Source of the DNA: Halarcobacter sp. | GTDB taxonomy: Bacteria > Campylobacterota > Campylobacteria > Campylobacterales > Arcobacteraceae | DNA: 64,000 bases | Assembly (NCBI RefSeq): GCF_963675975.1 | Contig: NZ_OY780939.1 | Coordinates: 1,488,001-1,552,000, forward strand | Direction of reading: 5' to 3' | In this document: positions 1 through 64,000 of the stretch, one piece after another | Layout: each line of letters opens with the position of its first letter | Numbering within the stretch: the first letter of the stretch is position 1 | Made by a program: the position numbers and the translations under genes | The notes under the pieces: model-generated | What the model saw: only the letters and a program-made list of their open reading frames with translations | Told to the model about the DNA's origin: nothing | Database searches by the model: none

Positions 1-34
1 AAGAGTTTTTTGTAATTCTGATAAAAAAGAAGTT

Positions 35-1024
35 TTGGACTTAAAACAAAAAGTAATAGAAAAAATAGAAGAGATAGAAAAAACGACTAAAAACTACAAT
101 GAGTTAACAGTTTTTGAGAGAGAACTTTATATTGATACTATCTCAGTATTTAAATTTAAAAAGTTGATTGATAAGCAAATTACTAATTTATTAAGAAGTA
201 AACTATCAGATGATTTTAAAGAGGAACTTCGAACTTTGAAGAATGACTTGTATTTTATCTTAGTTGCAGATATTAATACTATAAAAAACTATTTAAAAAC
301 TAAAATTGCTTTAAACTCGTTATTGATACATCAAGGGGATAAAAAGTTAAAATCAAGTGATTTTAAAAAATATCAAAAAAAGTTCGAAACACTGTATAGT
401 GAAAATTTGAGTAATATTAAATCATCTTTTAAAAGACCTTTTTTTGATTTATTTGAAGATATAAATGTTTGTCCATATTGCAATAGAAATTTTATAAATC
501 CAATTTATAAAGAGCATAGTTTAAGTGGAGATAATAAAAATCAATCACCTGATATAGAACATTTTTATCCAAAATCAATTTATCCATTTTTATCTTTAAG
601 TATCTCAAATCTTTTACCATCTTGTAGCTTTTGCAATAAAATAAAAAGTGATGTTGATACTTATAAATATAATTGTCTTAGTCCATATGAAATAAAGAAA
701 AATGATTTTAGATTTGATTTTAAATTTAAGTCTAATCAAGTAAAAGAAGTAAAGCTTATGTCAAAAGAGCCTCGTTGTAAAAATTCAGAGATTTTAAATC
801 TTGAATCTTTATATAATGAAGTTCATAATAAACAAATAAATGAAATATTTGATGATATTTTAAAATATCCAAAAAGCTATAAAAGGTCTCTTGGAAAATT
901 TAAATTAACTGAGAGTGATTATAAGAAAATATTTAGAAATTATTACGATGAAAGAGATTTTAATAAACATCCTTTATCTAAGATGACTAAAGATTTATAT
1001 AATCAAATAAACGGACTTATTTAA
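35..1024 (+). CDS. HNH endonuclease, PtuB (Septu)-like, possibly 5'-truncated
   Basis: The 329-residue reading has an N-terminal helical half (about 1-140) and a C-terminal HNH/zinc module: a CPYCN knuckle near residue 147, then DIEHFYPKS (the catalytic His in EHF), and a second knuckle CSFCN about 25 residues later. This C-x2-C...EHF.PKS...C-x2-C layout is that of the HNH effector found with an AAA ATPase in Septu (PtuAB) and in some retron defence systems. The start shown is TTG with only a weak AAGAAG just upstream. The frame stays open to base 2, so the true start may lie left of the window. Any ATPase partner would also be there; a stop in another frame at 13-15 could end it. Domain call is firm; assignment to Septu is inference. 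Confidence 0.7.
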   Translation: MDLKQKVIEKIEEIEKTTKNYNELTVFERELYIDTISVFKFKKLIDKQITNLLRSKLSDDFKEELRTLKNDLYFILVADINTIKNYLKTKIALNSLLIHQGDKKLKSSDFKKYQKKFETLYSENLSNIKSSFKRPFFDLFEDINVCPYCNRNFINPIYKEHSLSGDNKNQSPDIEHFYPKSIYPFLSLSISNLLPSCSFCNKIKSDVDTYKYNCLSPYEIKKNDFRFDFKFKSNQVKEVKLMSKEPRCKNSEILNLESLYNEVHNKQINEIFDDILKYPKSYKRSLGKFKLTESDYKKIFRNYYDERDFNKHPLSKMTKDLYNQINGLI

Positions 1025-1282
1025 AAGATTTAGTTTTATCAACAATAAAATGTTAGGGTGTTATAATTATATGAAATATAATATTAAAAAACTGTGTTAA
1101 TTTTGTGCTAATTTTTAAAATATTAAATAGAATTTTTCATATGTTAATTTTTATTAAGTTTATAGAAAGTACGATTTTAAGGGATTTGTCTTTTTATTAA
1201 TATATTAAAAAACACCTCATTGTTATCTATTGATTAACTTTTTGTTACTTTAGTATTAATTCTCATCCATTATAATTTTTAC

Positions 1283-1400
1283 ATGGATTAAGAAGGTATG
1301 CGAATCCTTCAGAAATTTAAAAAACTGCGAATTTTTTAAATTTTCCAATTTGTTTCCTTGTGTGTAAAAGGACTCCTTGAAAAAGGAGCCCTTTTTTTTT
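1283..1400 (+). ncRNA. Candidate small RNA with twin TGCGAA loops and its own terminator
   Basis: The gene-free stretch 1025-1468 holds no convincing coding frame but shows an RNA-gene layout. A TATAAT box at 1271-1276 predicts a start near 1283. Hairpin 1 is GAAGG 1292-1296 with CCTTC 1306-1310. Hairpin 2 is a perfect 12-bp stem, 1313-1324 with 1332-1343. An intrinsic terminator follows: 1370-1378 pairs with 1383-1391 (one mismatch) followed by nine T's. The loops of both hairpins carry the same hexamer TGCGAA. It does not look like 6S, tmRNA or SRP RNA. Function unknown. Confidence 0.5.
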
Positions 1401-1468
1401 ACCCAAATTAAAGTACTTTATTGCTACTATTCGCCAACAGAAAAACTTTCAAAGAGAATAATTCACTA

Positions 1469-3514
1469 ATGCCATTATCAAATCTAAATGAAGACCAGCT
1501 AAGTGCTGCTACCTGTCCTACGGGATATAATCTTATTATTGCCAGTGCTGGAACTGGAAAAACCTCTACAATTGTAGGACGTATTGCAAATCTTATTAAT
1601 AATGGTGTTAAACCTGAAGAGATATTATTATTAACTTTTACAAATAAAGCAGCAGCAGAGATGGTTCAAAGGGTTGCAAAATTCTTTGGGAAAGAGATAG
1701 CTCAAAAAATTATGGCTGGAACTTTTCATTCTGTTTCTTATAAACTATTAAAACAATTAAATATAAATATTACACTAAAACAACCAAATGAATTAAAAAC
1801 TCTTTTTAAATCATTATATGAAAAAAGAGTTTTTTATGATAGAAGTGATGATGCAAACCCATATGATGGTGGATATTTGTATGATATGTACTCTTTATAT
1901 CTAAACTCAAATGATGGTGAGAGTTTTGAAAAATGGATATTAAATAAAAACCCAGACCACGAACTTTATACAGCAATATATGAAGATGTTGTTTTAGAGT
2001 TTAATGAATTAAAAATAAAATATGGATATGCAAATTTTGATGACTTGTTGACAATTATGCTTAAGACTTTAAAAGAAAATGAATTTGCTTTTAAAGAGAT
2101 ACTTGTTGATGAATATCAAGATACAAATCCTTTACAAGGAAGATTGCTAGATGGATTTAAGCCTAAGTCACTTTTTTGTGTAGGAGATTATGACCAAAGT
2201 ATTTATGCTTTTAATGGCTCAGATATAGGTATTATCTCAACATTTTCACAAAGATATAAAGATGCAGAGGTTTTTACACTTAGAAAAAACTATAGGTCTA
2301 GTAAACCTATTCTTGATTTAGCAACAAAAGTTATAGAACACAATGAAAGAATATATGAAAAACAGCTTCAAGTAATGCGTAATGATGTAAATATTGCACC
2401 TAAACTTTTAGCCTTTACTGAACTTTTTCAACAATATCATCATATCTCAGATTTAATCTCTAAGAGTGGAACTCCTCACAGTGATATAGCAATTATTTTT
2501 AGAAATAACTCAAGTGCAGATGGTATTGAAGCAAATTTAAGAGAGTATGGAATACCAGCAAAAAGAAAAGGTGGAATGTCTTTTTTTGATTCTGTTGAGG
2601 TTAAATTTGTAATTGATATGCTTGTAATGCAATTATCTCACAATGACATGATGGCTTTTATTCACGTATTAGAACATGGAAAAGGGATAGGAAAAGCAAT
2701 TGCAAAAGATATTTTTGATGCTTTAATTAAACTTGGTGATGGAGATTTATTTAAAGGATTGTTTCATCCAAGAGAAGATATACATAATCCTTTTGAGACA
2801 AATAAAGTAAAGAATATTCAACTTGGACTATTTGATGATTTTTTAGAGTTAGGTTCAGTATCTAAATTTAAAGATTGTGGTTTTGAAGATAGTTTTTTAG
2901 GTAATCCTTTACTAAAGCATCCTAAATTATCCGTTGATGGTGCAAAATATATTTACGATTTTTATCTTTTAGTAAAACAGTTAAGAAGGGTAAAAAATCC
3001 TGAAACAATGGTTTCTAATATTGTTGGTTCAATGATGTATTCAAAAATAAAAGATTTTCTAGCCACAAAAAGAGCAACACAAAAAGATGGACAAATTAAT
3101 CCAACTCAAAAAGCAAAAGGATTAGCAAAAATAAATAGAAAAGGGATGCTTCTTAGAAATTTATCTAGAAACTTCCAAGACCTATCAAAGTTTGTTAACT
3201 CTATGATTTTAGGTGGTGGAGAGATGAGTGAAGGTGAGGGCGTTAACTTACTTTCAGTTCACGCCAGTAAAGGTTTGGAGTTTAAAGAAGTTTTTGTAAT
3301 AGACCTTATGGATGGAAGGTTTCCAAATAGAAAACTAATGAGCAAAGGTGGAAGTCTTGAAGAGGAAAGAAGACTTTTTTATGTTGCTGTTACAAGAGCA
3401 AAAGATATTTTATACCTAAGCTATGCAAAGTTTGATAAGATTAAAAAAATAGACTTTATTCACTCTCCCTTTCTAAAAGAAGCAGGACTAATCAGAAATG
3501 AAGAGGAAAACTAA
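1469..3514 (+). CDS. UvrD/Rep/PcrA-family ATP-dependent DNA helicase
   Basis: Superfamily 1A 3'-5' DNA helicase acting in repair or replication restart. Motifs in order: Walker A ASAGTGKTST near residue 26, Ia TFTNKAAAEM, Walker B/II DEYQDT, III GDYDQSIYAFNG, IV KNYRSSKPI, V VHASKGLEF and VI VAVTRAK near the C-terminus, so it is complete (681 aa from this start). I chose ATG 1469 because it begins directly before the conserved N-terminal LNEDQ motif (the Q motif) and has AAAGAGA upstream; a TTG at 1421 would add 16 unlikely residues and overlap the terminator of the preceding small RNA. Which paralogue (UvrD, Rep or PcrA) cannot be settled here. Its promoter may be read-through from, or lie inside, the small-RNA region. 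Confidence 0.9.
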   Translation: MPLSNLNEDQLSAATCPTGYNLIIASAGTGKTSTIVGRIANLINNGVKPEEILLLTFTNKAAAEMVQRVAKFFGKEIAQKIMAGTFHSVSYKLLKQLNINITLKQPNELKTLFKSLYEKRVFYDRSDDANPYDGGYLYDMYSLYLNSNDGESFEKWILNKNPDHELYTAIYEDVVLEFNELKIKYGYANFDDLLTIMLKTLKENEFAFKEILVDEYQDTNPLQGRLLDGFKPKSLFCVGDYDQSIYAFNGSDIGIISTFSQRYKDAEVFTLRKNYRSSKPILDLATKVIEHNERIYEKQLQVMRNDVNIAPKLLAFTELFQQYHHISDLISKSGTPHSDIAIIFRNNSSADGIEANLREYGIPAKRKGGMSFFDSVEVKFVIDMLVMQLSHNDMMAFIHVLEHGKGIGKAIAKDIFDALIKLGDGDLFKGLFHPREDIHNPFETNKVKNIQLGLFDDFLELGSVSKFKDCGFEDSFLGNPLLKHPKLSVDGAKYIYDFYLLVKQLRRVKNPETMVSNIVGSMMYSKIKDFLATKRATQKDGQINPTQKAKGLAKINRKGMLLRNLSRNFQDLSKFVNSMILGGGEMSEGEGVNLLSVHASKGLEFKEVFVIDLMDGRFPNRKLMSKGGSLEEERRLFYVAVTRAKDILYLSYAKFDKIKKIDFIHSPFLKEAGLIRNEEEN

Positions 3515-3530
3515 ATCCTCTTTAATTTTT
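3501..3530 (+). terminator. Intrinsic terminator of the helicase gene
   Basis: AAGAGGA (3501-3507) pairs with TCCTCTT (3516-3522), followed by TTAATTTTTTT. The stem overlaps the stop codon. Confidence 0.5.
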
Positions 3531-3653
3531 TTAGAAAAATAACAATTTCATAAATTTTAAATATTAAAGATTTATTTTAAATCTAGTATACTTTTATCTA
3601 CCAAAATAATAAATAAGCATATTTATTGTTTTAAAATTATAAAAAGGCTAAAT

Positions 3654-4289
3654 ATGAATGAAGGAATTGTATCAAGAGTAAGTAGATTAATCTCGGGAAG
3701 CGTTAATGCTTTGGTTGATAAAGCTGAATCTATTTCTCCTGAAATTGTTATGAAAGAAACAATCAGAGAAATAGATTCAACTATAGATGAGGTAAAAGTA
3801 TCTTTGGGAAAAGAAACAATTGATTTAAAAAAATCAAAATCTCAACTTGATAATGAAAAGAATAAATATGATAACTTGAAAGAGCAGATTAAAGTTGCAA
3901 TAAAAGAAAATAGGGATGATTTAGCAAAATCTGCAATATCTAGACAAATGGATATAGAAACTCAAATACCAATTCTTGAAGAAACTGTTTCTCAAATAGA
4001 GTTAAATATTAAAAAATATGAAGACTTTATTGATGCATTAAATGCTAAAAAAAGAGAGATGCAAAATGAATTAGCAGAATTTATTAAAATAAATAAAGAA
4101 CAACAAGAAAGTTCAAGTATTAGTAACAATATGCAAAAAGCACAAGAAGCATTTGATAGAGTTAATAATATTGAAGTAGAATCTAAATATTTAGATAAAG
4201 ATGATATAGAGTTAGCCCAATTAGACAAACTTGTTAGAGATAATAGAATTGAAGAAAGATTACAAAGTTTAAAAGCTGAACAAAAATGA
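3654..4289 (+). CDS. PspA/IM30-family membrane-associated coiled-coil protein
   Basis: A 211-residue, strongly helical, Lys/Glu-rich protein starting with the amphipathic MNEGIVSRVSRLISGSVNAL segment that PspA/IM30 proteins use to bind membrane, then the characteristic PEIVMKETIREID stretch and long coiled coil. Members form ESCRT-III-like assemblies that stabilise the inner membrane. It opens a three-gene operon: its stop overlaps the start of the YqiJ-like gene (ATGA, 4 bp), and a flotillin follows. This PspA-like/YqiJ/YqiK grouping recurs in bacteria and points to maintenance of membrane microdomains. No pspF-type regulator is visible nearby. Confidence 0.85.
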   Translation: MNEGIVSRVSRLISGSVNALVDKAESISPEIVMKETIREIDSTIDEVKVSLGKETIDLKKSKSQLDNEKNKYDNLKEQIKVAIKENRDDLAKSAISRQMDIETQIPILEETVSQIELNIKKYEDFIDALNAKKREMQNELAEFIKINKEQQESSSISNNMQKAQEAFDRVNNIEVESKYLDKDDIELAQLDKLVRDNRIEERLQSLKAEQK

Positions 4290-4945
4290 GTTTTTCAGAG
4301 TTTATCTTTAATCATGATAATGTAATATTCTCAAGTGCAATTTTTTTGATGTTATTAATTGCAATATTTGAAGGTATATTAGTGATAATTGGAGCAGGCT
4401 TATCAGATATACTTGACTCTTTTATCCCTGATTTTGATACAGATATTAATTTAGAAACTGATACTAATTTTAATTTAACAAAGTTTTTTGGTTGGATAAG
4501 ATTAAAAAAAGTCCCAGTTCTGATGCTATTAGTAATATTTTTAACTTCTTTTGGATTGATAGGTTTATTTATACAATTACTAGTTTACAACATAATTGGT
4601 ATTTTATGGTTACAGTATTTAGTGCTTATACCTACTTTTATTTTATCAATTTTCTCTCTTAGAGTATTTGGTGGAATTATTGCAAAACTACTACCTAAAG
4701 ATGAAACCTCTTCCATATCTAGAAATGATTTAATAGGTCATATTGCAATAATCACTTTAGGTAAAGCAAAAAAAGGATCACCAGCAGAAGCAAAAGTTAA
4801 AGATATATATGGTCAAGTACATTATTTTATGATTGAACCTGAAAATGAAAATGAAGTTTTTGAACAAGGAGATAAAGTATTAATCTCCGCTCAAAATAAT
4901 AAAAATTTTTTAGCAATAAAAGATATTCCAGAAAAATTAAAATAA
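4286..4945 (+). CDS. yqiJ: YqiJ/NfeD-like inner-membrane protein with C-terminal OB fold
   Basis: The 219-aa protein has several membrane segments (about 12-38, 68-95, 98-125) and a soluble C-terminal beta-rich part (about 145-215, beginning LIGHIAIITLGKAKKGSPAEA), the OB-fold seen in YqiJ and NfeD proteins. Such proteins are encoded next to, and act with, flotillins/stomatins. Here it sits between the PspA-like gene (4-bp overlap) and the flotillin gene (9-bp gap), supporting the call. Molecular role of the family is poorly defined. Confidence 0.8.
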   Translation: MSFSEFIFNHDNVIFSSAIFLMLLIAIFEGILVIIGAGLSDILDSFIPDFDTDINLETDTNFNLTKFFGWIRLKKVPVLMLLVIFLTSFGLIGLFIQLLVYNIIGILWLQYLVLIPTFILSIFSLRVFGGIIAKLLPKDETSSISRNDLIGHIAIITLGKAKKGSPAEAKVKDIYGQVHYFMIEPENENEVFEQGDKVLISAQNNKNFLAIKDIPEKLK

Positions 4946-4954
4946 AGGCATAAA

Positions 4955-6655
4955 ATGGATATAGGAATAAATTTATCGTCAATGGCAGTTTTAATACCAA
5001 TTATAATTATAGTTGCATTAATAACATTAGGTTTGATTTTTACAAGATTATATAAAAGAGCAACAAAAGAGATATCTTTTGTACGAACTGGTCTTGGTGG
5101 TGAAAAAGTTATCATGAATGGTGGAGCGATAGTTTTACCTGTATTACATGAAGTAATACCAGTTAATATGAATACATTAAGATTAGCTGTAGAAAGAGCA
5201 AACGAACAAGCTTTGATTACAAAAGATAGAATGAGAGTAGATGTATTAGCTGAATTTTATGTACGAGTTAAACCAATAAATGAATCTATTGCTTTTGCAG
5301 CTCAAACATTAGGTTTAAGAACCACTCAACCCACCTCATTAAAAGAGCTAATTGAAGGGAAATTTGTTGATGCTTTAAGAGCTGTAGCAGCAGAGATGCA
5401 TATGGTTGAACTTCATGAACAAAGAGTAGATTTCGTACAAAAAGTGCAACAAGTAGTATCTGAAGATTTACTTAAGAATGGATTAGAATTAGAATCAGTA
5501 TCTTTAACAGGATTAGATCAAACTAGTAAAAAATATTTTAATCCAGATAATGCATTTGATGCTGAAGGTCTTACAAGATTAACACAAGAAATCGAGGCAA
5601 GAAGAAAAATTAGAAATGATATAGAAAGAGATACTTCTGTAGAGATAGAAAAGAAAGATTTGGATACTAAAAAACTTTCACTTGATATTAAAAGAGAAGA
5701 GGAATATGCTATTTTAGAACAACAAAGGGAAGTTGCAATAAGAAAAGCATCTCAAGTTGCAGAGATTGCAAAAGAAGAAGCTGAACAAAGAAAAGTTGCA
5801 GAAAACTCGAAAATCTTTGCAGATCAAGAGATTGAACAAAAAAGAATAGCTTCTGAAAAAGAGGTAGAACAAGCAAAAATCCAAAAAGAACAATTGATAG
5901 AAGAAAAAAATATTGAAAAGAGTAAATCAATTGAGTTATCAAATCAAGATAGAGAAATAGCAATTGCAGAGAAGTCAAAAACACAATCAATTGCTAAAGC
6001 ACAGGCAGATGAAGCAAGAGCCGAAGCAGTAAAAGCAGAAGAGAAAGTAAAAACAGTAAGAGAAACAGAAATAGCAGAAAGAAAAAAATCTATTGAATTG
6101 GTTGAAGCTGCACAAGAAGCAGAAAGAGAAGCTATTACAATTAAAGTTGGTGCACAAGCTGAGAAACAAGCTGCAGAAGATCAAGCAGAAGCACAAAGAA
6201 TATTAGCAAGTGGTTTAGCAGATAAAGCTATAATTACAGCAAAAAGTGATAATGAAGCACAAAAATTAAGAGCAGAAGCTCAAGCAGTTGAGTATAAAGT
6301 TGAAGCAGAAGGAAAAGAATCAATAAATAATGCCTCAAATATTTTATCTGCAGAACAAATAGCTATGCAAATAAAACTTAAACTTATAGAGCAGTTACCT
6401 GAGATAATTGCACAAAGTGTTAAGCCAATGGAACAAATTGATAGTATTAAAATTCTTCAAGTAGATGGTTTAACTCAAGCACAGAATTCTGATGGTCAAA
6501 AAGTTTCTGATTCCTCGACAGATTCTTTACCTGATCAACTTGTAAACAGTGCTTTAAAATATAGAGCTCAATCTCCGATTGTTGATTCTTTATTAAAAGA
6601 ATTAAATTTAGATGGAGCAGATTTAAATAGTTTTACAAAAGATTTAAATAAATAA
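4955..6655 (+). CDS. yqiK: Flotillin-like protein YqiK
   Basis: The 566-aa protein has an N-terminal membrane anchor (about 8-30), an SPFH/band-7 domain (about 35-220, with FVRTGLGGEKV and DRMRVDVLAEFYVRV typical of flotillins), then a very long Glu/Ala/Lys-rich coiled coil (about 225-460) and a variable tail. Flotillins oligomerise at the membrane and organise lipid/protein microdomains. The repetitive composition of the coiled coil produces long open frames on the opposite strand that are not genes. Last gene of the pspA-like/yqiJ/yqiK operon; a strong hairpin follows at 6663-6693. Confidence 0.9.
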   Translation: MDIGINLSSMAVLIPIIIIVALITLGLIFTRLYKRATKEISFVRTGLGGEKVIMNGGAIVLPVLHEVIPVNMNTLRLAVERANEQALITKDRMRVDVLAEFYVRVKPINESIAFAAQTLGLRTTQPTSLKELIEGKFVDALRAVAAEMHMVELHEQRVDFVQKVQQVVSEDLLKNGLELESVSLTGLDQTSKKYFNPDNAFDAEGLTRLTQEIEARRKIRNDIERDTSVEIEKKDLDTKKLSLDIKREEEYAILEQQREVAIRKASQVAEIAKEEAEQRKVAENSKIFADQEIEQKRIASEKEVEQAKIQKEQLIEEKNIEKSKSIELSNQDREIAIAEKSKTQSIAKAQADEARAEAVKAEEKVKTVRETEIAERKKSIELVEAAQEAEREAITIKVGAQAEKQAAEDQAEAQRILASGLADKAIITAKSDNEAQKLRAEAQAVEYKVEAEGKESINNASNILSAEQIAMQIKLKLIEQLPEIIAQSVKPMEQIDSIKILQVDGLTQAQNSDGQKVSDSSTDSLPDQLVNSALKYRAQSPIVDSLLKELNLDGADLNSFTKDLNK

Positions 6656-6662
6656 ATCAATT

Positions 6663-6693
6663 ATACATGTATAGAGAAACTCTATACGTGTAT
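6663..6693. terminator. Strong hairpin after yqiK
   Basis: A 14-bp stem (6663-6676 with 6680-6693, one G-T pair) closes an AAA loop 8 bp past the yqiK stop. The T run after it is short and broken, so it may be a terminator or an RNA-stabilising hairpin. Confidence 0.5.
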
Positions 6694-6788
6694 TTAAATT
6701 AGTATCATTCTTTTTCCCTATTATATTGTTTTAACGTGCTATTGAATATAAAATAAAATATGTCAAGTTAAATAAATTAACTTTACGC

Positions 6789-6794
6789 TATAAT
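6789..6794 (+). promoter_or_regulatory. -10 box of the valS promoter
   Basis: TATAAT preceded by TACGC, 41 bp before the valS start. No clear -35 is seen, as is common for sigma-70 promoters in Campylobacterota. Predicted start near 6801. Confidence 0.5.
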
Positions 6795-6834
6795 CGCGGA
6801 TATTTTAAAACTAAGAAAATTAATAGGAATATAA

Positions 6835-9450
6835 ATGAGTAATAAGTATGAACCATCACAAGTGGAAGATAAATATTATAAGATTTGGGAAGATAGAGGT
6901 TATTTTGAGATAGATGGAAATAAAGCTATCCAAGAGCAAGATAAAAATTTTGCTATTATGATGCCTCCTCCAAATGTTACAGGAAGTCTGCATATTGGGC
7001 ACGCTTTAACATTTACTCTTCAAGATATAATCACTAGATTTAAAAGAATGGATGGGTATAAAACTTTATGGCAACCAGGAACTGACCATGCAGGTATTGC
7101 TACACAAAATATTGTTGAAAAACAATTATTAGCAGAAGGTACAACAAAAGAGGAATTAGGTAGAGAAAAATTCCTTGAAAGAGCATGGCAACAAAAAGAG
7201 CAATCTGGTGGAAATATTGTTCACCAAATGAGAAAATTAGGTGTTACTCCTGCGTGGTCAAGGGAAAGATTTACTATGGATGATGGACTAAAAGAAGCTG
7301 TAAAAGAGGCTTTTGTTCATCTTTACAATGAAGGTATGATTGTTCAAAATAATTATATGGTTAACTGGTGTACACATGATGGTGCACTTTCAGATATTGA
7401 AGTTGAGCATGAAGAGGTAAATGGTAAATTTTACCACATGAATTACCATTTTGCAGATGGTTCTGGATTTGTAACAGTTGCAACAACAAGACCTGAAACA
7501 TATTTTGGGGATACAGCTATTATGGTTCACCCTGATGATGAAAGATATACTACAATTGTAGGTAAAGAGGTTGTTTTACCGCTTACTGATAGAAAAATCA
7601 AAATCATTACAGATGAACATGTTGATATGGACTTTGGAACAGGTGTTGTAAAAGTAACTCCTGCTCATGACCAAAATGACTACGAAGTTGGAAAAAGACA
7701 CGATTTAGAGTTTATTACATGTTTTGATGAACAAGGTATTTTAAACGACTATTGTGGAGAGTTTGCAGGACTTGAAAGACTTGAAGCTAGAAAACCAATT
7801 GTTGATAAACTAAGAGAAGAGGGATTCATTGTAAAAATTGAAGACCATATTCATCAAGTTGGACATTGTTATAGATGTAAAAATGTTGTTGAACCTTATA
7901 TCTCTAAACAATGGTTTGTAAGAAGCGAAGTTGCTAAAAACTCTATTGAAAAAACTTATGCAGGAGAATCTAAATTTCATCCACCACATTGGATAAACTC
8001 TTATAGAGCATGGATGGATGAATTAAGAGATTGGTGTATCTCTAGACAACTTTGGTGGGGACATAGAATTCCTGTATTTACTTGTGATGATTGTGGTCAT
8101 CAGTGGGCAGATAAAGCTGATGAACCAGAAGCTTGTCCAAAATGTGCTTCTAAAAAATATACTCAAGACCCAGATGTTTTAGATACTTGGTTCTCTTCAG
8201 GTCTTTGGGCATTTTCACCACTTGGTTGGGGAAATAATGGAAATATGGAAGATACATTCAATGAAGAGGATTTAAAACAATTTTATCCAAACTCATTACT
8301 TATCACTGGATTTGACATTATGTTCTTCTGGGTAGCTAGAATGATGATGTTGGGTGAACACTTCATGGGTGAATTACCATTTAAAGATATCTATATGCAT
8401 GCATTAGTAAGAGATGAACACGGTGCAAAGATGTCTAAATCAAAAGGTAATGTAATTGACCCTCTTGATATGGTAAATGAGCATAGTGCTGATATTATTA
8501 GATTTACGCTTGCATTCTTAGCAGTTCAAGGTAGAGATATCAAACTTGGGGCTAAAAATTTAGAGCAATTTAGAAACTTTACAAACAAACTTTACAATGC
8601 ATCAAACTTCTTAAGTATGAATGTTGAAGTTTTCCCTGATTTAAAAGATATTGAGGTTAAAACTCCACTTGGTCTTTATATGCAAAGTAGACTTTCAACT
8701 GCTGTAAATGAAGTTAGAGAGACTTTAGAAACATATAAATTCAATGAAGCTGCATCTATTCTTTACAGATTTGTTTGGACTGAATTTTGTGATTGGGGTA
8801 TTGAATATTCAAAAGCTTCAAAAGATTCTATTACTGAACTTGGGGCTGTATTTAAAGAAACATTAAAAATGATATCTCCATTTATGCCATTTATTTCTGA
8901 TTTCTTATATCACAAATTAAGTGGTACATCTTTAGAAGAGGGTGATTCAGTTATGATTATGAACTTCCCTAAAGATATCAAAAAAGATGAAAATATTGAA
9001 AATATGTTTGCTATTATTGAAGAGGCAATTACAGCTATTAGAAGAGCAAAAGTTGTTATTGATATGGGTAATAGCAAAATTGCAAAAGCTTATGTAAAAC
9101 TTGATTCTTCTATTGATACTGAAGTTGCAAAACCATTTATTGAAAAACTTGCAAAAGTAGAAAATATTGAGTTTGTAGATACTAAACAAGAAAACTCTAT
9201 TACAGATGTAAGTGATAACTTAGAGGTTTATATCCCAACTGGTGAAATTGATATGACACCAATTATTAATAAACTTACTAAACAAAAAGAGAAATTAGAA
9301 AAAGAGATTTCAAAACTTTCTGGAATGTTATCAAATGAAAGATTTGTAGCAAATGCACCTGCAAATGTTATTGAAGAAAACAAAGCTGGATTAGCTTCAG
9401 CAGAAGAAAAACTTGCGAAAGTAGAAGCAGAACTTAAAACATTAAGTTAA
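6835..9450 (+). CDS. valS: Valyl-tRNA synthetase
   Basis: Class I synthetase that charges tRNA-Val in the cytoplasm. The 871-aa protein carries the HIGH motif at residues 53-56 after PPPNVTGSL, the CP1 editing domain in the middle, a zinc-knuckle pair CDDCG...CPKCA around residue 420-440, and KMSKS at 532-536. The C-terminus ends in the Val-specific coiled-coil arm (about 805-871). Length is normal. ATG start is preceded by TAGGA. Monocistronic: own -10 box and a clear terminator immediately after the stop. Confidence 0.97.
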   Translation: MSNKYEPSQVEDKYYKIWEDRGYFEIDGNKAIQEQDKNFAIMMPPPNVTGSLHIGHALTFTLQDIITRFKRMDGYKTLWQPGTDHAGIATQNIVEKQLLAEGTTKEELGREKFLERAWQQKEQSGGNIVHQMRKLGVTPAWSRERFTMDDGLKEAVKEAFVHLYNEGMIVQNNYMVNWCTHDGALSDIEVEHEEVNGKFYHMNYHFADGSGFVTVATTRPETYFGDTAIMVHPDDERYTTIVGKEVVLPLTDRKIKIITDEHVDMDFGTGVVKVTPAHDQNDYEVGKRHDLEFITCFDEQGILNDYCGEFAGLERLEARKPIVDKLREEGFIVKIEDHIHQVGHCYRCKNVVEPYISKQWFVRSEVAKNSIEKTYAGESKFHPPHWINSYRAWMDELRDWCISRQLWWGHRIPVFTCDDCGHQWADKADEPEACPKCASKKYTQDPDVLDTWFSSGLWAFSPLGWGNNGNMEDTFNEEDLKQFYPNSLLITGFDIMFFWVARMMMLGEHFMGELPFKDIYMHALVRDEHGAKMSKSKGNVIDPLDMVNEHSADIIRFTLAFLAVQGRDIKLGAKNLEQFRNFTNKLYNASNFLSMNVEVFPDLKDIEVKTPLGLYMQSRLSTAVNEVRETLETYKFNEAASILYRFVWTEFCDWGIEYSKASKDSITELGAVFKETLKMISPFMPFISDFLYHKLSGTSLEEGDSVMIMNFPKDIKKDENIENMFAIIEEAITAIRRAKVVIDMGNSKIAKAYVKLDSSIDTEVAKPFIEKLAKVENIEFVDTKQENSITDVSDNLEVYIPTGEIDMTPIINKLTKQKEKLEKEISKLSGMLSNERFVANAPANVIEENKAGLASAEEKLAKVEAELKTLS

Positions 9451-9478
9451 AAAAAGCCCCTATCTTTTGGGGCTTTTT
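9451..9478. terminator. Bidirectional terminator between valS and metA
   Basis: AAAAAGCCCC (9451-9460) and GGGGCTTTTT (9469-9478) form a perfect 10-bp stem with A and T tracts on the two sides, so it can serve the converging valS and metA transcripts. Confidence 0.85.
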
Positions 9479-9488
9479 ATTTGAATTC

Positions 9489-10397
9489 TTATTTTAGTTC
9501 AAATGGTGTTTCTTGATAAACAAAATAGTTTAACCAGTTTGCAAATAGTAAATGTGCAGTTGAACGCCACTTAACTTTTGGCTCTAGTTTTGGGTCATTG
9601 TTTTTGAAATAGTTTTTTGGAATCTCTATATCCATACCTTTTTCAACATCTCTAAAATACTCCTTTTGTAAAGAGTTAAAGTCATATTCAACATGCCCAC
9701 TCATAAATACATGTCTTCTATCCTTTGATGCAACTAAACAAACTCCTGAGTCTTCAGAATATAATAAAAGTTCTAAATCAGAAATCTTATCAATATCCTC
9801 TTTTAAAACAGTAGTATATCTTGAGTGGGGAATATATGCTTCATCATCAAAACCTCTTAAAAGAGGGTTTGTTTTATTAAATAAATCGTGTTCAAATACA
9901 CCAAATATCTTTTTATCTTTTTCATATTTTTGTATTCCATAATGATGATATAATCCAGCTTGTGAACCCCAACAAATATATAAAGTTGAGGTGATATTTG
10001 ATTTTGAGTACTCCATAATCTCTTTTAACTCTTCCCAATATGAAACCTCTTCAAATGGCATAGTTTCAATTGGGGCACCTGTGATAATAAGTCCATCAAA
10101 ATTATGGTTTTTTACTTCATCAAAGGTTTTATAAAAACTTTCAAGATGGTCTTCTGAAGTATTCTTTGACTGATATGTTGCAGTTTTTATTAGTGTAACT
10201 TCTGTTTGTAAAGGAGTATTTCCTAAAAGTCTTAGTAGTTGAGTTTCTGTTTCAACTTTGTTGGGCATCAAATTTAATATAAGTATTTTAAGTGGTCTAA
10301 TATCCTGCTTCATAGCTTTTTTGTCATTCATAACAAAAATATTTTCATTTTGTAATATTTTAACAGCAGGTAATTTTTTGGGTATAACAATTGGCAT
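9489..10397 (-). CDS. metA: Homoserine O-acyltransferase (MetA family), predicted acetyl-CoA type
   Basis: Acylates homoserine as the first committed step of methionine synthesis. The 302-aa protein is complete, with N-terminal [11 protein letters not shown], catalytic Cys142 in [11 protein letters not shown], and the downstream His/Glu region (HVEYDF). The substrate-determining loop reads [15 protein letters not shown]. Residue 111 is Glu, as in Bacillus cereus MetA, where Glu111 gives acetyl-CoA preference; Escherichia coli has Gly here and uses succinyl-CoA. So O-acetylhomoserine is the predicted product. No met-type riboswitch is visible upstream. Single gene, convergent with valS. Confidence 0.93.
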
Positions 10398-10530
10398 TTT
10401 GTTCTCTTTTAAATTTTTTGAATTATATCATGTATCTATTAAAAAATTGTGGGAAGCAGATTTAAAAATAAAATTTATGTATCAATATGATAAAATGGAA
10501 TATAAACTATAGATTAGTAAAAGGTAAGTG

Positions 10531-11295
10531 ATGAGAAGTTGGATATATATTTTTAGTTTGATTCTAAGTATCTTTTTTACTGGTTGTGCTACAAATCAAA
10601 GTGAAGTAAAAAGTGTTTTTCAAACTAATGCCGCTTCCTTAATAACAAAAGACCAAGAAAGAATACAAAAATTACTTGTAAAATTTAAAACTAAACTTGA
10701 TAAAAGAAATCCAAAAAACTTTAATACAAAAAATGAGAAAAAAATATATTCAGTATTAAATGACTTTAATAAAAAACTACTTTTGAAATATCAAGGAAAA
10801 ATTATAAAAGATTATAAAGAGTATTTAGAGTTAGCTTTTTCAAAAACACCTTTATTAAATAGAAATGACTATCTTATTTTAGGTTTAAGATATATGGTTT
10901 CATATGCTTATGATACTGAAGATATTCATAATGTAACAGCTCTACAATATGATAAAGAAAAGCTATCAAAACTACATAAAAATTTACAGATATTAAGATG
11001 GAAGATAAAAGTAGATATGGATGAAAATAATAAATATCTATTTTTAACTTGGCAGAATAATTGGCAAATTGAATTAGAAACTAGATTAAATCTAAATAAA
11101 GATATTACTTATGAAGATATACAAAATCTTGATTCAATAAAATCAAATAAAGAATCATTATATTCACACTCTAATTTTTCTTTTGAAGTTATTTTAACTC
11201 AAATGATTGATGCAGTAGAAAATTCACTTATTGCACTAGGTGAAGAACCAATTGATTTAGGTGTTTCAGCAGTTAAATTTTTCATATTTTTATAA
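10531..11295 (+). CDS. Putative lipoprotein of unknown function
   Basis: About 254 aa. The start is a hydrophobic signal ending in a lipobox FTGCA (Cys at about residue 18), so a lipid-anchored envelope protein is likely. The rest is Lys-rich and mostly helical with no motif I recognise. I chose ATG 10531 rather than the GTG one codon earlier; AAAGG lies about 8 bases upstream. It stands alone between metA (divergent) and glyA; no operon partner tells its role. Confidence 0.65.
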   Translation: MRSWIYIFSLILSIFFTGCATNQSEVKSVFQTNAASLITKDQERIQKLLVKFKTKLDKRNPKNFNTKNEKKIYSVLNDFNKKLLLKYQGKIIKDYKEYLELAFSKTPLLNRNDYLILGLRYMVSYAYDTEDIHNVTALQYDKEKLSKLHKNLQILRWKIKVDMDENNKYLFLTWQNNWQIELETRLNLNKDITYEDIQNLDSIKSNKESLYSHSNFSFEVILTQMIDAVENSLIALGEEPIDLGVSAVKFFIFL

Positions 11296-11334
11296 TTTCG
11301 CAATATCTGGATTGTCTGATTTTTTTTCTTTGGT

Positions 11335-11340
11335 TATACT
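11335..11340 (+). promoter_or_regulatory. Possible -10 box for glyA
   Basis: TATACT 32 bp before the chosen glyA start. Supported only by match and spacing. Confidence 0.35.
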
Positions 11341-11371
11341 TTCAAAAATTTAATTTTTGGGAGTTTACAAA

Positions 11372-12634
11372 ATGAGCTTTATAAACGAAAGAAGACTAGA
11401 AGAGGCAGATAAAGAGATATTTGATATAGTAGAAGCAGAACTACAAAGACAAACAGATCACCTAGAGATGATAGCAAGTGAGAACTTCACATCACCAGCT
11501 GTAATGGAAACAATGGGATCAGTATTTACAAATAAATACGCAGAAGGTTACCCATATAAAAGATACTACGGTGGATGTGAATTTGCAGATAAAGCAGAAC
11601 AACTAGCAATAGATAGAGCATGCGAAATCTTTGGATGTAATTACGCAAATGTACAACCACACTCAGGATCACAAGCAAATGGTGCAGTATACGCAGCATT
11701 AATTAAAGCAGGTGATAAAATCCTTGGTATGGATCTTTCTCATGGTGGACATTTAACTCATGGTTCTAAACCATCATTTTCTGGTAAAAACTACCAAGCA
11801 TTCTACTATGGTGTAGAATTAGATGGAAGAATAAACTATGATAAAGTTATGGAAATAGCTCAAATAGTACAACCAAAAATAATCGTTTGCGGAGCATCTG
11901 CTTATGCAAGAGAGATTGACTTTGCTAAATTTAGAGAAATAGCAGATGCAGTTGGTGCTTACCTTTTTGCAGATATCGCTCATATTGCTGGTCTAGTAGC
12001 TGCTGGTGAACACCCAAGCCCATTTCCTTACGCAGATGTAGTAACAACTACAACTCATAAGACTCTAAGAGGTCCAAGAGGTGGTATGATAATGTGTAAT
12101 GATGAAGAGATATCTAAAAAAATAAACTCTGCAATTTTCCCAGGAACACAAGGTGGACCACTTGTACATGTAATGGCAGCAAAAGCAGTAGCATTTAAAG
12201 AGATATTAGATCCAGCTTGGAAAGATTACGCAAAACAAGTAAAAGCAAACGCAAAAGTACTTGGTGAAGTTATGATGTCAAGAGGATATGATATAGTATC
12301 TGATGGAACAGATAATCACTTAGTGTTAGTATCTTTTTTAAATAAAGAATTCTCAGGAAAAGATGCAGATGCAGCTTTAGGAAATGCAGGTATTACTGTA
12401 AATAAAAATACAGTACCAGGTGAAACAAGAAGCCCATTTGTTACTTCAGGGATTAGAATTGGTTCACCAGCATTAACTGCAAGAGGAATGAAAGAGGAAG
12501 AGTTTACGTTTATAGCAAATAAAATTTGTGATGTATTAGATGATATCAACAACACAGACTTACAAGCTAAGATTAAACAAGAACTTAAAGAGTTAGCTAG
12601 GGATTTTGTAATTTACAGCAAATCTACTTACTAA
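11372..12634 (+). CDS. glyA: Serine hydroxymethyltransferase
   Basis: PLP enzyme that interconverts serine and glycine while loading tetrahydrofolate with a one-carbon unit. From ATG 11372 the protein has 420 aa, normal for GlyA. Visible signatures: [12 protein letters not shown] near residue 30, the [13 protein letters not shown] segment, and the PLP-lysine motif [14 protein letters not shown]. The start is fixed by GGGAG at 11359-11363; an upstream start at 11357 would sit on the ribosome-binding site itself. Followed by an extended palindrome that also holds the -10 of the next gene. Confidence 0.97.
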
Positions 12635-12649
12635 TTACTAGCAAATATG

Positions 12650-12687
12650 TAAGCTAAAGTGGTATAATATATACTAACTTTAGCTTA
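12650..12687. promoter_or_regulatory. Palindrome enclosing the -10 box of the Ada-like gene
   Basis: Perfect 11-bp arms 12650-12660 and 12677-12687 flank 16 bp that contain TATAAT (12663-12668) and are themselves nearly self-complementary. It could be the operator of the downstream gene, a glyA terminator, or both; there is no T tract after it, which favours a binding site. Confidence 0.4.
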
Positions 12688-12702
12688 TAATTTGGAAGGT
12701 AT

Positions 12703-13545
12703 ATGAAAGATAGCTTATCTTTAGAAAATGAAAACTATAAAAAAATTGAAAAAGTAATAAGATATATCGACGAAAACTTTAAAGAGCAACCTACAATAGA
12801 TGAAATCTCAGAATATATTGGAATGAGTAAATATCATCTTATAAGAGTATTCAAAGAGTATGTGGGAGTAACTCCAATACAATTTCTACAATCAGTTACA
12901 CTAAACTACGCAAAAGAACATTTAAAAGAATCAAAATCAATATTAGACAGCTCATTAGATATTGGATTATCAAGTACAAGCAGACTTCATGATTTATTTG
13001 TAAATATTATTGGAGTAACACCAAAAGAGTATAAAGAACTAGGAAAAAATGTAGATATCACCTATGGATATGGTTCTACACCTTTTGGGGAAGCTTTAAT
13101 TGGTTTTACAAAAAGAGGTGTAAGTTATTTAGGCTTTATAGATGACAATAAAGAAACAATATTTAAAAGATTTAAAGAGATTTGGGCAAAAGCAAATCTA
13201 ATAAATGATGATGAAAAAGCAAAAGAGTATCTTGATAAAATTTTTGTAAAAAAAGAGAAGTTTGATCTTTATGTAAAAGGGACGAATTTTCAAATAAATA
13301 TTTGGAAAGCTTTACTAAATATCCCAAGTGGAACAATAGCTAGTTACCAAGATATTGCAAATAGTATAAACAAACCTAAAGCAGCCAGAGCAGTTGCAAG
13401 TGCAATTGGCTCAAATCACATAGGATTTTTAATTCCTTGTCATAGAGTGTTGGCAAAATCTGGTGCTATGAGTGGTTATAGATGGGGAATAGAAAGAAAG
13501 AAAATCTTAGTTGCCTATGAAGCAATGAAGAGCAAAGACTCTTAA
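12703..13545 (+). CDS. Ada-like AraC regulator fused to O6-alkylguanine-DNA alkyltransferase
   Basis: 280 aa in two parts: an AraC-type double helix-turn-helix (about 15-115, including ISEYIGMSKYHLIRVFKEYVG) and an alkyltransferase domain (about 120-275) with the suicide Cys246 in IPCHRV followed by the GYRWG motif. It removes methyl/alkyl groups from guanine and probably regulates its own or related genes. The N-terminal zinc domain of E. coli Ada, which senses methylphosphotriesters, is absent, so how activation is sensed is unclear. The palindrome across its promoter would suit autoregulation. Its stop overlaps the stop of the converging RND gene by 4 bp. Confidence 0.88.
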   Translation: MKDSLSLENENYKKIEKVIRYIDENFKEQPTIDEISEYIGMSKYHLIRVFKEYVGVTPIQFLQSVTLNYAKEHLKESKSILDSSLDIGLSSTSRLHDLFVNIIGVTPKEYKELGKNVDITYGYGSTPFGEALIGFTKRGVSYLGFIDDNKETIFKRFKEIWAKANLINDDEKAKEYLDKIFVKKEKFDLYVKGTNFQINIWKALLNIPSGTIASYQDIANSINKPKAARAVASAIGSNHIGFLIPCHRVLAKSGAMSGYRWGIERKKILVAYEAMKSKDS

Positions 13546-16500
13546 GGTTTATCCCCTTTGAGTCTGTGCGAAATAGAATATATTACTGGCAGATAGATAA
13601 GATTTAAAATAGTTCCCCACAAAAGACCAAATCCTAGACCAATAGCAATAGGTTGGAAAATAACAGCTTGACCTGTTGGGAAGAAAATTAGTGAACTCAT
13701 ACCAATCAAAGTTGTAACTGTTGTAAGAATAATTGGTCTAAATCTTTTTGTTGCCCTATAAAATACATCATGTAAAGTTTTTGCTTTTTTCAAATATGTC
13801 ATCATAATAATTCCATCATTAATAACAACTCCGGCAAGTCCCAATGCTCCAATAATTGATGGCATAGATAGATTTAGTCCCATAAGCTTATGCCCTAATA
13901 AAACACCTAGAAGTGAAAATGGAATAACACTCATCAAAATAAAAGTTTCCCTAAACGAGTTAAATAAATATAACATAGAAAGCATAATTAATATAATAGT
14001 AAGTCCTGAAGCTAGTAGCATATCATTTCTAAGACTTTTTTGTTTTTCAGCTTCCCCTTTAAAGATTAGTTTTACACCATTTTCTTTTATTTTATCTAGA
14101 GTTGGTTGTATCTTTTCAATCACTTCATTTGCTGTTATTATTTCTGGATTTACATTTGCAAAGATATAGAAGTTTCTTTCGGCATCATCTTTTATAAGTT
14201 GTTCAAACCCTTTTATAATATTGAAATCCACTACTTGATTTAAAGCTACAAAAGTTCCATCACTAAGTGGTATTTCCATATTTTTAAAGTTTTCATAATC
14301 ATCTTTATTTATACTTTCTATTTTTATATCAAGCATATCTGTATCATCAAAAGATACAGCTTTTTTCTTTGATAAATACATATTTGATAAAAATGAACCA
14401 ATAGTAGCCTCATCTAAACCTAATTGTTCCCCATAAGCATTTACTTTTAATTTTACTTCATCCACACCAAATTTAAGTGAATTTGATAAAGATTTTATAC
14501 CTTTCATTCCCTTAAGTTCATTTTGTAAAGTATTGATTGAGTTAATGATTTTTTCATTATCATTTGACACAAGACCAATTTTTATATCTGCTTTAATAGG
14601 TCCAACTTTCCTTTCTAAAACAACTATTTCATTTAGGTTGTATTTAGTTTTGTAGTCATTATCTTTTAAAAATTGACTAAGTTCACTAGATATTTGTGTT
14701 GATTTTTTGGTTCTTACTCTTCCCTCATCATCATAATACAAACTAAGATAAGGAGTAACATATTTATCTAAAAAGTTAACATCTTTTGTTTTTTGTAGTT
14801 CAACTGTCATATACATAACATAAGGATAGTTTTCAGTATTATTTCCTGTATCTCTTCTAAAACCAGCCACTGAGTCTATACTTCTAACAAAGAATTTGTC
14901 TTTATTTTTCATAATATCATTTTCTATTGCTTGAACAATTTTAAAGGCATCTTCTAGTTTAGTATTTTCATCTGCTTTTATTGAGATTTTTACATCTGAT
15001 GCATCAAATTTTGGAAACATCTGAAATTTTGAAGATTTTATGGCTAAAACTGTACTTATTGGGACAACTATAACAAATATTAATAGAAAAGTTTTTTTCC
15101 AATTCATAAAAAAATGGATAATTGAATTATATACATTATTTGCTTTATCCCATGAAGTTACCTTAGCTCCACTTTTAAGAGTATGGGCTGCATGTATAGG
15201 TAAAAAAACAAAAGATTCAATTAGTGACGCAATAACTAATGCAGAAACTGCAATAGGAATAAGCTTCATAACTTCACCCATAGTCCCACTGATCATTAAA
15301 ATAGGTAAAAAAGAGAAAAGAGTAGTAATAGATGCAACAGTTACAGGTTTAACCATCTCTTTTGCACCCATAATTGCAGCCTCTTTGGGTTCATACCCCT
15401 CTTCAATATGTTGTTGTATATTTTCACTAACAACAATTGCATCATCAACAACAATACCAATTGCTATTAAAACACCCACAAGTGAGATCATATTTATTGT
15501 ATATCCTGAAAGATACATATAAAGTGCAGCTATTACAAAAGAAGTAGGGATTCCTATTGCAATAATAAATGACATTCTAAAATTTATTAGAAGCATTACA
15601 AGTATTGTGATTAGTATAACTCCAAGAATAATATTTGATACAACTATGTTTAATCTATCTAAAATTTTTTCACTATTGTCATCTGCTATACTTATTTTTA
15701 CATCGGGGTTAGATTTATTTATTTGGGGTAAAAGTTTTTTGATATCTTGTACTATTTTTATTGCATCTGCTGTTTCACTTTGCTCTAAAGCTAAAGAGAT
15801 TGCATTTTTACCATTAAATGAATAAAGTGTAGAAGAGTCTTCATATTTTTTAGAGATATAAGCTATATCCTTTAAATAAATATTACTATCTCCTATTTTT
15901 AATAAAATATTTGAAAATGATTCTGCTGTTTTTGCACCGTTGAAGGTTGAGATATAATAGTGCTTTTCACCTTCTATTTTACCAATTGGAAAAATATATG
16001 ATAAAGTTGAAATAGCATCAAAAACAGTGCTCTTATTTAGATTCATTGCTTTGATTTTTTTATCATCTAAAAGAATTTCATAAAATTTATCTGAATCCCC
16101 ATAAATAGTAATCTTTTTAACACCTTCTACACCTAATAATTGGCTTTCCAATCTATCAGCAAAAGGTTTTAATTCATCTGTTGAATATTTATCAGAAGTA
16201 AGGGTAATATCTATAAGAGACCTTGAACGTTCTATTACGTTTACTGTAGGTTCATCCATGTCGGAGGGAAGGTTTGTTTTTACTAAAGTTACAGCATCTT
16301 TTATTTTATCTGCTTCGTTATATTTGTTAAACCCTTTTTTTAATTCTAAAATAATTGAAAAACTTCCTGGGCTTATAACTGTAGTGATTATATCAATACT
16401 TTCAATATTTTTTATGTTATCTTCTATTTCTGATACAGCCATTCTATCTAAAATATCAACAGAAGCTCCACTATATGAACCTCTTATTGAAATCATATCA

Positions 16501-16634
16501 AGTTCAAAACTTGGGAAAATCTCTTTTGGAGTATTATTATAAGACCAAATTCCAACAGCAAAAACTAAAACAAAAAGAGTGTAATTCATCCTTGAGTTTT
16601 CAACAAAGAATCTTAAAAATCTTTCAAACATCAA
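13542..16634 (-). CDS. RND-family efflux transporter (AcrB/MdtB-like), no partner nearby
   Basis: 1030 aa, the normal length of an inner-membrane RND pump subunit. It has a first membrane helix at about 12-30, a periplasmic porter domain, six helices (about 330-545), a second porter domain and a final helix bundle (about 855-1020). The proton-relay pair is present in the fourth helix (GIVVDDAIVVSEN). Such pumps work with a periplasmic adaptor and an outer-membrane channel, but neither is encoded on either side here, so it either uses distant partners or is not a classic tripartite pump. Substrate cannot be read from sequence. The gene converges with the Ada-like gene. Confidence 0.88.
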   Translation of the reverse strand: MMFERFLRFFVENSRMNYTLFVLVFAVGIWSYNNTPKEIFPSFELDMISIRGSYSGASVDILDRMAVSEIEDNIKNIESIDIITTVISPGSFSIILELKKGFNKYNEADKIKDAVTLVKTNLPSDMDEPTVNVIERSRSLIDITLTSDKYSTDELKPFADRLESQLLGVEGVKKITIYGDSDKFYEILLDDKKIKAMNLNKSTVFDAISTLSYIFPIGKIEGEKHYYISTFNGAKTAESFSNILLKIGDSNIYLKDIAYISKKYEDSSTLYSFNGKNAISLALEQSETADAIKIVQDIKKLLPQINKSNPDVKISIADDNSEKILDRLNIVVSNIILGVILITILVMLLINFRMSFIIAIGIPTSFVIAALYMYLSGYTINMISLVGVLIAIGIVVDDAIVVSENIQQHIEEGYEPKEAAIMGAKEMVKPVTVASITTLFSFLPILMISGTMGEVMKLIPIAVSALVIASLIESFVFLPIHAAHTLKSGAKVTSWDKANNVYNSIIHFFMNWKKTFLLIFVIVVPISTVLAIKSSKFQMFPKFDASDVKISIKADENTKLEDAFKIVQAIENDIMKNKDKFFVRSIDSVAGFRRDTGNNTENYPYVMYMTVELQKTKDVNFLDKYVTPYLSLYYDDEGRVRTKKSTQISSELSQFLKDNDYKTKYNLNEIVVLERKVGPIKADIKIGLVSNDNEKIINSINTLQNELKGMKGIKSLSNSLKFGVDEVKLKVNAYGEQLGLDEATIGSFLSNMYLSKKKAVSFDDTDMLDIKIESINKDDYENFKNMEIPLSDGTFVALNQVVDFNIIKGFEQLIKDDAERNFYIFANVNPEIITANEVIEKIQPTLDKIKENGVKLIFKGEAEKQKSLRNDMLLASGLTIILIMLSMLYLFNSFRETFILMSVIPFSLLGVLLGHKLMGLNLSMPSIIGALGLAGVVINDGIIMMTYLKKAKTLHDVFYRATKRFRPIILTTVTTLIGMSSLIFFPTGQAVIFQPIAIGLGFGLLWGTILNLIYLPVIYSISHRLKGDKP

Positions 16635-16898
16635 ATTCCTTTATATTTAGAACAAAATTATAATCAAGGATTATTAATAGTAGTTTAATGCCGAGATATT
16701 TTTTAATATATTAATTATATCTTTAACATACCTTAAAATCGCACTTTCTATAATCATTAAAAAATCTAATTGTAAAAATATTTCAATTATTATATTAAAT
16801 TTTAGCACAAAAATGACACAGTTTTATAGTTTGTATTATAAATAGTATTAAGTCTAATATTGATAATATAGACACTTATTTATTGAAAAGGGTGTTTT
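16635..16898. other. Gene-free AT-rich spacer between divergent genes
   Basis: About 260 bp of very AT-rich DNA holding the promoters of the RND gene (minus) and the unknown gene (plus). I see no hairpin or coding frame that stands out. Confidence 0.5.
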
Positions 16899-17657
16899 TT
16901 GGAATTGTTTGAAAATTTAAATAAGAAAGAGAAAATAGATAAAATCATTGAAAATTTTAAAGGAAAAGAAAAATACAATTATTTTAAAGTTGGTTCTAAT
17001 TCAAAACGAAAAATTAAAGTAAGAAGACTATTAAATAGTATAAAGAGTTTGAAAAGTTTTATTATTCTTGAACAAAAAAAAATAGAATCACAAAGTTGGG
17101 AATTTGTGGCTGCAGATGTAACTGTTCTTAGTAAAAACAATACTAAAAATGATAATTTATTTAATGAAAATGAATACAAGTATATAGGCTTTGATATATA
17201 TGTAGATTTAATACAGGGAGTTGTTTTTAAATCAATATTTATACAGTTTTCATATCATTCTTTGTTTAGATTACTTGAAAGATGTGATATGACACAATTA
17301 AATTCTGCAGAAAAAATTAAATGGTATCTATCTTCAATGATAAAACAATTTGTATTGAGATGTTTTAATATGTTAGAAGAAAAAATAAAAATTTTATCTC
17401 ATAATAAAACAGAAGAAAAAGTATTTTCTAGTCTAGAAGATTATATTATTATTGATGATTTATTTTTTCCTATAGTAATGGAAATAGGTAAAAATAGAAT
17501 GGGAAAAATAGCTTTTAATTTCACTATAAAAACTCTAATGCCAAAAGAATATAATGGTTCTCAAAAGACAATAAATAGTAAAGCTCAAAATAAAACTAAG
17601 AAAAATATATTAGATTATTCTGAAGTTTTAAGGGACTTAATTGTTCAGAAATATTAG
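16899..17657 (+). CDS. Hypothetical protein
   Basis: I do not recognise this 252-aa protein. It is soluble, Lys-rich and very AT-rich in codon use (many AAA, ATA, AAT). The start is TTG, supported by a strong AAAAGGG (16886-16892) six bases upstream; no ATG is usable in frame nearby. A central segment, QFSYHSLFRLLERCD, has a regular Ser-His...Arg-Leu-Leu-Glu-Arg pattern that could be functional. It lies upstream of the helical/nuclease-like gene pair with a 116-bp gap, so it may belong to the same acquired block, but co-transcription is not shown. Confidence 0.6.
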   Translation: MELFENLNKKEKIDKIIENFKGKEKYNYFKVGSNSKRKIKVRRLLNSIKSLKSFIILEQKKIESQSWEFVAADVTVLSKNNTKNDNLFNENEYKYIGFDIYVDLIQGVVFKSIFIQFSYHSLFRLLERCDMTQLNSAEKIKWYLSSMIKQFVLRCFNMLEEKIKILSHNKTEEKVFSSLEDYIIIDDLFFPIVMEIGKNRMGKIAFNFTIKTLMPKEYNGSQKTINSKAQNKTKKNILDYSEVLRDLIVQKY

Positions 17658-17773
17658 GTTACATAAAATGATTTTTATATAAGAATCTATATTGATGTAT
17701 TTAAAAAGTTATATAAGATTATGTAGTTTTGAATATTATTAAAAATTTCTATAAATTATAATCAAGGGAAAAT

Positions 17774-19501
17774 ATGAATGAATCCTTTTCTAAAAATAAA
17801 AAAATGACTAAAAAACTAAATTTGTTAATAAATAAACTTCAATATCCCAAAGAATTCTATAGTTCACTTATAGAAATAAGAAATGATAATGAATTGATAA
17901 CTCTTTGTAACCAACTTAAAGAAAAACTTGATATTGACTATTTTGAAATAGCGGTATCTGCAATAAATGAGGGACAGGACATCTTCTTATTAACTCATAT
18001 ATTAGAAAAAATTGCTCATTTATCTATATTAAATACATCTAGTATATTATCCTTGTATGAACTATTATATAATCAAATGCAAGGTGATTTAGCTGGAGGA
18101 AGTCAATATAATATAACAAAAATAATTTGCGATAATAATAAAGATTTTACAAAAAGCTTTTTAGACTTACTTTATTTAATTGATAAAGAATATATTACTT
18201 TTCATATCTCTACTACAATAATTTCATTACATAATACTCATAATATAAATCAATATAATAATGTAAAAAATTTCTTAACTAATACAGAGAATACAATAAA
18301 GACAAAAAGTGCAATTGATGCTATTGATAAAATAAATATAAATGAACAAGAATCAGAAGAAGTATATCTATTATTTGAAAATATACTAAAAATAAAAAGT
18401 CTTGATTTTAATTACCTTATAATATATGCAAGTAACAATTTAAAAAACAGTTATTCAACTTTTAAAAATATATTAGTAAGAAGCAGTAAATTTAAAAATG
18501 ACAATACAAGATATCATATTTCACAAATACTAATGTTTAATAAAAATGAATATATTAACGAAGACTGGTATAAAGAATGTCTATATTCATTAAAAAGTAC
18601 AAATTCAAAAGAATTAGGAACAATTCAAAATATAGCATTTACGTTGAATCATATTTTAGAGGAAACTAACTCAATTGAATTAATTCAACAATTCTTCATT
18701 TTATGGTTAGATAATAGTGATATTTCATCAAATTTTCCAGATGAAAAATTAGATTTCTTTATTAATGAAATAACTCAAAAATATCCTACTCTTTTAAATA
18801 AGTTTGTTACTAATATATTAAATAGTGAAAATATAAACCAGCATTTAATTTTACATCACTTTATTTCTTCTCAAGTTGAGTTAGATAAAGATATATTAGA
18901 TACACTTTTACATGAAGACTTATTATTCATTTGTAGAAAAATATTAGGATACCTATATCAATTTGAAGAACAGAAATCATTAGTTTTATCAATTTTAAAT
19001 AAGGAAGATACAAATAAAGATACAATTAATCTAATTAATGAAGTTTTTATTAATTATATAGGAGATGATTATCCTTATGAAACTTTAAAATATTTTAAAA
19101 GTATAACAAGTACTAAACTTGATAAAAATATGAGAAGTATTACTAGTACAGTTATTAAACATTTAGAAGCAATAAATGATTCAAGAAAGAAACTTAAAAA
19201 GTTAAAAGAATTACAACCTTCAACAATAGAGTCAAGAGAGATTCATAAAGCCAACAATGATTCAATGAAAAAAGCGATGGAAAAAGCTCAAGAAAAAAGT
19301 ATATTCTCTCAATTAGCAACAAAAATATTAATTAAATATGGGAAAGGAAGCTTTTCTAATCATGATAATAACTATACTAAACCCACACAAATGCATAGGA
19401 TATCAACATCAATGTCTATTCCAACATCGGAAAGAGCCCATCCAATACATAAATCTATAGAAAAATACCATTTCAGAATAGCTAAAAAGGAATCTAAATG
19501 A
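17774..19501 (+). CDS. Large helical protein of unknown function, coupled to nuclease-like gene
   Basis: 575 aa, almost entirely helical, Asn/Ile/Leu/Lys-rich, with no signal peptide or membrane segment. Short repeated helix pairs through residues 60-450 would fit an alpha-solenoid (HEAT/TPR-like) scaffold, but no clean repeat consensus is visible. The tail (about 480-575) is Lys/Ser-rich and carries His-containing stretches. AAGGGA precedes the ATG. The last four bases overlap the start of the next gene (ATGA), so the two proteins are made together and probably interact. Codon use is even more AT-rich than the flanks, as in many acquired islands. Confidence 0.65.
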   Translation: MNESFSKNKKMTKKLNLLINKLQYPKEFYSSLIEIRNDNELITLCNQLKEKLDIDYFEIAVSAINEGQDIFLLTHILEKIAHLSILNTSSILSLYELLYNQMQGDLAGGSQYNITKIICDNNKDFTKSFLDLLYLIDKEYITFHISTTIISLHNTHNINQYNNVKNFLTNTENTIKTKSAIDAIDKININEQESEEVYLLFENILKIKSLDFNYLIIYASNNLKNSYSTFKNILVRSSKFKNDNTRYHISQILMFNKNEYINEDWYKECLYSLKSTNSKELGTIQNIAFTLNHILEETNSIELIQQFFILWLDNSDISSNFPDEKLDFFINEITQKYPTLLNKFVTNILNSENINQHLILHHFISSQVELDKDILDTLLHEDLLFICRKILGYLYQFEEQKSLVLSILNKEDTNKDTINLINEVFINYIGDDYPYETLKYFKSITSTKLDKNMRSITSTVIKHLEAINDSRKKLKKLKELQPSTIESREIHKANNDSMKKAMEKAQEKSIFSQLATKILIKYGKGSFSNHDNNYTKPTQMHRISTSMSIPTSERAHPIHKSIEKYHFRIAKKESK

Positions 19502-21177
19502 AGTTAATCATAAAAGAATATTTATCATTATTAAAAGAGTCTAAAGAACTTGATGAACTAATACCAGAACTTTTATTATCTATGAATCATAAAACAATAA
19601 GCAAAGCTCAAATAGGTACAAGACAATACGGTGTTGATGTAGCATCAATTGGAAAAGATACTGATGGAATAGAAAAAGTATTCCTTTTTACTATAAAAGA
19701 GGGAAACTTATCTAGGAATGGATGGGATGGAGGTTCAAATCAAGCAGTTAGACCTTCTTTAGATGAAATATTAGATGTATATATTCCAACACATCTAGAA
19801 AAAAAATACATATCTTTACCGAAAAAAATTGTTGTGGCAACAGGAGGGGACTTAAATCAAAATGTTCAACAAAACTGGAGTGGATATACTAAAAGGAATA
19901 GTAAAGAAAATGAGATTGAATTTACTTTTTGGGGTGGAGATGAACTTTCAATACTTATTGAAGAAAATTTATTTAATGAACATTTAATACCTAAAGAACT
20001 AAGAAATAAATTTAGGAAAACTCTTGCTTTGCTAAATGATACAGATTACGATTTAAGAGATTACTATTTATATCTTAATGAAATTATTAACAATACTGAA
20101 CTTGAAAAACAATCAGAAAAAAATCAACTAAAAACTCTTAGATTAATATATTTGTCACTAAATATTATTTATAGATGGTCTGAGTCAGAAGATAATTTAA
20201 AACATGCATTACTTGCATCTGAAAGAACTATATTAAATGTATGGGAATTTCTTTCAAAAAATGGACTTACAGAAAACAAAAAATTAACTGAAATTATTGG
20301 TAAAATTTATTACAAAAATCTTGAAATTATTTCAAAATATTGTGAGAAACTACAACCTTTAATCAAAGTGAAAAATGGAATGTCTTTTTATGGTAATAAT
20401 TTCATACAAGAGAGTTTAATCTTATTTGAACAACTTGGAATACTAGCCCTATTAGGAAATCTATTTCAATTTACAGCTATAATAAATAACAATGGAGAAT
20501 ATACAAAGTATTCTGCTTTTATAGCCCTATTATTAAAGGAGTTTATTGAAAATCATAAAGGACTGTTAAATCCTGTATATGATGAACATATAATTGATAT
20601 ATCAATGGCATTATTTCTATTACATGAATGGAATGAGATAGAATTTGTAGACAAGTGGATTGATGAACTAATTACACATATAGATTTTGCATTTAATATC
20701 AATGGAAAATACTTTCCAATTGATACTGACAACTTTGATGATTTAGTAGATATTAACTTAAGAGGTGGGTTTGATAAAAATGATTATATAAAAACATCAA
20801 CACTTATTCCTATTTTAGCTCAATGGTGTGTAAAATTAGGTTTAATAGAAAATTATAAAAGTATTAAACATATTTCAGAAAATATGTTTAAAGAAGCTAC
20901 ATTACAAATCTGGTATCCAGATGAAAATGTTGAAAAATTTATGTTTTCCCAAAATGCTGGTTTTGAATGTGGCTATGCTGAAGCACCTATAAAAATTCCA
21001 GAAAAAATAAAAGAATACTCTAATTTAATGGAACAAGTGAAAGATAGTGAAAGTTACATAAATATTCAAGACTTACTATGTGTAAAACATAGTATGACTC
21101 CTTTAATTTTAATTTCATGTAGACATTTTAGGATGCCTATGTTTCCTCAGTTTTGGAATATTAAATTTAACATATAA
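19498..21177 (+). CDS. Protein with N-terminal PD-(D/E)xK nuclease-like domain
   Basis: 559 aa. Residues about 25-165 look like a Mrr/Holliday-resolvase-type restriction endonuclease fold: IGTRQYGVDVAS puts Asp47 in a GVD motif, and VFLFTIKEGN puts Lys67 in a T-x-K version of the (D/E)xK strand. A further strand KKIVVATGG follows, then an EFTFWGGDELSILI segment typical of the end of such domains. Residues about 180-559 are helical and unrecognised, possibly a sensing or protein-binding part. The Glu/Asp usually two before the catalytic Lys is Thr65, so activity is not certain. Overlap with the preceding gene marks a two-gene operon. Domain identity is by motif only. Confidence 0.65.
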   Translation: MKLIIKEYLSLLKESKELDELIPELLLSMNHKTISKAQIGTRQYGVDVASIGKDTDGIEKVFLFTIKEGNLSRNGWDGGSNQAVRPSLDEILDVYIPTHLEKKYISLPKKIVVATGGDLNQNVQQNWSGYTKRNSKENEIEFTFWGGDELSILIEENLFNEHLIPKELRNKFRKTLALLNDTDYDLRDYYLYLNEIINNTELEKQSEKNQLKTLRLIYLSLNIIYRWSESEDNLKHALLASERTILNVWEFLSKNGLTENKKLTEIIGKIYYKNLEIISKYCEKLQPLIKVKNGMSFYGNNFIQESLILFEQLGILALLGNLFQFTAIINNNGEYTKYSAFIALLLKEFIENHKGLLNPVYDEHIIDISMALFLLHEWNEIEFVDKWIDELITHIDFAFNINGKYFPIDTDNFDDLVDINLRGGFDKNDYIKTSTLIPILAQWCVKLGLIENYKSIKHISENMFKEATLQIWYPDENVEKFMFSQNAGFECGYAEAPIKIPEKIKEYSNLMEQVKDSESYINIQDLLCVKHSMTPLILISCRHFRMPMFPQFWNIKFNI

Positions 21178-21394
21178 ATAATTATAGAAATTTATTTGAT
21201 AAATATTGAAAATAAAATTATTCATATACTCTCTGATAATAAAATAAACTTGAACTTTATATCTTTATAAAAAAGATATAAAAAATAGATTAAATCCTAT
21301 TAATAACAGTTTAACATTAAACAATTAATTAGTTTTAAATTTTTAATACTTGCTTTGATTTTTGGTGTTAAAATAATCAATAAAAGGAGATATT
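21178..21394. other. AT-rich spacer with an 11-bp stem hairpin
   Basis: Non-coding. It contains a perfect AT-rich hairpin (21256-21266 with 21272-21282) after the nuclease-like gene, without a plus-strand T tract, and the promoter region of the next gene. Confidence 0.4.
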
Positions 21395-21895
21395 ATGAAA
21401 ACTGAAGAATTAATAATCTCTGAATTAGTTTATTCCTTACAGAAGAGATTGACTAAAGATATAATAGAAGATTTACAAAAACGTGAAGTAATGTTTTTTT
21501 CTGATAAAAAAAATGAGTGTATTGCTAATTTTTGGGAAGAGGTATGTATATCTATTCAAGATAAAACTGTAGATAAAGATTTAAGAGAGAAAATAAAATC
21601 TTCTTTATCTGAATTTTTAGAAAAAAGTTTTGAATCTTTATTATTATATGAAAAAATAGCATTTTGGATAAAAAGTGAAAATGGAACATTGTGGTTATAT
21701 GAAAACAAAAATAAAAGTATAACTTTAGATTTGATTCCCTACGATTTTACTGATTGTAAAGATATTTTATTTAATACAATTATGGATGAAGCAAATAGTT
21801 TTGTAAATGACAATATATATGATTACATAAATCTATTCTCAAACACTTTTGATGAAGAGAGTGATGAGGATGACAAGTTAGTAGTTTATGAATAA
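21395..21895 (+). CDS. Hypothetical acidic protein
   Basis: 166 aa, soluble, acidic at the C-terminus (a run of Glu/Asp before the end). Preceded by AAAGGAGA at good spacing, so clearly translated. I do not recognise the family. It is separated by about 220 bp from the nuclease-like gene and ends in a terminator shared with the LapD-like gene. It could be a late member of the same block or an independent gene. Confidence 0.55.
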   Translation: MKTEELIISELVYSLQKRLTKDIIEDLQKREVMFFSDKKNECIANFWEEVCISIQDKTVDKDLREKIKSSLSEFLEKSFESLLLYEKIAFWIKSENGTLWLYENKNKSITLDLIPYDFTDCKDILFNTIMDEANSFVNDNIYDYINLFSNTFDEESDEDDKLVVYE

Positions 21896-21917
21896 AGAGA
21901 TTTAAAATCTCTTTATT
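21891..21917. terminator. Bidirectional terminator overlapping two stop codons
   Basis: AATAAAGAGATT (21891-21902) and AATCTCTTTATT (21906-21917) form a perfect 12-bp stem with TAA loop. The stop codons of both converging genes lie inside the stem. Confidence 0.65.
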
Positions 21918-24117
21918 TACTTATAGCGAAAAGATTAATACTTTTAACAGTTTCTAAATCTTTTTCCTCTTTTACAGATTCTGCACAAACTTTTATATTT
22001 AATAGGTTTCCTAACTCATTTATAGATTCAACAAACTCTTTTTTAGATCGATCTTTATGCATATTAGTTGTATAGTCTCTAGCAAGTCTTATATAATCAA
22101 GATTAAACTCTTTTAAGTTTTCAGTTGGTACAAATTTACTTTCAAATCTTTTGATAATAACTTTTGAACCACAGTTATGAATAAACTCACAAAAATCTTT
22201 AAATAGAGTCATATCTTTTGCAACCCCATAAGCAGATAATGAGAAGACTAATTGAGAAGCGATATCTCTATTTTTGAAAATCTCTTTTTCAAGCCACATA
22301 ATAAAGTTGTTATTAGAAATAGAATCTAAAGATAGATTAATACAAATATCATGTTTAATATTGTTTATTTGTATAAAACTGATAATTTTTGAGATTACAG
22401 CTTTATCAAAATCGACGATTTTTTCATATTTTTCAGCTATCGAAACAAATGAACCAATAGGGATAGGATTATTCTCTTTATCTTTTGCATTTGTAAAGGC
22501 TTCTTGCATAATAATATTTTCATCAAGATTATCTAAAGTATATGTATCATTGATAAAATCAACTTCAAAGTGGCTATTATCAATTATTTCTGTAATCAAT
22601 TCTCTCCAAGCATTCATATCCCTTGAAAGGTCATTAGTATCTCTAATAAATATCTCATTTGGACCAATTAGTTTTGCTTTTTCATAGGCTTCATTGGCAG
22701 CTTGTCTCATTTCAGCTAAAGTTCCTAATTCATTAAATGGAGTTCCACCAACATGTGCAATTTCATCAATATTCAATTCTATTGATAAATCATTAAATCT
22801 TTTTTTCAATTTATTTGCAATCTCTTTTGTACCATCATAATCACAATCTTTTATAACTAATAAAAACTCTGAACCAAATATTCTATAGGCTTTTGAATTT
22901 TCAGACAAATCTTTTAAGACATTTGCAAATTTGATAATATAATTGTCAACCTCTTCATTTGTATGTGTTTTTACATATTTTGAAAGGTTATCAATTTTTA
23001 TATCAAAGATATATCCAGTTTCTTTTTTTATAAACATCTGTTTTATATCTGTTTCTAAAGGTTGTTTTGAATTTAATCCTGTTAGTTCATCTTCTGATAA
23101 TTTTTTTGATAGATTGCTAAGATTATTTGTAAGTTTATTTATCATTGCTTCTATTTTTCTTGACATATCATTCATTGCTATTGATACATTTTTAATCTCT
23201 ATTGTCCAAGGTAAAGGCTCAATTACATCAAAATTCCCTTTTGCAATATTTTTTGCAAGTTTTTCGATTTTTTTAAGAGGTCTTAAAATAAATTGTACAA
23301 AAACTAATAAAAGAAGCATAGAGATTATAAATGCTATAAATGCGTAAATAATTGAATTTCTTGCTTGCTCAAAAAGTTTAGCATAGGCTTCTCCCGGATT
23401 AGGGCTTACATAAATAACAGCTGCTGTGTTCCAACCATTTGAGATCTCACTATATTTTTCTTCAAGATTGATAGGGATAAGTTTTATAAACCATTGGGGA
23501 ACATAGTCAAATTTAATATCTCTACTCTCTTTAAATAAAACTTTATTTAGTGTAATATTTGCAAATGTATCAATTCTTTGCCCATCTTTTGAAGCTGTAA
23601 AATTAAATGTGATATTTCCACCTTTTTTATAAATCTCACTAGGTACATATCTATATTTAACACTATCTGACATACCACTTAAATCAATCTCATCTTGCTC
23701 ATTTTCAAGTTTTAATAGCTGTTCACTTATTGATTGGTCAGATTCAATTTTTTCTATATATCCAAATTTCGAATCTACAGAGACTTTATTTATTTTCCAA
23801 TTTGAATCACTTAAATCAGTTGAAGCTTCAATAAGTTTTTTATCTGTAATAATAAAATCTGCATCTTCTAGTCTAACCTCTTTATAAAAGCCACTATTTG
23901 ATATGGCTCTAATTATAGATTGGATTTCTGGGTCTTCTTTATCATTTATTAAAGGTCTTAGACTCATTCCTATTGAAGTGGCAGTATCTTGTGCTTTCGT
24001 TGAAGCTTCTATTTCTAGATAGTCTTTCATATTGTTTACGCTAATAAAAAAATTACCACTAAATATTATAAAAAATATAAAAGCAATAATCATATACAGT
24101 TGTTTTGATAAAGACAT
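21913..24117 (-). CDS. lapD: LapD-like c-di-GMP receptor with degenerate GGDEF and EAL domains
   Basis: 734 aa: membrane helix about 8-30; periplasmic LapD/MoxY-type domain about 31-255 containing the W-x9-SPNPGEAY signature region; second helix about 258-280; HAMP about 282-335; GGDEF-like about 345-500; EAL-like about 510-734. The GGDEF site reads FGSEF and the EAL start reads QEAF, with most metal ligands missing, so it should bind c-di-GMP rather than make or degrade it. In Pseudomonas fluorescens, LapD with c-di-GMP holds the protease LapG and so protects a surface adhesin. The two upstream LapG-type genes on the same strand fit exactly. No large adhesin gene is in the window. Confidence 0.88.
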   Translation of the reverse strand: MSLSKQLYMIIAFIFFIIFSGNFFISVNNMKDYLEIEASTKAQDTATSIGMSLRPLINDKEDPEIQSIIRAISNSGFYKEVRLEDADFIITDKKLIEASTDLSDSNWKINKVSVDSKFGYIEKIESDQSISEQLLKLENEQDEIDLSGMSDSVKYRYVPSEIYKKGGNITFNFTASKDGQRIDTFANITLNKVLFKESRDIKFDYVPQWFIKLIPINLEEKYSEISNGWNTAAVIYVSPNPGEAYAKLFEQARNSIIYAFIAFIISMLLLLVFVQFILRPLKKIEKLAKNIAKGNFDVIEPLPWTIEIKNVSIAMNDMSRKIEAMINKLTNNLSNLSKKLSEDELTGLNSKQPLETDIKQMFIKKETGYIFDIKIDNLSKYVKTHTNEEVDNYIIKFANVLKDLSENSKAYRIFGSEFLLVIKDCDYDGTKEIANKLKKRFNDLSIELNIDEIAHVGGTPFNELGTLAEMRQAANEAYEKAKLIGPNEIFIRDTNDLSRDMNAWRELITEIIDNSHFEVDFINDTYTLDNLDENIIMQEAFTNAKDKENNPIPIGSFVSIAEKYEKIVDFDKAVISKIISFIQINNIKHDICINLSLDSISNNNFIMWLEKEIFKNRDIASQLVFSLSAYGVAKDMTLFKDFCEFIHNCGSKVIIKRFESKFVPTENLKEFNLDYIRLARDYTTNMHKDRSKKEFVESINELGNLLNIKVCAESVKEEKDLETVKSINLFAISK

Positions 24118-24132
24118 ATTTTTAATCCCCTT

Positions 24133-24780
24133 TTAAATTCTATTCATCATAGATTTCCAGTTTTTTAAGTTGTTTGAACCAACTCTAACTGAAGTTTTTC
24201 CTTTATTTTTTGCTTGCCATAAGCCACTTGCATTAAAACTATAAACTGGTCTTAAATCTGTTCTTTTACTTGCTAGTTTTAATCTCTTATTTACATTATC
24301 TAATACAATAGGTGTTGCACCTGGTTTATGATAATAAGTTAATACCATATGAGCTTCCTCAAATTTAGTACCTCTTCTCATAAGTTTTACATATGTTATT
24401 CTAAGCTTATCATCAGGAACTCCCAGTTCTCTTAAACTAAAATATTTTGCAATTGCATAATCTTCACAATCTCCTGCTCCAACACTTAAAAATTCAAATG
24501 GTGCAGCCCAATAGTCATTTTGTTTCCAAACAACAGAATCTCTTTTATATGTAACTCTATTCCAGAAGTCATTTATTTGTTTTAGTTTATGTAAAATATC
24601 TTGATTTTTAGAAGTTTGCATTGTTTTATCCCAAAGCTCAACTCTTTTTCTGGCTTTTTTACCATATTTACTTTCAATTTGCTGAAGTTTTTGCTCTGTA
24701 ATATTAAAGGATTTATTTGCAATTGTTATTGTAAGGGTTAATGAAACAATGAAAAAAGATATAACAAATATTTTTTTCAT
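24133..24780 (-). CDS. lapG: LapG-like periplasmic cysteine protease
   Basis: 215 aa with an N-terminal signal sequence (about 1-22) and the bacterial transglutaminase-like cysteine protease domain. The triad is visible: Cys105 in GAGDCEDYAIAKY, His in EEAHMVLTYYH, Asp in VLDNVNK. Family members cut the N-terminal region of giant RTX-type adhesins, releasing cells from surfaces when LapD is not bound to c-di-GMP. It lies 15 bp upstream of lapD and 35 bp downstream of a related but inactive-looking copy. Intact catalytic residues make this the working protease of the operon. Confidence 0.88.
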   Translation of the reverse strand: MKKIFVISFFIVSLTLTITIANKSFNITEQKLQQIESKYGKKARKRVELWDKTMQTSKNQDILHKLKQINDFWNRVTYKRDSVVWKQNDYWAAPFEFLSVGAGDCEDYAIAKYFSLRELGVPDDKLRITYVKLMRRGTKFEEAHMVLTYYHKPGATPIVLDNVNKRLKLASKRTDLRPVYSFNASGLWQAKNKGKTSVRVGSNNLKNWKSMMNRI

Positions 24781-24815
24781 TACTTTTCCCCTTTTTTAGT
24801 ATAAATTATAGTCTA

Positions 24816-25484
24816 TTAAAGTTTAAGTGTATTTAAAATAATCTCTTTGTCAACTTTTTGCTTGTTATATTTTATTTTTACACTTTGATTTATATCATTA
24901 ATATATGAAGTGCTTATTTTTAAAAAATTTTTGTTAGTTTTTTGAATCTCTTCTTTAGTTTTTAATGTTAGATTTTTATTTATATTATCTAAGACAACAA
25001 GTTTTGAATCACTTTTATGAAAATATGTTAATACAGCATGAGTTTCTTCTGATAAGTTTTTCATATAAAGTATTTTTAATTTTTTATTTGAAACACCTAA
25101 GTTTAAAAGAGTAATATACTTTGCAATTGCATAATCTTCTGAATCTCCAGCTCCAACCGCTAGAAACTCAAAAGGTGATGCCCAATAATCTTTTCTTTGC
25201 CACACTTTTGAATCTTGACGATATTGAATTTTATTCCAAAAATCGTTTATATCTTTTAGTTTATGAAAAATATTTTTTGAGCTAACATTTTTCATTGTAT
25301 CATTCCACATTTGAACTCTTTTTTTTGCTTTTTTACCATATTTTAAACCAATTTTTTCAATTGTGGTATTTGAAATATTGAAATTATTATCTGCAAATAG
25401 TGAAAAAGAGAATGAAACTAAAATTAGACTTATTAAAATAAATCTTTTTTTAGTTCCATTTATATTAAAATAGATTGAATTCAT
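24816..25484 (-). CDS. LapG paralogue with catalytic Cys replaced by Ser (pseudo-protease)
   Basis: 222 aa with signal sequence (about 12-30) and the same fold as the adjacent LapG: GRKAKKR-like start, DFWNKIQYR..., and then GAGDSEDYAIAKY, where residue 115 is Ser (codon TCA, plus-strand 25140-25142) instead of Cys. The His (THAVLTYFH) and Asp (VLDNINK) positions are kept. The frame is intact, so it is not a decayed pseudogene; it may compete for LapD or for the adhesin. Its last 30 or so residues (from SYIND to ILNTL) are not LapG-like but match the tail of the upstream MFS protein. Start taken at ATG 25484, which overlaps the MFS stop (TGATG). Confidence 0.8.
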   Translation of the reverse strand: MNSIYFNINGTKKRFILISLILVSFSFSLFADNNFNISNTTIEKIGLKYGKKAKKRVQMWNDTMKNVSSKNIFHKLKDINDFWNKIQYRQDSKVWQRKDYWASPFEFLAVGAGDSEDYAIAKYITLLNLGVSNKKLKILYMKNLSEETHAVLTYFHKSDSKLVVLDNINKNLTLKTKEEIQKTNKNFLKISTSYINDINQSVKIKYNKQKVDKEIILNTLKL

Positions 25485-26800
25485 CAAGGTCTTAAAGTAT
25501 TAAGAATCATACTTTCTTCGATTAGGTCACTATCATATTTTATTACAATAGTTTGTTCAGTATCATTTATATACCATTCATCAATCTCTGAAATTTTATC
25601 AAGGTTTTTACTATTGTTTTGAGCTTGACTAGTTAAAGGTACATAAAGAGTTTTTTTCTTAGATGGATTAGGCATAGTTAAAATCAAAATAATCCAAATA
25701 AGACAAACTACAGCTATAACCATAACTAAAGAAGATAAAGATACTTTTTCAAAGAAAATACCACCTAAAACACCCCCAATAAAAGTACCTAAATAACCAT
25801 GGGCATTAAAGATACCTAATACTAATCCTCTTTGATGAACTTTTGCAAATTTTGAAGCAAGTGATTGCATAATTGGTTCATGCATATTAAAACCAATAAA
25901 AAATATAACTACCCCAATTACAAAGATTAAAGAAGTTGAACTTAAACCAATTAGTAAATAAGATACTGCAAAAAATACAATACCTATTGCTAATATCTCT
26001 TTGAATTTACCTTTTTTCTCAGCAATAATTGCAGCTGGTGCCATTGCTAATACCCCAAAAATCATCGCAGGAAGGTAAACTTTCCATAAATCTGACATCT
26101 CCCATTGGAAGTTGTTTATTAATACCATTGGAATAATCATAAATGCAAAAGTCATTAAACCTTTTTGTAAAAAGTTTGTTATGTTCATCTTGATTAAGTT
26201 TTTGTTTGTTAAAACTTGTATTAATTGTTTGTCAGTTGGATTTGAATGGGTTATTTGTGGTGGATTTGGAACAAATTTAATTAAAATAAAAATTGAACCA
26301 AAAGCTATAACAGCCGTTAGATAAAATAATGATTCAACACCAGCAAAAGAACTAATTGTTGGCCCTAAAATCATTGAAGCAGCAAAACTCATACCAATAG
26401 CCATCCCCATAGTTGCCATTGCTTTTGGTCTTTGTTCCTCTTTAACTAAGTCACTAATTGTTGCAGTTACTACTGCACCTATTGCCCCTGCACCTTGTAA
26501 AAATCTTCCTAACATCAGAAGTAAGATATCATCAGCAATTGCACAGAATATTGAACCAATACCAAAAAGAATAAGTCCTGTAATAATTGTACCTTTTCTC
26601 CCTAGTTTATCACTCATAATTCCAAAAGGAACTTGAAATATCATTTGCGTTAAAGCATATCCTCCAACAACAACACCAACAAGAGTAGTTGTTGCTCCAT
26701 ATAGATTAATTGCATATACTGATAAAACAGGAAGAACTATAAAAAGTCCGAAAAATCTTAGTGCTATAATAGAACTAAGTGGTAAAATAGATTTAATCAT
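25484..26800 (-). CDS. MFS transporter, YajR-like, with short C-terminal domain
   Basis: About 438 aa with 12 membrane helices in two sets of six. The MFS loop motif is seen after helix 2 (GIMSDKLGRKGTI). Following helix 12 is a soluble extension of about 55 residues, ending EWYINDTEQTIVIKYDS...ILNTLRP; E. coli YajR also carries a small C-terminal alpha/beta domain. Substrate unknown. A start one turn upstream (26812) is possible, but GGGA precedes the ATG at 26800. The gene heads a minus-strand operon with the two LapG-type genes and lapD, and its tail is duplicated on the next protein. Confidence 0.8.
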   Translation of the reverse strand: MIKSILPLSSIIALRFFGLFIVLPVLSVYAINLYGATTTLVGVVVGGYALTQMIFQVPFGIMSDKLGRKGTIITGLILFGIGSIFCAIADDILLLMLGRFLQGAGAIGAVVTATISDLVKEEQRPKAMATMGMAIGMSFAASMILGPTISSFAGVESLFYLTAVIAFGSIFILIKFVPNPPQITHSNPTDKQLIQVLTNKNLIKMNITNFLQKGLMTFAFMIIPMVLINNFQWEMSDLWKVYLPAMIFGVLAMAPAAIIAEKKGKFKEILAIGIVFFAVSYLLIGLSSTSLIFVIGVVIFFIGFNMHEPIMQSLASKFAKVHQRGLVLGIFNAHGYLGTFIGGVLGGIFFEKVSLSSLVMVIAVVCLIWIILILTMPNPSKKKTLYVPLTSQAQNNSKNLDKISEIDEWYINDTEQTIVIKYDSDLIEESMILNTLRP

Positions 26801-26874
26801 ATATAATCCCATAAGTTAAAATAAAGAAAAAATTATATAGCAATAAACTTGATAATAGTGTTAAAAGGAAAATT

Positions 26875-27465
26875 ATGAAAATAGTTTTAGCTACAGGTAA
26901 TAAAGGAAAAATTGAAGAGTTTAAAAAACTTCTTCCAAATGAAGAAATAATTCCTTTCAAAAATTTAATAGGTGAGTATGAAGTTATTGAGGATGGAGAT
27001 ACTTTTAAAGCAAATGCTGTAAAAAAAGCAAAAGAGATATATGAAAGGATCGCTGATGAGAACATTATAGTTATATCAGACGATAGTGGAATTTCAGTTC
27101 CTATACTAAATAACGAGCCAGGAATATATTCTGCAAGATATGCAGGTGAAAATGCAGATGATAAAAAAAATAATGCGAAATTAATCTCAAAATTAAAAGA
27201 GAAAAATATTGAAAAAACAAAAGCTTTTTATACTGCTTGTATAGCAATAGTTTTTAAAAATGAAGTTTATACAGTACATGGTTGGATGCATGGTGAAGTA
27301 GTAGCAAAAGAGATTGGTGATAATGGATTTGGTTATGACCCAATGTTTATTCCTAATGGTTTTGATAAAACATTAGGTGAACTGCCCCATGAAATAAAAA
27401 AAGAGTTTTCACATAGAAGTAGGGCTTTATCTTTAGCAAAAAAAGTTTTAGATGTAATATTATAA
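26875..27465 (+). CDS. rdgB: RdgB/HAM1 non-canonical purine NTP pyrophosphatase
   Basis: 196 aa, full length. Hydrolyses dITP/XTP and so keeps damaged purines out of DNA. Signature motifs: [15 protein letters not shown] at the start, [10 protein letters not shown] in the middle and the FGYDPMFIP segment, then SHRSRAL near the end. Preceded by AAAAGGA; divergent from the MFS gene, whose promoter must lie in the same 74 bp. Confidence 0.95.
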
Positions 27466-27491
27466 AAGAGTTAAACTATAACTCTTTTATA
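27461..27491. terminator. Bidirectional terminator between rdgB and the pseudopilin genes
   Basis: Perfect 13-bp stem (27461-27473 with 27479-27491), loop AACTA. It spans the rdgB stop codon and the stop codon of the converging gene. Confidence 0.65.
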
Positions 27492-27806
27492 AACTCTAAT
27501 ATTTTCATTTTTAGCTTTTACTATTAGCTCAACTTCAAAATCTCCATCCTTTTTTTCAATTAAAGCAATAATGTCAAATTTACTATTTTTGATTTGTATT
27601 TTGTCAATTAAATCCAAAGATTTTATACTTAAAACATACTCTTCTAGAAATTTTAGATGGTTTTTAGCTTGTATATAATTGTATTGATTTAATATATTTT
27701 CTGAGCTTATACTTTTATTTTCAAATATTTTTATGCTTAATATAGAAAATATAAAGATTAAGATTAGTGTAGAAAAAAGTAAAAAAGCTTTTTTATCTTT
27801 TTTCAT
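27471..27806 (-). CDS. Small membrane-anchored protein, last of a pseudopilin-like set
   Basis: 111 aa with one N-terminal hydrophobic helix (about 7-25, KKAFLLFSTLILIFIFSIL). The start resembles a minor pseudopilin (GspK/PilX type) but the conserved Glu at +5 is not present (F-L-L-F-S), so processing by a prepilin peptidase is unsure. Overlaps the upstream pseudopilin by 4 bp. Probably part of a pilus or type II secretion-like tip together with the two preceding genes. Confidence 0.6.
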   Translation of the reverse strand: MKKDKKAFLLFSTLILIFIFSILSIKIFENKSISSENILNQYNYIQAKNHLKFLEEYVLSIKSLDLIDKIQIKNSKFDIIALIEKKDGDFEVELIVKAKNENIRVYKRVIV

Positions 27807-28153
27807 AGTTCAAATTCCCATTTTTGAGATATTTTATCATCTAATGTAATATCTATAATAACTTTTTTTGATCCCTTTATAAGAGAAAAATTACTTACAT
27901 TTTTTAATAAAATTTTATCATCAATATATAAAGTAGTGTCTTTATATTTAAGTTTATTGATTATGTTTGGAAGATTTTTTTCAATAATTATTTTTGTAGA
28001 GTTTAAATCGATTTTTAGTATTGAAATCTCTCTAGTTTCACTTTCTACAAGATATAAGTCTTTTGAAAATTTAAATACAAAAATAAGTACAAATGAGGAG
28101 ATAAATATAACTAAAATTAGTTCTAATAGTGAAAATGCTTTATTTGATTTCAT
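27803..28153 (-). CDS. Minor pseudopilin-like protein
   Basis: 116 aa. The N-terminus MKSNKAFSLLELILVIFISSF has the type IV pilin class III signal: cleavage after Ala, Phe at +1, Glu at +5 and a long hydrophobic helix. Such proteins sit at the tip of type IV pili or type II secretion pseudopili. It overlaps both neighbours (4 bp and 14 bp), so the three are translated as a unit behind proC. No secretin, ATPase or prepilin peptidase is in the window. Confidence 0.75.
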   Translation of the reverse strand: MKSNKAFSLLELILVIFISSFVLIFVFKFSKDLYLVESETREISILKIDLNSTKIIIEKNLPNIINKLKYKDTTLYIDDKILLKNVSNFSLIKGSKKVIIDITLDDKISQKWEFEL

Positions 28154-28460
28154 ATTTTACAAGCTCGATTCTTTCATCTTTATAGCTAATTTGTTTAACA
28201 TTTATATTTTTTTCTTCTATATCGTTTATAAGTATTTGGATTGTTTTAGAATTTGTTTGAAAATTTGAGTTATAATTTTTAGTGTTAAAAGAGTTTTCTA
28301 TATTGTTTAAAGTATTAAATTCTTTATCAAAATTATCATAGTAAGAGTATTTACTAAACCCTACTATGACAATACTTAATAAAACTATACTAAATAAAGT
28401 TTCAATAAGTGAAAAACTATTTTTTTCCAATTTCAACTGCTTTTTCGTGAGCAGCTTCAA
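28140..28460 (-). CDS. Minor pseudopilin-like protein nested in the 3' end of proC
   Basis: 106 aa. The segment NSFSLIETLFSIVLLSIVIV gives a prepilin site (Ser before Phe, Glu at +5) and hydrophobic helix. From the ATG at 28460 the first 15 codons overlap proC (44 bp), giving a basic leader of about 14 residues. TTG codons closer to the proC stop could also start it. Either way it depends on translation of proC. Confidence 0.65.
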   Translation of the reverse strand: MKLLTKKQLKLEKNSFSLIETLFSIVLLSIVIVGFSKYSYYDNFDKEFNTLNNIENSFNTKNYNSNFQTNSKTIQILINDIEEKNINVKQISYKDERIELVKYEIK

Positions 28461-29181
28461 TAGCTTTTATCATGCTACTTCTTACTGATCCCTCTTCAAG
28501 CTTTGCTACACCTGCTGCAGTTGTTCCACCTGGACTCATTACAGAATCTTTAATAATAGCTGGATGGTTGTTTTCTAATAGTTTTGCATAACCTTCAAAA
28601 AGTCCTTGAACTAATTCATTACTTACACTTCTATTTAGACCTGCTTTTACTCCACCATCACTTAAAGCTTCAGCTACTAAACATAAAAATGCTGGACCGC
28701 TTCCTGCTATTGCTGTTGCTACATCTAACTCTTTTTCTGTATCAACCCATACAGCTTTTCCAATATATGTAAATAGTTCTAAAGCGATTTTTTTAGCCTC
28801 TTTATCACCTGTTATAGTTGTAGCAGATTTACTAACAGATGCAGCTACATTTGGCATAGTTCTAACATAATATTTTGATTTGATTTGTTTTCTTAGACTC
28901 TCTAAAGTAGTACCTGCAAGGATTGAAAATAGTATATTTGCCTGACCCTCCAATCTTGCTGCTACACTTTGTAGGGCATAAGGTTTTACACAAAATACTA
29001 TATTTTTATCAGTGATATCTTCTGTATCATCTAACTGTTTTATTTCAACATCTGGAATAGCCTCTTTAACTTTTTTTAGTTTATTAATATCTCTTCCAAT
29101 AATTTCAACTTCAAAATTTTTAACTAATCCTTTAGCTAAGGCTTGGGCCATAAAGCCATTTCCAATTAATGTAAGTTTCAT
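28417..29181 (-). CDS. proC: Pyrroline-5-carboxylate reductase
   Basis: 254 aa. Last step of proline synthesis (pyrroline-5-carboxylate to proline with NAD(P)H). N-terminal Rossmann motif MKLTLIGNGFMAQALAKGL, CVKP segment near residue 68, and the C-terminal signature SVMSPGGTTAAGVAKLE. Slightly short compared with E. coli ProC (269 aa) but complete. Heads a minus-strand group with three pseudopilin-like genes, a link that is common in this phylum but has no known functional meaning. Confidence 0.95.
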   Translation of the reverse strand: MKLTLIGNGFMAQALAKGLVKNFEVEIIGRDINKLKKVKEAIPDVEIKQLDDTEDITDKNIVFCVKPYALQSVAARLEGQANILFSILAGTTLESLRKQIKSKYYVRTMPNVAASVSKSATTITGDKEAKKIALELFTYIGKAVWVDTEKELDVATAIAGSGPAFLCLVAEALSDGGVKAGLNRSVSNELVQGLFEGYAKLLENNHPAIIKDSVMSPGGTTAAGVAKLEEGSVRSSMIKAIEAAHEKAVEIGKK

Positions 29182-29308
29182 ATAAATCCTCTTAATTTAA
29201 TTAATTTTTATATTATAACCAATATGAGAATTTAGGTCAAAAAAAGTAAGAAAATAGCAAGGTTTTATTAGATAGAATATCTCTTTTAAGATAAAAAAGG
29301 ACTATTTA

Positions 29309-29983
29309 ATGGGTAATTATTTAAAGTTTACTAATCTGTTTTTAGCAGCAAGCTTAATTTTTGTATTTTCAGCTTGTTCTCAAAAATCTGAGAAAATTCA
29401 AGAATTTGATAAACCAGCACTATATTGGTTTAATAAAATGGCAGATGAGATAAGTACTGGATTTTTAGAAGATGCAGATGATACATATATCTCTTTAGAA
29501 AGTGAGCATAGAAATTCTCCACTTCTTTCAACAGCATTATTGATACTTGCAAATGCACATATTGATGAAGAAGAGTATGAGTTAGCAAATTTCTATTTAG
29601 ATGAGTATATAAAAAGATTTGCACTTAGCAAAAATATTGATTATGTAAGATACTTAAAGATTAAAGCCAACTTCAAAGGTTTTGCATACGATTTAAGAGA
29701 TCAACAATTGATTGAGGATACTATTTCTCAAATTGAAGATTTTATTAAAAACTTTCCAAGATCACCATATACACCTTTAGTAAGTACAATGAATTCAAGG
29801 TTATATATGGCAAAAGCTACATTGGATAAAGAGATAGCTGATTTATATGAAAGACTTGATAAGCCAAAGGCAGCAAAACTGTATAATGAAAAAGTAAAAA
29901 AATCTTGGGTTAATCCAGAAGAAATTGAACCAGTAGATGTTCCTTTTTATAGATACCCATTTGAAAGAGATATATTATTTTAA
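29309..29983 (+). CDS. bamD: BamD-like outer-membrane assembly lipoprotein
   Basis: 224 aa. Signal ending in the lipobox FSAC (Cys near residue 23), then TPR-like helix pairs with the PALYWFNKMADEI and NSPLLSTALLILANAH segments typical of BamD/YfiO, and RYPFERD at the C-terminus. BamD is the essential partner of BamA in inserting beta-barrel proteins. Followed at 25 bp by lon. Confidence 0.85.
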   Translation: MGNYLKFTNLFLAASLIFVFSACSQKSEKIQEFDKPALYWFNKMADEISTGFLEDADDTYISLESEHRNSPLLSTALLILANAHIDEEEYELANFYLDEYIKRFALSKNIDYVRYLKIKANFKGFAYDLRDQQLIEDTISQIEDFIKNFPRSPYTPLVSTMNSRLYMAKATLDKEIADLYERLDKPKAAKLYNEKVKKSWVNPEEIEPVDVPFYRYPFERDILF

Positions 29984-30008
29984 GAAACTATAAATTTTAG
30001 GAGTTTTT

Positions 30009-32426
30009 ATGGAGTTAGAAAATTACGATTCTTTTCCTCAAAGTATACCATTAATTATTGAAGATGATGTATTTTTATACCCTTTTATGATTGCACCGCT
30101 ATTTCTAAATAATGAAGACAATATTAAAGCAGTGGAAAATGCAATTGAAGAGAATAAATTAGTTATTGTTACTGTAAGTAAACCAGGGTTTGAGGGAAAA
30201 AGAGAAAAAGATGGCTTCTATGATGTAGGGGTTGTTGGAAATATTATGAGAAAAGTAAGTCTTCCTGATGGGAAGATTAAAGTACTTTTTCAAGGACTTA
30301 CAAAAGGTCATATAAAAAGTTTTGATGAACAAAATCCAACACAAGCTTATGTTGATAAACTTGTAGATGAAGAGTATTCAAAAGAGAGTGTTGATTCTAT
30401 TGTTGATGTATTAATTGAGCAAGTAAAAAAATTATCAAGAATCAATTCAAAGTTCCCATCTGATTTAATCAAAACAATAGAAGAAAATGATGAAGCTTCA
30501 AGAATAGCTGACTTAATCTCTTCTGTTTTAAGAGTAAAAAAAGAGGAAGCTTATAAACTTTTTTCTGAAACAAATATAGAAAAAAGATTATTAGAGATAA
30601 TAGAAACTATTAAAAAAGAGATAGAAAGTTTTAAAATTCAAAAAGAGATTACTCAAAAAGTAAACTCAAAAATTGAAAAAACACATAAAGATTACTTCTT
30701 AAAGGAGCAAATTAAAGCTATACAAAAAGAGCTTGGGTCTGATAATCAAAAAGATGTAGAGATAAAAGCTTATAAAAAGAAGTTAAAAAAACTAAAACCT
30801 TTTATGCCAAAAGATGGTTATAAAGAAACAAAAAAACAAATAGAAAAATTAAGTAGAATGCATCAGGATTCTCCTGATAGTTCATTACTTCAAACTTATA
30901 TAGAAAATGTTTTAGATATACCTTTTGGAGAATATGCAGATGAAAAGATATCTGTTAAAAATGTTGAAGAACAATTAGATAAAGATCACTATTCTTTAGA
31001 TAAACCAAAAGAGAGAATTGCTGAGTATTTTGCTGTAAAAGAGATGCTTGAAGAGAGAAAAATTGAAAGCCTTAAATCAAAAGGTACAGTGTTATGTTTT
31101 GTGGGACCTCCAGGTGTTGGTAAAACATCATTGGCAAACTCTATTTCAAAAGCTTTAAAAAGACCACTAGTAAGAGTTGCTTTAGGTGGTATGGAAGATG
31201 TAAATGAGTTAAGGGGACATAGAAGAACATATGTTGGAGCTATGCCAGGACGAATTGTAAAAGGTTTAGTTGATGCAAAATCTATGAATCCAGTTGTGGT
31301 ATTAGATGAGATTGACAAACTTGGAGCAAATCATAGAGGTGATCCAACAGCAGTTATGCTTGAAGTTTTAGACCCTGAACAAAACCATGAGTTTAGAGAC
31401 CTTTATTTAAATTTTGCAATTGATTTATCACAAGTTATATTTGTAGCAACAGCAAATGATGTTAGAAGTATTCCTGCACCTTTAAGAGATAGAATGGAGT
31501 TTATTGAGATGTCATCTTATACTCCAAATGAAAAGTATCATATCTCTAAAGATTATCTAATCCCTCAAGAGTTGGAAAAACATGGTTTAAAAAGAAGTGA
31601 GATATCTTTATCAAAAACTACTATTGAAACAATTATTTCTAAATATACAAGAGAAGCAGGGGTTAGAAACCTAAGAAGAGTATTTGCTAAATTATTTAGA
31701 AAAGCTGTTAAGAAGTTATTAAAAGATAGAGAATTAAAACAAGTATCAATTAATACTAAAAATATAAAAGAGTTTTTAGATAATCCAATTTTTGAAATTG
31801 ACCCAGCAGATAAGAAAAATACTATAGGTGTTACAAATGGTTTAGCTTGGACTTCAGTTGGTGGAGATGTATTAAAAACAGAAGCTATTAAACTTAGAGG
31901 AAAAGGGATTTTAAATGTAACTGGAAATATGGGTGACGTGATGAAAGAATCATCAAGAATTTCATATTCAGTTGTAAAACTTCTTATTGATAATAAAAAA
32001 TTAAAAATAGATAAGAATATTATCCCTAAAACTTTAAAAGAGGAAGAGGAAAAAACAAATCTTGAGCCAAGTGAGGTTTATAAAAGATTTGATATTCACT
32101 TACATATTCCAGAAGGTGCAACTCCAAAAGATGGACCAAGTGCAGGTATAACTATGGCTACAACTATTGCTTCTATTTTAAGCCAAAGAGAAGTTAGATC
32201 AGATATTTGTATGACAGGTGAGCTTACACTTACTGGAAAAGTTCTTCCTATTGGTGGATTAAAAGAGAAATTAATTGCAGCATATAAAGCTAAAATGAAA
32301 TTAGCTTTAATTCCTAGAAAAAACTTTTTAAGAGATTTAGATGAAATCCCTACAGAAGTAAAAGAAGCTATGGAAATCAAAGCAGTTGACACTATTGATG
32401 ATGTCTTAAAAGAAGCATTGATATAA
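30009..32426 (+). CDS. lon: ATP-dependent protease Lon
   Basis: 805 aa, full length. N-terminal substrate domain (about 10-205), coiled coil, AAA+ module with Walker A GPPGVGKT near residue 366 and Walker B VVLDEIDK, and a C-terminal protease domain with Ser711 (DGPSAGI) and Lys754 (GGLKEK), the Ser-Lys dyad spaced exactly as in E. coli (43 residues). Degrades misfolded and regulatory proteins in the cytoplasm. GGAG precedes the start; two small membrane-protein genes follow closely. Confidence 0.97.
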   Translation: MELENYDSFPQSIPLIIEDDVFLYPFMIAPLFLNNEDNIKAVENAIEENKLVIVTVSKPGFEGKREKDGFYDVGVVGNIMRKVSLPDGKIKVLFQGLTKGHIKSFDEQNPTQAYVDKLVDEEYSKESVDSIVDVLIEQVKKLSRINSKFPSDLIKTIEENDEASRIADLISSVLRVKKEEAYKLFSETNIEKRLLEIIETIKKEIESFKIQKEITQKVNSKIEKTHKDYFLKEQIKAIQKELGSDNQKDVEIKAYKKKLKKLKPFMPKDGYKETKKQIEKLSRMHQDSPDSSLLQTYIENVLDIPFGEYADEKISVKNVEEQLDKDHYSLDKPKERIAEYFAVKEMLEERKIESLKSKGTVLCFVGPPGVGKTSLANSISKALKRPLVRVALGGMEDVNELRGHRRTYVGAMPGRIVKGLVDAKSMNPVVVLDEIDKLGANHRGDPTAVMLEVLDPEQNHEFRDLYLNFAIDLSQVIFVATANDVRSIPAPLRDRMEFIEMSSYTPNEKYHISKDYLIPQELEKHGLKRSEISLSKTTIETIISKYTREAGVRNLRRVFAKLFRKAVKKLLKDRELKQVSINTKNIKEFLDNPIFEIDPADKKNTIGVTNGLAWTSVGGDVLKTEAIKLRGKGILNVTGNMGDVMKESSRISYSVVKLLIDNKKLKIDKNIIPKTLKEEEEKTNLEPSEVYKRFDIHLHIPEGATPKDGPSAGITMATTIASILSQREVRSDICMTGELTLTGKVLPIGGLKEKLIAAYKAKMKLALIPRKNFLRDLDEIPTEVKEAMEIKAVDTIDDVLKEALI

Positions 32427-32430
32427 TTTA

Positions 32431-32997
32431 ATGAGAAGATCAGGGGCAAGTGATAGCCAAGTTGTAAATAACTTTTTTACATTTGCCTCTATTGTACTTA
32501 TATCTATTACTATCACACTATATAGTAACTATTTTTCCCAAGATGAAGATATTATAAAAATTGAAAAAATTCCTTGTGAACTTGATACTTTTACAAAAGT
32601 AAGTCTTTTAGATTTAAATCTTTTAAAAAAGTCACAAAAAGCTTTAGACAAGGGGTATTATAAAGTTGAAGGTTCATATTTAAAACTAGAAAATAATTCA
32701 ACTATAGAAGATGTAGTTAAATTACCTTTATTAGATAGTTTTTATGAAAGTTTAATTGGTGTAAAACCTAAAGAAAATATTGAAAAATACTTAAAAATAA
32801 GATATGAATTGATAGAAAAAGATAAAAAAAATCAAAATATTGATAGACTAGGTGCAGGTACCTTGATTAGCTCTTTTAGAATAAATTCAAAAGAGTTATT
32901 AAGATTTGAAAGTGATTTTAAATTTTTGTATGAAAATGCAATAAAAGACAGAATAGAATGTTCAATAAAGGTTTATAAAAATTATGTTAACTACTAA
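32431..32997 (+). CDS. Membrane-anchored hypothetical protein
   Basis: 188 aa with one N-terminal membrane helix (about 17-35) and a soluble, probably periplasmic, C-terminal part. Not recognised. Starts 4 bp after the lon stop and overlaps the rhomboid gene by 14 bp, so it is co-translated with both. Confidence 0.65.
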   Translation: MRRSGASDSQVVNNFFTFASIVLISITITLYSNYFSQDEDIIKIEKIPCELDTFTKVSLLDLNLLKKSQKALDKGYYKVEGSYLKLENNSTIEDVVKLPLLDSFYESLIGVKPKENIEKYLKIRYELIEKDKKNQNIDRLGAGTLISSFRINSKELLRFESDFKFLYENAIKDRIECSIKVYKNYVNY

Positions 32998-33523
32998 AGA
33001 TTTTACAATTACAAATATTATTATTGTTATAACTATTATAATGTTTCTAATTCAAACAAATATTCAATATGGAAGTTTATATTTAGGATTAAATTTATAT
33101 TTCACACAAGGTGGTTTTTATTGGCAACCTTTAACTTCTATGTTTTCCCATGGAGGGTTTGGGCATATTGCTATGAATATGTTTGTTTTATATCAATTTG
33201 GTAATTTAATAGAAAAGTACAGAGGTAAAAAAGAGTTTTTACTTATATATCTAGTAGGGGGAGTTTTAACTTCGCTTTTAAGTTATCTTTATATCTATTA
33301 CCTTGATAATCAAGTAAATCTAGTAGGAGCTTCAGGGGCAATTTGTGTACTTATGGGATATATTGCTTATTTTGATAAATATCAAAGAAAAGGGATAATC
33401 ACTTGGATTCTAATAATCTCAGTTGCACCAATCTTAATAGGACTTCCTATTGCTTGGTATTCACACTTTATTGGTTTGGCTTTAGGTTTTTTATTTGGTG
33501 TTTTTAGAAAAATAACTTTTTAG
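32984..33523 (+). CDS. Rhomboid-family intramembrane serine protease
   Basis: 179 aa, six membrane helices. The catalytic dyad is visible: Ser117 in GASGAI and His161 in SHFIGLALGFLFG; the FSHGGFGHIAMNMF segment (residues 54-67) supplies the conserved His and Asn of helix 2. Cleaves membrane proteins within the bilayer. Substrate unknown. Translated from within the end of the preceding gene. Confidence 0.92.
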   Translation: MLTTKDFTITNIIIVITIIMFLIQTNIQYGSLYLGLNLYFTQGGFYWQPLTSMFSHGGFGHIAMNMFVLYQFGNLIEKYRGKKEFLLIYLVGGVLTSLLSYLYIYYLDNQVNLVGASGAICVLMGYIAYFDKYQRKGIITWILIISVAPILIGLPIAWYSHFIGLALGFLFGVFRKITF

Positions 33524-33526
33524 TTA

Positions 33527-33700
33527 TTATTGTTGAGGCATAAAATAAGTTATTATAGACATAACTACTAACACTATTGCTATTCCAATAAAAATCTCTT
33601 TTAATTTTACTGTGGGATTTAATATTCCACAATATGGGCATCTTCTAAGCTTTGGTTTAATCTCACTTTTGCAGTTTCTACATGGTTCTAATTTGATGAT
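33527..33700 (-). CDS. Small zinc-ribbon membrane protein with no canonical start codon
   Basis: Most of the 318-bp gap between the rhomboid gene and the kinase is covered by a 57-codon frame on the minus strand: a zinc ribbon with CRNC and CPYCG knuckles (residues 7-10 and 21-24), then a single membrane helix (about 37-54) and stop. The amino-acid logic is strong, but in frame there is no ATG, GTG or TTG between the preceding stop and the first Cys. AAAAGGA lies just before two ATC codons (33695-33700), which are the best start candidates. Alternatively the start has been lost. A short AATAAC/GTTATT hairpin (33511-33528) overlaps its end. Confidence 0.5.
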   Translation of the reverse strand: MIKLEPCRNCKSEIKPKLRRCPYCGILNPTVKLKEIFIGIAIVLVVMSIITYFMPQQ

Positions 33701-33841
33701 TAATCCTTTTGATAATTTTCAACGCAAATTATAACTAAAAATCTTAACTCTATAGCTTTAATAGTTTCTAAAAGAGGTACTTTAAGTATATAAATAATAA
33801 AATATTATAAGTTACACTTAAGAAGTAATTTAAGGTATTTT

Positions 33842-36808
33842 ATGAAATTAAAAAAGATTTTTTCTCCTATATTTGACCCTTATGTGGGACCTGTATTTGT
33901 TATTTCAATTGTTCTGTCATTTATAGTTTTTGTTGTTATTCCAAAACATTCATATGAAAATAAAATTGAAGATATGACAAATGATGCTGTAAAAACATTA
34001 AATTATTTGAAAAAAACTAGAATATATTATACCAGTAATGTTGTAGATAAAATAAGATATAACACCACTATAGATATTGATTATGATCACAAAGAATCAT
34101 ATTTAACGATACCTTTAGCTGCTACTATGATGCATGATTTGAGTTTAATACTTCCAGAAGATGGCATGGAGATAAAAATTTATAGTGATTATCCTTATCC
34201 AAATAGAAAAGATAGAAAACTAGACAAATTTGAAAAAGATTCCTTAGTTTATTTAGTAAATAATCCAGAGGATGTATATAAAAAAGATGTTGTAATAGAT
34301 AATAAAAGGACATTTAGATTAGCAGTTGCTGATGTATTTTTAGATAATACTTGCGTAGAGTGTCACAACAACAGAGCTGATAGTCCAAAAAAAGATTGGA
34401 AAATAGGAGATGTAAGAGGTGTAGTTGAAATAAGTATACCTTTTGAAAGTGGAGTTCTTTTAACCCCTAAAGAGCTTAATATCTTAATGTCTATTTTTTC
34501 AATTGTAATATTACTTTTAGGAATACATTACACAATAATTTCAATAAAAAGAACTAAAGAACATAAAAGAGTAAAAGTTGAATTAGAAAATGAAGTAAAT
34601 CAAAGAACAGCAACTCTAAATAATACAATTAAATTATTAAATCAATACAAAAAAGCTGTTGATACTAGTGCTATTGTTTCAAAAACTGATAAAAATGGAA
34701 TTATCACATATGTAAATGATGAATTTATAAAAATTTCCAAGTTTAAAAAAGAGGAACTTTTAGGTAAAAGTCATAATATTATTAGGCATGAAGATATGCC
34801 AAAAGATATTTTTAAAAATTTATGGAAAACAATAAAAGCAAAAAAAATCTGGAAAGGTGAAGTTAAAAATAAAGCAAAAGATGGAACCCCATATTATGTT
34901 AACACAACTATTGTACCAATACTTGATTATAACAATAATATAGAGGAGTTTTTAGCTATAAGATTAAATATCACAGATATAGTAGAATCAAAACAAAAAG
35001 CCCAAAAAGCAGATGCAGCAAAATCAATATTCTTAGCTAATATGTCCCATGAAATAAGAACACCACTAAATGCAATTATAGGTTTTTCTGAGGTATTAAG
35101 AAACTCAAGTAAGATAGATGTTCAGAGTAAAAAACAATCTAATATTATCCATAGTAGTGCAAATTCTTTATTGGCAATTATAAATGACATTTTAGATATT
35201 TCAAAAATTGAAAGTGGAAATTTTGAAATATCAAAAGAGGAAACAGATATTTTTTATATTTGTGAACATGTTGTTGAGTTGTTTTCAAAAAAAGCAAATG
35301 AAAAAGATATAAAATTGATTTTTAATATAGATCAAAAAATACCACTTTGTTTAATTACAGATGGTGTTAGAATAAGACAGGTATTATCAAACTTTTTAAG
35401 TAATGCTATTAAATTTACTCCAAAACAAGGGATAGTTAATTTTAATGTAAATATAGAATCTACAAATGAAAATACAATGAAAATCAGCTTTGCTATAGAA
35501 GACACAGGTATTGGTATTCCAAAAGAAAAACTTCAAAGAATTTTTGATCCTTTTATCCAAGTTGATCATAAATCAAATAGAGAGTTTGAAGGGACAGGTT
35601 TAGGTTTAAGTATTTCTAAATATATTATTGAAGCTTTAGGTTCTAAAATTGAAATAGAAAGTGAAGTAGGCAAGGGTACAAAATTTTCTTTTATTTTAGA
35701 AAGTAATATATGTGAAAAAGAGTTTAATGAAAAAGATTCTTATCCCAATGGATTAAAATTTTTAGTATTAAATAAAGAGGAAGATTCTTTCCATTATATA
35801 AAAAGATATTTAAATATTTTTGGTCAAATAGATAAAAAAGACGATGCTGATATTTTAGTTTGTGATTATAAAAGAAATAATCTTGATGAGATTAGACAAG
35901 AGCATAAACAAATTCCTAAGTTAATACTTTTTGAATATGAAAAAGATATGTTAGAATTTGAATTTAATGATAATGAAAATGGCTTATCTTTACCTTTTTA
36001 TGCTTCCAAAGTAAACGATTCTTTACAAGATTTATTAAGAAAATCAAATAATAGTAGACAACAAATAAAAGTAGATTCAGATGATACTTTTAGTGGTAAA
36101 ATATTAGTAGCAGAAGATAATTTGGCAAATCAAGAGTTAATAACATATATTTTAAATGATATGGAAATAGAGTTTGATATAAAAGAGAATGGTAAAAAAG
36201 CTTATGAAGCTTTTAAAAATAGCAGTTATGATTTAGTACTTATGGATATAAATATGCCAATTATGGATGGTATTGAAGCCTTTATAAAAATCAGAGAATA
36301 TGAAAAACTTGAAGCTATAAATTCAACTCCTATTATTGCCCTTACAGCTAATGCAATAAAAGGGGATAAAGAAAGATTTTTAAAACTAGGAATGAGCGGT
36401 TATTTAAGTAAGCCAATTAATACTTTTGAACTAAAAGATGTATTTAGAAAGTATCTAAATGTAAATACAAAAATAAAACAAGAAGAAAAAGAAAAAACTA
36501 CAGATATTTCAAAAATTGCACAAAAATTAGGTGTGAGTGAAAATATTGCAGATTTAATTTTTAATAAATTTAAAAATGAGATTCAAAAAGATTTAGATGA
36601 ACTGGAAAAATATATTTTAGATGAAGATGAAGAAAATATAATACAAAAGGCTCATTATATTAAAAATTCATCTTTAAATGTAGCATTAGATGAGGTTTCT
36701 GGATATTTAACTAAACTTGAAACACAAAAGTTAAATAAAGATGAAAAAATAGAGATTTTTACTATAATTAGTAAAGAGATAAATAAAGCAATAATTAAAA
36801 GGCTATAA
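33842..36808 (+). CDS. Hybrid histidine kinase with c-heme-type DUF3365 sensor domain
   Basis: 988 aa. Membrane helix about 15-37; periplasmic DUF3365/Tll0287-like domain to about 205 with C171-V-E-C174-H175, a covalent haem-c site; second helix about 208-230; PAS about 265-385; HisKA with His403 in MSHEIRTPLNAI; HATPase about 500-625 (DTGIGIPKE, GTGLGLS); a degenerate receiver-like stretch; true receiver with Asp802 in LMDINMP; C-terminal HPt with His938. It probably senses redox or a haem ligand in the periplasm and runs a four-step phosphorelay. The output regulator is not in the window. A 1-bp gap separates it from a second kinase with the same core. Confidence 0.9.
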   Translation: MKLKKIFSPIFDPYVGPVFVISIVLSFIVFVVIPKHSYENKIEDMTNDAVKTLNYLKKTRIYYTSNVVDKIRYNTTIDIDYDHKESYLTIPLAATMMHDLSLILPEDGMEIKIYSDYPYPNRKDRKLDKFEKDSLVYLVNNPEDVYKKDVVIDNKRTFRLAVADVFLDNTCVECHNNRADSPKKDWKIGDVRGVVEISIPFESGVLLTPKELNILMSIFSIVILLLGIHYTIISIKRTKEHKRVKVELENEVNQRTATLNNTIKLLNQYKKAVDTSAIVSKTDKNGIITYVNDEFIKISKFKKEELLGKSHNIIRHEDMPKDIFKNLWKTIKAKKIWKGEVKNKAKDGTPYYVNTTIVPILDYNNNIEEFLAIRLNITDIVESKQKAQKADAAKSIFLANMSHEIRTPLNAIIGFSEVLRNSSKIDVQSKKQSNIIHSSANSLLAIINDILDISKIESGNFEISKEETDIFYICEHVVELFSKKANEKDIKLIFNIDQKIPLCLITDGVRIRQVLSNFLSNAIKFTPKQGIVNFNVNIESTNENTMKISFAIEDTGIGIPKEKLQRIFDPFIQVDHKSNREFEGTGLGLSISKYIIEALGSKIEIESEVGKGTKFSFILESNICEKEFNEKDSYPNGLKFLVLNKEEDSFHYIKRYLNIFGQIDKKDDADILVCDYKRNNLDEIRQEHKQIPKLILFEYEKDMLEFEFNDNENGLSLPFYASKVNDSLQDLLRKSNNSRQQIKVDSDDTFSGKILVAEDNLANQELITYILNDMEIEFDIKENGKKAYEAFKNSSYDLVLMDINMPIMDGIEAFIKIREYEKLEAINSTPIIALTANAIKGDKERFLKLGMSGYLSKPINTFELKDVFRKYLNVNTKIKQEEKEKTTDISKIAQKLGVSENIADLIFNKFKNEIQKDLDELEKYILDEDEENIIQKAHYIKNSSLNVALDEVSGYLTKLETQKLNKDEKIEIFTIISKEINKAIIKRL

Positions 36809-36809
36809 A

Positions 36810-39800
36810 ATGAAAAATCTATCAATAAAAGCAAAACTAATTCTTCTTTTTATAGTTATAAAAGTTATACCACTTCTTTTGATTGCTTATATAGCCTATG
36901 AAGGTGCCTTAAAACTTGATGACTATATTCAAAATAGTACAAGATATCTTTTTAATCAAAACAAAGAAATAGTGATAAATACTGCAAACAAATCTATTGA
37001 AGATAGTATAAAAAATTTAGACAAAAAATCACAGCTGGCACTAGAAAGATTATCTTACGAGATAGCAAATAATGTTGCGCAATTTTTATATGAAAGAGAT
37101 AGTGATATTAAACTTTTATCAAAATTAGATATTAATCAAAAGGTACTTAAAGAGTTTTATGAGAGTAAAAACAAAGATATCATTGTTCATAACAAATATG
37201 TATATGATGATGCTACAAATACTTGGATAAATCCAATAAAACATGAAGAGATTAAAAGAGATAAAACAACAGCCGATTTAAAAGACAATGAAAAAGAATT
37301 TAGTTATATAGATCCAATAGAATATAAAACAAAAAATATTCCTATTTATAAAGAGATTACATATTTTGATTTAGCTGGAAATGAGATATATAAAGTATCA
37401 CAAATTGATAAAAAGCTTCATAATATCGCAAATAAAAAAAATACCTATATCAATTCTGAAGATTATTTCAAAGAGATTCAGAACCTAAAAAAAGATGAGA
37501 TTTATGTATCAGATGTAATTGGAGAGTATGTAAAAACAAAAGTTATAGGAACTTTTACCAAAGAGAAAGCAAAAAAAGCAAATATAGAATTTGAACCAGA
37601 AAAATATGCCTATGCAGGAAAAGAAAATCCTATTGGAAAAAAATTTGAAGGTATTATTAGATTTGTAACACTTGTATATAAAGATGGGAAAAAACAAGGA
37701 TATGTATCTTTAGCTTTAGATCATGAACATATTATGCAATTTACGGATACTTCAAACCCTACAAAAATTAGTGTTAAACAAGATATTGCAGATGCAAGTG
37801 AGGGTAATTATACTTTTATGTGGGATTATAAAGGTAGAAATATTTCCCATGCAAGAGATTATTTTATTACAGGGTTTAATAAAGAAACTGGAAAAAGAGA
37901 GATGCCTTGGCTTAGTGCAGATATTGCAGAAAAATACCAAGCTTCAGGAAAAGAGATAAATGAGTTTTTAAAAACATATCCAACTTTTGAAGAGCAAAGT
38001 TTAAAGAAAAAACCAAATATAAAACAACTAGCAAGTGATGGAAATGTTGGCTTAGATTGTAGATACTTAAACTTTGCACCTCAGTGTCAAGGTTGGATGC
38101 AAGTTACTGAAAATGGTGGTTTTGGTTCTTTTATTATCTATTGGAGTAAAGTATGGAAGCTAACTACAGCTGCTACAATTCCATATTATACTGGTAAATA
38201 TGGTGATACTAAAAGAGGATTTGGTTTTATTACTTTAGGAGCAAATGTTGATGAGTTTCATGCTGCTGCTAATGAAACAAAAGAGAATGTTAAAAATATA
38301 TTAAATAGTCAAACAAATGCTATGAAAGATATTGTTAATGAAAATACTATACAAGTAAAAGAGTATATAAAAAATCTAATAAATGAGTTGACAGTTGTCA
38401 CTTTTCTAATGATTATTATCATAATTGCAGTTGCAATTTGGATGTCAAATTATATAAGTAAAAAAATATCAAATTTATTAATAGCAACAAAAAAATTCTC
38501 AAATAAAGAGTTAGATTATCAAATAGAAATATCTTCAAATGATGAGATTGGAAAACTTGAACAATCATTTAATGACATGGCCTTTCAAATAAAAGCTTTA
38601 GTTGAAGATCAAAAAGCTTTAAATTCTCATTTAGAAGAAAAAGTTGATGAAAAAACTAAAGAGTTACAAGAGATTAATCATACTTTAGAAGAACAAATAG
38701 AGCAAAGAACAGCTTATTTAAAAGAGACTTTACACAGAGCAAAGAAAGCTGATGAAGCAAAATCAGTATTCTTAGCTAATATGTCCCATGAAATAAGAAC
38801 TCCTTTAAATGCAATTATTGGATTTTCAGATGTATTAACACAAAACAAAAACTTAGATTTGACTATTGTTAAACAGTTAAAAATAATACATTCAAGTGCA
38901 AATACTTTACTTACGATTATAAATGATATTCTTGATATCTCTAAAATAGAAAGTGGAAATTTTGAAATAAGTATTGAAGAAACAGATATATATTTTATTA
39001 GTGAACATGTGGTTGAATTATTTTCAAAAAGAGCTTTAGAAAAACATATTAAATTGATATTTAATTTAGATTATAAAATCCCTTTATGTGTAAGAACAGA
39101 TGGTGTTAGAGTAAGACAAGTTTTATCAAATCTATTAAGTAATGCTATAAAATTTACTCCTGAAAAAGGATTAGTTACTTTAAATATTTTTGTTTTAGAA
39201 GATAGCGGAAATGATGTAAAAATTAGATTTGAAGTTATTGATACAGGTATAGGTATCCCAAAAGAAAAACTACAAACAGTTTTTGAACCTTTTATTCAAA
39301 TAGACCATAAATCAAATAGAATATACGAAGGTACAGGATTAGGACTTAGTATTTGTAAACATATTGTTGAGTCATTAGATTCTGCTATATTTGTTGATAG
39401 TACACTTGATGAAGGAACTAAGTTTTATTTTGATTTATCTTTTAATACTTGTGAAGCTACAATTTTTGAAAGTAAAGACTATTTAGATAAATTAAATTTT
39501 AAAGTATTAGATATTAAAAATGATACTTACCATTATATAAAAAGGTATTTAAATATTTTTGGAACAATAAATATGCAAGAAGAGGATTATATTTTAGTTT
39601 GTCCTTATGAAAATAATTTAGAATTAGAAAAAATAAGAGAAAACTACAAAAATATTCCAAAACTGATATTATTGGAATATGAGGATGATGCTTTAAATAT
39701 AGTTGCTAAAACTGATGAACAATTTGTATCTTTGCCTTTTTATGCATCAAAAGTTAATGATAGCTTACAAGAGTTATTATTGAAAAATAATACAAATATC

Positions 39801-40565
39801 AAAGAAGATAAAATAAATGATGTAAAACTACAAGGGAAAATTCTTGTTGCAGAAGATAATAGTGCAAATCAAGAATTGATCTCTTATATATTAAATAGTT
39901 TAAATATTGATTTTGAACTTCAAGAAAACGGACAAAAAACTTATGAAGCTTTTAAAAACAATAGATATGATTTAATATTAATGGATATAAATATGCCAGT
40001 AATGGATGGTATAGATTCTTTTAAAGCTATAAGAAAATATGAAGAAGAGAATAATTTAGTTGAAACTCCAGTTATTGCCCTTACAGCTAATGCAATTAAA
40101 GGTGATAAAGAAAAATTCTTAAGTTTGGGTATGAATGGATATTTAAGTAAACCTGTTAATACAGAACAATTAATTGAATTATTCAATAAGTTTTTAAAAA
40201 ATAGCATAAAAGAAAAAAAGTTAGAAAAAGTAGACTTAGAAATTATACCTTCAGAAGAAAAATTAGAATTTGATACAAATAAGATTATGGCTCAATTGGG
40301 AATTAGTGAGTCTATTACTAATATGATTATTGAGAAGTTTAAAAAAGATATAAAAAAAGATATGAGTGAATTAGAAGTTTTTGTAAAGGAATCTAATTTT
40401 CAAGAAATATCTCAAAAAGCCCATTATATTAAAAACTCTGCTTTAAATGTATGTTTAGATGAGGTTTGTGAAATTTTAGAAAAATTAGAACTTGAAAAAT
40501 CTAATAAAGAAGAGGTTTCTAAATTATTTAAACTATTGAAAACAAAAGTAGATAGTTATTTATAA
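36810..40565 (+). CDS. Hybrid histidine kinase, paralogue of the preceding gene
   Basis: 1251 aa. First membrane helix about 8-30; very large periplasmic part (about 31-525) containing Cys-rich VGLDCRYLNFAPQCQGW and Trp-rich segments; second helix about 527-550; HAMP about 550-600; coiled coil; HisKA with His660 in MSHEIRTPLNAI; HATPase; receiver with Asp1059; HPt with His1205 in AHYIKNSALNV. From HisKA to the end it aligns closely with the upstream kinase, including the SLPFYASKVNDSLQ linker, whereas the sensor halves are unrelated. A tandem duplication followed by sensor replacement explains this. Ligand unknown. Confidence 0.9.
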   Translation: MKNLSIKAKLILLFIVIKVIPLLLIAYIAYEGALKLDDYIQNSTRYLFNQNKEIVINTANKSIEDSIKNLDKKSQLALERLSYEIANNVAQFLYERDSDIKLLSKLDINQKVLKEFYESKNKDIIVHNKYVYDDATNTWINPIKHEEIKRDKTTADLKDNEKEFSYIDPIEYKTKNIPIYKEITYFDLAGNEIYKVSQIDKKLHNIANKKNTYINSEDYFKEIQNLKKDEIYVSDVIGEYVKTKVIGTFTKEKAKKANIEFEPEKYAYAGKENPIGKKFEGIIRFVTLVYKDGKKQGYVSLALDHEHIMQFTDTSNPTKISVKQDIADASEGNYTFMWDYKGRNISHARDYFITGFNKETGKREMPWLSADIAEKYQASGKEINEFLKTYPTFEEQSLKKKPNIKQLASDGNVGLDCRYLNFAPQCQGWMQVTENGGFGSFIIYWSKVWKLTTAATIPYYTGKYGDTKRGFGFITLGANVDEFHAAANETKENVKNILNSQTNAMKDIVNENTIQVKEYIKNLINELTVVTFLMIIIIIAVAIWMSNYISKKISNLLIATKKFSNKELDYQIEISSNDEIGKLEQSFNDMAFQIKALVEDQKALNSHLEEKVDEKTKELQEINHTLEEQIEQRTAYLKETLHRAKKADEAKSVFLANMSHEIRTPLNAIIGFSDVLTQNKNLDLTIVKQLKIIHSSANTLLTIINDILDISKIESGNFEISIEETDIYFISEHVVELFSKRALEKHIKLIFNLDYKIPLCVRTDGVRVRQVLSNLLSNAIKFTPEKGLVTLNIFVLEDSGNDVKIRFEVIDTGIGIPKEKLQTVFEPFIQIDHKSNRIYEGTGLGLSICKHIVESLDSAIFVDSTLDEGTKFYFDLSFNTCEATIFESKDYLDKLNFKVLDIKNDTYHYIKRYLNIFGTINMQEEDYILVCPYENNLELEKIRENYKNIPKLILLEYEDDALNIVAKTDEQFVSLPFYASKVNDSLQELLLKNNTNIKEDKINDVKLQGKILVAEDNSANQELISYILNSLNIDFELQENGQKTYEAFKNNRYDLILMDINMPVMDGIDSFKAIRKYEEENNLVETPVIALTANAIKGDKEKFLSLGMNGYLSKPVNTEQLIELFNKFLKNSIKEKKLEKVDLEIIPSEEKLEFDTNKIMAQLGISESITNMIIEKFKKDIKKDMSELEVFVKESNFQEISQKAHYIKNSALNVCLDEVCEILEKLELEKSNKEEVSKLFKLLKTKVDSYL

Positions 40566-40566
40566 A

Positions 40567-40599
40567 ATTTCATATTGCAATTTTATTGCAATATGAAAT
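40567..40599. promoter_or_regulatory. Near-perfect palindrome upstream of the Y-family polymerase gene
   Basis: 14-15 bp arms (40567-40581 with 40585-40599) around a TTT centre, core TATTGCAA/TTGCAATA, ending 9 bp before the -10 box. No T tract follows. Placed where it could be an operator; it might also end the kinase transcript. Confidence 0.45.
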
Positions 40600-40608
40600 A
40601 AAAGTCGC

Positions 40609-40614
40609 TATAAT
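40609..40614 (+). promoter_or_regulatory. -10 box placing the transcript start on the ATG (leaderless)
   Basis: TATAAT ends six bases before the ATG at 40621, so the predicted first transcribed base is the A of the start codon. No Shine-Dalgarno sequence exists between them. Confidence 0.5.
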
Positions 40615-40620
40615 TACTCC

Positions 40621-41928
40621 ATGTTCATACACTTAGATTTAGATTGTTTTTTTGTATCTGCTCACAGAACTTTAGATTATAGTTTAAGAAATATTCCAGC
40701 TGCTGTTGGAGGTAGAAGTAATTTAAATATTTTCTCAACTAAAAAAGAGGTTCGTAAAATTAGTGAAAATAATGGTGCTTTTGTAAGTACCATATTAACA
40801 AATGAGGGTGAAAAAACTTTTAATGATTATTTTGTAGATGAAAATGGAAAAATAAGAGGAATAATAACAACTTCATCTTATGAAGCAAGAGAATTTGGGG
40901 TTAAAACAGCGATGAGTGTTAACGAAGCCTTAAAGCTTTGTCCCAAACTTAAAATGATACCACCAAATTATCCTTTATATCATGAGCTTTCTCAAAAACT
41001 ATATAAACTATTATCATATGAAATTCCTTTAGTAGAACAATTCTCAATAGATGAGTTTTTTGGTGATTTAAGAGGATATATAAGTGAAGAAGAGATTGTT
41101 GATTTTGCATATTATTTAAAAGATAAAATTCAAAAAGAGCTAAAACTTCCAATTTCAATCGGGATTGCCCATTCCAAATATTTAGCAAAACTAATAACAG
41201 AATATGCCAAACCTGATGGTGTAAAATATGTAAAAAAAGAGGATATGGATGATTTCATAAAAGATATTCCTATAAAAGAGTTTCCAGGTATAGGAAAAGG
41301 GTATCAGCAAAAACTTCAAGGTTATGGAATAAAAACTCTAGGAGATATAAAAAATAAAAAAAATCTGTTTTATTCTTGGAAAAAGCCAGGGATAGATTTA
41401 TATAATAGAGTTTGTGGAATAAATGATACCCAACTAACTCAACACAGAGATAAAAAATCAATAGGTATAGGAAGAACTTTTGATCCTATTTATGATAGAC
41501 AAGAGCTAATCAGAAGAGTAATAATTTTATCAAGATATTTGTGTTTTATAGTTAAAAAAAGTGATGTAAATCCTTTAACCTATGCTATAAAAATAAAATA
41601 TGAATCAAATACAAAATCTAAAAACTATGTAAATGTTAATAGAATTTTCAATGAGAGTGATTTTAAGGCAAAAATGAAAACACTTTTTCTTGAAAATGAT
41701 ATTCATCCAAGTCATAGTGTAGTACAGTTAAACCTAACTGTATCAAACTTTTCAAAACCAAAAGAGTTTACTTATAATATATTTGAGTATGAAGAGGATA
41801 TAAAAAAAAGGGAACTTACAAATAAATTACAATCTTTAAGGGATAAGTATGGAGTTGATATAATTAAAACTGCATCAGAATTAAAAGAAAAAATAACAAA
41901 TAAAGATGATATAATAAAAAAAAGGTAG
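40621..41928 (+). CDS. Y-family DNA polymerase (DinB/UmuC type) with an insertion in the palm
   Basis: 435 aa. Translesion polymerase. The metal site is visible in HLDLDCFFVSAH at the start and in FSIDEFFGDL (about residues 141-150); a helix-hairpin-helix-like FPGIGKGYQQKLQGYGIKTLGDI follows. After PAAVGGRS about 45 residues are inserted before the usual RGIITTSSYEAREFGV, a place where E. coli Pol IV has only a few residues. The mRNA appears leaderless. A small unknown gene follows at 13 bp. Whether it is better called DinB or UmuC cannot be settled; no UmuD-like partner is present. Confidence 0.88.
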   Translation: MFIHLDLDCFFVSAHRTLDYSLRNIPAAVGGRSNLNIFSTKKEVRKISENNGAFVSTILTNEGEKTFNDYFVDENGKIRGIITTSSYEAREFGVKTAMSVNEALKLCPKLKMIPPNYPLYHELSQKLYKLLSYEIPLVEQFSIDEFFGDLRGYISEEEIVDFAYYLKDKIQKELKLPISIGIAHSKYLAKLITEYAKPDGVKYVKKEDMDDFIKDIPIKEFPGIGKGYQQKLQGYGIKTLGDIKNKKNLFYSWKKPGIDLYNRVCGINDTQLTQHRDKKSIGIGRTFDPIYDRQELIRRVIILSRYLCFIVKKSDVNPLTYAIKIKYESNTKSKNYVNVNRIFNESDFKAKMKTLFLENDIHPSHSVVQLNLTVSNFSKPKEFTYNIFEYEEDIKKRELTNKLQSLRDKYGVDIIKTASELKEKITNKDDIIKKR

Positions 41929-41941
41929 GTGGATTTTATAA

Positions 41942-42256
41942 ATGAGTATAAAAAATCGAGTAAAAGAAAGATCAACTAAACTATTAAACCTAGCTTCTGA
42001 AAATTTTACTAAAGCTTTTGATTACCCTTCAATAAAGGGTAAAGAGTTAAAACAATCTATAAAAAATAAAATCAGAGAAAAAGCAATCTTAAGTACAAAA
42101 GCTAGACTTGCAGAACACCATAAAACATTTGATGATTATACAGATGAAGAGTTAGAAATAATTATTACAGATGAGGAAAATAAAATTAAAGATGATTTAA
42201 AAACAAAATCTTTAGTTGGTGCTTTAGCTATTTTAGGTCTAGACTTTTTAGTGTAG
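41942..42256 (+). CDS. Hypothetical small helical protein
   Basis: 104 aa, Lys-rich and helical, ending in a short hydrophobic stretch (SLVGALAILGLDFLV). Not recognised. Well-placed AGGTGG upstream; it sits 13 bp after the polymerase and 7 bp before the next gene, so it is likely part of one transcript. Confidence 0.6.
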   Translation: MSIKNRVKERSTKLLNLASENFTKAFDYPSIKGKELKQSIKNKIREKAILSTKARLAEHHKTFDDYTDEELEIIITDEENKIKDDLKTKSLVGALAILGLDFLV

Positions 42257-42263
42257 GTTTAAT

Positions 42264-42656
42264 ATGTTTAAACAAGTAAAATCAGCAGTTTTTTGGTATT
42301 ATCTTTATAAGTTTAGAAGAAAAGTGCTTTTAATTAGTTTTTTACTTATAGTAGTAGTTTTTGCTAATGCTATTTATTCTGATATTGTTCAATATCTAAC
42401 ATTAAAAGAGAAATTAGAGTATTTAGAATTAGCCATACTAATTAAATGGTTTATTATAATATTTAATATACTTTTTTCAATATATTTAATTTTGACTTTA
42501 TTTAAAAAAGAGAATAAAGAAGAGAAAAAAGAGACAGTAATAAAAACAAAAAAAGCAGAAACTCAAGAGAAAAAAGAGAAAAAATTCACAAAAAGAGAAG
42601 AAGAGTTTTTACATAGGAAACTAAAAACTAAAGCAGATATGTTAGTTGAAAGATAA
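42264..42656 (+). CDS. Hypothetical inner-membrane protein
   Basis: 130 aa, two membrane helices (about 20-40 and 57-78) followed by a highly charged Lys/Glu coiled tail. Not recognised. Ends overlapping or touching the start of the kinase gene. Confidence 0.6.
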   Translation: MFKQVKSAVFWYYLYKFRRKVLLISFLLIVVVFANAIYSDIVQYLTLKEKLEYLELAILIKWFIIIFNILFSIYLILTLFKKENKEEKKETVIKTKKAETQEKKEKKFTKREEEFLHRKLKTKADMLVER

Positions 42657-42657
42657 A

Positions 42658-44181
42658 ATGAATATAGAATTTGATAACTTAGAAAAAGATTATAAATCTC
42701 TTTTTGAACACTCACGTGTGGGTATTATTTATTTAGATAAAGTAGGGGACTTTACTAAAGTTAATAATAAGTTTTGTGAGATAGTGGGATATTCAAAAGA
42801 GGAACTACTTAAATCAAATTTTTCAGATATTACTTATAAAGATGATATAGATAAAAGTTTGATTTTATATAATGAAACTCAACAAAAAGAAGATAATAGT
42901 TATACTTTAGAAAAAAGATATATAAGAAAAGATCAAAAAATTATTTGGGTAGAGATTTTTATAAATCATATTTCTGATGATAACGGTAAATTTTTATATA
43001 CATTAGGGTTTATCACTGATATCTCAAAAAGAAAAAGTATTCAAGATACTATTTTAGAACAAACAAAAACTATGCAACTATATCTTGATATTGTTGATGT
43101 TGCTATTGTAGTTGTAAATAAACAAGGCAATATCACTTTAGTTAATAGAAAAACTTGTGAGATTTTAGACCATGAAGAGCATTCTATTTTAGGAAAAAAT
43201 TGGTTTAATAATTTTGTTGGAAAAAAAGATAGACAAAAAGAGATATTTGATTTTGTAAATGCAATTAACAATAAAGTAGATATATCTGAAAAAATTCAAT
43301 ATAACGTGATTTGTTCAGATGATAAAGAACGAACAATTCTTTGGAGAAGAAGATATATTTATGATGATAAAAAAACAATCTCAGGGATGATATCTTCGGG
43401 TGAAGATATTACAGAATTATTAAAACTTGAAGATGATAAAAAAAGAAATGAAAAACTTCTTTTCCATCAAGCAAAGCTTGCATCAATGGGAGAGATGTTA
43501 AGAAATATAGCTCACCAATGGAGACAACCTTTAAGTACTATTTCAACTGCAGCATCAGGGATAAAAGTACAAAAAGAGATGGGAATCTTAAAAGATGAAG
43601 ATTTTGATTTAAGTTTGTCTGCAATTGTAAATATGACTCAATATTTATCTCAAATAATAAATGAGTTTCAAAGCTTTTTTAAAACAGATGATATAAATAC
43701 CAAATTTTCAAATAAAGAACTTTTTTTCAAAGTTGAGAATTTTATATTAAATAGTTTTAAATCTTCAAATATTGATTTAAAAATTAAAAGTGATATGGAG
43801 TTTAATATTAAAGGACCTTTTCACGAATTGATTAAAGTTATTATCACAATGTTAAATAATGCGAAAGATGCATTTTCTAATAAAAATATAGATAATAAAA
43901 TTGTTTTTTTAGAGAGTCATATTGAAGAGAAGTTTTATACTATATATATTAAAGACAATGCTGGTGGGGTAGATGAAAATAATATAGATAGAATTTTTGA
44001 ACCATATTTTACCACTAAACATCAAAGCTTAGGGACTGGTATTGGGCTTTTTATGGCTAAAGATGTGATAGAAAATAGATTTCAAGGAAAACTAGAAGTT
44101 TTTAACGAAGAGATTACTTATAAAACAGACCTTAGAAAAGGTGCTGTTTTTAAAATAAGTATTCCTAAAATTAGTATATAA
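42658..44181 (+). CDS. PAS-sensor histidine kinase
   Basis: About 507 aa, soluble: no membrane segment. Two PAS domains (about 10-125 and 135-255), a HisKA region with IAHQWRQPLSTI, the variant phospho-acceptor motif common in this phylum, and a HATPase domain (DNAGGV, FEPYFTTK, GTGIGLFMAK). No response regulator is adjacent, so its partner is elsewhere. ATG 42658 is preferred over a TTG 12 bases upstream that lies inside the previous gene. Confidence 0.88.
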   Translation: MNIEFDNLEKDYKSLFEHSRVGIIYLDKVGDFTKVNNKFCEIVGYSKEELLKSNFSDITYKDDIDKSLILYNETQQKEDNSYTLEKRYIRKDQKIIWVEIFINHISDDNGKFLYTLGFITDISKRKSIQDTILEQTKTMQLYLDIVDVAIVVVNKQGNITLVNRKTCEILDHEEHSILGKNWFNNFVGKKDRQKEIFDFVNAINNKVDISEKIQYNVICSDDKERTILWRRRYIYDDKKTISGMISSGEDITELLKLEDDKKRNEKLLFHQAKLASMGEMLRNIAHQWRQPLSTISTAASGIKVQKEMGILKDEDFDLSLSAIVNMTQYLSQIINEFQSFFKTDDINTKFSNKELFFKVENFILNSFKSSNIDLKIKSDMEFNIKGPFHELIKVIITMLNNAKDAFSNKNIDNKIVFLESHIEEKFYTIYIKDNAGGVDENNIDRIFEPYFTTKHQSLGTGIGLFMAKDVIENRFQGKLEVFNEEITYKTDLRKGAVFKISIPKISI

Positions 44182-44185
44182 AGGG

Positions 44186-46045
44186 TTAATCCTTTTTCAT
44201 AAAAAGTGTTTGCGTAGGGTATGCAAAATCACAATTGTTTTCTTTAACTAATTTATTGATTCTCATAATTACATCCTCTTTTACTTCTAACCAATCTTCC
44301 CAATCTGGACTTCTCGAAAAGCAATAGATAAAAATATTTATAGAACTTGAGCCATATTCATCTATATAAACCATAAGGTTTCTTTTTACTCCATTTAAAT
44401 CTTCTCTTTTTATTGCTTCAAATCTTCTTGTTCTTCTCTCTTTGATTGTTCTTTCACTGGCAATACCAGAATGATTGATAAGCATCTCATGGATATCTTT
44501 TTTAAGATTATATATATCATCAATAGAACTTTCATAAGTTATATTAAGAGTCATTTTGATTCTTCTACCAATTCTTCTTTTTGAATAATTTTTTATATGG
44601 GTATTTGCAAGTTCAGAGTTTGGAATAGTGATCATTGCATTATCAAATGTTCTTATTCTTGTTGTTCTCATTCTAATATCTACAACAGTACCTTCAACAT
44701 CATTGGCAAGTATCCAATCACCTTGTGAAAAAGAGTTATCACTCATAATATTTAAAGAACCAAAAAAGTTTGCTAAAGTATCTTTAGATGCTAAGGCTAT
44801 GGCGATACCCCCAACCCCAAGTGAAGCAGCAATTGCTTTTATATCAATTCCTAATTGGGTAAAAAGAAAAAGAATAACTAAAAGTATAAATATAACTTTT
44901 AGTATCCTAAGAATAAATACAATCATCTCTCTTCTTACATTAGGATATTTTTCAACTAAATGTTGAGCAAAACTTGTAATACTATTTGATAGAAGTGCAT
45001 ATATTGCCCAAGTAAGAAGACCTATATATAAAGTATTTATCCAAGGCACTACTTTATTTAATAATAGGGTGTCTTTTACTAATATGTATAATGATATATG
45101 AATAGATAAAGTATAAAGTGCAATTACAAGTGGCTTTCGAATAGAGTTTTCTATATATTCTAAAATCTCTTTATTTTCTTCTTCCTCATCTTCATCTCTG
45201 TTATAATTTTGAATAAATATTCTATTTAACAAAGAGATAAATATAGTAATGACTTTTGTAACAAAAAGTTTAAAAAATAGTAAAACCAATAAAACAATTA
45301 CAATCTCTCCGATTGTCATTTTAAAATGATATGAAGTAAATTTTGATATAGAGGAGATAAATTTGTTTGAATCAATAATAGATATTACATATTGTAGATT
45401 AAAGTTATCTATAAAAAAGTTTGTTGTTCTATATTGATCTATATTCTCTTTCAAATATCTCAATGTAAATAGTTGTTGAATATATTGATTTGCTAGTTTT
45501 AGATAGTTATCTGTTAGTTCTTTTGAGATTTTGTTTTCATTATTTTTTTCATTTTCATAAATAGCTCGAAATTTATCAAAATTGTTTTTTAAAAGATATT
45601 GGATGTTAGTATTTAACACTTCTTCAAAATATTCAATATCTTTAAAAGATCTTCTTGATTCAACTAAATCCTTAAGTGTTGATTCATAAAATGCCTCTTG
45701 TCTTAAAAGTTGCAGTTCAATCTGATCTCTTTTTATGGCTAAATTATTATCCTCTTTTTGATTTAAGCTGATTCTATTTTCAAGATAATTTATTCTTGTA
45801 CTGTAATCTTTATTTTGAAACTCTTTTAATAAATAAACCTCTTCATTAATATTTTTAATAACATTTTGTGCAATTTTTATTTGCTCATTTACTTTTTGAT
45901 CAATTGATTGTTCATCAAGATTTTCTTGTGTAGATTGAATCTCTTCTTTTGCTTTTTCTAAATTCCCAGTAAAAAGTGTTTGAGCTGAAAATAGATAACA
46001 AGGAATAAAGAAATATAAAATAAAAATTTTTAAAAATTTGTGCAT
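44186..46045 (-). CDS. MscS-family mechanosensitive channel with periplasmic N-terminal domain
   Basis: 619 aa from the chosen start, which begins a signal peptide (MHKFLKIFILYFF...FSA) and has GGAG upstream; starts further up lack both. A coiled periplasmic domain (about 25-220) is followed by about five membrane helices and the MscS core (about 395-600) with the pore helix IAASLGVGGIAIALASKDTLANFFGS and a C-terminal cytoplasmic domain. It releases solutes on hypo-osmotic shock. Larger than E. coli MscS (286 aa), nearer to the MscK/YbdG types. Converges with the kinase gene (short AAAGG/CCTTT hairpin near 44179-44195). Confidence 0.9.
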   Translation of the reverse strand: MHKFLKIFILYFFIPCYLFSAQTLFTGNLEKAKEEIQSTQENLDEQSIDQKVNEQIKIAQNVIKNINEEVYLLKEFQNKDYSTRINYLENRISLNQKEDNNLAIKRDQIELQLLRQEAFYESTLKDLVESRRSFKDIEYFEEVLNTNIQYLLKNNFDKFRAIYENEKNNENKISKELTDNYLKLANQYIQQLFTLRYLKENIDQYRTTNFFIDNFNLQYVISIIDSNKFISSISKFTSYHFKMTIGEIVIVLLVLLFFKLFVTKVITIFISLLNRIFIQNYNRDEDEEEENKEILEYIENSIRKPLVIALYTLSIHISLYILVKDTLLLNKVVPWINTLYIGLLTWAIYALLSNSITSFAQHLVEKYPNVRREMIVFILRILKVIFILLVILFLFTQLGIDIKAIAASLGVGGIAIALASKDTLANFFGSLNIMSDNSFSQGDWILANDVEGTVVDIRMRTTRIRTFDNAMITIPNSELANTHIKNYSKRRIGRRIKMTLNITYESSIDDIYNLKKDIHEMLINHSGIASERTIKERRTRRFEAIKREDLNGVKRNLMVYIDEYGSSSINIFIYCFSRSPDWEDWLEVKEDVIMRINKLVKENNCDFAYPTQTLFMKKD

Positions 46046-46116
46046 ATAAACTCCATTAATTTGCATAATTCGTATTATATAAAAAATAGACTTATTAAGA
46101 GTTATTAAATAATATA

Positions 46117-46131
46117 TGATAACAGTTATCA
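46117..46131. promoter_or_regulatory. Fur-box-like palindrome 1 (mscS / DUF2325 intergenic)
   Basis: TGATAACAGTTATCA, a perfect 7-1-7 inverted repeat; 12 of 14 arm positions match the Fur consensus TGATAATNATTATCA. Lies between two divergent genes. Confidence 0.5.
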
Positions 46132-46168
46132 ATATCAGGAAATATTAAGGTTTAGAATTGTATTATTT

Positions 46169-46183
46169 TGATATTGATTATCA
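46169..46183. promoter_or_regulatory. Fur-box-like palindrome 2 upstream of the DUF2325 operon
   Basis: TGATATTGATTATCA, 13 of 14 consensus arm positions, 16 bp before the start codon, where a bound repressor would block transcription. Confidence 0.55.
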
Positions 46184-46199
46184 TAAAAAGGAGTATAAG

Positions 46200-46505
46200 A
46201 TGTCAGTATTAATAATAGGTGGAGACAAGATAGATACTATTAAAAGTATTTTAGATGAATTAGGAAAATTCTCAATTACACATTGGGATACTAGAAAAAA
46301 ATCAAGTGCTTGTAGAAAAGAGATTCCAAAAAATACAGACTATGTACTTATGCTTACTGATTTTATTAACCATAATGCAATGTATAAATATAGGAAAGAA
46401 GCAAAAAAGAAAAATATACCTTTAATCTGTACAAAAAGAAGTGCAAGTTCAGTTTATTGTGAAGTTTGCAAATTTTTAAAAGTGAACAATTGTAAGGAGG
46501 ATTAA
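46200..46505 (+). CDS. DUF2325-family protein
   Basis: About 101 aa. Matches the DUF2325 pattern: SVLIIGGDKIDTI at the start, HWDTRK in the middle, a TDFINHNAMYKYRKEAKK stretch and a C-terminal Cys cluster (C-x2-C-x8-C). The fold is Rossmann-like; function unknown, though members often lie with iron genes. ATG 46200 follows AAAGGAG. First gene of an operon with two unknown proteins and a flavodoxin, behind two Fur-like sites. Confidence 0.75.
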   Translation: MSVLIIGGDKIDTIKSILDELGKFSITHWDTRKKSSACRKEIPKNTDYVLMLTDFINHNAMYKYRKEAKKKNIPLICTKRSASSVYCEVCKFLKVNNCKED

Positions 46506-46506
46506 A

Positions 46507-46707
46507 ATGAGTGAAGCTATAGTTAATGAATTGAACAATTTCAAACATTATAAATATGAGCCACTAACGAGAAGAATAGTTAACTTAAAAAGTGTGACAA
46601 ATGCTGATATGGATGAGTTTTTAGCTATAGCACACATTTTAGATTCAAACTTTATAAAATATAAATTTTCAACAAATATAGATATTAGAATAATAGGAAA
46701 GAGATAA
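46507..46707 (+). CDS. Small hypothetical protein
   Basis: 66 aa, soluble, not recognised. Preceded by AAGGAGG, starting 1 bp after the DUF2325 stop; its stop overlaps the start of the next gene (TAATG). Position implies co-expression under iron control. Confidence 0.6.
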   Translation: MSEAIVNELNNFKHYKYEPLTRRIVNLKSVTNADMDEFLAIAHILDSNFIKYKFSTNIDIRIIGKR

Positions 46708-47462
46708 TGAGTAAAATAGGTTTTGATGTACAAAATGAGTTTTTACCATCTTTTGATAAGTTTCAAACTATTGGAAATAAAAGATTGATGTTTCTTAAGC
46801 TTTTTAATCAAGAAGTATCTTGTGATATGAAGTTTTCAAAAGATGAACTAAAAAAAGCAAAAACTGAATCATTGTTTGATATTTTTTCGAACAAAATATT
46901 AAAAAACTTGCAATTCCCTGTTTATACACAGTCTTTTATCACAAGAATAGATGTTGAAACAACAAATAAAGTTAACTCATTTTTAAAAAAAGTTAGTGCA
47001 AATTTTAATTTTTATAAATGTTCTTTAAAGAATTCATTAGAGGAAACAAATATTTCAAGTGCAGTGAAACTTATAAATATTTTAGAAGATTGCAATTACT
47101 CATTTTATTTGGATGGAGAAAAAATATTTAAAAATTTTGTTTTAAATAAAATATTAAGATCTAGTGAAAATAGAGAAGTAAATGTAAATTTAGATTCAAT
47201 AGATATAAAAAGTCAAGAGTATCTATTTAAAACAAAAATATTTACATTTTGGGAGTTTATAAACAGTAATGATCTTGATGTAGATAAACATATCCAAAAA
47301 GCTGTAAATTGTATAAAAACATCTGAGTTTAATCAAGTATATTTAGTTTATCCAAAAAATGAAAACTTTGATAGACATATTCAAATTAAGTGTGATGATT
47401 TAATAAAAAGCGATTATATGATTAAACTAATACCATATTCTATGCGTTCAACATTAAGATAA
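46707..47462 (+). CDS. Hypothetical protein in iron-linked operon
   Basis: 251 aa, soluble, without signal or membrane segment. I do not recognise it. Scattered single Cys residues form no CxxC motif. Placed between the 66-aa protein and the flavodoxin with overlaps or very short gaps, so its role is likely tied to low-iron metabolism. Confidence 0.6.
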   Translation: MSKIGFDVQNEFLPSFDKFQTIGNKRLMFLKLFNQEVSCDMKFSKDELKKAKTESLFDIFSNKILKNLQFPVYTQSFITRIDVETTNKVNSFLKKVSANFNFYKCSLKNSLEETNISSAVKLINILEDCNYSFYLDGEKIFKNFVLNKILRSSENREVNVNLDSIDIKSQEYLFKTKIFTFWEFINSNDLDVDKHIQKAVNCIKTSEFNQVYLVYPKNENFDRHIQIKCDDLIKSDYMIKLIPYSMRSTLR

Positions 47463-47471
47463 AGGAAAAAA

Positions 47472-47963
47472 ATGAAAGCTATTTTTTATGCAAGTAGTAC
47501 AGGTAATACTGAATTTGTATCAAAAATGATAAAAAAAAGATTAGAAGATTTTGAGTTAATTGATATTGCTTCAGATGGAATATCAAAAATGAATGACTGT
47601 AGTTCTCTTATAATTGGTGTCTCAACTTGGGGTGAGGGCGATTTGCAAGATGATTGGGAAGATTGTTATGATGAATTGCAAGAGATGGATTTTTCAAATA
47701 AAAAAATTGCTTTATTTGGTTTAGGTGACCAAGAGAGTTATGGTGATGAGTTTGTAAATGCAATGGGAACGATTTATGATGTTGTATCAAAAGATGGAAA
47801 TGAAGTTGTAGGATTTACATCAACTGATGATTATGATTTTGAAGAATCTACAGCGGTTAGAAATGGTGAGTTTGTTGGGCTTGTAATTGATGAAGATAAT
47901 CAATCATCTTTAACCAAAAGTAGAGTTGATACTTGGTGTCAAGAGATAAAAAACACTTTATAG
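47472..47963 (+). CDS. Flavodoxin
   Basis: 163 aa. FMN-binding electron carrier; the phosphate loop is SSTGNTEF (residues 9-16), with the STWGEGDLQDDWEDCYDEL region and GLGDQESYGDEF loop around the flavin. The size and the insertion indicate a long-chain flavodoxin. Flavodoxins replace ferredoxin when iron is scarce, which fits the Fur-like sites at the head of the operon. AAAGGA precedes the ATG. Confidence 0.93.
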   Translation: MKAIFYASSTGNTEFVSKMIKKRLEDFELIDIASDGISKMNDCSSLIIGVSTWGEGDLQDDWEDCYDELQEMDFSNKKIALFGLGDQESYGDEFVNAMGTIYDVVSKDGNEVVGFTSTDDYDFEESTAVRNGEFVGLVIDEDNQSSLTKSRVDTWCQEIKNTL

Positions 47964-48007
47964 ATAATAATTCATAATAAATAAATTAATAAAAAAGGAA
48001 ATAATTA

Positions 48008-49114
48008 ATGAAAAAAATAAGTTTAGCTGTATCATCATTATTACTAACTTCAAGTTTGTTTGCTGATAATAGTTTAAGTGATGCAATAAAAGGTGGAACA
48101 GTAAGTGGTGATGTTACACTTTATGGAGAAAGACAAAATAATAGTGGGGTAAATGCTGATTCTGGCTTTACAATGGGTTCTATTCAACTTTCATATGAAA
48201 CAGCAGAATATAATGGGTTTAAAGCTGCTGTTGGTTTTAGAGGAAATCATGATTTCTCAGAAGTAGAAGATGGGGATTACTCAGATGGTTCTGAATCAAA
48301 AGCAATCATGCATACTGCAAATGCATCTTATACAAATAAGTATTTTGGATTAACTTTAGGTAGACAAGAGATTGATTTAGAGTGGATGGGAGATTTTCAT
48401 GAAGCAGCAGTTTTAGCTGTAAGTGCAATTCCTGATACAACATTAGTTTTTGGATATTCTCAAAGAATTGCAGTTGCAGATGAAGATGCAGTATTAGAAG
48501 ATTTTGCTGATTTAGCAAATGGTGCTTTTGTTATTGATGCTAAATATGAGGGTATTGAGAATCTTGTTTTAAATCCATATTTTTATAATGTGGATATAGA
48601 TACAGGAGATGCTTCTTGGTATGGTTTAAAAGTTAATTATGATACTGATGTTTTTGGAATTACTTTGCATGGAGCAAAATCATCTGAAGATGCAATTGAC
48701 GTTGAAGATGGTAAGATTTATCATATTGAAGGAAGAACAAGTTTAGCAGGATTTGGTTTAATGGCTGGATATGTTAAAACTGGTGATGATGGAATTGGTT
48801 CTATGGATGCAGCAGGGGATAACATCAATCCTTTTGATGCTATTGCAGGTGGAGATGGAAATCAAGTTTATTCACAAGATGCAAGAACTGCATATTTAGG
48901 TGCAACGTATACTATTGCAGATATTGACTTAACTGCTGTGTATGGTCAAACTAAATACGAATTTGATGATAAAAAAGAGAATGAGTTTGATTTCTCTGCT
49001 GAATATGCAATTACTGAAGAATTGGCTATAGCTGCAACATATATTAATGTTGATGCAGATTCATCTATTGATGATTATGATAAAGTAAGTTTAACTTTAC
49101 AGTATTCATTCTAG
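48008..49114 (+). CDS. Outer-membrane porin
   Basis: 368 aa. Signal peptide (about 1-19, ending SLFADN), then alternating beta strands in an acidic, Gly-rich barrel and the terminal aromatic residue (LQYSF) required for BamA recognition. Resembles the porins (MOMP-like) of this phylum. Selectivity is not readable. Starts 44 bp after the flavodoxin; a weak AT-rich half palindrome precedes it, so it may have its own promoter. Ends in a strong terminator. Confidence 0.85.
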   Translation: MKKISLAVSSLLLTSSLFADNSLSDAIKGGTVSGDVTLYGERQNNSGVNADSGFTMGSIQLSYETAEYNGFKAAVGFRGNHDFSEVEDGDYSDGSESKAIMHTANASYTNKYFGLTLGRQEIDLEWMGDFHEAAVLAVSAIPDTTLVFGYSQRIAVADEDAVLEDFADLANGAFVIDAKYEGIENLVLNPYFYNVDIDTGDASWYGLKVNYDTDVFGITLHGAKSSEDAIDVEDGKIYHIEGRTSLAGFGLMAGYVKTGDDGIGSMDAAGDNINPFDAIAGGDGNQVYSQDARTAYLGATYTIADIDLTAVYGQTKYEFDDKKENEFDFSAEYAITEELAIAATYINVDADSSIDDYDKVSLTLQYSF

Positions 49115-49150
49115 TAAGTTTATTTAAAATTTTTGTAAGTTTTGTGTTCC

Positions 49151-49179
49151 AAAAGGGAAAGATTTTATCTTTCCCTTTT
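49151..49179. terminator. Bidirectional terminator after the porin
   Basis: Perfect 13-bp stem (49151-49163 with 49167-49179), TTT loop, followed by T run; serves the porin and the converging GGDEF/EAL gene. Confidence 0.8.
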
Positions 49180-49181
49180 TT

Positions 49182-51080
49182 TTAATCTAATTTTTCTGGT
49201 TTATGGAAATAATACCCTTGTGAATATTCGATATCCAATTCTTTTACTTTATTATAAATCTCTTCATTTTTTACATATTCTGCAATAACTTTTATGTTTG
49301 CTTCTTTTGCAAAGTTTACAATGTTTTTTACAACTAAATAAGATACTTTATCTTCTAAAATTTTCTTTATAATACTTCCATCAATTTTTATGTAGTCTGT
49401 ATTTATCTCTGTTAGATATATAAAGTTAGAATAGCCACTTCCAAAATCATCAATATAGAGTTTATATCCTAGATTTTTCAACATTAGAAGATTTCTTTTT
49501 GAACTCTCATAATTGATAATATCTTCGCTCTCAACTATCTCTAACCCTAATCTATTTGCAATATTTTTTTCATTTGCATAGTTTTTTAAGATAGTTAAAA
49601 TTGAATCATTTATAATATCTTGTGGATTTAAATTTACATTTAAATAAATATCTGGATTCTTATTTAATTTTTCATAACATATCTCTAAAACTTTTTTAGT
49701 GATATTTCTTGAGATAAATGTTCCTTTAATCACTGGGAAAATTTTATCAGGAGTTATAATCTCTCCATTTCGTGCAATTATTCTAAGTAAAGCTTCATAG
49801 TGAGATTCTTGATTGTTTTTATTATCAATGATTTTTTGATAAAAGCAAGTAACTCTATTCTCTTCAATTGCATCTTTTACGTCATTTATTGTCATAAAAA
49901 GACTATTATTATCTTGTTCGTTTGAATGTATTTCTATTTTATTACGACCTTTGTTTTTTGCATTATATAAAGCTATATCAGCTAATTTAAATGCATCTTG
50001 AAAGGTTCTTGATTTTCCTGGAGAAAGATTAACTCCAATAGATACAGTAACATTTATAAACTCTTCAGCAGATATTTTAAATTTTTTATCTTGTATTGTT
50101 GTAAATATTCTTTCTAAAACATTAAGGGCTTGAAGGTGATTTTTTCTTTTTGTTCTTATTAAAACTAAAAACTCTTCTCCTCCATATCTTACAATTATAT
50201 CTTCATTTTGTCTTACACAAAATAGGATTGTACTTGCAATCTGTTTTAATATCTTATCTCCAACATCATGTCCATAGGTATCATTTATCTTTTTAAAGTG
50301 ATCGATATCTAAAGCTATTAAAATATAATCAGTTAAATTAATAAAATCCTTTGATTCTTGTAAATAGTTTCTGTTGTATACATTTGTTAATTTATCAATA
50401 AAAGCATTTTTTTTAGCACTTATATATTTTATTGTTTGTATAACAAAAGCTACTATAAATAATAAGATTACAAAAATTATAGAGATAATCACATATTTTA
50501 TTACAGATATAATTTGATTTATATCTTCAACTTTTTCTACGGAAAAATCTATAGCTAAGATTAGTTCAACATTATCTTTATACAAAATTGGAACTAAATA
50601 AGTGATTGATAATTGATGTAGTAATGGTTGTTTGATTAACATAGGTTTTTTTTCTGTAAAAACATCTAACCATTTTGGACTATCAATATCAAATTTTTGA
50701 TTTATAAACGCCTTGTCTTGTTCTGGCGCTCCATCAATTAAAAATCTAAAAACACCTCTTTTATCCCTATAAAGTAAGTAGGCATATTTTATGTTTTTTG
50801 TTAGAAGAATACTTAGATTTCCTTCTATTATATTATATAATTGAGGGTTTGTTTTTATATCTGTAACATAATCTTTACTATCTTTTAAAAGTGAAGTTAT
50901 AACATTAGAACTGTTTTTAGAGATTGAGATAACATCTGAAGTGGATATATCTAACATTTTTTGTTCAAATTTTTTTTCAAGTTGGATAGTTCCGTAAAGT
51001 AAAATACCCAAAGAAATAGAAATTAATAATGAAAAAACAATAAGATAAAAAGGTTTTTTTATTATGAATTTAGTACTCAT
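49182..51080 (-). CDS. Membrane-bound GGDEF-EAL protein
   Basis: 632 aa. Two membrane helices (about 10-32 and 195-218) around a periplasmic sensor domain; GGDEF domain (about 225-390) with an intact site RYGGEEF; EAL domain (about 400-630) with YEALLR, NVNLNPQD and IDDFGSGYS, so cyclase and phosphodiesterase sites both look competent. Last gene of an operon with a periplasmic protein and a TonB-type receptor, which suggests that an outer-membrane event is relayed to c-di-GMP. Overlaps the preceding gene by 11 bp. Confidence 0.9.
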   Translation of the reverse strand: MSTKFIIKKPFYLIVFSLLISISLGILLYGTIQLEKKFEQKMLDISTSDVISISKNSSNVITSLLKDSKDYVTDIKTNPQLYNIIEGNLSILLTKNIKYAYLLYRDKRGVFRFLIDGAPEQDKAFINQKFDIDSPKWLDVFTEKKPMLIKQPLLHQLSITYLVPILYKDNVELILAIDFSVEKVEDINQIISVIKYVIISIIFVILLFIVAFVIQTIKYISAKKNAFIDKLTNVYNRNYLQESKDFINLTDYILIALDIDHFKKINDTYGHDVGDKILKQIASTILFCVRQNEDIIVRYGGEEFLVLIRTKRKNHLQALNVLERIFTTIQDKKFKISAEEFINVTVSIGVNLSPGKSRTFQDAFKLADIALYNAKNKGRNKIEIHSNEQDNNSLFMTINDVKDAIEENRVTCFYQKIIDNKNNQESHYEALLRIIARNGEIITPDKIFPVIKGTFISRNITKKVLEICYEKLNKNPDIYLNVNLNPQDIINDSILTILKNYANEKNIANRLGLEIVESEDIINYESSKRNLLMLKNLGYKLYIDDFGSGYSNFIYLTEINTDYIKIDGSIIKKILEDKVSYLVVKNIVNFAKEANIKVIAEYVKNEEIYNKVKELDIEYSQGYYFHKPEKLD

Positions 51081-51537
51081 TATAATCTTCTATAAACTTA
51101 TTATACTCTTTTTTCAAATTTATTTGTTTTCTTGCTAATCTATTTTTTATTAGTACAATATTAGGTCTACTTTTACTCCAAAAAAATGCACCTAAGTATT
51201 TATCACTATTTAATAGTTTTTTATAGTTGTTTGTAAAAAAGAATTTATTATCTATATTGGGACATTTTAAATTTTTGTCATCATATTTTACAAAAATAAA
51301 ATCAGCTTTCTGACAACTATTTACAATATTTAATTTTGTTGAATAAACTTTTTTGTCTATTTGTTTTATATCAGGTATATAAAGATTGATTTTTTTATGG
51401 TGTGTAATATCTTTTGCTATTTTTGTAATGATTTTTGCTTCTAAGTCTATTACTTTATCATATTCATCAATTAAATATGTGTAATTTTGTCCATATAAAC
51501 TAAGAATAAATAGAAATAATGATAATAATATTTTCAT
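51070..51537 (-). CDS. Periplasmic protein, YfiR-like (inference)
   Basis: 155 aa with a signal peptide (MKILLSLFLFILSLYG). The mature part contains CQKADFIFV followed by a GAFFWSKSRPNIVLI strand and a final basic helix, the order seen in YfiR/DUF4154 proteins that restrain a membrane diguanylate cyclase. Similarity is weak and by eye. ATG 51537 overlaps the receptor stop (ATGA) and has GGAGA upstream; its own end overlaps the GGDEF-EAL gene. Confidence 0.6.
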   Translation of the reverse strand: MKILLSLFLFILSLYGQNYTYLIDEYDKVIDLEAKIITKIAKDITHHKKINLYIPDIKQIDKKVYSTKLNIVNSCQKADFIFVKYDDKNLKCPNIDNKFFFTNNYKKLLNSDKYLGAFFWSKSRPNIVLIKNRLARKQINLKKEYNKFIEDYNEY

Positions 51538-53444
51538 CAAAATCTCCAATTCAAGCTAAAAGATATAGCTCTATCATAATCATCAATAAGTGATAAATTA
51601 GGGTTACCATAACCTGCTGTATAATCACTTAAAATAGATTGTGTAGGTTTATTTAAAAGGTTAGTTCCTTTTACACTTACACTAAAATTTTTTGTAAAAC
51701 TATGTGTGGCCCCAATATTTAAATTGTAAGAGTTTTTAATATCTAATCCTAAATAACTAAAACCTTTTCTAAATATAAGTGAAGCAAAATAACTAGTTTT
51801 ATCAAAAGATTTAGTATATTTTAGATAACCACCATCAGTGTAATTACTTTGTTCTTCTGTTAATTGACTGTAAAAATAGTTGAAATCCAATTTACTTTTT
51901 TTATCAAAATTATAAGTATAATCAAATATAAATCCATTTGTTTTTATTTTGTGGTCTACATTTATAAAGCCTATTGGGTGTGCAAAATAGATATAATCGG
52001 TGATATGTACATTAAAATACTCTACACTTAATCTAGATTTTTCAAAAGTGTATGCACCTTCAAATGTAAAATAATCATATTTTTGAGAATCTAAAGTTGG
52101 TCTTTGCATAAAAGCAGAATCAATATTATAAAATGATGGGGGAATATGACTCATAGTATAAAAAGTTTTGAAACCAAGATTTGTTGTTGGTAAATAGATT
52201 GCACCAATTCTATAAAGGTTTTCTGTTTTATCAACCATAAAGCCATTTCTTTGATAATTGTTCACTTTAAAATTACCAATTATTATTAAATTGTCTAAAA
52301 GTTTATAATCATCTTGAATAGCTAAAGAGTATGATCTCTCTTTATTAAATTGATTTCCATAGTTATATAGTGGCATATTATTTACAGCTCTACTGTTAAC
52401 ATCATAATCTTTACTTGAAAAACTCAGAGAAGTAAATAAATTGTTTTTCTTCGTTTTAAAATTTTTTGAAAGAGTTGCATTTAGTTTTGTAAACTTGGAA
52501 TCATCATCAAATTTTGTAATAAATCTTCCTAAATAACCAGGTATTCCAACTACGCCTATTGCTTCTTTATTTTGTTCTTCAAATATTCTATTTTCTACAT
52601 CTGCTGAAAGATTAAGTTTTAAAGAATCATCATCTAAAAAATATCTATTATAATTTATAAAAAAATTAGTAGATTTAATTTTTCCATCATCAGCGTTTGC
52701 ATCATAAGACATACCTTGATAATTCTCTTTTTCTAATTTAGTATATCCTAGGTTTATTTTATTTTTATCATTTCCTATATCTAAAAATAGATATTTTTGA
52801 GATGTATCATTGTCAAGTAAATCATTTTTATTAAATCTATCAAAAAAACTGTTTTGGTTTGCAAAATATAATAAATAAGACCAACCATTTTCAAGCATAC
52901 TTGAGTAAGAAAACTCTTGGGAATTATCACTATTATTTGAGATAGTAGTTTTAATGTTTCCACCATTCTCTTTTGAAGGTTTTTTGGTATAAACTCTAAT
53001 AAACTCAACACCTGTTTCACTTCCTAAAGTAAATGAACCCTCTCCCATATAAATCTCTATGTAATCTATAAGGCTAACAGGAAGTTCATACCAACTTAAA
53101 AAAGGAGATTGGGTATATGCTGAACTTACTTCATGATCATTTATAAAAAGTCTAAAATATCCACTTGTTTCAGATTTTGTTCCAACTAAAGATAAGGTAT
53201 TTGCTCCAAATGAACTTTTATTTAAACTAGTTATAGGTAACTCTTTTAATATTTCGCTCAATCTATCGTATTGCATAGCTTTTAAGTCATTTTGAGAATA
53301 TATTCTTGCATGACCCATTTTTTCATTAAGAGTTTGTAATGAATTTTTTGAAGTCTCTTCATACTCCTGTAGTAAGGAATCAATATTTGAAGATGCAAAA
53401 AGTATTTTAAATAGTAAAATAAAAATTAATATAAATCTTAACAC
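51537..53444 (-). CDS. TonB-dependent receptor-like outer-membrane protein
   Basis: 635 aa. Signal peptide about 1-17, plug domain about 45-165 (IYSQNDLKAMQYDRLSEIL, then LFINDHEV and a YIEIYMGEGSF segment), then a beta barrel ending in a terminal Phe (NWRF). Lengths fit a small TonB-type receptor. Ligand unknown. The two genes behind it encode a periplasmic protein and a GGDEF-EAL enzyme, so it may be a sensor as well as a transporter. A TATAAT lies upstream on the minus strand near 53474-53479. Confidence 0.85.
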   Translation of the reverse strand: MLRFILIFILLFKILFASSNIDSLLQEYEETSKNSLQTLNEKMGHARIYSQNDLKAMQYDRLSEILKELPITSLNKSSFGANTLSLVGTKSETSGYFRLFINDHEVSSAYTQSPFLSWYELPVSLIDYIEIYMGEGSFTLGSETGVEFIRVYTKKPSKENGGNIKTTISNNSDNSQEFSYSSMLENGWSYLLYFANQNSFFDRFNKNDLLDNDTSQKYLFLDIGNDKNKINLGYTKLEKENYQGMSYDANADDGKIKSTNFFINYNRYFLDDDSLKLNLSADVENRIFEEQNKEAIGVVGIPGYLGRFITKFDDDSKFTKLNATLSKNFKTKKNNLFTSLSFSSKDYDVNSRAVNNMPLYNYGNQFNKERSYSLAIQDDYKLLDNLIIIGNFKVNNYQRNGFMVDKTENLYRIGAIYLPTTNLGFKTFYTMSHIPPSFYNIDSAFMQRPTLDSQKYDYFTFEGAYTFEKSRLSVEYFNVHITDYIYFAHPIGFINVDHKIKTNGFIFDYTYNFDKKSKLDFNYFYSQLTEEQSNYTDGGYLKYTKSFDKTSYFASLIFRKGFSYLGLDIKNSYNLNIGATHSFTKNFSVSVKGTNLLNKPTQSILSDYTAGYGNPNLSLIDDYDRAISFSLNWRF

Positions 53445-53553
53445 ATTTTTTCCACATATTATGTTTAGTTATAATTATACATAATTAATTTTGAATAATT
53501 AGTAAAAAGAATAAGTAAAATATATAAAATGGAATGATAATTTCTAAATATCT

Positions 53554-53575
53554 CCTAGTACCCGAAGGTACTAGG
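53554..53575 (-). terminator. Hairpin after the MauG-like gene
   Basis: Perfect 9-bp stem CCTAGTACC/GGTACTAGG with a CGAA tetraloop, immediately after the stop on the minus strand. T tract is weak, so termination strength is uncertain. Confidence 0.6.
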
Positions 53576-53576
53576 A

Positions 53577-54731
53577 TTATTTTTCTAAGAGATGTTCATA
53601 TCTTTTATCAGTTAAAAGCTTCATAAATGCAACTAGTGCATCTACTTTTCTATCATTTTGTTTATTAGCTTTTAATTCATCTAAAGATATTGTTTCCTTA
53701 ACTTCAGGCTTTGCCCATGGTTTTCCAGTTTCTGGATTAATTTTTCTATCTTGATTATTATATTTATCATAAAACTCTACAACTGTTCTTAAATCTTTGA
53801 AAACCCCATTATGCATATATGGTGCAGTTACAGCAACATTCCTAAGTGTTGGAACTTTATATTTTCCTTTTTGATTCTCATCTGTAACATTTGGATTTGC
53901 TAATAAGCCATTATCAGTAGCTTTTACACCATTTTTCGCTCTTAAATCTGGATTTGCAGGTACTCCAATATTATGATATTCATAATTTGTAAATGTTTCA
54001 CCTTTTTTATCTTCACCTTTTAAAACATGACAAGTTGCACAAGAGTTATTGTTATTAGAGAAAAATAGTGATCTTCCTAAATCTTCTAAAGGTGTTAAAT
54101 CATATTTTCCTTCTAAATATCTGTCATATTTAGAATCAAAAGGTGCAAACTCTTTTGTCATCTCAAATTTTTCTATTGAATCTGTCATGGCAAAATAAGC
54201 TTTTTCATCAGATTTAAATATATCATCTCCATAAATAGCTTTTAAAGTTTTCACATAATATGGGTTTTCTTTTAGTCTTTCAACAACACTTTTTTTATCA
54301 GGCATTCCCATTTCAATAGGATTAAGTGGCGGTCCACCTGCTTGTCCTGCTAGGGTTGCTTCTCTACCATCCCAAAATTGTCCACCAATATATTTTTTAT
54401 TTTTTTCATCATAATGAAACTTTGGACTAAACATAGCATATGCTGCACTTGGTGCTTGTCTATCACCTAAAGATTTTCCATCATCACCCATTGATGCCAT
54501 TTTATTAACTGTATTATCCCTATCATCTGTAAAACCATGTTCAGGATTATGACAAGTTGAGCATGATTGAGTTCTATTTTTAGATAGATTCTTATCAAAA
54601 AATAGCACCTGACCTAATTGTTCTTTATCTTTAATTTTTTTTGCTATATTTTCTTTTGTAGGTGCTGTATTTGTACATCCACTAAAAAATATAATTGCAA
54701 TAATAACACTATAAAATTTTAAATTTTTCAT
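53577..54731 (-). CDS. Di-haem cytochrome c peroxidase / MauG-like lipoprotein
   Basis: 384 aa. Lipobox FSGC near residue 19 anchors it in the envelope. Two c-haem sites: CSTCH near residue 57 and CATCH near residue 232, and the VPTLRNVAVTAPYMHNG stretch that ends this family's second haem domain. It may reduce peroxide or oxidise a protein or metal substrate. Last gene of a five-gene operon with two imelysins and another di-haem protein, pointing to iron handling at the cell surface. Its start overlaps the preceding stop. Confidence 0.88.
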   Translation of the reverse strand: MKNLKFYSVIIAIIFFSGCTNTAPTKENIAKKIKDKEQLGQVLFFDKNLSKNRTQSCSTCHNPEHGFTDDRDNTVNKMASMGDDGKSLGDRQAPSAAYAMFSPKFHYDEKNKKYIGGQFWDGREATLAGQAGGPPLNPIEMGMPDKKSVVERLKENPYYVKTLKAIYGDDIFKSDEKAYFAMTDSIEKFEMTKEFAPFDSKYDRYLEGKYDLTPLEDLGRSLFFSNNNNSCATCHVLKGEDKKGETFTNYEYHNIGVPANPDLRAKNGVKATDNGLLANPNVTDENQKGKYKVPTLRNVAVTAPYMHNGVFKDLRTVVEFYDKYNNQDRKINPETGKPWAKPEVKETISLDELKANKQNDRKVDALVAFMKLLTDKRYEHLLEK

Positions 54732-55633
54732 TAACTTCTCCTTCTTAATAAATTAATAAATGGATAAACTATTATATTTGTAATAGATTTATAATTATTC
54801 ATTTGTTCTTTTCTTAATCCAAATTTTAAAACCTTTACCTCTTTTGAAAGAGTTAAAGATCCAAATAGTCTGTCCCAAACAGCTAAGTAACTTCCATAGT
54901 TTTTATCAAAATATTTTTTGCTATGGTGTATTTGGTGCTGTTTTGGTGAAATAAACCATTTTTCAATCCATTCAAAATAAGCAAAAGGTATATGAGAATG
55001 TCTTAGGTTTGAACCAAAAAGTGAAAATACAAAGATAAATATATTTGCACCTAAAACTTCATATAATCCAACCTTTGAACCAAAGAAATATATAAATACA
55101 CCAGTAACTAATCCAATACTTAATGAATATCTAAATCCAAAAAGAATATTTTCTACAGGGTGTACCCTATAAAAAGTTAAAGGGTTTAATACTTTTGCAC
55201 TATGGTGAACTTTGTGAAATTCCCATAAAATTGGAATAGTATGCAAGAACCTATGTATCCAGTATCTAGTAAAATCACTTACAACAAATAAAGTAATAGT
55301 ATATAAAGCGATTGTAGTCTCATAAGAAACATCTTGTATTTGGTTAAAGCCAAAATTGTAATACAGATGTTTATTTACCCACAAAGCTACAGTTTTTGCA
55401 CTAATTACTATTGGAATAATCAATAACATTTTTATAAAATACGACAAAATAAAATAGTAATAATCAAGTTTTGAACTTGGATGTAACCAAAGTTTAGAAC
55501 TAAAAGCTATTTTTCTATATCTTTTATTAAAATAAATAAATATTATCCCAATTGCAATTGAAGATGCAAGATATATCCAGTATGTACGTCTTCCTGGATC
55601 TATCAAATACTCTAATACTAAAAAATTATCCAT
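54731..55633 (-). CDS. Sterol desaturase/fatty acid hydroxylase-superfamily membrane protein
   Basis: 300 aa with about four membrane segments. The di-iron histidine boxes are present: HRFLH, HKVHH and HQIHH in order. These are integral membrane oxygenases that hydroxylate or desaturate lipids. The placing among imelysin and di-haem genes is unusual; since this enzyme uses non-haem iron it may depend on, or modify lipid for, the envelope iron system. Substrate unknown. Confidence 0.85.
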   Translation of the reverse strand: MDNFLVLEYLIDPGRRTYWIYLASSIAIGIIFIYFNKRYRKIAFSSKLWLHPSSKLDYYYFILSYFIKMLLIIPIVISAKTVALWVNKHLYYNFGFNQIQDVSYETTIALYTITLFVVSDFTRYWIHRFLHTIPILWEFHKVHHSAKVLNPLTFYRVHPVENILFGFRYSLSIGLVTGVFIYFFGSKVGLYEVLGANIFIFVFSLFGSNLRHSHIPFAYFEWIEKWFISPKQHQIHHSKKYFDKNYGSYLAVWDRLFGSLTLSKEVKVLKFGLRKEQMNNYKSITNIIVYPFINLLRRRS

Positions 55634-55643
55634 CTAATACCTT

Positions 55644-56630
55644 CTAGTCTCCATCTGCCTCAATAATTTTTGCATTTATTGATAACTCTTCAATAATCTC
55701 TAAAAATAAAATTACGTGAATATTACTAACCTCTTCATACAAATCTTGTGTCTTTAATAGATTGTCATCTTCAATCTCTTTTGCAAGTTCTAATGATTTG
55801 TCAATAGATTCTCTTAAATCCTCAACCAATGAACCATCAGTTATTTCTAATAAGTAATCTCCATAATCTTTATAATCTTTATTATTAAAAATATTTTTAT
55901 ATGTTAAAAGTATTGCTTCAATTGCATTTGAACTATTTTTACTTATCACATATTCAGCTCTATTATTATCAGGTTTACCTTCATATTTTTTAGTTTCCCC
56001 AATAATATCCCCAATACGCCACTCTTTTAGTTTATAAGTACTTTGAATTAAAGTATTAATAGTGATTGAATTAGCCTTTTTTATATCAGATAAAAAATTC
56101 TTTTCTTGTGCTTTGTACTCTTCATCTATTTCAGATAATAAACTTTCAATTTTTGTAATAATCGCTATTGCAAATTTATTTACTCTATCATCTTTAATAT
56201 CTTTTTTAGATATTACATATTCAAGTGCATTAATAGATTTTAAAGAGTTTTTAAAAAGTGCAATTCTAACTTCATCTTCACTTTTTATTGCTCTATCTAA
56301 TTGTGCTGTAATATCCTCATTTATATTATGAAAAACATCAAGATATCTTGGAGTATCAATAAAATCTTCATTTATATCGCCCAACAAATAAAATGCCTGA
56401 ACACTTTTCCATGACCTTACAAGATTTGTAAAATCCTCTTTACTTTTTTTAGCATTTTTTTCTAATACAGATTTTTTTAAAGCATCAATATCATCTAAGG
56501 CTTTATTCGTATTTTTTAGAATAACCTTTTCATACAGATTTTTTAAAGTCTCTTTATTATCACTTGTATCATCTGCATAAGATAGCAGTGTTAAAAGTGA
56601 TACAACTAAAAAATATTTTAATAGTTTCAT
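55644..56630 (-). CDS. Imelysin-like periplasmic protein
   Basis: 328 aa with a signal peptide (about 1-19, ending LSYADD). Two helical-bundle halves; the first has RSWKSVQAFYLLGDIN and the SINALEYVI segment that corresponds to the imelysin core, although the GxHxxE metal motif is not kept (residues read SINALEY). Imelysins are Fur-regulated iron-related envelope proteins of uncertain mechanism. Starts right after the di-haem oxidase. Confidence 0.75.
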   Translation of the reverse strand: MKLLKYFLVVSLLTLLSYADDTSDNKETLKNLYEKVILKNTNKALDDIDALKKSVLEKNAKKSKEDFTNLVRSWKSVQAFYLLGDINEDFIDTPRYLDVFHNINEDITAQLDRAIKSEDEVRIALFKNSLKSINALEYVISKKDIKDDRVNKFAIAIITKIESLLSEIDEEYKAQEKNFLSDIKKANSITINTLIQSTYKLKEWRIGDIIGETKKYEGKPDNNRAEYVISKNSSNAIEAILLTYKNIFNNKDYKDYGDYLLEITDGSLVEDLRESIDKSLELAKEIEDDNLLKTQDLYEEVSNIHVILFLEIIEELSINAKIIEADGD

Positions 56631-56631
56631 T

Positions 56632-58029
56632 TTATACCTCTTCTAAAAACTTAAGTAGTTTTTCTCTTTTTTCTTTTTCAAGACTCATAAATGTTTCTTT
56701 TACATTTTGAGCTTCACCACCATGCCAAAGAATAGCTTCTTGGAAATCTCTTGCTCTTCCATCATGGAGTAGCCTTGGATTTTTACCATTTATTCTCTTA
56801 TGTAATGCTAATCCCCATAATGGTGGAGTTCTCCATTCTCTTCCTGTTGCTTTGAATTCACTTCTTCCATCAGCTAGACCCTCTCCCATATCATGAAGTA
56901 GCATATTTGTAAAGGGTGCAATTTTTATACCTGACTTAGTTACAAAAGATTCAATATGACATTTATTACAACCTATTTGTTTAAATATTTCAATACCCTC
57001 TTTATATGTCTGAGTATTTTTATTTGCTGTATAGGTTTTTCTTTTTTTAAGATAAAAAGCCATAGCTTCCAATCTCATATCAGTAATATCAAGAGCATCT
57101 CTTGCTTTTGGGGCATTATTACATGCCTCTTGTTGTTTTGTACAGTTTTCATTTGGATAATAAGTTGTAGTTAAACCCATATCATTGTTTGCTGCATCAG
57201 CTGTTTGATGTATTATAGAAGTTGTTGTTGCTTTCCAACTATATTTTCCAAGTTCAATTTTTTTTGTTATTGGTGAATATACATAATTAGCACGTCCTGA
57301 TATTCCATCATTATCTCTATCAAATTCATCTTCATTTTTTAAAATATCTTCATTTGAAATATCGCTTAATAATCCTAATCCATTTAGGGTTGGAGCAATT
57401 CTAAAAGTTAGAACAGAATCTTTATGTAAAGGACCATATTGTAACTCTTTTAAAGCATAGTTAGGTTCAAGTATTATATCAATCTCTCCATCTGGGAAAG
57501 TGATTTTCTTTTCTTTATAAGTTATATCAGTTTTAGCTTCAAATTTAACTCCATGGTTAGCATTTAGAGCAATTTGTGCACCATATATTGGTTCAGGAAT
57601 TAAACCTTTTGTTTCTAAGATAGTTTTATCTTTTTTCTTATTTTCTAAAGATACTTTAGGAATTAAACTTCTCGAAAAATCACCATTACTATTATATAAA
57701 GTTCCTCTACCATTTGATGGATGACAACTAGCACAGGTATTAGCATTAAATAAAGGTCCAAGACCATCCCTAGCAGTTGTAGCACTTGGCGCTTCAACCC
57801 ATGGAATTCTAAAAAAACTCTTTCCTAAAATAAATTTATCATACTCTTCATCACTTAAGCCATTTACAGGTTTTAGAAGTAAAGACTTATTTTTTTCACT
57901 TGATAAATCTTTGCCCAAACCATTAACGGCAAAAAGCCCTGTAGTAAAAATTACTACAAGGCTTTTTGTTAATATTGTTTTGAAGAGTTTTAAATTATAG
58001 TTTTGTCTCTTCTGGATCTGTAACATCAT
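56632..58029 (-). CDS. Di-haem oxidoreductase (DUF1111 / COG3488 type)
   Basis: 465 aa. Signal-type hydrophobic start (about 16-40), CASCH near residue 102 and CNKCH near residue 355, plus the TPPLWGLALHKR and LLHDGRARDFQEAILWHGGEA stretches of the 'CxxC' thiol-oxidoreductase/DUF1111 family. The arrangement imelysin - DUF1111 - imelysin is recurrent in Proteobacteria and is iron-repressed in Pseudomonas. The start overlaps the upstream imelysin by 35 bp with poor ribosome-binding site, so it is probably translationally coupled. Confidence 0.85.
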   Translation of the reverse strand: MMLQIQKRQNYNLKLFKTILTKSLVVIFTTGLFAVNGLGKDLSSEKNKSLLLKPVNGLSDEEYDKFILGKSFFRIPWVEAPSATTARDGLGPLFNANTCASCHPSNGRGTLYNSNGDFSRSLIPKVSLENKKKDKTILETKGLIPEPIYGAQIALNANHGVKFEAKTDITYKEKKITFPDGEIDIILEPNYALKELQYGPLHKDSVLTFRIAPTLNGLGLLSDISNEDILKNEDEFDRDNDGISGRANYVYSPITKKIELGKYSWKATTTSIIHQTADAANNDMGLTTTYYPNENCTKQQEACNNAPKARDALDITDMRLEAMAFYLKKRKTYTANKNTQTYKEGIEIFKQIGCNKCHIESFVTKSGIKIAPFTNMLLHDMGEGLADGRSEFKATGREWRTPPLWGLALHKRINGKNPRLLHDGRARDFQEAILWHGGEAQNVKETFMSLEKEKREKLLKFLEEV

Positions 58030-59338
58030 CAGTACTTAATGAAATTCCATTTGCAGTTGCAACAGTTACCATTGCATCACCTAATTTTCTCATCTCATTT
58101 TTAAGTTTTACAATAACTTTTGCTTGAGGGTTATCTGGTTGAATTTGGTAATCAAAGTGCTCTTTTGTATTAGCAACTTCATTTATACTAGCAATTTTTT
58201 CTTCAATTGATTTCATAAGTGCAACAATATTAGCTTTGTCTTCTTTTGAAACAGCATCTAATAAAGATGGTCCAAATGATTTTCCATTATAAGTTGAAGT
58301 TAAAGCATTTCTAAACCCTAAGTAGTTAGTTACGATATCTCTGTGTGTATTATCAGAAAAGCAAGAGTGTTCATCTTCTTCTGATGGAGTTAATACTGCA
58401 ACAGCAATTCTTTCATTTGCAAGTTCAGATTTAATAAATACACCCATTCCAGCAATTACTTGTTTTAATGCTGTATTTGAAGTGATATTTTTAGATGCAT
58501 CAGCACCTGTTAATTTTCCTAAGAATGCATTTTTATAAAGTCCATCATCAGCCCAAGCATTTGCAACTACTTCTAAATCAGAAACAATTTTTTTAGCTGA
58601 AGCTTTTAAATAAGCAAGTCTTCTTTGTGCATTTTTATCTGTTGTAAAATCTGATAAAGGTCTTTGTCCAGCTGTAAGTGGTCCACTTGTAATTGAATCT
58701 TTTACAAAGTTAGAGTAGTCTTGATCTTGTCCCCATAATAAAAATTCAACTGCATGATAACCTGTAGAAACATTTGCTTCACCACCATTTTCATTTAAAG
58801 CAGTAATAGCATCAACTGTAATTGTAGAAACATCTACACTACTTGATTCTTCTCCACCTGGGTTAAACTCTCCTGCTGTATCAATAATATTTCCTGATGT
58901 TTTTTTACCATCAGCATCAATTGTATAGTCAATCATATTTTCATCTAATGGCCAAGCATTAATTTGCCCTTCAAGTGCACCATAAGTATCAGCTACCCAA
59001 CCTTCTTCTGCATCAATTGGTCCATTAGAAAGTCTGAAAATTTCAGTTTGCCCATATGACTCTCTTGAGTTTAACCAAGCTTTTTTAGCTTCTTCTAATG
59101 TAGCTTCAGTTGGATTTTTAACAAATTTTTCAATTGCAACTTCTAAAGATTTTGCATCTTTTAGTGCATCATTATAGTTTGTTTGAGCAATTTTTGCATA
59201 CGCTGCAAGTATCTTCTCAGCTTTTTTATCTACTTTAACTGTGTTAACAGTAGTGTTTTCTGAACTTGCTGTACAACCAGCAAATACTAGAGCTGCTGCT
59301 ACACTTACTGATGCTGCAATTAATCTTGTTTTCTTCAT
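57995..59338 (-). CDS. Imelysin-family lipoprotein
   Basis: 447 aa. Signal with lipobox FAGC (Cys near residue 21); helical domain with the imelysin motif GYHAVEFLLWGQD (GxHxxE), an EEGWVADTYG segment, and a second half-repeat near the C-terminus. It may bind iron or haem at the outer surface of the periplasm. First gene of the five-gene operon, with a Fur-like palindrome about 110 bp upstream. Confidence 0.88.
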   Translation of the reverse strand: MKKTRLIAASVSVAAALVFAGCTASSENTTVNTVKVDKKAEKILAAYAKIAQTNYNDALKDAKSLEVAIEKFVKNPTEATLEEAKKAWLNSRESYGQTEIFRLSNGPIDAEEGWVADTYGALEGQINAWPLDENMIDYTIDADGKKTSGNIIDTAGEFNPGGEESSSVDVSTITVDAITALNENGGEANVSTGYHAVEFLLWGQDQDYSNFVKDSITSGPLTAGQRPLSDFTTDKNAQRRLAYLKASAKKIVSDLEVVANAWADDGLYKNAFLGKLTGADASKNITSNTALKQVIAGMGVFIKSELANERIAVAVLTPSEEDEHSCFSDNTHRDIVTNYLGFRNALTSTYNGKSFGPSLLDAVSKEDKANIVALMKSIEEKIASINEVANTKEHFDYQIQPDNPQAKVIVKLKNEMRKLGDAMVTVATANGISLSTDDVTDPEETKL

Positions 59339-59449
59339 ATATGTATCCTTTATTAATTTCGTGGGAAAATGATATTATAGTTATTTTAATAATTAATATC
59401 ATTAATGTAATGAATTGTAATATCAATTAACTTAACAAATACTTAATAT

Positions 59450-59464
59450 TAATAATGGTTATCA
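59450..59464. promoter_or_regulatory. Fur-box-like palindrome 3 (imelysin side)
   Basis: TAATAATGGTTATCA, 12 of 14 arm positions of the Fur 7-1-7 consensus, in the divergent region between the imelysin operon and the P-type ATPase operon. Confidence 0.45.
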
Positions 59465-59518
59465 ATAAATAAAATAATATTATATTTATGAAAGATTAAG
59501 TAATTTAGGTATACTATA

Positions 59519-59533
59519 TGATAATAATTATTA
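59519..59533. promoter_or_regulatory. Fur-box-like palindrome 4 over the ATPase-cluster promoter
   Basis: TGATAATAATTATTA, 13 of 14 arm positions, directly after a TATACT -10 (59510-59515), so it would cover the transcription start. Confidence 0.55.
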
Positions 59534-59605
59534 AAATTAAAGGATGGTCTTTAAAAGAATAGAAATTGCAAATAATATATTAAATAAAAGACCTAGGGTA
59601 ATAAA

Positions 59606-61759
59606 ATGAAAAATGAAATAGTAATTAAAAGTATTGCAAACAATAGAGTTAGACTAAAATCAGATATATTTGCTTTAAATTCAAATCTAGAAAAAATAGA
59701 AAAAGAGTTTGAATCAATATTTACTTCTTTTAGAAAAAATATTTCATGTAAATCTATTGTTTTTACTTACTCATTAAATGTTACGCTTGATGAGATAATT
59801 GATAAGATGAATAATATATTCAATATATCTTTATCTGTCCCTGCAAGTAATGCACTTTGTGAAAACAAAAGTTGTAACAGTTGTAATATAAAAAAACATG
59901 ATGAAAAATCTTGGAGAAGAAAAGTATTTGAATTTGTTTTATTAAGTGGATATGCGGCATATATTTTTATAAGTGAAAATATTCTAGGTCTTACTATTGC
60001 TGCAACACCATTTAGTCTAGTTGGGCTTGTTTCTATAGTTGCTGCAATTCCTTTATTAAAAGAATCCTATGAAGATATAAAACAGAAAAAATTTACTCTA
60101 CACACTTTTATGAGTAGTACCCTTATATTAGCGATCTTATTTGGAGAAGCTACTGCTGCTTTTGAAATAATATATATATTAAGAGGTGGTATGCTACTTG
60201 AGGAATATATTGCAAATAAATCAAGGGAAGAGATTCAAAGTTTAGTTGAACTTGATATTAAAAAAGTATATGTTTTAGTTGATGGTGTTGAGATAGAAAC
60301 TAATATTGAAGATATAAAAGATGGCGATATCGTTGTTAGTAGAAGTGGTGAAAAGATTCCAGTAGATGGCGTAATAGAAGAGGGTAGTGCAGAGATAAAT
60401 GAAGCTTTAATAAATGGAAGAAGTGAACCAGACTTTAAGGTTGTTGGAAATGAAGTATTTGCTGGAACTGTTTGTGAAAGAGGAAGAATCTACATAAAAG
60501 TTACTGCACTTGGAAATGATACTTATATCTCAAGAACTATGAGAGAAGTTGAGTTTTCATTACTTCAAAAATCACCAAGTGAAGTTGAAGCAGATAGATT
60601 AGCAAATAAGTTACTTAAATTAGGAACTTTACTAACTGCTGGAACTTTCTTTTTAACAGGTTCTTTTACAGCTGCATTTTCAACTATGATTGTTATGTCT
60701 TGTCCATGTGCAACTGTTTTAGCAGCTTCAACTGCAATTAGTGGTGGTATTTCAAATGGAGCAAAACAAGGTATTCTAATAAAAGGTGGAGAAGCTTTAG
60801 AAAATGTAGGGAAAAGTGAAGTGTTCTGTTTTGATAAAACAGGGACTTTAACTACAGGAAAACCTGTAATAAGTGATGTTTTACTTTTTAGTGATATTAG
60901 TGAAAATGAATTAATCTCATATGCTGCAATGGCAGAATACAGAAACTCACATCCAATTGCAACATCTATTGTCAAAAGTGCAAAAGATAGAGGAATAGAT
61001 ATAAATCAAGAGATATTAAGTGAAATAATTCCAGGATTTGGAGTAAAGTCTAAAATTGATGATAAAAGATTACTTATAGGAAATAAAGCTTTATTATCTA
61101 AATATAAAGTATCAACAAAAGAGTATAAACATGAAATATCTACACATCTAAATAATGGTAAAACTGTAGTTTTAGTTGCATTGGAAGATGAAGTTTTAGG
61201 TCTTTTAGCTTTTACACATGAAGTTAGACCTGGTACTAAAGAGATGGTTGAGAGTTTAAGGCATAGAGGTGTAAAACATATTGCTTTATTAACAGGAGAT
61301 GAGGTAAAGGTTGCAAATAGTTTTGCACTTGATTTTGGATTTGACTCTGTTTTTGCAAATCAAACACCTCAAGGAAAAGCTGATGCAATTGAAGAGTTAA
61401 AAAGAAAATATGATAAAGTAGTTATGGTTGGAGATGGTGTAAATGACACATTTGCTATGAGTAAAGCTGATGTTGCTATATCTTTTGCAGCAGGTGGAAG
61501 TGAAGCTGCAATAGCAGTTTCTGATATTGCTATTACCCACTCTCATCCTGAAGATGTTATAAATTTATATGATTTAAGTAAAAAAAGTTTAAATGTTGTA
61601 AATCAAAACTATTATATTGGTACTGGAACAAACCTTATGGGAGTAGCTTTATCTGCAGTTGGTAGATTGACTCCTGTTGGCGCAGGACTAATTCATATTG
61701 GTCATACAGTAGGAATAATGGCTAATTCATCTAGACTAGCTATTGATAATAATTCTTGA
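59606..61759 (+). CDS. Heavy-metal P1B-type ATPase, ferrosome (FezB)-like
   Basis: 717 aa. Residues 1-75 form an HMA-like fold without CxxC but with an NNRVRLKS strand; a Cys cluster (Cys85, 90, 93) follows. Membrane helices start near residue 105. The ion-path motif is SCPC (Cys366-Pro-Cys368), the phosphorylated Asp is Asp410 in DKTGT, the SHP His is 449, and GDGVND is near 610. The C-terminus ends in the NLMGVALSAVGRL...IHIGHTVGIMANSSRL pattern of ATPases found in iron-organelle clusters. Neighbours (HMA-like protein, ferritin-like protein, Gly-rich membrane peptides) argue for iron loading rather than copper export, but the CPC motif alone does not tell the metal. Confidence 0.85.
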   Translation: MKNEIVIKSIANNRVRLKSDIFALNSNLEKIEKEFESIFTSFRKNISCKSIVFTYSLNVTLDEIIDKMNNIFNISLSVPASNALCENKSCNSCNIKKHDEKSWRRKVFEFVLLSGYAAYIFISENILGLTIAATPFSLVGLVSIVAAIPLLKESYEDIKQKKFTLHTFMSSTLILAILFGEATAAFEIIYILRGGMLLEEYIANKSREEIQSLVELDIKKVYVLVDGVEIETNIEDIKDGDIVVSRSGEKIPVDGVIEEGSAEINEALINGRSEPDFKVVGNEVFAGTVCERGRIYIKVTALGNDTYISRTMREVEFSLLQKSPSEVEADRLANKLLKLGTLLTAGTFFLTGSFTAAFSTMIVMSCPCATVLAASTAISGGISNGAKQGILIKGGEALENVGKSEVFCFDKTGTLTTGKPVISDVLLFSDISENELISYAAMAEYRNSHPIATSIVKSAKDRGIDINQEILSEIIPGFGVKSKIDDKRLLIGNKALLSKYKVSTKEYKHEISTHLNNGKTVVLVALEDEVLGLLAFTHEVRPGTKEMVESLRHRGVKHIALLTGDEVKVANSFALDFGFDSVFANQTPQGKADAIEELKRKYDKVVMVGDGVNDTFAMSKADVAISFAAGGSEAAIAVSDIAITHSHPEDVINLYDLSKKSLNVVNQNYYIGTGTNLMGVALSAVGRLTPVGAGLIHIGHTVGIMANSSRLAIDNNS

Positions 61760-61820
61760 TTTATATTAAGCTAAAATTAAAATAATTATACAATAATTAG
61801 GTTACTAAAAGGATACATGT

Positions 61821-62135
61821 TTGATAACAGTTGATAAATTAATAGAAATTGGTTCATATTTAACTTTAATTCATCATATAAAAGGAAGAATAAGAGTTAG
61901 AGTAAGTCCAAAAATAAAAGAACAAAGTGGAAATATCTCTTTAGAAGATATTGAGGATATTCCTAATAAAATAAATGGTATAAAAAAAATTAAAATAAAT
62001 AAAGTAATAGGTTCTATTACTATTGAATATGATAATTCAATTTTTCCAGATAAATTATGGAAAGATATGATAAATCAAGAAAACCTTGAAGAGATAGCTG
62101 AAATTTTAAATAAACTAACAAAAGAGGTAGTATAA
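61821..62135 (+). CDS. Small HMA-like domain protein
   Basis: 104 aa. An alpha/beta ferredoxin-like pattern (GRIRVRVSPK strand near residue 20; KINGIKKIKINKVIGSITIEYD strands and helix) as in heavy-metal-associated domains, but with no Cys at all. The basic R-x-R strand is shared with the ATPase N-terminus and the last gene. Start is TTG with AAAAGGA seven bases upstream; the nearby ATG 61817 is out of frame and meets a stop. Its stop abuts the ferritin-like gene. Confidence 0.7.
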   Translation: MITVDKLIEIGSYLTLIHHIKGRIRVRVSPKIKEQSGNISLEDIEDIPNKINGIKKIKINKVIGSITIEYDNSIFPDKLWKDMINQENLEEIAEILNKLTKEVV

Positions 62136-62912
62136 ATGGAAGAAAACCAAGATGCACAAACAGTTGTAGAAGAAAATCTACCTACTTCAAATTTTGACCA
62201 AGATTTATTAGATGGATTAAGGGTAAATCCAAATTATAATGAGCCAATCTTACATCAAATACTAAGAATAGCAGTTTATGATGAGTATCATGCTTATGAA
62301 AACTATAGAGTTATAGTTGAAAAATTTGGAAGTGAAACTCCTTTTATAAATATTTTACAAGCTGAAATAAATCATTATGAAGAGCTAACTGTATTATTAA
62401 ATAAATATCAAGTACCAGCTCCATTAAATGATTGGGTTATTAAAGTTGAAACACCTAACTCAATTTTAGAAGCAGCTGAAATAGGTGTAGCTGAAGAGAT
62501 TGATAATATTAAAATGTATGATAATTTAATTACATATGCAAAAGAGTATCCAGATGTATTAGATTTATTATATAGACTACAAGCAGCTTCTTATAACAAT
62601 CATCTTCCTGCTTTAAGACAAGCTGTTGCAAAACATTCCAATCTGAATGTAAATGAAGTAGATATAAATGCAGTACATCAAGAAAATAGTATCCATAATA
62701 TAGATGAAGCTATAAATAAAATGGATGAGATTAGTGCTATGGCATCTAAGTTTGCTTCAGGAAATGTAAGTCAAGAAGATATTTTAAAACTATTAAGTAG
62801 TTCAAATGTTTCATTTTTAGGTGGAGCTTTATTAGGTGCTGTTGGAGCAGGAGTTTTTTCACAAGTAACAAAAGATAAAAAAGAAGATACTAAAGAAGAA
62901 GAGGAGGTTTAA
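62136..62912 (+). CDS. Ferritin-like (DUF2202-type) protein with C-terminal membrane segment
   Basis: 258 aa. Four-helix bundle about 45-185 with metal-ligand patterns DEYHAYENY, EINHYEEL, VAEEIDNIKMYDNL and AASYNNHLPAL, similar to DUF2202/rubrerythrin-type ferritin-like proteins that hold a di-iron site. After a linker comes a Gly/Ala-rich hydrophobic stretch (FLGGALLGAVGAGVF, about 230-246) and an acidic tail. A ferritin-like domain tied to a membrane segment would place iron oxidation or storage at a membrane, as expected for an iron organelle. Confidence 0.75.
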   Translation: MEENQDAQTVVEENLPTSNFDQDLLDGLRVNPNYNEPILHQILRIAVYDEYHAYENYRVIVEKFGSETPFINILQAEINHYEELTVLLNKYQVPAPLNDWVIKVETPNSILEAAEIGVAEEIDNIKMYDNLITYAKEYPDVLDLLYRLQAASYNNHLPALRQAVAKHSNLNVNEVDINAVHQENSIHNIDEAINKMDEISAMASKFASGNVSQEDILKLLSSSNVSFLGGALLGAVGAGVFSQVTKDKKEDTKEEEEV

Positions 62913-62913
62913 T

Positions 62914-63006
62914 ATGCCATTTATACCTTTTGCACTTGGTGCACTTATTGGTGGGTCAGTAGTTGTGTTGTTTTCAAAAAATAAAAAAACTAAAAAGGAG
63001 AAATAA
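62914..63006 (+). CDS. 30-residue Gly-rich membrane peptide
   Basis: A complete small gene missed by length filters: ATG after GAGGAGG, one hydrophobic stretch (IPFALGALIGGSVVVLF), a Lys-rich tail and stop. Its stop overlaps the next ATG (TAATG). Too short for a family call; the GxxxGG pattern matches the membrane segments of its neighbours. Confidence 0.65.
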   Translation: MPFIPFALGALIGGSVVVLFSKNKKTKKEK

Positions 63007-63257
63007 TGTTACCTTTCATTGCAGGAGTTGCAGCGGGTGCTGTTGCCGTTGTTGCTTATAACAATAACAAAGAGATAAGAGATGGTGTTAAAACTGGAGC
63101 AAAAAAAGCAAAACAATTTGCAGAAGAGGGATTTGAAAAAACTAAAGAACTTACTAAAGATGTAAAAGCAACTGTAAGTGAAAAAGTAGAAACTCTAAAA
63201 TCAAAGAAAAAAGAAGAGATAACAGAAGAAAAAGGAGAAGTAGTTAATGGCAACTAA
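63006..63257 (+). CDS. Small Gly/Ala membrane protein with YtxH-like helical tail
   Basis: 83 aa: N-terminal membrane segment (FIAGVAAGAVAVVAY, residues 4-18) then a Lys/Glu-rich amphipathic helix (about 22-75). The layout resembles YtxH-type proteins. AAAGGAG precedes the ATG; it overlaps both neighbours by a few bases. Confidence 0.7.
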   Translation: MLPFIAGVAAGAVAVVAYNNNKEIRDGVKTGAKKAKQFAEEGFEKTKELTKDVKATVSEKVETLKSKKKEEITEEKGEVVNGN

Positions 63258-63603
63258 TTTAGCAATTGACACAGGTGCACCAAGAAATGTTACAGGACAT
63301 GTAGTAAGTGGTTCACTTGCAGCTGGAGCTTTAGCAGCAGGAATAAATTATAATAAATATAAAAAGGGTCAAATTGGAAAAAATGAGGCTATCCAAGACT
63401 CATTAAAACTTTCAATTCAAGGTGGAATTGTTACAGGAAGTTCTATTGCAGCTGCTAATTATGTTGGGGAAGGAAGTTATATGAAAATGTTAACTGCTCT
63501 ATCTCTTGGTATGGCAGGAGTTTATGCTGTAGAGAAAATCAATGAAAAGTTTACACCTAAACACATGCCAGAAGAGATTATTGAAGAAGAGGAAGAAAAA
63601 TAA
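63247..63603 (+). CDS. Gly-rich membrane protein
   Basis: 118 aa with three short Gly/Ala-rich hydrophobic segments (about 19-33, 57-75 and 78-95) and an acidic Glu-rich tail. Begins inside the end of the previous gene (11-bp overlap, AAAGGAG upstream) and its stop touches the next start (TAATG). Similar in build, not clearly in sequence, to the small membrane proteins of magnetosome or ferrosome clusters. Function unknown. Confidence 0.65.
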   Translation: MATNLAIDTGAPRNVTGHVVSGSLAAGALAAGINYNKYKKGQIGKNEAIQDSLKLSIQGGIVTGSSIAAANYVGEGSYMKMLTALSLGMAGVYAVEKINEKFTPKHMPEEIIEEEEEK

Positions 63604-63941
63604 TGGTTGATAATACAAATAATACAATAAATGCAAATCCTTATATAAATCAAACAGCTCAAACAGCAAATACTCAACAAGCACAAGATGTTAATTTAGT
63701 TAATCAAAATCCATATATTGATAATACTGCAAATAGTAGTTTATTAGGTTCTTTTGATACAAATAAATTTTTAATGGGTGCTGTTGTTGGAGCTGTTGGG
63801 GCATATATCTTAACAAATGAAAATGCACAAAAAGCGATTTTTAAAACAATTGCAAAAGGGAGTACTTTATTTAGTGCTGGTATTGAAGAGATGAAAGAAA
63901 GATTTGAAGATGCAAAAGCTGAAATGGAAGCACAAGAATAA
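63603..63941 (+). CDS. Asn/Gln-rich protein with Gly membrane segment
   Basis: 112 aa: an Asn/Gln/Thr-rich, low-complexity N-terminus (about 1-50, NP-Y-I repeated twice), then a Gly/Ala-rich membrane segment (FLMGAVVGAVGAYIL, about 56-70) and an amphipathic Glu/Lys helix. The segment MGAVVGAVGAYI closely resembles the tail of the ferritin-like protein. Low-complexity N-terminus could mediate self-assembly. Confidence 0.65.
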   Translation: MVDNTNNTINANPYINQTAQTANTQQAQDVNLVNQNPYIDNTANSSLLGSFDTNKFLMGAVVGAVGAYILTNENAQKAIFKTIAKGSTLFSAGIEEMKERFEDAKAEMEAQE

Positions 63942-63949
63942 GAGATAAA

Positions 63950-64000
63950 ATGGCTCAAAATAATATAAAACTTTTACACAAAACTCAAAAAAGAGTTAGA
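63950..64000 (+). CDS. Start of a further cluster gene, cut by window edge
   Basis: 17 codons from an ATG after AAGAGAT, in frame to the window edge: MAQNNIKLLHKTQKRVR. The HKTQKRVR stretch resembles the HHIKGRIRVRV strand of the 104-aa HMA-like protein, so another HMA-like member is likely. Confidence 0.5.
   Translation, partial: MAQNNIKLLHKTQKRVR

What the first reader, a model, noticed from the sequence alone, without database searches (positions are those of the whole stretch)
59606..64000. Probable ferrosome-like iron-organelle cluster, continuing past the window
Seen: eight consecutive plus-strand genes with overlaps or tiny gaps: P1B ATPase (CPC, DKTGT), Cys-free HMA-like protein, ferritin-like protein with a membrane tail, four small proteins (30, 83, 118, 112 aa) dominated by Gly/Ala-rich membrane segments, and another HMA-like start. 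Known: ferrosome (fez) loci are built around a P1B-6 ATPase with small membrane proteins and are iron-regulated. Inferred: this is such a locus, of a variant form that includes a ferritin-like protein not, to my knowledge, a standard member. If right it would describe an iron compartment in this phylum.
Basis: partly seen in the sequence, partly recalled or inferred. Interest (0 to 1): 0.82.

Follow-up and report, generated by a model that had tools for sequence, protein, structure and literature searches.

The report
Ferrosome-type iron-storage cluster with ferritin
This stretch is most of a gene cluster that very probably lets the bacterium pack iron into a membrane compartment (a "ferrosome"), in a version that also carries a membrane-tethered ferritin, a relative of a magnetosome protein and, here, a second metal pump; it is shared by about a third of the sampled genomes of its phylum.

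Summary
Eight plus-strand genes are there as described. The cluster runs past the window: the eighth gene is a second P1B ATPase (ATP2), then a 98-aa protein. ATP2, not the in-window ATPase (ATP1), is the FezB counterpart. It has SCA instead of CPC, and in a tree (support 100/99) it groups with ATPases of HMA2 + small-protein clusters in Rhodopseudomonas, a genus in which six fez genes make ferrosomes. The last gene resembles a Rhodopseudomonas cluster gene (HHalign 96%) and keeps the two histidines expected of a FezC-type cytochrome. The order HMA2–ferritin-like–p83–p118–p112–ATP2–p98 holds in most Campylobacterota loci examined; ATP2 occurs in 135 of 397 sampled genomes. ATP1 occurs in 18 of 397, always about 4 kb upstream of ATP2, and groups with neither CopA nor ZntA. 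The ferritin-like protein has a ferritin fold and a GxxxG tail like that of the small membrane proteins. p118 is a distant homologue of magnetosome MamC. Fur genes, feoB, imelysin or Fur-box-like sites adjoin the cluster. Best reading: a Fur-controlled ferrosome-type locus, a new variant of a known kind. No organelle has been shown here.

The parts
59387..59401 (+). Fur-box-like site (2 mismatches to TGATAATNATTATCA)
59450..59464 (+). Fur-box-like site (2 mismatches)
59519..59533 (+). Fur-box-like site (1 mismatch)
   Evidence: 3 of the 6 sites in the 64-kb window lie in this 267-bp gap, 2.66 expected in the whole window
59606..61759 (+). ATP1: P1B ATPase with CPC, HIGHT and a CxxC linker; cluster-bound second pump
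61821..62135 (+). HMA_2-domain protein without Cys
   Evidence: PF19991, E 7e-10
62136..62912 (+). FTN: ferritin-like (DUF2202) protein with GxxxG membrane tail
62914..63006 (+). p30: small membrane anchor, FxxGxxxG; in the ATP1-bearing clusters of the genus
63006..63257 (+). p83: YtxH-like small membrane protein, FxxGxxxG
63247..63603 (+). p118: MamC-like membrane protein
63603..63941 (+). p112: YtxH-like small membrane protein, FxxGxxxG
63950..64000 (+). start of ATP2 (FezB-like P1B ATPase, SCA motif), which runs to window-equivalent 66061; p98 (FezC-like) follows at 66080-66376
57995..59338 (-). context: divergent imelysin gene, sharing the upstream gap with the cluster

Best explanation
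A Fur-controlled ferrosome-type (fez) iron-storage locus of Campylobacterota. Inferred mechanism: at low iron, Fur repression lifts and the small GxxxG-anchored membrane proteins (p30, p83, p112) gather into a membrane patch or vesicle. ATP2 (FezB-like) pumps Fe2+ from the cytosol into it. p98 (FezC-like di-His cytochrome) moves electrons across the membrane for iron redox. The ferritin-like protein, held at the same membrane by the same kind of anchor, binds or oxidises iron at the surface and hands it on. p118 (MamC-like) may seed or hold the mineral. In this genome and a minority of relatives a second cluster-bound pump (ATP1, CPC) loads the same compartment, with another metal or under other conditions. 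Shown: the cluster, its conservation, the homologies, the ferritin fold, the iron-gene context, the Fur-like sites. Inferred: the metal, the compartment and every step of the mechanism.
For: Same order in 30 + most of 18 loci; ATP2 clade with Rhodopseudomonas-type ATPases 100/99; six-gene homologous cluster in Rhodopseudomonas, where six fez genes RPA2333-2338 make ferrosomes (PMC12016538); p98 matches its first gene with both His kept and FezC is a DUF4405-like cytochrome (PMC10979944); ferritin fold and ligand pattern; shared membrane anchor; MamC homology; Fur, FeoB and imelysin neighbours and Fur-like sites; TonB/ChaN next to a plasmid copy.
Against: No direct sequence comparison with the tested FezB/FezA/FezC of R. 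palustris CGA009, D. magneticus or C. difficile was possible; only 5 of 16 Rhodopseudomonas genomes have such an ATPase. DUF4405 hits of p98 are below threshold. Transported metal not shown. Related small-protein/P-ATPase sets (PacL/Ctp) work as efflux platforms without an organelle.
Confidence: 0.72

Rival explanations
1. An effluxosome-like platform: GxxxG small proteins cluster the ATPases in the cytoplasmic membrane to export excess Fe2+ (or Zn/Mn) to the periplasm, as PacL proteins do with CtpC/CtpG; there is no internal compartment.
For: PacL proteins also pair an N-terminal GxxG helix with P-ATPases (PMC13043812); ATP1, ATP2 and a PacL-linked Rhodococcus ATPase share one group in the tree (96/98); YtxH-like small proteins.
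Against: No DUF1490 protein; ATP2 is closest to the ATPases of Rhodopseudomonas clusters, a ferrosome genus; a ferritin and a FezC-like cytochrome suit storage better than export; context is iron uptake (Fur, FeoB, TonB, imelysin).
Confidence: 0.18
2. A copper/zinc resistance island: ATP1 (CPC) and the following CopA-CopZ export soft metals and the small proteins are helpers.
For: CPC in ATP1; CopA and CopZ 129 bp downstream; CxxC in the ATP1 linker.
Against: ATP1 groups with neither CopA nor ZntA; it is found only with ATP2 (18 of 18); CopA/CopZ are absent beside the cluster in most relatives; iron genes surround it.
Confidence: 0.06
3. A remnant or precursor of a magnetosome system: p118 (MamC-like) and the pumps make a magnetic mineral.
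For: Reciprocal p118-MamC similarity with the magnetite-binding loop aligned.
Against: No other magnetosome gene was seen in the cluster and the MamC model finds nothing else of note in this genome. Magnetotactic Paramagnetospirillum caucaseum has a true MamC and a separate fez-type cluster.
Confidence: 0.02

Closest known systems
Ferrosome (fez) cluster of Rhodopseudomonas palustris, six genes RPA2333-2338 (as seen in Rhodopseudomonas L086 and L189)
   Same: HMA2 gene, p83-, p118- and p112-like genes and the SCA ATPase in the same order; a di-His hairpin (FezC-like) gene; ATPases in one clade
   Different: Campylobacterota add the ferritin-like gene, put the FezC-like gene last and without its HMA domain, have a MamC-like loop in p118, and in some lineages carry a second ATPase (ATP1)
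FezA/FezB of Clostridioides difficile and FezA-C of Desulfovibrio magneticus
   Same: P1B ATPase plus small membrane protein(s), Fur control, FezC-type cytochrome (function from papers)
   Different: Sequences not compared here; no ferritin-like or MamC-like member is mentioned in the texts read
PacL/Ctp effluxosome of Mycobacterium tuberculosis
   Same: Gly-motif small membrane proteins next to P1B ATPases
   Different: PacL is DUF1490, metals are Zn/Cd/Cu, no ferritin, no cytochrome, no iron context
Magnetosome protein MamC
   Same: Homologous two-segment membrane protein with aligned loop
   Different: 33 bits against a cut-off of 100: a distant relative, not MamC; no other magnetosome gene
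DUF2202 / ferritin-like proteins (bacterioferritin, FtnA)
   Same: Four-helix fold; E, ExxH, E, H pattern
   Different: Membrane tail; helix-D Glu is Tyr; always inside this cluster in the genomes searched; the genome has a separate ordinary ferritin

Membership tests
Ferrosome (fez) locus | FezB-type P1B ATPase | tested here: met
   ATP2 in one clade (100/99) with ATPases of the Rhodopseudomonas-type cluster; CGA009 itself not held, so the tie to RPA2333 rests on gene number, order, strand and map position
Ferrosome (fez) locus | ATPase belongs to subgroup P1B-6 | tested here: inconclusive
   Not P1B-1 or P1B-2; no P1B-6 reference alignment was at hand
Ferrosome (fez) locus | Small membrane protein(s) encoded beside FezB | tested here: met
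   p83, p118 and p112 homologues beside the ATPase in Campylobacterota and Proteobacteria
Ferrosome (fez) locus | FezC-type DUF4405-like cytochrome | tested here: met
   p98 against Rhodopseudomonas-type gene 1: HHalign 95.8%, E 8e-9, both His kept; DUF4405 itself only sub-threshold
Ferrosome (fez) locus | Fur control | tested here: inconclusive
   Fur-like sites upstream and Fur genes next to relatives' clusters; binding not testable
Ferrosome (fez) locus | Iron-rich membrane-bound granules formed by the gene products | not testable with these tools
   needs microscopy and mutants
P1B-1 (CopA) or P1B-2 (ZntA) exporters | ATP1 or ATP2 groups with E. coli CopA or ZntA | tested here: not met
   CopA and ZntA equivalog cut-offs are not reached either
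MamC family | Score above the curated MamC cut-off | tested here: not met
   33 bits against 100; homology but not membership
Ferritin-like superfamily (for FTN) | Four-helix bundle with di-iron ligand pattern | tested here: met
   Z 16-17.6 to ferritins; E50, E77, H80, E121, H156 kept in 29-30 of 30, E77 28 of 30; one usual Glu is missing
PacL/Ctp effluxosome | DUF1490 (PacL) protein | tested here: not met
   No DUF1490 hit for any gene; p83 and p112 are weakly YtxH-like

The most novel reading that the evidence does not exclude
Ferrosome-type compartments are widespread in Campylobacterota and are hybrids: a membrane-tethered ferritin works at the compartment surface, a MamC-like protein seeds the mineral (linking ferrosomes and magnetosomes through a shared mineral-binding protein family), and in some lineages two different P1B pumps load one compartment.
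Probability: 0.35. Interest if true: 0.85.

Novelty: new variant of a known kind. Interest (0 to 1): 0.7.

Why it matters
Ferrosomes have been shown in only a few species (own knowledge, and the papers read). This would place a conserved, testable version in about a third of a whole phylum, join ferritin and ferrosome storage in one operon, and give a sequence link between ferrosome and magnetosome proteins. The fixed gene set opens the role of each ferrosome protein to single-gene deletion.

Tried and rejected
The two primary ferrosome papers are not in the library. A scan with a 19-bp Fur consensus was no better than background in this AT-rich DNA; the 15-bp 7-1-7 pattern against shuffles was informative. 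p118 has no relative among solved structures. The pSymA stretch carried no annotation, so no named P1B-5 reference was obtained. ATP1 has no close plasmid relative. Copper or zinc resistance as the main reading was rejected on the tree and the synteny. Among the proteobacterial p118 homologues none hits the MamC model at E 0.01, in contrast to 23 of 25 from Campylobacterota.
Full report
Observation. Taking the genome beyond the window shows that the "HMA-like start" at 63950 opens a second P1B ATPase of 703 aa (ATP2; L005:5451-7562), followed by a 98-aa membrane protein (p98; L005:7581-7877). After a 129-bp gap come a CopA and a CopZ, which most relatives lack at this place.

Domains. ATP1 and ATP2 are heavy-metal P-type ATPases. 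The 104-aa protein and the ATP2 N-terminus are HMA_2 domains. The 83-aa protein, and more faintly the 112-aa one, are YtxH-like below the cut-off. The 118-aa protein hits the magnetosome protein MamC at E=4.6e-8 (33 bits, cut-off 100). p98 has a sub-threshold DUF4405 hit. FTN relatives pass the Pfam cut-off for DUF2202. ATP1 has SCPC in TM4 and HIGHT near the C-terminus; ATP2 has DYSCALKLATP and HNGTT.

Distribution. The ferritin-like protein is in 30 of 60 relatives. In the loci with enough context the order is HMA2-FTN-p83-p118-p112-ATP2, usually with p98 after it (the one locus without ATP2, L064, is cut by a contig end). Of 18 further Campylobacterota loci, two from one family (L202, L203) lack FTN and p98; the rest keep most or all genes. 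ATP2 orthologues (E <= 1e-120) occur in 135 of 397 sampled genomes of the phylum and in 28 of 68 genera. Two Arcobacter plasmids carry the cluster, annotated only as hypothetical, DUF2202, YtxH and heavy-metal ATPase; in one it sits by TonB receptors and ChaN. These named relatives place the window in Campylobacterota, probably near Arcobacteraceae (inference).

ATP1. It occurs in 18 of 397 phylum genomes (E <= 1e-130). Comparing coordinates, all 18 copies lie about 4.0-4.4 kb upstream of ATP2 on the same strand; ten of these were read in full and have ATP1-HMA2-FTN-p83-p118-p112-ATP2-p98. So it is a cluster-bound second pump. Its N-terminal linker carries CxxC in 15 of 15; the ATP2 linker has CxxC in 21 of 48.

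Link to ferrosomes. A scan of named genomes for [QL][AVI]DY[SA]C[AP][LV]K gave 428 relatives; the best 80 were kept. They include Rhodopseudomonas sp. BR0M22 (L086), Azospirillum, Magnetospirillum, Rhodoblastus, Aeromonas, Aromatoleum and Thauera, nearly all with HMA2-, p118- and p112-like neighbours in the same order; many of the Betaproteobacteria also have the ferritin-like gene. In Rhodopseudomonas the cluster is six genes with the ATPase last. R. [quoted passage not shown] rpa2333-2338 are down-regulated together with iron genes in low light (PMC6879726). CGA009 itself was not held: the match rests on gene number, order, minus strand and map position (2.55 Mb of 5.27 Mb in G066). Only 5 of 16 Rhodopseudomonas genomes have such an ATPase, in two types, and both types fall in the ATP2 clade. 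In a 48-row tree ATP2 is in this 20-row clade at 100/99; ATP1 is its own clade (100/100, long stem 1.67) within a larger group (96/98) with the FezB-like and PacL-linked rows; CopA and ZntA are elsewhere.

FezC. FezC is a haem-binding, DUF4405-like protein (PMC10979944). p98 aligns with the first gene of the Rhodopseudomonas-type cluster (HHalign 95.8%, E 8e-9), with both histidines at the same spacing. In Campylobacterota this hairpin has no HMA domain and stands last.

Ferritin-like protein. The model is confident over about residues 30-170 and poor in the tail. VIA Z is 16-17.6 to bacterioferritin, FtnA and the DPS-like PA4880 (helical bundles score high as a rule, but the rows are ferritins and close kin; Foldseek agrees). 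E50, E77, H80, E121 and H156 are kept in 28-30 of 30; the usual helix-D glutamate is a tyrosine in the sequences read. The tail has invariant G230 and G234. The motif FxxGxxxG recurs in p30 (4/4), p83 (43/47) and p112 (45/47), and GxxxG in the FTN tail (45/46; strict motif 21/46), against 0.01 FxxGxxxG per 60 residues in other window ORFs. It holds in the proteobacterial clusters too. I infer that one kind of helix-packing anchor brings the ferritin and the scaffold proteins to the same membrane, as GxxG does for PacL (PMC13043812). A separate ordinary ferritin exists in the genome.

MamC link. 23 of 25 Campylobacterota p118 proteins hit the MamC model; of the 38-member set with proteobacterial homologues only the window's own does. 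In reverse, the p118 HMM finds real MamC of Paramagnetospirillum caucaseum and Magnetospirillum sp. SS-4 (E 1.7e-11 and 6.9e-11 among the ORFs of those two loci), while the p83, p112 and p98 HMMs do not. The MamC loop E-A-A-I-D, which I take to hold the residues tied to magnetite (Glu66 and Asp70; PMC6584501), aligns with E47-A-I-Q-D51; the first place is acidic in 29 of 47 and the second in 25 of 47. That is partial conservation: a lead, not proof. The model of p118 is three helices with a short turn at the loop.

Iron control. Fur-family genes lie directly upstream in 11 of 30 Campylobacterota loci, divergent feoB in 3, divergent imelysin in 4 including this one (four Fur, two FeoB and the imelysins checked by Pfam). 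The 267-bp gap upstream of ATP1 holds 3 of the 6 Fur-like sites of the whole window; 2.66 are expected in the whole window by shuffling. The genome has five Fur-family genes, none beside the cluster.

Verdict. The locus is best filed as a new variant of the ferrosome cluster. I could not check whether the 2022 and 2023 ferrosome papers already list Campylobacterota or ferritin-like members, so no priority is claimed.

Noticed in passing
L065, L069 (Arcobacter plasmids p133): Complete clusters on 133-kb plasmids near an integrase, a HipA-type toxin gene and (L069) a Tn3 transposase: the cluster can move between strains. In L069 the ATP2 frame is broken into two pieces.
   Followed up: partly
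Upstream of HMA2 in most of L038-L064: A conserved upstream element, roughly TGATA[AG]TGA-N10-TTTATAATAAG, in about 18 single-ATPase loci; perhaps the site of the neighbouring Fur-family regulator with a -10 box.
   Followed up: no
L077 and L208 (Paramagnetospirillum caucaseum SO-1): One magnetotactic genome holds both a fez-type cluster and a true MamC.
   Followed up: partly
L188 (Rhodopseudomonas G067): A second Rhodopseudomonas type of the cluster lies beside a FeoB-like gene and a p98-like gene.
   Followed up: partly
window 59606-61759; other ATP1 copies: CxxC, mostly as part of a larger Cys cluster, in the linker after the HMA-like domain of ATP1 in 15 of 15, but in 21 of 48 ATP2; purpose unknown.
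   Followed up: partly
window 53577-59338, minus strand: Divergent set with two imelysin-domain proteins, a di-haem oxidoreductase-like protein, a sterol-desaturase-like membrane protein and a cytochrome c peroxidase-like protein (imelysins and DHOR by Pfam; the rest by eye); probably also iron-related.
   Followed up: partly
L045, L046, L047, L198, L199 p98 genes: In some relatives p98 is extended to about 208-226 aa with a further soluble part that this genome lacks.
   Followed up: no
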